Both the position numbers and the translations under genes were made by a program. Shown here piece by piece: positions 1 through 11,674 of a stretch of 11,674 bases of DNA (the first letter of the stretch is position 1; each line of letters starts with the position of its first letter). The notes under the pieces were generated by a model. It had not been told where the DNA came from. It saw only the letters and a list, made by a program, of their open reading frames with translations, and made no database searches. This DNA is from Deltaproteobacteria bacterium (lineage in GTDB: Bacteria; Bdellovibrionota; O2-12-FULL-43-9; JACQJE01): positions 1 through 11,674 of the forward strand of contig JACQJE010000063.1 of assembly GCA_016205125.1 (NCBI GenBank). Reading direction: 5' to 3'.

Positions 1-38
1 CCCCCTCACCCTAACCCTCTCCCACAAGGGGAGAGGGG
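1..38. repeat. GC-rich hairpin repeat at left edge
   Basis: A C-rich stretch runs into an inverted repeat: CCCTCTCCC at 15-23 pairs perfectly with GGGAGAGGG at 29-37 across a 5-base loop. From general knowledge, C-rich/G-rich intergenic hairpins of this kind recur many times in some bacterial genomes; only one copy is visible here. No T-run follows the stem on either strand (an A-run follows on the plus strand), so it is not a standard intrinsic terminator. The element may continue to the left of the window. Confidence 0.55.
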
Positions 39-93
39 AAAAAATGAAAGCTAATTGTGAAACATTACACTACCAAAGGGTTACTCTACTATA

Positions 94-1422
94 ATGATTT
101 TTTTCAGGCGAAGAAATAAAAAGATCAGAGTCGGAGATCGGATTGGTGTGCTCACAAGCGGCGGGGATTGTCCCGGCATGAACGCCGCACTCCGCGGGAT
201 TATTATGGCTGGTCACGCGGCCGGACTAGAGGTTTTGGGCATCAAGAATGGCTATCAAGGATTGATCGACGGGAATCACCTCTATTATGACCACTTTGGA
301 AATATCTATAGGGAAATCGATCATAAATATTACGCGATGGATGGAAGGCGTGACTTCATTTCTGATCTTGGACAGGCTGTACAAACTTATGATCATGTCG
401 CGTTTAGAAAAATGTCTTATTTAGATAAATTTCTTCCCGACGAACGCGGGTTTCTATTTCTTAAACCTGCTTTAATGGAAGGCCTCAAATTAGAGATCTC
501 TCTCTCTCTCTATCCTCTTGGGAGAGAAATTGCAGACGAGCTGATATCGAGAGGCGGGACTCTCCTCGATTCGTCTCGATGTGACACCTTTAAAACGCCC
601 GCAGGTTTTAACAAAGCCCTCTCCACTTTGCGCGAGCACCAGATTCAGGGGGTCATCGTTCTTGGGGGAGACGGATCGATGCGAGGGGCCCTCAAGCTGA
701 ATGATCATCTGCCGACTGTCGGTATCCCCTCCTCTATTGACAATGATGTCTGGGGCACTGAAATGGCACTTGGTGTCGATACTGCTGTCAATACAATTGT
801 TGAGAGCTGTGACAAGATCTCAGATACAGCCGCATCCCATCATCGAACTTTCGTTGTTGAAGTCATGGGGAGAGATTGCGGCTATTTGGCGGTCATTTCC
901 TGTTTAGCTGCCGGAGCAGATGCTGTGGTCTTTCGTGAAAGAAATGTCTCAGAAGAGAGCATCATCAACGAGATTTGCCGCCACATTCTGGCAGAATATC
1001 GATTAGATCGGAAGAAGACGAAATTTCTGATCATCCTTTCAGAAAACACAAAACTTTCTGGTGAAGAACTGAATTCAGCGATCCAAAGCCGTCTCAATCC
1101 AGATTTGCCTGAATTTACACTGAGGCTCACTACACTTGGACATGTCGTCCGGGGGGGCTCCCCGACCGCATTCGATCGTCTGTTGGGTGTGCGGTTTGGA
1201 TACGCGAGTGTACAGCTTCTGTTGAATGGGGAATCTGGCGTAATGATCGGCTGGAAGGGAAAGGGGGAGAGCGTAAAACCTCTCTCTTTCGATCAGGATT
1301 TGACGCGCGCCTCTCTGAAGACGGTCTCCCGCCAATCAAAAACACTTAAAGACAAAAAGGCGACCCTGACACAACTTTTTGCGATTCATCAGGAGATGAT
1401 GTGTTACAAACTCAACATTTAG
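94..1422 (+). CDS. pfkA: 6-phosphofructokinase, ATP-type, with ~78-residue insertion
   Basis: Phosphorylates fructose 6-phosphate to the 1,6-bisphosphate in cytosolic glycolysis. Family motifs are in order: TSGGDCPGMN (residues 21-30), RGGT and SSR (153-162), GGDGS (191-195), SIDND (214-218, catalytic base D216), HHRTFVVEVMGR, and LGHVVRGGSP near the C-terminus. The sugar-phosphate-binding Arg and His residues known from E. coli PfkA are retained. Gly194 corresponds to E. coli Gly104, the residue linked to ATP rather than pyrophosphate use. Position 124 is Ser213, neither the ATP-type Gly nor the PPi-type Lys. The protein is 442 residues against about 320 for the classic enzyme: numbering shifts from +12 to +90 relative to E. 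coli between residues ~60 and ~147, so about 78 residues are inserted there, plus a C-terminal tail. No strong ribosome site is seen at the ATG; AAAGGG lies 13 bases upstream. Function is well supported; phosphoryl donor less so. Confidence 0.92.
   Translation: MIFFRRRNKKIRVGDRIGVLTSGGDCPGMNAALRGIIMAGHAAGLEVLGIKNGYQGLIDGNHLYYDHFGNIYREIDHKYYAMDGRRDFISDLGQAVQTYDHVAFRKMSYLDKFLPDERGFLFLKPALMEGLKLEISLSLYPLGREIADELISRGGTLLDSSRCDTFKTPAGFNKALSTLREHQIQGVIVLGGDGSMRGALKLNDHLPTVGIPSSIDNDVWGTEMALGVDTAVNTIVESCDKISDTAASHHRTFVVEVMGRDCGYLAVISCLAAGADAVVFRERNVSEESIINEICRHILAEYRLDRKKTKFLIILSENTKLSGEELNSAIQSRLNPDLPEFTLRLTTLGHVVRGGSPTAFDRLLGVRFGYASVQLLLNGESGVMIGWKGKGESVKPLSFDQDLTRASLKTVSRQSKTLKDKKATLTQLFAIHQEMMCYKLNI
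497..510 (+). repeat. (TC)7 dinucleotide run inside pfk
   Basis: Seven uninterrupted TC units lie within the inserted segment of the phosphofructokinase gene and encode alternating Ser and Leu (residues 136-139, followed by Tyr140). A change in unit number not divisible by three would shift the frame and cut off the active-site half of the enzyme. Seven units is short for a proven phase-variable tract. Confidence 0.6.
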
Positions 1423-1461
1423 TGGTGATTCGGGAGTTCAGATACAATAGGTAGTGCCTGT

Positions 1462-1485
1462 CTCAATGCGGCTCTCAATGCGGCT
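1462..1485. repeat. 12-bp perfect tandem duplication
   Basis: CTCAATGCGGCT occurs twice head to tail in the 134-bp gap between pfk and the phospholipase D-like gene. A partial echo (GCGGCT) directly precedes the downstream ATG at 1557. It may be a simple slippage duplication or a two-site protein-binding repeat, as it sits just upstream of a candidate -35 box. Confidence 0.6.
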
Positions 1486-1498
1486 TTCGCGGAATCCG

Positions 1499-1527
1499 TT
1501 GACAATCTTCCCTGATCCTCTTACGCT
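1499..1527 (+). promoter_or_regulatory. Candidate promoter for the PLD-like gene
   Basis: A perfect TTGACA (1499-1504) is followed after 17 bp by TACGCT (1522-1527). The latter matches the TATAAT consensus at only three positions, including the first two and the last. Transcription would start near 1534, giving a short leader containing AAAGAGG about five bases before the ATG. The strong -35 and correct spacing support it; the weak -10 limits confidence. Confidence 0.35.
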
Positions 1528-1556
1528 GAGGTAGGAGAACTATCAAAGAGGCGGCT

Positions 1557-3497
1557 ATGCGAAAAGTCCTCCACCCACTGAATCTCTATCTGTTCACGGG
1601 CCTCCTCTTCTCTTTCCCATTTGCCAGCAATGCCGCAGTTGTTATCGCGAAAGTTTACCTTTCTGAATCTTTTCCCGGTGATCCTGCGGAAGCAGTTGCT
1701 TTATATAATTCCGCTCTAACGCCAGCCTTCGTTGGCCGTTTCCAAATCAAAAATAATGCCCGCGACGGGAAGGAGGGGACCATCATCCTCCCCTCCTCTG
1801 CAGTCATTCCACCCCGAAAACTCTGGTGGATCGCAAAAAATGCAGAGGCATTCCGGCGCGAATTCGGACACCTGCCCGATTCTGAAGTGAGCCGGTCAAA
1901 TCCTTCCATCTTACAGGCATCGCTTAAGAAAAGATGGCCTCCCCTATCGAGTGAGCAGGATATTGTTTCGCTGACAGACACAGATGGAAAGAATATCGAT
2001 CTAGCGGCGTACAACAACACGACACGCCCATTCGAGATTGGACCCCTCCTTGAAAAAGATTGGCAGGGGGAAACGATCTCCATGAAACAAAGCTTGCCGT
2101 ACAGCTGGAATAGCCTGATTCTCTCCAGGGATCTCGATGCCGCCAACACCTATGTCGATACGAATACATCAGCTGATTGGGATAGCGGCTTTTCAACCGC
2201 TAGACCGGGATCTGAAGCGCTCTATCGACTTTATGCGCCCGGTCAATCTGATTTGAGACCCGAAAGGTTTCTCCTGAAACAAACCGACATTGTTGCGGCT
2301 GTCGCTCCTGAAAGTAATTACGCTCTCCTGGCAAATGCCATTGATGAAGCAGAAAGTGAAATTCTCATCGGTATTTATAACTTCGATCATCCTCTCCTTG
2401 CGAACAAACTCATTACTGCCCTGCGACGGGGTGTCCGCGTTCAAATGCTGGTCGAAGGAAATCCTGTGGGGAAGAGATCTGATCAGACTCACGAAATCTT
2501 CAGCCAGCTTTGCGAGAATGGGGCTGAAGTCATCGAAATGATTTCCAGGAGAGAAAGCGGTGTGTCAAAACGTTATCGGTATATGCATGCAAAATATACC
2601 CTCATCGATCGTTCTGCTCTCATCGTTGGAAGTGAAAATTACAGCCAGACAGGTCACGCTTCGTGCGGCACAAAAGGGAATCGAGGCTGGGAGGTAAAAA
2701 TTACCTCTCCAGAACTTGCTGAATGGTTTCTTTCCCTCTTCCAGGGAGATATCAATCACTTTTCTCGCGCAGATACTGTCAATATCTGTGAACCCCTTTT
2801 GCATTCCCGGAGCGATTTATTCTCCAAGCTCTCTGTCAAAGATGAATGCGGAGTCGATATCCCATCAGAGGCAAACCCTTACACGTTAGCCTTAAGAAGT
2901 GTCGATCCGCTCACTGTTGAACCTCTTGTTGCGCCCGATTTCAGCCTTTATGAATTTGGCGGCCTCCTTCGCGCTATTCGCAAAGCAAAAAATACCATTC
3001 TCGTGGAACAGGCGAGTGTTTCAACCTATTGGGGGAGAAAGGGGGACAATCCCCGCACCACTCCCAATCTCCTGCTTGCAGCCCTCTTTGAGGCCGCAGA
3101 CAGAGGGGTGACTGTCAAAGTCCTGCTTGACAGCACATTTTACAACGTTGAGCCCGATTACAAAGACCCGCGGGATAATGATGACACTGCGGCGTATATC
3201 AACGCCGAAGCGGCGAAGAAAAGAATACCTATTTCAGCTCGATTGATAGATTTATCTCAAACTCACTTTGTCAAAATTCACAATAAGGGTCTCATTATCG
3301 ATGACAAGATTGTATTCGTCGGCTCTCTCAACTGGGGCGAAAACTCGGCAAAACGAAACCGCGAAGTGGGATTGCTGATCGAAAATAGCGCTGTCGCGCA
3401 ATTTTACCGAAGCATCTTTGAAATGGATTGGCAAAAATCGCTTCGCTCCTTATCCCGCACAGATCTTTTTCTATCCCGCCTGACCCTTTTCGATTGA
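1557..3497 (+). CDS. Secreted LTD-domain phospholipase D-like protein (two HKD motifs)
   Basis: A 646-residue exported protein of the phospholipase D superfamily. Residues 1-26 form a Sec signal peptide (basic start, hydrophobic core at 10-22, predicted cleavage after Ser-Asn-Ala). Residues ~28-150 resemble a lamin-tail (LTD) beta-sandwich: EAVALYN, the GTIILP strand and IPPRKLWWIA follow the usual order. Two PLD catalytic halves follow, each with an intact HxKxxxxD motif: H344/K346/D351 with a downstream GSEN, and H575/K577/D582 with a downstream GSLNWG. Both halves therefore appear catalytically complete. The superfamily includes phospholipases, cardiolipin synthases and nucleases. There are no membrane helices after the signal peptide, which argues against cardiolipin synthase. 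LTD domains are known in secreted nucleases, so an extracellular or periplasmic nuclease or phosphodiesterase is plausible; the substrate cannot be decided. A ribosome site AAAGAGG precedes the ATG. The gene lies alone between pfk and ftsK. Confidence 0.88.
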   Translation: MRKVLHPLNLYLFTGLLFSFPFASNAAVVIAKVYLSESFPGDPAEAVALYNSALTPAFVGRFQIKNNARDGKEGTIILPSSAVIPPRKLWWIAKNAEAFRREFGHLPDSEVSRSNPSILQASLKKRWPPLSSEQDIVSLTDTDGKNIDLAAYNNTTRPFEIGPLLEKDWQGETISMKQSLPYSWNSLILSRDLDAANTYVDTNTSADWDSGFSTARPGSEALYRLYAPGQSDLRPERFLLKQTDIVAAVAPESNYALLANAIDEAESEILIGIYNFDHPLLANKLITALRRGVRVQMLVEGNPVGKRSDQTHEIFSQLCENGAEVIEMISRRESGVSKRYRYMHAKYTLIDRSALIVGSENYSQTGHASCGTKGNRGWEVKITSPELAEWFLSLFQGDINHFSRADTVNICEPLLHSRSDLFSKLSVKDECGVDIPSEANPYTLALRSVDPLTVEPLVAPDFSLYEFGGLLRAIRKAKNTILVEQASVSTYWGRKGDNPRTTPNLLLAALFEAADRGVTVKVLLDSTFYNVEPDYKDPRDNDDTAAYINAEAAKKRIPISARLIDLSQTHFVKIHNKGLIIDDKIVFVGSLNWGENSAKRNREVGLLIENSAVAQFYRSIFEMDWQKSLRSLSRTDLFLSRLTLFD

Positions 3498-3505
3498 TTG
3501 CTTTC

Positions 3506-3535
3506 TTGACACCCGCGCCATTTTCCAACTATAAT
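3506..3535 (+). promoter_or_regulatory. Consensus sigma-70 promoter for ftsK
   Basis: A perfect TTGACA (3506-3511) and a perfect TATAAT (3530-3535) are separated by 18 bp. This is the best housekeeping promoter in the window and begins 8 bp after the stop codon of the PLD-like gene. The predicted transcription start, about 3541-3543, falls on the first in-frame ATG (3540), which argues that ftsK translation begins at the next in-frame ATG (3585). Confidence 0.8.
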
Positions 3536-3584
3536 CAAGATGTTAGGTCGCATCGCACTCAACACACAGGGTGGTGTGTCTCTT

Positions 3585-6029
3585 ATGCTTCCTGAAAAAC
3601 AAAAAAATCAATTTCGCGAACTCGTGGGGATCTTTTTTCTCGCGTTCGCTATTTTTTACGCGGTCAGTTTGTGGTCCTATCGCGCAGCAGATCCCTCTAT
3701 CAATACGGTCACCCCTCAAGATAAAGTCCACAATTACGGAGGTATTGTCGGTTCCTATCTCGCTGATGTCTCGCTTCAAACATGGGGGGTCGCTGCCATT
3801 TGGTTTGTCCTTCTTGCTTTCATGCTCGCAATTTTCTGTTTCCGAGGGCGACTCCCTCTTAAGCCAGTCAGGAGCATGATTGGATATGTGATGCTGATTA
3901 TTGCCACAGCCTCTGGATTTTCTCTCACCTGGCGTGAACTCCCCTATGGAGGAGGCCTTTTACTCCCCGGGGGTTTTTTTGGACAAATTTGCGCGCAAAA
4001 ACTTTCATTCTATTTAAATGCGACAGGGGCATACATCGCTGTCACCTGGTGTTTGACAACCGGTTTTCTCCTTGTCACTAAGATGTCCGTCTCTGCAGTT
4101 TGGCACTTTTGCTCTCTCATCTTAGCCGGCCACAGGCCGACTTTTTCGGGTTTGAGTGAGAGATTGAAAGAATGGAAGAAAAGAAGAGTCGCTGAAGAAA
4201 ATAGATCTTTCACTTCAACAACGCCTTCAACGGAGTATCAAGGGGGTTTCCCCTCTCTTGATGAAGAAGGAAATTTCCCGATCCCCGCTTCTATCCCGCC
4301 TTCCATTGCCGCTTCTGAATCCTTTTCTCCTTCTGCGAAGAAATCCACTCTGCTGGAACGACTCCGAAAAAAGTGGAAGCGAACACCCTCCTCACCTCCC
4401 CCTTCTTTCCATTCGACGGAACAGACAACGCAGAATCTCAAAGAGAGACTGATGGCCAGGAAGGCTCTGCTCAAGAATATCCCGACACCTGAAAAGCCGC
4501 GCGGAAGTTTTAAATTACTGGCTCATAAGGAAGAAGAGCTTACCGTAAAAAAAAAGGGTCCGATTCCTCAGCCTTCCGATTTTAAGCTCCCTTCGCTCGG
4601 ATTTCTAAGGGATCCACCCTCCGAAATTTCCCGGGGCAATGACGAACATTCTTATAGGGATATCGCCGCTAAGTTACAGCAGACTTTGCAGGAGTTCAGC
4701 GTGCGCGGACAGATCGTCGGTATCCAACCGGGACCTGTCATCACTATGTATGAATTTGAACCTGCCCCTGGCATCAAGATTAACAAGATCGCAACGCTTG
4801 AAAATGATCTCGCTCTTGCGCTCAGCGCTCTCAGTGTGCGGATTGTGGCTCCTATTCCCGGCAAATCAGTGATCGGATTCGAAATTCCAAATGCCAAAAG
4901 AGCGCACGTTTACCTCAAAGAACTCATCTCCAACGACCGATTCGCGACATTCGATGGCATTCTGCCGGTGGTGCTCGGAAAAGACATTGCCGGTTATCCT
5001 GTGATTGCTGACATTGCTAAAATGCCTCATCTCCTTATTGCGGGAGCAACAGGTGCGGGAAAATCTGTCTTTGTCAATGCACTGATCTGCTGTCTTCTTT
5101 ACCGCTTTACTCCCATCCAGATCCGCTTTCTGCTCATCGATCCAAAGATGCTGGAATTTGCAGCCTATGAAGGCATTCCAAATCTCATGATGCCTGTCAT
5201 TACAAACGCAAAACGGGCTTCTCTCGCTCTCCAGTGGCTTGTCCGGGAAATGGAGCGCCGCTACGATACGATGTCCAAGGTCGGGGCCAGAAATATCGAA
5301 ATCTACAATAAAGTCATTGAAGGAAAAGCCGCGCGCGCGGCGCGCATGCAGAAAAAAGATTTTGTTCCCTTTGAAAAGATGCCGTACATCATTGTTGTCA
5401 TCGATGAATTAGCCGATTTAATGATGGTCGCATCCAAAGATGTTGAACTTTCAATCACGCGACTCGCACAGATGGCAAGGGCATCGGGTATCCATATGAT
5501 CGTTGCGACGCAACGCCCTTCTGTGGATGTCATCACTGGAATTATCAAGGCAAATTTTCCGGCAAGAATTTCTTTTCAGGTTTCGTCAAAAATCGATTCC
5601 CGCACTATTTTGGACACGATGGGTGCCGAATCCCTCCTCGGTTTTGGCGACATGCTCTTCCTTCCCCCCGGAACATCAAAACTTCAGAGAATTCACGGAG
5701 CCTATGTCGCAGATTCCGAGATCAATCGCATTGTAGAATACCTGGCGAATCAGGGGTCTCCACTTTACGGCCCCGAACTACTCGAACAACTCGTGGAGAA
5801 TAAAGCAAGGGAAGAGAATTTCGATGAAATTGATGATGAATTTTACTCTCAAGCCGTCGCTATGGTCGCGCAGACGCGCCAAGCATCGATCTCAATGATC
5901 CAGCGGAGGTTCCGAATCGGCTATAACCGCGCAGCCCGCTTGATTGAACGGATGGAAGAGGAGGGTCTGGTTGGCAATGCGGATGGCAGCAAACCGCGGA
6001 GGGTGCTAATCAGTTCCCTCGATATCTAA
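3585..6029 (+). CDS. ftsK: DNA translocase FtsK/SpoIIIE family
   Basis: A septum-anchored ATP-driven DNA pump that moves the chromosome termini apart and, in the best-studied species, activates XerCD recombination. Numbering is from the chosen start (814 residues). Four membrane helices lie near 13-32, 66-86, 97-115 and 148-165, with a possible further hydrophobic stretch at 170-181. A Pro/Ser/Lys-rich linker spans ~185-335. The alpha/beta/motor region follows, with Walker A GATGAGKS (487-494) and Walker B IIVVIDE (D607, E608), then the family segment containing ATQRPSVDVITGIIKANFPAR. A C-terminal winged-helix gamma domain (~745-810) of the type that reads oriented DNA motifs is intact. The linker is much shorter than in E. 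coli FtsK and is typical of many other bacteria. An upstream ATG at 3540 would add 15 residues but overlaps the predicted transcription start; 3585 has AGGGTGG upstream. The gene converges on lolA across a palindromic element. Confidence 0.96.
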   Translation: MLPEKQKNQFRELVGIFFLAFAIFYAVSLWSYRAADPSINTVTPQDKVHNYGGIVGSYLADVSLQTWGVAAIWFVLLAFMLAIFCFRGRLPLKPVRSMIGYVMLIIATASGFSLTWRELPYGGGLLLPGGFFGQICAQKLSFYLNATGAYIAVTWCLTTGFLLVTKMSVSAVWHFCSLILAGHRPTFSGLSERLKEWKKRRVAEENRSFTSTTPSTEYQGGFPSLDEEGNFPIPASIPPSIAASESFSPSAKKSTLLERLRKKWKRTPSSPPPSFHSTEQTTQNLKERLMARKALLKNIPTPEKPRGSFKLLAHKEEELTVKKKGPIPQPSDFKLPSLGFLRDPPSEISRGNDEHSYRDIAAKLQQTLQEFSVRGQIVGIQPGPVITMYEFEPAPGIKINKIATLENDLALALSALSVRIVAPIPGKSVIGFEIPNAKRAHVYLKELISNDRFATFDGILPVVLGKDIAGYPVIADIAKMPHLLIAGATGAGKSVFVNALICCLLYRFTPIQIRFLLIDPKMLEFAAYEGIPNLMMPVITNAKRASLALQWLVREMERRYDTMSKVGARNIEIYNKVIEGKAARAARMQKKDFVPFEKMPYIIVVIDELADLMMVASKDVELSITRLAQMARASGIHMIVATQRPSVDVITGIIKANFPARISFQVSSKIDSRTILDTMGAESLLGFGDMLFLPPGTSKLQRIHGAYVADSEINRIVEYLANQGSPLYGPELLEQLVENKAREENFDEIDDEFYSQAVAMVAQTRQASISMIQRRFRIGYNRAARLIERMEEEGLVGNADGSKPRRVLISSLDI

Positions 6030-6042
6030 AATCCTTTTAGGT

Positions 6043-6081
6043 AGTTCTCATCTGGAAATGAAATGCGTCATGAGGCCATGA
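6043..6081 (+). repeat. Diverged partial copy of the palindromic element's end
   Basis: Starting 14 bp after the ftsK stop codon, this stretch aligns without gaps to the left end of the palindromic element at 6102-6140, in the same orientation and 59 bp away. Most positions match, including the shared AATGCGT block. It also contains a small hairpin, TCATG (6068-6072) with CATGA (6077-6081). It looks like a decayed solo end of the same repeat family. Confidence 0.6.
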
Positions 6082-6101
6082 GTGGAAATTGAATTTTTTA
6101 A

Positions 6102-6280
6102 AGTTGCCATCCGAAAATAGAATGCGTAACGAGGACAAGCGAAAAGTTGAGTGGCGAGGCAGAAGGGAAAAAATGCCCGCAGGCGTAGCAACGCTACGTC
6201 GAGGACCATTTTTTCCCTTCTAACGAAGACAATCAACTTTGTAGCTGTCCGCAGTAGCATTCTATTTTCGGATGGCAACT
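6102..6280. mobile_element. 179-bp palindromic intergenic element (MITE/REP-like)
   Basis: The two ends, 6102-6125 and 6257-6280, are perfect 24-bp inverted repeats beginning AGTTGCCATCCG. Further arms match across the same axis: AGAAGGGAAAAAATG (6161-6175) with its exact complement at 6207-6221, and AAAGTTGA (6143-6150) with 6233-6240, offset by one base. At the centre CGTAGC (6184-6189) pairs with GCTACG (6193-6198) around a 3-base loop. Outer ends, inner arms and apex share the midpoint 6191, so this is one extended palindrome rather than chance hairpins. It holds no convincing gene. Size, perfect termini and lack of coding suggest a non-autonomous transposable or REP-type palindromic element. 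As RNA it could also act as a bidirectional stop between convergent ftsK and lolA. No clear target-site duplication is seen next to the ends. Confidence 0.85.
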
Positions 6281-6947
6281 AGGGAAGAATGGGGTTAAAA
6301 TTGCGATCGAGAAAAGGATCGATCGGCTTCTTCTGATGCTGTTCCCAGAGACCCTGATTGAGGACCACTTCTTTGAAATGAATCGTCGTGCGCTGTCCCA
6401 TCGAATCGACCAAAAGAAGCTCCTTCAAATACTGTTTCTCTCTGTCAAACTCAATCTCAGCAACGATCAACTGCGGAATTTTCACTTTTGGAACGAGCTT
6501 CTTCCTCAGCCTGCTGCCAGGGAGCGCTTCGATCTTAAATTGGTCAGCAAGCCTGCCGCCTCCTCCCAAGAGAGTCAGTAAGAGCTTCATCTGAGGCTGT
6601 TGAAAATCGAGAGTTCCCGCAAATACCTGCTTTTCCTCAGGCTGATAGATCCAAAACTTGTCCTGAAGAGCAACCAGCTTGCTCTCTGATGGAGCAACGG
6701 TGTGCCAAAAAAACTTTCCGGGTCTGAGGTAGTAAATGGTACCCTCTGAAGCCCGCATGGAATGAGTCAGAGGATTGAAAATCTCTTGATGAAATCGGGC
6801 CTTCCAGTCGACAATATATTCATAATGCCACTCAATAGGGCTGCTGCTGGAATTCGATACAACCGCAAAGCCGGACGTATCGGTCGCACAGGCCGAACTC
6901 CCCGCTGCGAAAAGAAAAAAAAGAGCTCTACTCAGCCCTCTTTTCAC
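6279..6947 (-). CDS. lolA: LolA-family outer-membrane lipoprotein carrier
   Basis: A 222-residue periplasmic chaperone that accepts lipoproteins from the inner-membrane Lol transporter and carries them to the outer membrane. A Sec signal peptide covers about residues 1-21 (KRGLSRALFFLFAAG, then Ala-Cys-Ala). The mature part follows the LolA pattern: an FHQE helix, GTIYYLRPGKFFWH, FWIYQPEEKQVF, a leucine-rich LLLTLLGG segment, LRKKLVPK, and the late LLVDSMGQRTTIHFKEV strands. Identification rests on this pattern, as LolA sequences diverge strongly. The start is GTG, overlapping the phaR stop as GTGA, so translation is probably coupled; AAGGAG lies 12 bases upstream. The stop codon shares two bases with the palindromic element, and the usual final residues after the last proline seem short, so the natural C-terminus may have been replaced. 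The ftsK-lolA neighbourhood is common in Gammaproteobacteria, but there both genes usually run the same way. Confidence 0.82.
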   Translation of the reverse strand: MKRGLSRALFFLFAAGSSACATDTSGFAVVSNSSSSPIEWHYEYIVDWKARFHQEIFNPLTHSMRASEGTIYYLRPGKFFWHTVAPSESKLVALQDKFWIYQPEEKQVFAGTLDFQQPQMKLLLTLLGGGGRLADQFKIEALPGSRLRKKLVPKVKIPQLIVAEIEFDREKQYLKELLLVDSMGQRTTIHFKEVVLNQGLWEQHQKKPIDPFLDRNFNPILP

Positions 6948-7462
6948 CGGTCGTGCGCACTCCTTGTCACTTGAGAAATCCTCACTTCAAGTTCTCTGAC
7001 CTTTGTCTGTAAATCCTGAAACTTTCTTTTGTAAGAGGTCATGCCCGACATCGTACCGAGTGTTGACTTAATTTTGTCGTCAAGCCGATGAGAGAATTCC
7101 GCCAGATCCCTCTCTACCTCCGATTTGGCCTGGCTAAGAGAGTGTACGCCGCTGCGGAGTGACTTCTGAATAAACTGCGTCATAGAACCTCCGCTGCGGA
7201 TAATCTGCTGAAGAGTCGAAATCGGCAGAAGACTTTTGTTTTTCTTTTCGATCTCAAAAATGATCTGCGTCAGCGTATTCGATGTAATATCTTCCCTCGT
7301 GTCATTATCAATCACTTGAAGTTCTCTCCCTTTCCGAATCATTTCCGCCAGATCATCCAATGTCACATACGCAGACCGTTCCGTATCATAAAGTTTCCGG
7401 TTGGGATATCTCTTCACCATCAATGGATTCTCTTCCCTTTTAGAATGAGTGCGCTTTGGCAT
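6944..7462 (-). CDS. phaR: PhaR-like polyhydroxyalkanoate synthesis regulator
   Basis: A 172-residue protein from the chosen start, with the PHB/PHA-accumulation regulator N-terminal DNA-binding domain: KRYPNRKLYD (residues 17-26) followed by YVTLDDLAEMIRKGRELQVID and the ITSNTLTQIIFE segment. The second conserved part (ISTLQQIIRSGGSMTQFIQ) follows, and the C-terminal third (from the SYKRKFQDLQTKVRELEVRI segment) is predicted coiled coil. In characterised species PhaR represses phasin and granule genes and senses the polymer. No PHA synthase, phasin or depolymerase is present here, so the role in this organism is inferred from family only. AGGAAG six bases before the ATG at 7462 supports that start; an ATG at 7477 lacks a good site, and one at 7420 is a weaker alternative. 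The stop overlaps the lolA GTG start by four bases, indicating a two-gene operon. Confidence 0.85.
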   Translation of the reverse strand: MPKRTHSKREENPLMVKRYPNRKLYDTERSAYVTLDDLAEMIRKGRELQVIDNDTREDITSNTLTQIIFEIEKKNKSLLPISTLQQIIRSGGSMTQFIQKSLRSGVHSLSQAKSEVERDLAEFSHRLDDKIKSTLGTMSGMTSYKRKFQDLQTKVRELEVRISQVTRSAHDR

Positions 7463-7500
7463 AACTTTCTTCCTCATTTCTCGCTGGCTTTGGCCAGGTT

Positions 7501-7506
7501 ATTATA
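7501..7506 (-). promoter_or_regulatory. Candidate -10 box for phaR-lolA
   Basis: A perfect TATAAT on the minus strand lies 38 bases before the proposed phaR start codon. No good -35 hexamer stands at 16-18 bp, so an activator or another sigma factor may be needed, or the match is chance. The predicted leader contains a short CTGGC/GCCAG hairpin (7484-7497). Confidence 0.35.
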
Positions 7507-7527
7507 AAAGTTGAATTGATAAAAGCA

Positions 7528-7548
7528 TGACGCAGAAAAAACGCGTCA
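7528..7548 (-). terminator. Candidate intrinsic terminator after rng
   Basis: On the minus strand, 16 bases after the rng stop codon, TGACGC and GCGTCA form a perfect 6-bp stem around a T-rich 9-base loop. A short, interrupted T-run (TGCTTTTATC) follows. The position between rng and the start of phaR fits a terminator, but the stem is short and the T tract imperfect. Confidence 0.45.
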
Positions 7549-7564
7549 AAGCAACGGAGTTCTA

Positions 7565-9085
7565 TCACTTCAGAGCAAAGACGTCAAACTGCTCCAGATG
7601 GAAATTTGGGTCTATCTTGACAGTAATTGTCTTCATCGATGTTCGCCGCAAACGATCCATGGCTGGTCTTTCAGTCGTATTAAGGGTTTCCGCAACTTCT
7701 GGGTTGACATAAATAACAATCCCTTTAATCTCTTCGCTATGGAGATCTTTCATGATCGATCGAAAGATATCATAAGAGATTGTCGTTTTACTTTTTACAT
7801 AAGCCTTGCCGTCACAATAAGGACATTGGGTGCCAAGCGTGCGCCTCAAGCTCTCACGTGTCCTTTTACGCGTCATCTCCAAAAGACCCAATTCGGAAAT
7901 CTTCAGGATGTTCGTCTTGGAGCGGTCTCTCTTGAGAGCATTTTCAAATATACGATAGACCCGCTCACGATCCTCGCTGTTATCCATATCGATAAAATCG
8001 ACAATAATAATACCGCCGCAATTTCGCAGACGGAGTTGTCGGGCAATTTCTACAGCGGCTTCGAGATTTGTCTTAAGAATCGTATCAGCAAGATTCTTTC
8101 GACCGACAAATCTTCCTGTATTTACATCGATCGACACAAGAGCTTCCGCTTCATCTGTAATGATGTAACCACCTGATTTTAGCCATACTTTTCGATTTAA
8201 CGCTTTTCTGATCTCCTCCTCAATACCGTAAAATTCAAAAATGGGGGTTTTCCCTTTGTAGAGCTCGATGGCACTTCTCAAGCGCGGCACAAAGGTATTC
8301 ACAAATCGCATAATGCGGTCATACTCTTCAGGAGAATCAACCACGATTCTTTCGATATCTTCTGTCACGAGATCCCGGACGGTCCTCAAGGTCAGGCTGA
8401 GATCCGAATAAGCAGGCGCAGGAGCTTTTGCTGTCTCCGCAATTCTTCTAATTTCCTCCCACTGCTTAAGAAGGTATTCTATATCACTCGCAATTTGCTT
8501 CCTGCTGCTATTCGCGCAGACTGTCCGGACAATCAAACCGACATTCTGCGGCTTGGCCTCCATCACAATCTTTCGCAGGCGCTGTCTCTCCTTTTCATTG
8601 TCAATGCGGCGCGATACTCCGACACGACTATAATAAGGCGTCAAAACCAGATTTCTGCCAGCAATGGCAATATGAGTCGTAATCCGAGCCCCTTTTGTCC
8701 CCATGGGAGCTTTGGCAACTTGCACAAGGAGTTCTTGTCCCTCATGAACAATCTCTTGAATCAGAGGAACCCGTGCGGGATAACCAGCACGCGCAGCACG
8801 CTCAAATTCGACATCGCCTTCCTCTCCTTCGTCAAGGGGGATCGTATAACTGTCCGGCCCCTCATGGATATCCGCTGCGTATAGAAACGCAGCTTTTTCA
8901 AGCCCGATATCCACAAAAGCGGCTTGCATTCCGGGGAGGACTCGGACAATCTTTCCTTTATAAACATTACCCACAATCCCCTTTTCTTTTTCTCTCTCCA
9001 CATAAAGTTCAACGACATCGCTCTGTTCTAAATGGGCGACGCGGGCTTCTTCTGGTGTACTATTGATGATGAGTTCGCTTGACAT
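7565..9085 (-). CDS. rng: Ribonuclease G (RNase E/G family)
   Basis: A 506-residue endoribonuclease of the RNase E/G family, which processes rRNA and cuts A/U-rich mRNA sites with a preference for 5'-monophosphate ends. The N-terminus (SSELIINSTPEEARVAHLE) resembles E. coli RNase G. An S1 RNA-binding domain follows (~35-125, with GNVYKGKIVRVLPGMQAAFVDIG). The catalytic metal-binding aspartates are D320 (SIDVNTG) and D363 (VDFIDM). The zinc-link cysteines are C421 and C424 (CPYC). The 43- and 101-residue spacings from the first aspartate equal those in E. coli RNase E. The protein ends shortly after the RNase G-type tail, so it lacks the long disordered degradosome scaffold of RNase E. The gene appears monocistronic. 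A hairpin that buries its ribosome site lies directly upstream. Confidence 0.95.
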   Translation of the reverse strand: MSSELIINSTPEEARVAHLEQSDVVELYVEREKEKGIVGNVYKGKIVRVLPGMQAAFVDIGLEKAAFLYAADIHEGPDSYTIPLDEGEEGDVEFERAARAGYPARVPLIQEIVHEGQELLVQVAKAPMGTKGARITTHIAIAGRNLVLTPYYSRVGVSRRIDNEKERQRLRKIVMEAKPQNVGLIVRTVCANSSRKQIASDIEYLLKQWEEIRRIAETAKAPAPAYSDLSLTLRTVRDLVTEDIERIVVDSPEEYDRIMRFVNTFVPRLRSAIELYKGKTPIFEFYGIEEEIRKALNRKVWLKSGGYIITDEAEALVSIDVNTGRFVGRKNLADTILKTNLEAAVEIARQLRLRNCGGIIIVDFIDMDNSEDRERVYRIFENALKRDRSKTNILKISELGLLEMTRKRTRESLRRTLGTQCPYCDGKAYVKSKTTISYDIFRSIMKDLHSEEIKGIVIYVNPEVAETLNTTERPAMDRLRRTSMKTITVKIDPNFHLEQFDVFALK

Positions 9086-9094
9086 GAGCTGCCA

Positions 9095-9122
9095 TCCTTG
9101 TCCGTTGAGCAGATGACAAGGA
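9095..9122 (-). promoter_or_regulatory. Hairpin sequestering the rng ribosome-binding site
   Basis: On the minus strand TCCTTGTC (9122-9115) and GACAAGGA (9102-9095) form a perfect 8-bp inverted repeat around a 12-base loop. The AAGGA Shine-Dalgarno sequence is inside the 3' arm, 9 bases before the rng ATG, so the folded leader should hide it. E. coli RNase E is known to control its own mRNA through its leader; a similar feedback here is inference. Confidence 0.6.
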
Positions 9123-9244
9123 GGGTGCTTTATCGAAAAGAAAGATCTTTTATTATTATTCCTTCAAGTATGAACGTGCCGGAGCTTTTTATTCTCTCGT
9201 CAGAGGCACCACGCCACAGCTTATTTCAATCGTCACTGTGACTC

Positions 9245-9280
9245 GTTCTCATCCGGAAATGGATGTTCTATCCCGGATGA
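9245..9280. repeat. Diverged copy of the ftsK-lolA repeat end
   Basis: The first 17 bases match the partial copy at 6044-6060 at all but one position (GTTCTCATCYGGAAATG) and closely resemble the end of the 179-bp element. The stretch has its own 8-bp inverted repeat, TCATCCGG (9249-9256) with CCGGATGA (9273-9280), so it may be a shrunken palindromic derivative. Confidence 0.5.
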
Positions 9281-9397
9281 AAACCAACAAACTTTCTCAT
9301 CCTGATTCACGACTACCGCCAATAATCCTTATCCTTCTTTCTCGATTAAACTCTCCTCGTTTCTGAACTTTCTCTAACACTTATCGCGCTGCCTGAT

Positions 9398-9425
9398 AAA
9401 AACCTTAGCAACGTTGCAACGCTAA
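9398..9425 (-). terminator. Candidate terminator after envC
   Basis: On the minus strand, about 40 bases after the envC stop, TTAGC (9425-9421) pairs with GCTAA (9409-9405). The loop contains the self-complementary GTTGCAAC, and GG plus a run of five T follows (9402-9398). The stem is only five pairs and AT-containing, so strength is uncertain. Confidence 0.4.
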
Positions 9426-9464
9426 CATGCGCGCACCCTATCAAATGTCTATTATTAATGCAAG

Positions 9465-10619
9465 TCACATCCCAGCACGAAACCATTCTTTGGCATTCAG
9501 TGTATCCAAATGAAATCTCAGCTCACAGTAGGTGACATCGGATGACACTCCTAATTTCTCTCCTTGTACCGCCACGGCTCCTTGTTTCACACGGAAATCG
9601 CGCAAGAAAGCTGTAACCGAAAAATACCCCCCTCCATGATCCATGATCACTACTTTTCGATACGGCTCCATTTCTCCCGCAAAAACGACTTGACCCTGGG
9701 AAATTGCTTTGACGTCTGTTCCGACCTCCGTTCCGTAGAGGATTCCGGATTTAAAAAGGGTATCGCTCAAATTAAGTTTCCTGCTCACCTCTGCATGCGA
9801 AAGAATAATTCCATTCACGGGGTGTGGAAGCTTCCCTTTAAACTTGAGAAATGGGTCACCCTCTTTCAATTCCCTTTCGAGCTGATCCATCGCACTGCGA
9901 ACCTGCTGATCCGCAGCTGCTAATGCTTCCAGCTTCTTCTTCATCTCCCTCTTTTTCGCACCGAGTTCGCGAACGAACTCATTTTTTTTCTTTAACTCCG
10001 CCGTTGACACTTCTCTTGTTTCCCGCAATTCAGCTTCTTTTCTACTCAGTTTTTCCTTCTTTTCTTTCAGCCGGGCTTCCTCTTGTCTCAGCGCTATCCA
10101 CTCCTTTTCCTGCTCTTTGCGGGAGATCAGCAAACTTGAAAAATAGTACTTTACGTAAAGATTCAATTTCTGGAAAGAAAATCGTCTGTCAGGCTGTAAG
10201 TAAATGTAGGCCCCCTTCTTACGATGAACTAACAAAAACCACCTCTGTATAAATTCTCTAATGGCCGCATCGTATTGCCCCAAGGATTCCTGAAGAAGGG
10301 GGAGGTGAGAGTTCAGAGAGCGATGGGACATCTCCAGTGTCTCTTTCTCCTGACCCGCTTGTTGTATTTCTTTCTCTAATTGAGCAATCGTTTCTGTCTG
10401 CTGCTTTACTTCTCCGATCCATTGTCGATGACTTTTTTCCAGCTCTTTATATGCTTTTCTCATCTGCTCTGTTTCTTGCGTCAAAGCGTTGAGCTGGTGG
10501 CGCTGCTGAACTAAGGAGCGATAGAGAGGAGCATCAGGAATACTTGCAACGACTTGCGAGTCCACCGGTATTAGAGAAGTGAAAAGGAGAGATAATATTA
10601 AGCTGATCCGAACCATCAT
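9465..10619 (-). CDS. envC: EnvC-like murein hydrolase activator (degenerate LytM)
   Basis: A 384-residue periplasmic protein. A signal peptide (MMVRISLILSLLFTSLIP...) is followed by a long charged coiled coil (~25-235) and a C-terminal M23/LytM domain (~264-384). The metal-binding residues of true M23 peptidases appear lost: HxGxD is replaced by KSGILYG, YAHL by TAFL, and LHFEI by LRFHL. This matches EnvC-type activators, which recruit and switch on cell-wall amidases rather than cutting murein, and dock through their coiled coil to FtsX. The gene follows ftsX at 34 bp, the expected partner. The ATG at 10619 is chosen because GGAGAG stands just before it; a GTG at 10637 would extend the frame by six residues but has no properly spaced ribosome site, and ATG 10616 is possible. 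No amidase gene is in the window. Confidence 0.85.
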   Translation of the reverse strand: MMVRISLILSLLFTSLIPVDSQVVASIPDAPLYRSLVQQRHQLNALTQETEQMRKAYKELEKSHRQWIGEVKQQTETIAQLEKEIQQAGQEKETLEMSHRSLNSHLPLLQESLGQYDAAIREFIQRWFLLVHRKKGAYIYLQPDRRFSFQKLNLYVKYYFSSLLISRKEQEKEWIALRQEEARLKEKKEKLSRKEAELRETREVSTAELKKKNEFVRELGAKKREMKKKLEALAAADQQVRSAMDQLERELKEGDPFLKFKGKLPHPVNGIILSHAEVSRKLNLSDTLFKSGILYGTEVGTDVKAISQGQVVFAGEMEPYRKVVIMDHGGGYFSVTAFLRDFRVKQGAVAVQGEKLGVSSDVTYCELRFHLDTLNAKEWFRAGM

Positions 10620-10653
10620 TTTCTCTCCGAAAATCACCCTTTTGGGGTCTCTT

Positions 10654-11559
10654 TCAATGGTAGACAGAGACTGACTTCACTTCTCTTGATGCCGCAAGAC
10701 TCGAAAGTAATCCGACAAAACCGCCTGCCAACACAAAAAAACCCAACCAAAGGGATGAGAAGAAACGCGGGTCAAGCCACGGCGAGAGAAGGAGCCTGAC
10801 AGAACGCCCATAGATTTCAAAGAGACTCCATGAGACCCTGAGCAGACCTACAGCCGCTAATGCACCGATGACTCCGTACAATGTCCCCTCAATCCAGAGA
10901 GGGAATAACAGGATGCTCCGATCTGCCCCAACCATGGCCATGACCGCCGCGTGATGTTTCCTCTCCCTGAAAGAGAGACGATACAGAAAAGTGACTAAAC
11001 AGAGAGCCAATATTAAAAGGATCATCCCTGACCCCACTCCAGCCGTGGAGAGGAAACCAAACAATCGATAGAAGTCCCCTGACCAACCTGCATCGTAAGC
11101 GGCATCTGCTATCCCGCTCATTTTCTTTATTTTTTCTGAGAGATTTAAAATTTCATCGGGCCGGTAAACTTTACTGACGAGTGCGACTTCTAATGCGGAG
11201 GGAAAGGGATTCTCCGCCATTTTTCTCACGAGATCAGCCTGGCCAGGAAATGTTGACAAGAATTCTTCCAAAGTTCTTTTTGGGGAAACGTAATTGATTT
11301 TTCTGACCGATGGAAGAGACCTGATTTTTTCGATAACGGCGAGGATATTCTCTTTTTCGATTGTTTGATCAAAGTAAACATGGAGAGTATATTGATCGGT
11401 CCACTTAATCATGAGAGCACGAAGATTATAGACAGCCAGCAATCCAATCGCGCAGAGGAAAAACAAGATGCAGACAGTCGCAATGGCAATGCAATTGAGC
11501 TTCCAATAGCGTTTCATGTTGCGGCCGATTTCACAAAAGAGAAATTCTGCGTATTTCAT
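10654..11559 (-). CDS. ftsX: Cell-division ABC transporter permease FtsX
   Basis: A 301-residue inner-membrane protein with FtsX topology. A cytoplasmic N-terminus (KYAEFLFCEIGRNMKRYWKLN) precedes TM1 (22-45). A large periplasmic domain (46-172) contains YVSPKRTLEEF and the PFPSALEVAL motif typical of the family. TM2 (173-194), TM3 (224-242) and TM4 (268-290) follow. With the ATPase FtsE it forms a complex at the division site that controls murein hydrolases through EnvC-type proteins; the EnvC-like gene lies directly downstream. The ATG at 11559 is preferred because AGGGAG is six bases upstream; an ATG at 11601 adds 14 residues without a comparable site. ftsE usually precedes ftsX and would lie beyond the right edge. 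Confidence 0.93.
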   Translation of the reverse strand: MKYAEFLFCEIGRNMKRYWKLNCIAIATVCILFFLCAIGLLAVYNLRALMIKWTDQYTLHVYFDQTIEKENILAVIEKIRSLPSVRKINYVSPKRTLEEFLSTFPGQADLVRKMAENPFPSALEVALVSKVYRPDEILNLSEKIKKMSGIADAAYDAGWSGDFYRLFGFLSTAGVGSGMILLILALCLVTFLYRLSFRERKHHAAVMAMVGADRSILLFPLWIEGTLYGVIGALAAVGLLRVSWSLFEIYGRSVRLLLSPWLDPRFFSSLWLGFFVLAGGFVGLLSSLAASREVKSVSVYH

Positions 11560-11674
11560 CCTTAACTCCCTTAAGGGCCCGTGCAATAATAACTTAGACA
11601 TCTTGCGGCGTCTTTTGGCCTGCGACTTCGTCAGCCTTCAGGGAAAAAGTCTCAACGTATCACAGGGGATACGC
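11560..11674 (-). other. Region upstream of ftsX, identity unresolved
   Basis: No gene can be assigned. On the minus strand one frame from the window edge reads RIPCDTLRLFP then stops at 11640-11638, which could be the tail of ftsE, but too little is present to recognise it. Another frame gives 21 codons ending in TAA at 11599-11597, overlapping the alternative ATG at 11601. The ftsX ribosome site sits at the left end of this stretch. Confidence 0.25.

Follow-up and report, generated by a model that had tools for sequence, protein, structure and literature searches.

The window, meaning the whole stretch of 11,674 nucleotides that was analyzed, contains an ftsK gene (PF01580 and PF09397; 3540..6029, plus strand), which is convergent with a lolA-like gene (PF03548; 6279..6947, minus strand). 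Between the two genes lies a palindromic element of 179 bp (6102..6280, with no strand assigned), which was delimited by symmetry analysis and by its fold and which was matched at 6137-6246 on the plus strand by the covariance model (CM) used throughout this work. One end of the element falls on the lolA stop codon, a TAG at 6279..6281 on the minus strand, and two of the three bases of this codon are part of the element's end. The element adjoins what is left of another, related element (AGTTCTCATCTGG...GTCATGAGGCC; 6043..6101, plus strand), and part of this half-remnant is common to contigs C14, C188 and C75 of the same genome. Directly upstream of lolA, the window holds a gene that encodes a domain of PHB/PHA accumulation regulators (PF07879; 6944-7477). 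At 9245-9284, a 40-bp collapsed pair of family ends (GTTCTCATCCGG...CCGGATGAAAAC), without an interior, sits between the genes for RNase E/G and an M23 peptidase; it resembles collapsed sites in Nitrospira (L357 and L359) and in genome G012 (L422).

The original prediction described a nested symmetry of 24-bp ends, 15-bp arms and a central hairpin around one center at 6191, and the sequence confirms this arrangement. The terminal inverted repeats (6102..6125, plus strand, the distal or 3' end when read with lolA; 6257..6280, minus strand, the lolA-proximal or 5' end) are 24 nt each and 100% complementary. The outer internal loop follows on the left side at 6126..6142 and on the right side at 6241..6256 (both plus strand), and by eye its two sides are like the own-genome family motifs GTCATGAGGCCGAGCGAAA and TTGCAGCCGGCCGCAATAGA, respectively. 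Between the terminal and inner arms we found a further pair absent from the original prediction, arm 2, formed by AAAGTTGA (6143..6150) and TCAACTTT (6233..6240) on the plus strand. The middle internal loop (6151..6160 and 6222..6232, plus strand), with the family consensus CAAGGCCGCAG on the left and GAGAACGCNG on the right, separates arm 2 from the 15-bp arm 3 (6161..6175 and 6207..6221, plus strand). The structure is closed by an apical hairpin (6182..6200, plus strand) with a conserved G.T and a CCGSA/GAGGA loop on its sides, in which GGCGTAGC (6182-6189) pairs with GCTACGTC (6193-6200) around the loop AAC (6190-6192); 6 bp of this hairpin are strictly perfect, or 8 if one G.T is counted.

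When the 179 nt were folded as RNA, the plus strand gave -97.8 kcal/mol (mean of 200 dinucleotide shuffles, -43.6; z of -14.9) and the minus strand gave -92.8 kcal/mol (z of -11.8). None of the 200 shuffles folded as well on either strand, so a strong hairpin is present on both. No Rfam model matched the window at its gathering score, and at an E-value cut-off of 5 just three microRNA models and one snoRNA model appeared, all far under their thresholds. Likewise, none of the 15 element-bearing loci searched had an Rfam match at gathering score at an element.

It had been proposed that a single copy in the genome would make the palindrome a local structure. A 219-bp query returned 17 matches in the window's own genome, several of which were the two strands of one place, and the palindrome is thus not a single-copy structure. 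The own genome is a 1.36-Mb draft assembly that is 78% complete. The CM, which was built from 50 sequences including 9 from this genome, gave 50 matches in it at an E value of ≤0.1, 47 of them at ≤2.2e-6. The end motif had 34 matches, compared with 0 for the reversed control pattern, and a query from a second subfamily had 46 matches. The copies vary in their arms and ends, and in an intact copy a change at one end mostly goes with a change at the other: the end variants GTTGCC, GTTCCC, GTTTCC, GTTCTC, GTTCGC and GTGTTC each occur with their complement, and the one exception seen is GCGTTC/GAACAC on contig C167. The apical hairpin (GGCGTANC..GNTACGTC), the adjoining CCGSA/GAGGA and the middle loop stay constant, and the outer loop does so within groups of copies. 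Two half-elements in divergent orientation were also seen by eye on contig C168 (at ~527 and ~983 of locus L045), and both appear to run straight into ribosome-binding-site-like sequence and a gene start.

A pattern search of genome contigs for the core matched at least 112 stretches, compared with a chance expectation in the collection that we estimate at ~0.5 under equal base frequencies. The 80 titled stretches carry the labels Desulfobacterales, Geobacter, Myxococcales, Planctomycetota/Phycisphaerae, Spirochaetes, Nitrospira, Acidobacteria, Actinomycetota, Clostridiales, Aegiribacteria, Fermentibacteria, Eisenbacteria, Rokuibacteriota, Gammaproteobacteria and others. Because the core was the search pattern, its letters are invariant in these loci partly by construction; the pattern did not include the middle loop, the arms or the ends. 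Among 64 cores flanked by 180 bp on each side, ~50 show a clear outer inverted repeat that is roughly symmetrical and 12 score <9, and the end sequences of the outer repeat are of several kinds, ~45, 57 or 75 bp from the core. A regular expression for the core gave many false places in coding DNA, and CM matches were used instead for calling elements; 80 of the at least 112 core loci were scanned, and the 218 CM matches were reduced to 192 unique elements.

All 13 other genomes surveyed, which were chosen for holding the core, contain CM copies, from 5 to at least 150 each with at most 150 candidates scored per genome. In the host phylum, CM matches were found in 49 of 114 sampled genomes, the own genome included, and the remaining 65 had no match at an E value of ≤1e-5; in this survey at most 33 candidates per genome were scored, under stricter filters. 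The palindrome in the window is one copy of a little-described mobile family that has a conserved folded core and occurs in many bacterial groups. Repeat families of such a kind are usually treated as local and lineage specific, and here one structural family is found in records that carry the labels of many phyla. The original prediction did not include this spread, the conservation of the internal loops or the location at a stop codon.

We then considered how the arms change. In a MAFFT alignment of 50 sequences, double changes occurred in 22 of 29 pairs, and 89.6% of pair cells were paired, compared with 63.8% after shuffling and 35 to 41% when partners were slid. The covariation score was 0.638 (0.167 shuffled; 0.105 to 0.192 slid), and one of the five measures, the number of further pair types, showed no excess (80 versus 78.5 shuffled). 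The relatedness of the sequences is kept by the slid control and not by the shuffles. Thus, arms and ends differ between copies, yet are largely complementary within each copy. Arm-to-arm copying could partly account for arms that change in step, but alone it would leave the conserved unpaired loops unexplained. As to the strand that folds, which could be the mRNA, the opposite RNA or single-stranded DNA, the evidence from mismatches is conflicting: on the strand opposite the gene, G.T exceeded A.C overall (423:206) and in three of four groups, and in the own genome the ratio was reversed (25:56).

Evidence for mobility came mainly from the Desulfobacterales genome G050, in which 24 aligned copies have 141 to 145 bp in common, exact ends and unrelated flanks. 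Flanking hexamers matched in 16 of the 22 copies with definable flanks (7 identical and 9 at five of six positions), whereas shuffling gave a mean of 2.1 and a maximum of 8 in 2,000. Among the lengths 3 to 9 tested, exact flush repeats were of length 6 only, and the target consensus was TAGCTA. By these matching hexamers, the family acts like a DNA transposon of the MITE type. One own-genome copy, on contig C193, has the flanking duplication TAGGTA at six of six positions, and any target duplication of the window copy would be masked by the second element, which adjoins it. Of 149 candidates, the 104 with an end score of ≥13 and a length of 100 to 200 bp were used for the direct-repeat and T-run tests; 19 of these mixed copies had a direct repeat of ≥3 bp, compared with 7.7 expected, and clear duplications occurred in one genome only.

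Other genomes show further arrangements of the copies. The Phycisphaerae genome G046 holds 13 copies with unrelated flanks, one of them cut by a contig end, and these copies share a unit whose ends read TAGCCCGC..GCGGGCTA, also written TAGCCCGCATTTCTCAC..GTGAGAAATGCGGGCTA. Here, 28 paired ends were all 41 to 256 bp apart, 20 of them at 254 to 256 bp, none of the pairs being farther apart than 256 bp, and 31 further ends were unpaired. Genome G042 contains tandem head-to-tail arrays with a period of ~143 bp (L305 on contig C167, L299 and L306), in which the later units are without the left end repeat. The lone ends of genome G012 were traced to two copies cut by contig ends, the collapsed pair at L422 and four lone ends. 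The four lone ends (L416 to L419, on contigs C5, C19, C70 and C84) have an identical 17-mer, TATTGATAAACGCACAA, and no partner end was found near them.

It was proposed that the element is possibly mobilized in trans. This is the natural reading, but no transposase gene with matching terminal repeats was found in the sequence searched, that is, by searches with PF01797, PF01609 and end patterns in incomplete drafts. No IS-sized pair of ends was seen by eye among the 34 end-motif matches of the own genome. The Y1 transposase domain (PF01797) had matches at 33 places in 10 of 14 element-bearing genomes and no match in the other 4, drafts which may be incomplete. A RAYT partner was rejected, as 0 elements occurred in the 20 Y1 loci examined out of the 33 places, and the CM gave no match at an E value of ≤0.1 in 56.6 kb of transposase loci. 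DDE_Tnp_1, with four matches in three genomes, was rejected because it is without the element's ends. One of the two own-genome Y1 matches, a RAYT-like gene, was likewise rejected, since it has unrelated ends of its own (GGGGTCAGTTTGCAC..). This gene (L268:889-1872, contig C206) encodes a RAYT-like Y1 transposase of 327 amino acids and lies between inverted repeats of 37 nt that are 86% complementary and contain GGGGTCAG; these ends fit the GGGGWSAS motif of TIR-associated transposases given in the available text of PMC3733652.

The position of the elements relative to stop codons was analyzed for 125 of the 192 elements, namely those that had 400 bp of sequence on each side and scored ≥9 at their ends. 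Genes were defined as open reading frames (ORFs) of ≥100 codons by simple ORF rules, with 51 of the 192 elements overlapping a called ORF, and the elements were read opposite to the model strand for assigning sense and the near edge. An ORF stop lay within 6 bp of the near (sense) edge in 55 of the 125 elements and of the far edge in 11 (binomial p of 4e-8, for copies that are not independent). In successive 13-bp windows outward, the counts were 55, 6, 3, 0, 4, 1, 1, 3, 0 and 0 on the sense side and 11, 4, 8, 7, 3, 5, 8, 2, 3 and 3 on the other side. The edge stops were TAG in 29 cases, TAA in 16 and TGA in 10. The sense/antisense counts were 16/0 of 21 elements in G042, 11/1 of 21 in the own genome, 3/0 of 6 in the Nitrospira genome G040, 22/6 of 57 in the mixed set, 3/4 of 19 in G050 and 0/0 of 1 in G046. 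G050 thus lacks the orientation bias at stop codons (Fisher p of 0.012 versus the rest), and targeting of stop codons is not shared by every family. Since G050 has clear duplications but no bias, this one genome would suggest retention of copies rather than targeting. The 101 elements with typed neighbors lie between co-directional genes in 58 cases, convergent genes in 24 and divergent genes in 19.

Truncation of genes by the element was rejected as the sole cause of this coincidence, because few sense ORFs read on into the element (10 of 125, versus 55 stopping at its edge) and because most of the upstream genes that were scanned reach their full length there. We scanned ten upstream genes of the 55, chosen for familiar-looking ends, and 8 of them had a curated NCBIfam match above cut-off that stopped no more than 6 positions from the profile end (phosphoglycerate dehydrogenase, AsnRS, EpmA, SucD, ParE, YifB, PyrG and AhcY; YifB runs off its locus at the other end). 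The remaining genes encode a sigma-54 regulator and an M23 peptidase, and for both the profile end was reached, or approached to within 6 positions, only in matches below the cut-off. The finding that many copies sit exactly on a stop codon suggests that they are retained for some role at gene ends.

The locus between pyrG and kdsA in Nitrospira was also investigated. A 1.2-kb pyrG-kdsA query had matches in 29 of 29 genomes examined from the N. defluvii genus; G052 and G057 were matched through element-like sequence only, which leaves the locus itself in 27 genomes. Both flanking markers were present at 26 loci (L358 is without the downstream marker, and L363 repeats L353). Fifteen of the 26 carry the commonest interior version, four of these with a second element behind it. 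A second version is present at 3 loci (truncated at one), a third at 4 and a fourth at 2, and the other 2 loci have collapsed to a palindrome of joined ends. Interiors of at least four kinds thus occur at this site within similar outer ends. The commonest version is 93 to 99% identical to the reference, which is above both coding flanks in 14 of 14 orthologues (pyrG, 79 to 95%; kdsA, 82 to 95%), and the remaining intergenic DNA, where short, is 54 to 100% identical. Other element copies in the same Nitrospira genomes are ~73 to 82% identical among the matches listed, so the element is held at this site, and simple renewal from the other listed copies does not account for it. The pair table for this locus covers 12 of 15 copies. 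Among these 12 orthologues, three base pairs changed on both sides: one from TA to GC in one copy, another being AT in 3 and GC in 9, and the third from AT to GC in a single copy, while a different copy has the intermediate AC. At three more pairs of the predicted fold, the variation is uncompensated.

The explanation that we consider probable is that the palindrome is a non-autonomous, MITE-like DNA transposon belonging to a cross-phylum family of single hairpins, many copies of which have been retained as hairpins at the 3' ends of genes. The whole element would fold as one long hairpin, in which the terminal repeat, arm 2 and arm 3 are variable but co-vary. Three internal loops would separate the arms, the inner and middle ones conserved throughout the family and the outer one within groups, and a conserved hairpin would cap the structure. 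A transposase supplied in trans may cut at the terminal repeats, and insertion at the TA of a stop codon would spare the gene because the first base or bases of the element complete the codon. Copies in the sense of the gene at stop codons may then be preferentially retained and held by selection, and many of them, the window copy at lolA included, could act as the 3'-end hairpin of the upstream gene. Such a function at gene 3' ends would most likely run through the stability of the message or the termination of translation, and not through intrinsic termination of transcription. REPs within 15 nt of a stop codon are reported to stall ribosomes (Liang 2015, cited in the available text of PMC12306157), and in this they offer a precedent for a role in translation.

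On a broader view, which we offer tentatively and would not yet back, the family would represent ancient mobile hairpins of many phyla that are read by structure, the enzyme reading the loops and the apical hairpin, and that have repeatedly been domesticated at stop codons under selection stronger than that on the neighboring coding DNA. If the enzyme reads the loops and not the arm sequence, the ends and arms would drift freely but in step. The family as found here opens to testing the questions of what reads the loops, how a mobile element reaches stop codons and whether it controls the ends of messages, and it would have consequences for 3'-UTR annotation and for the prediction of terminators across many environmental bacteria.

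A transposon with retained copies has to be weighed against readings in which the hairpin has another primary role. The original prediction had suggested a double-ended transcription stop, and a bidirectional intrinsic terminator would fit the position of the window copy between convergent ftsK and lolA and the strong hairpin on both strands. This reading is very improbable, as a T-rich run follows the element in just 7 of 104 copies on the sense strand and 4 on the other (97 and 100 copies, respectively, have none), no terminator is predicted on the element in the window, and only 24 of the 101 typed elements lie between convergent genes. It is rather unlikely that the element is mainly a host RNA element, a regulatory hairpin in 3' UTRs or between cistrons, whose loops bind a protein and whose dispersal is secondary. 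The sense-side position at stop codons, the conserved loops, the conservation above the coding flanks at pyrG-kdsA and the occurrence of one member between dapAB and dapL in two species of Geobacter (in the available text of PMC2700814) would all suit such an element, but many near-identical copies with exact ends and 6-bp target duplications would not, and the mismatch pattern fails to single out the mRNA strand.

The mode of movement may also differ from that of a MITE. We regard it as quite unlikely that the hairpin is recognized as folded single-stranded DNA, in the manner of attC sites or IS200/RAYT substrates. An enzyme that reads loops and extrahelical bases would leave the arm sequence free to drift, in keeping with a conserved structure on unconserved arms, and the fixed orientation at gene ends would resemble that of attC. 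The G.T excess on the gene-opposite strand in three of four groups points the same way, but the own-genome mismatches point the other. To our knowledge, a 6-bp target duplication, as seen in G050, is not expected of Y1 transposases or integron integrases. PF01797 was not found in 4 of the 14 element-bearing genomes (possibly incomplete drafts), no element lay at the 20 Y1 loci examined of 33, and the own-genome RAYT-like gene has unrelated ends. Stem-loop replacement like that of IS1272, in which the element would land on palindromes near gene ends, older members of the family included, and replace them, is unlikely. This reading has a precedent in IS1272 itself (available text of PMC5678879) and would account for the interior versions within similar outer ends at pyrG-kdsA, and for the composite of an element and a half-remnant in the window, C14, C188 and C75. 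However, gene conversion between copies would also swap interiors, and the G050 copies have a target duplication, which IS1272 does not leave according to the same text.

The family shares with MITEs (Correia, ERIC, Nezha and others) short length, the lack of an ORF, terminal inverted repeats and a dispersed, intergenic position, with a 6-bp duplication in one family here; the window element itself is short, has no coding capacity and has perfect 24-bp terminal inverted repeats. Known MITEs are each restricted to a narrow range of taxa and retain a single end sequence. In contrast, the core here is common across phyla, and the ends differ even within a genome while mostly matching within a copy. 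The original prediction of a MITE or a large REP-type element is supported for the MITE part, by many copies with unrelated flanks, shared ends and target duplications in one genome, and the family differs from REPs of the GTAG/CGTC type. As described in the available text of Di Nocera 2013 (PMC3733652), these REPs and the RAYT/TIRYT elements are palindromic, multi-copy, found in many phyla and preferentially at gene 3' ends, all of which the family shares with GTAG/CGTC REPs. That text gives REPs as 20 to 40 bp with an unpaired GTAG or CGTC tag, whereas the family here measures ~120 to 190 bp, its CGTC is paired within the apical stem, and none of the 20 Y1 loci has a RAYT gene flanked by the repeat. 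IS1272, in the available text of PMC5678879, is alike in its palindromic targets and in replacement at a site, but it encodes its own transposase and leaves no target duplication.

The closest earlier description is that of Aklujkar et al. 2009, whose available text (PMC2700814) reports 24 "predicted short RNA elements" in Geobacter metallireducens with the core GRCGTAGCGCTGCTACGCC (its Additional file 4). It places such elements also in G. sulfurreducens, G. uraniireducens and Desulfotalea, with one lying between dapAB and dapL in G. metallireducens and likewise in G. sulfurreducens. Families of G. bemidjiensis are mentioned in the available literature without sequences. The R=A form of the core occurs exactly in 20 locus records of our analysis, some of them overlapping; four of these are a single place on contig C14 of the own genome, and another is Geomobilimonas (L137). 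The Geobacter elements thus appear to be members of the family, the membership of all 24 resting on the printed core. They are treated there as an RNA family of Geobacter and Desulfotalea, and the available text has no mention of mobility, internal loops, co-varying ends, stop-codon position or spread over phyla. Among the matches listed from the open-licence literature, including that on Nitrospira, Parachlamydia, Geobacter and Desulfobacter, we found no description of the family as a whole. Integron attC sites are imperfect palindromes that are conserved in structure and follow a stop codon in a fixed orientation, and by this resemblance the family may be likened to them.
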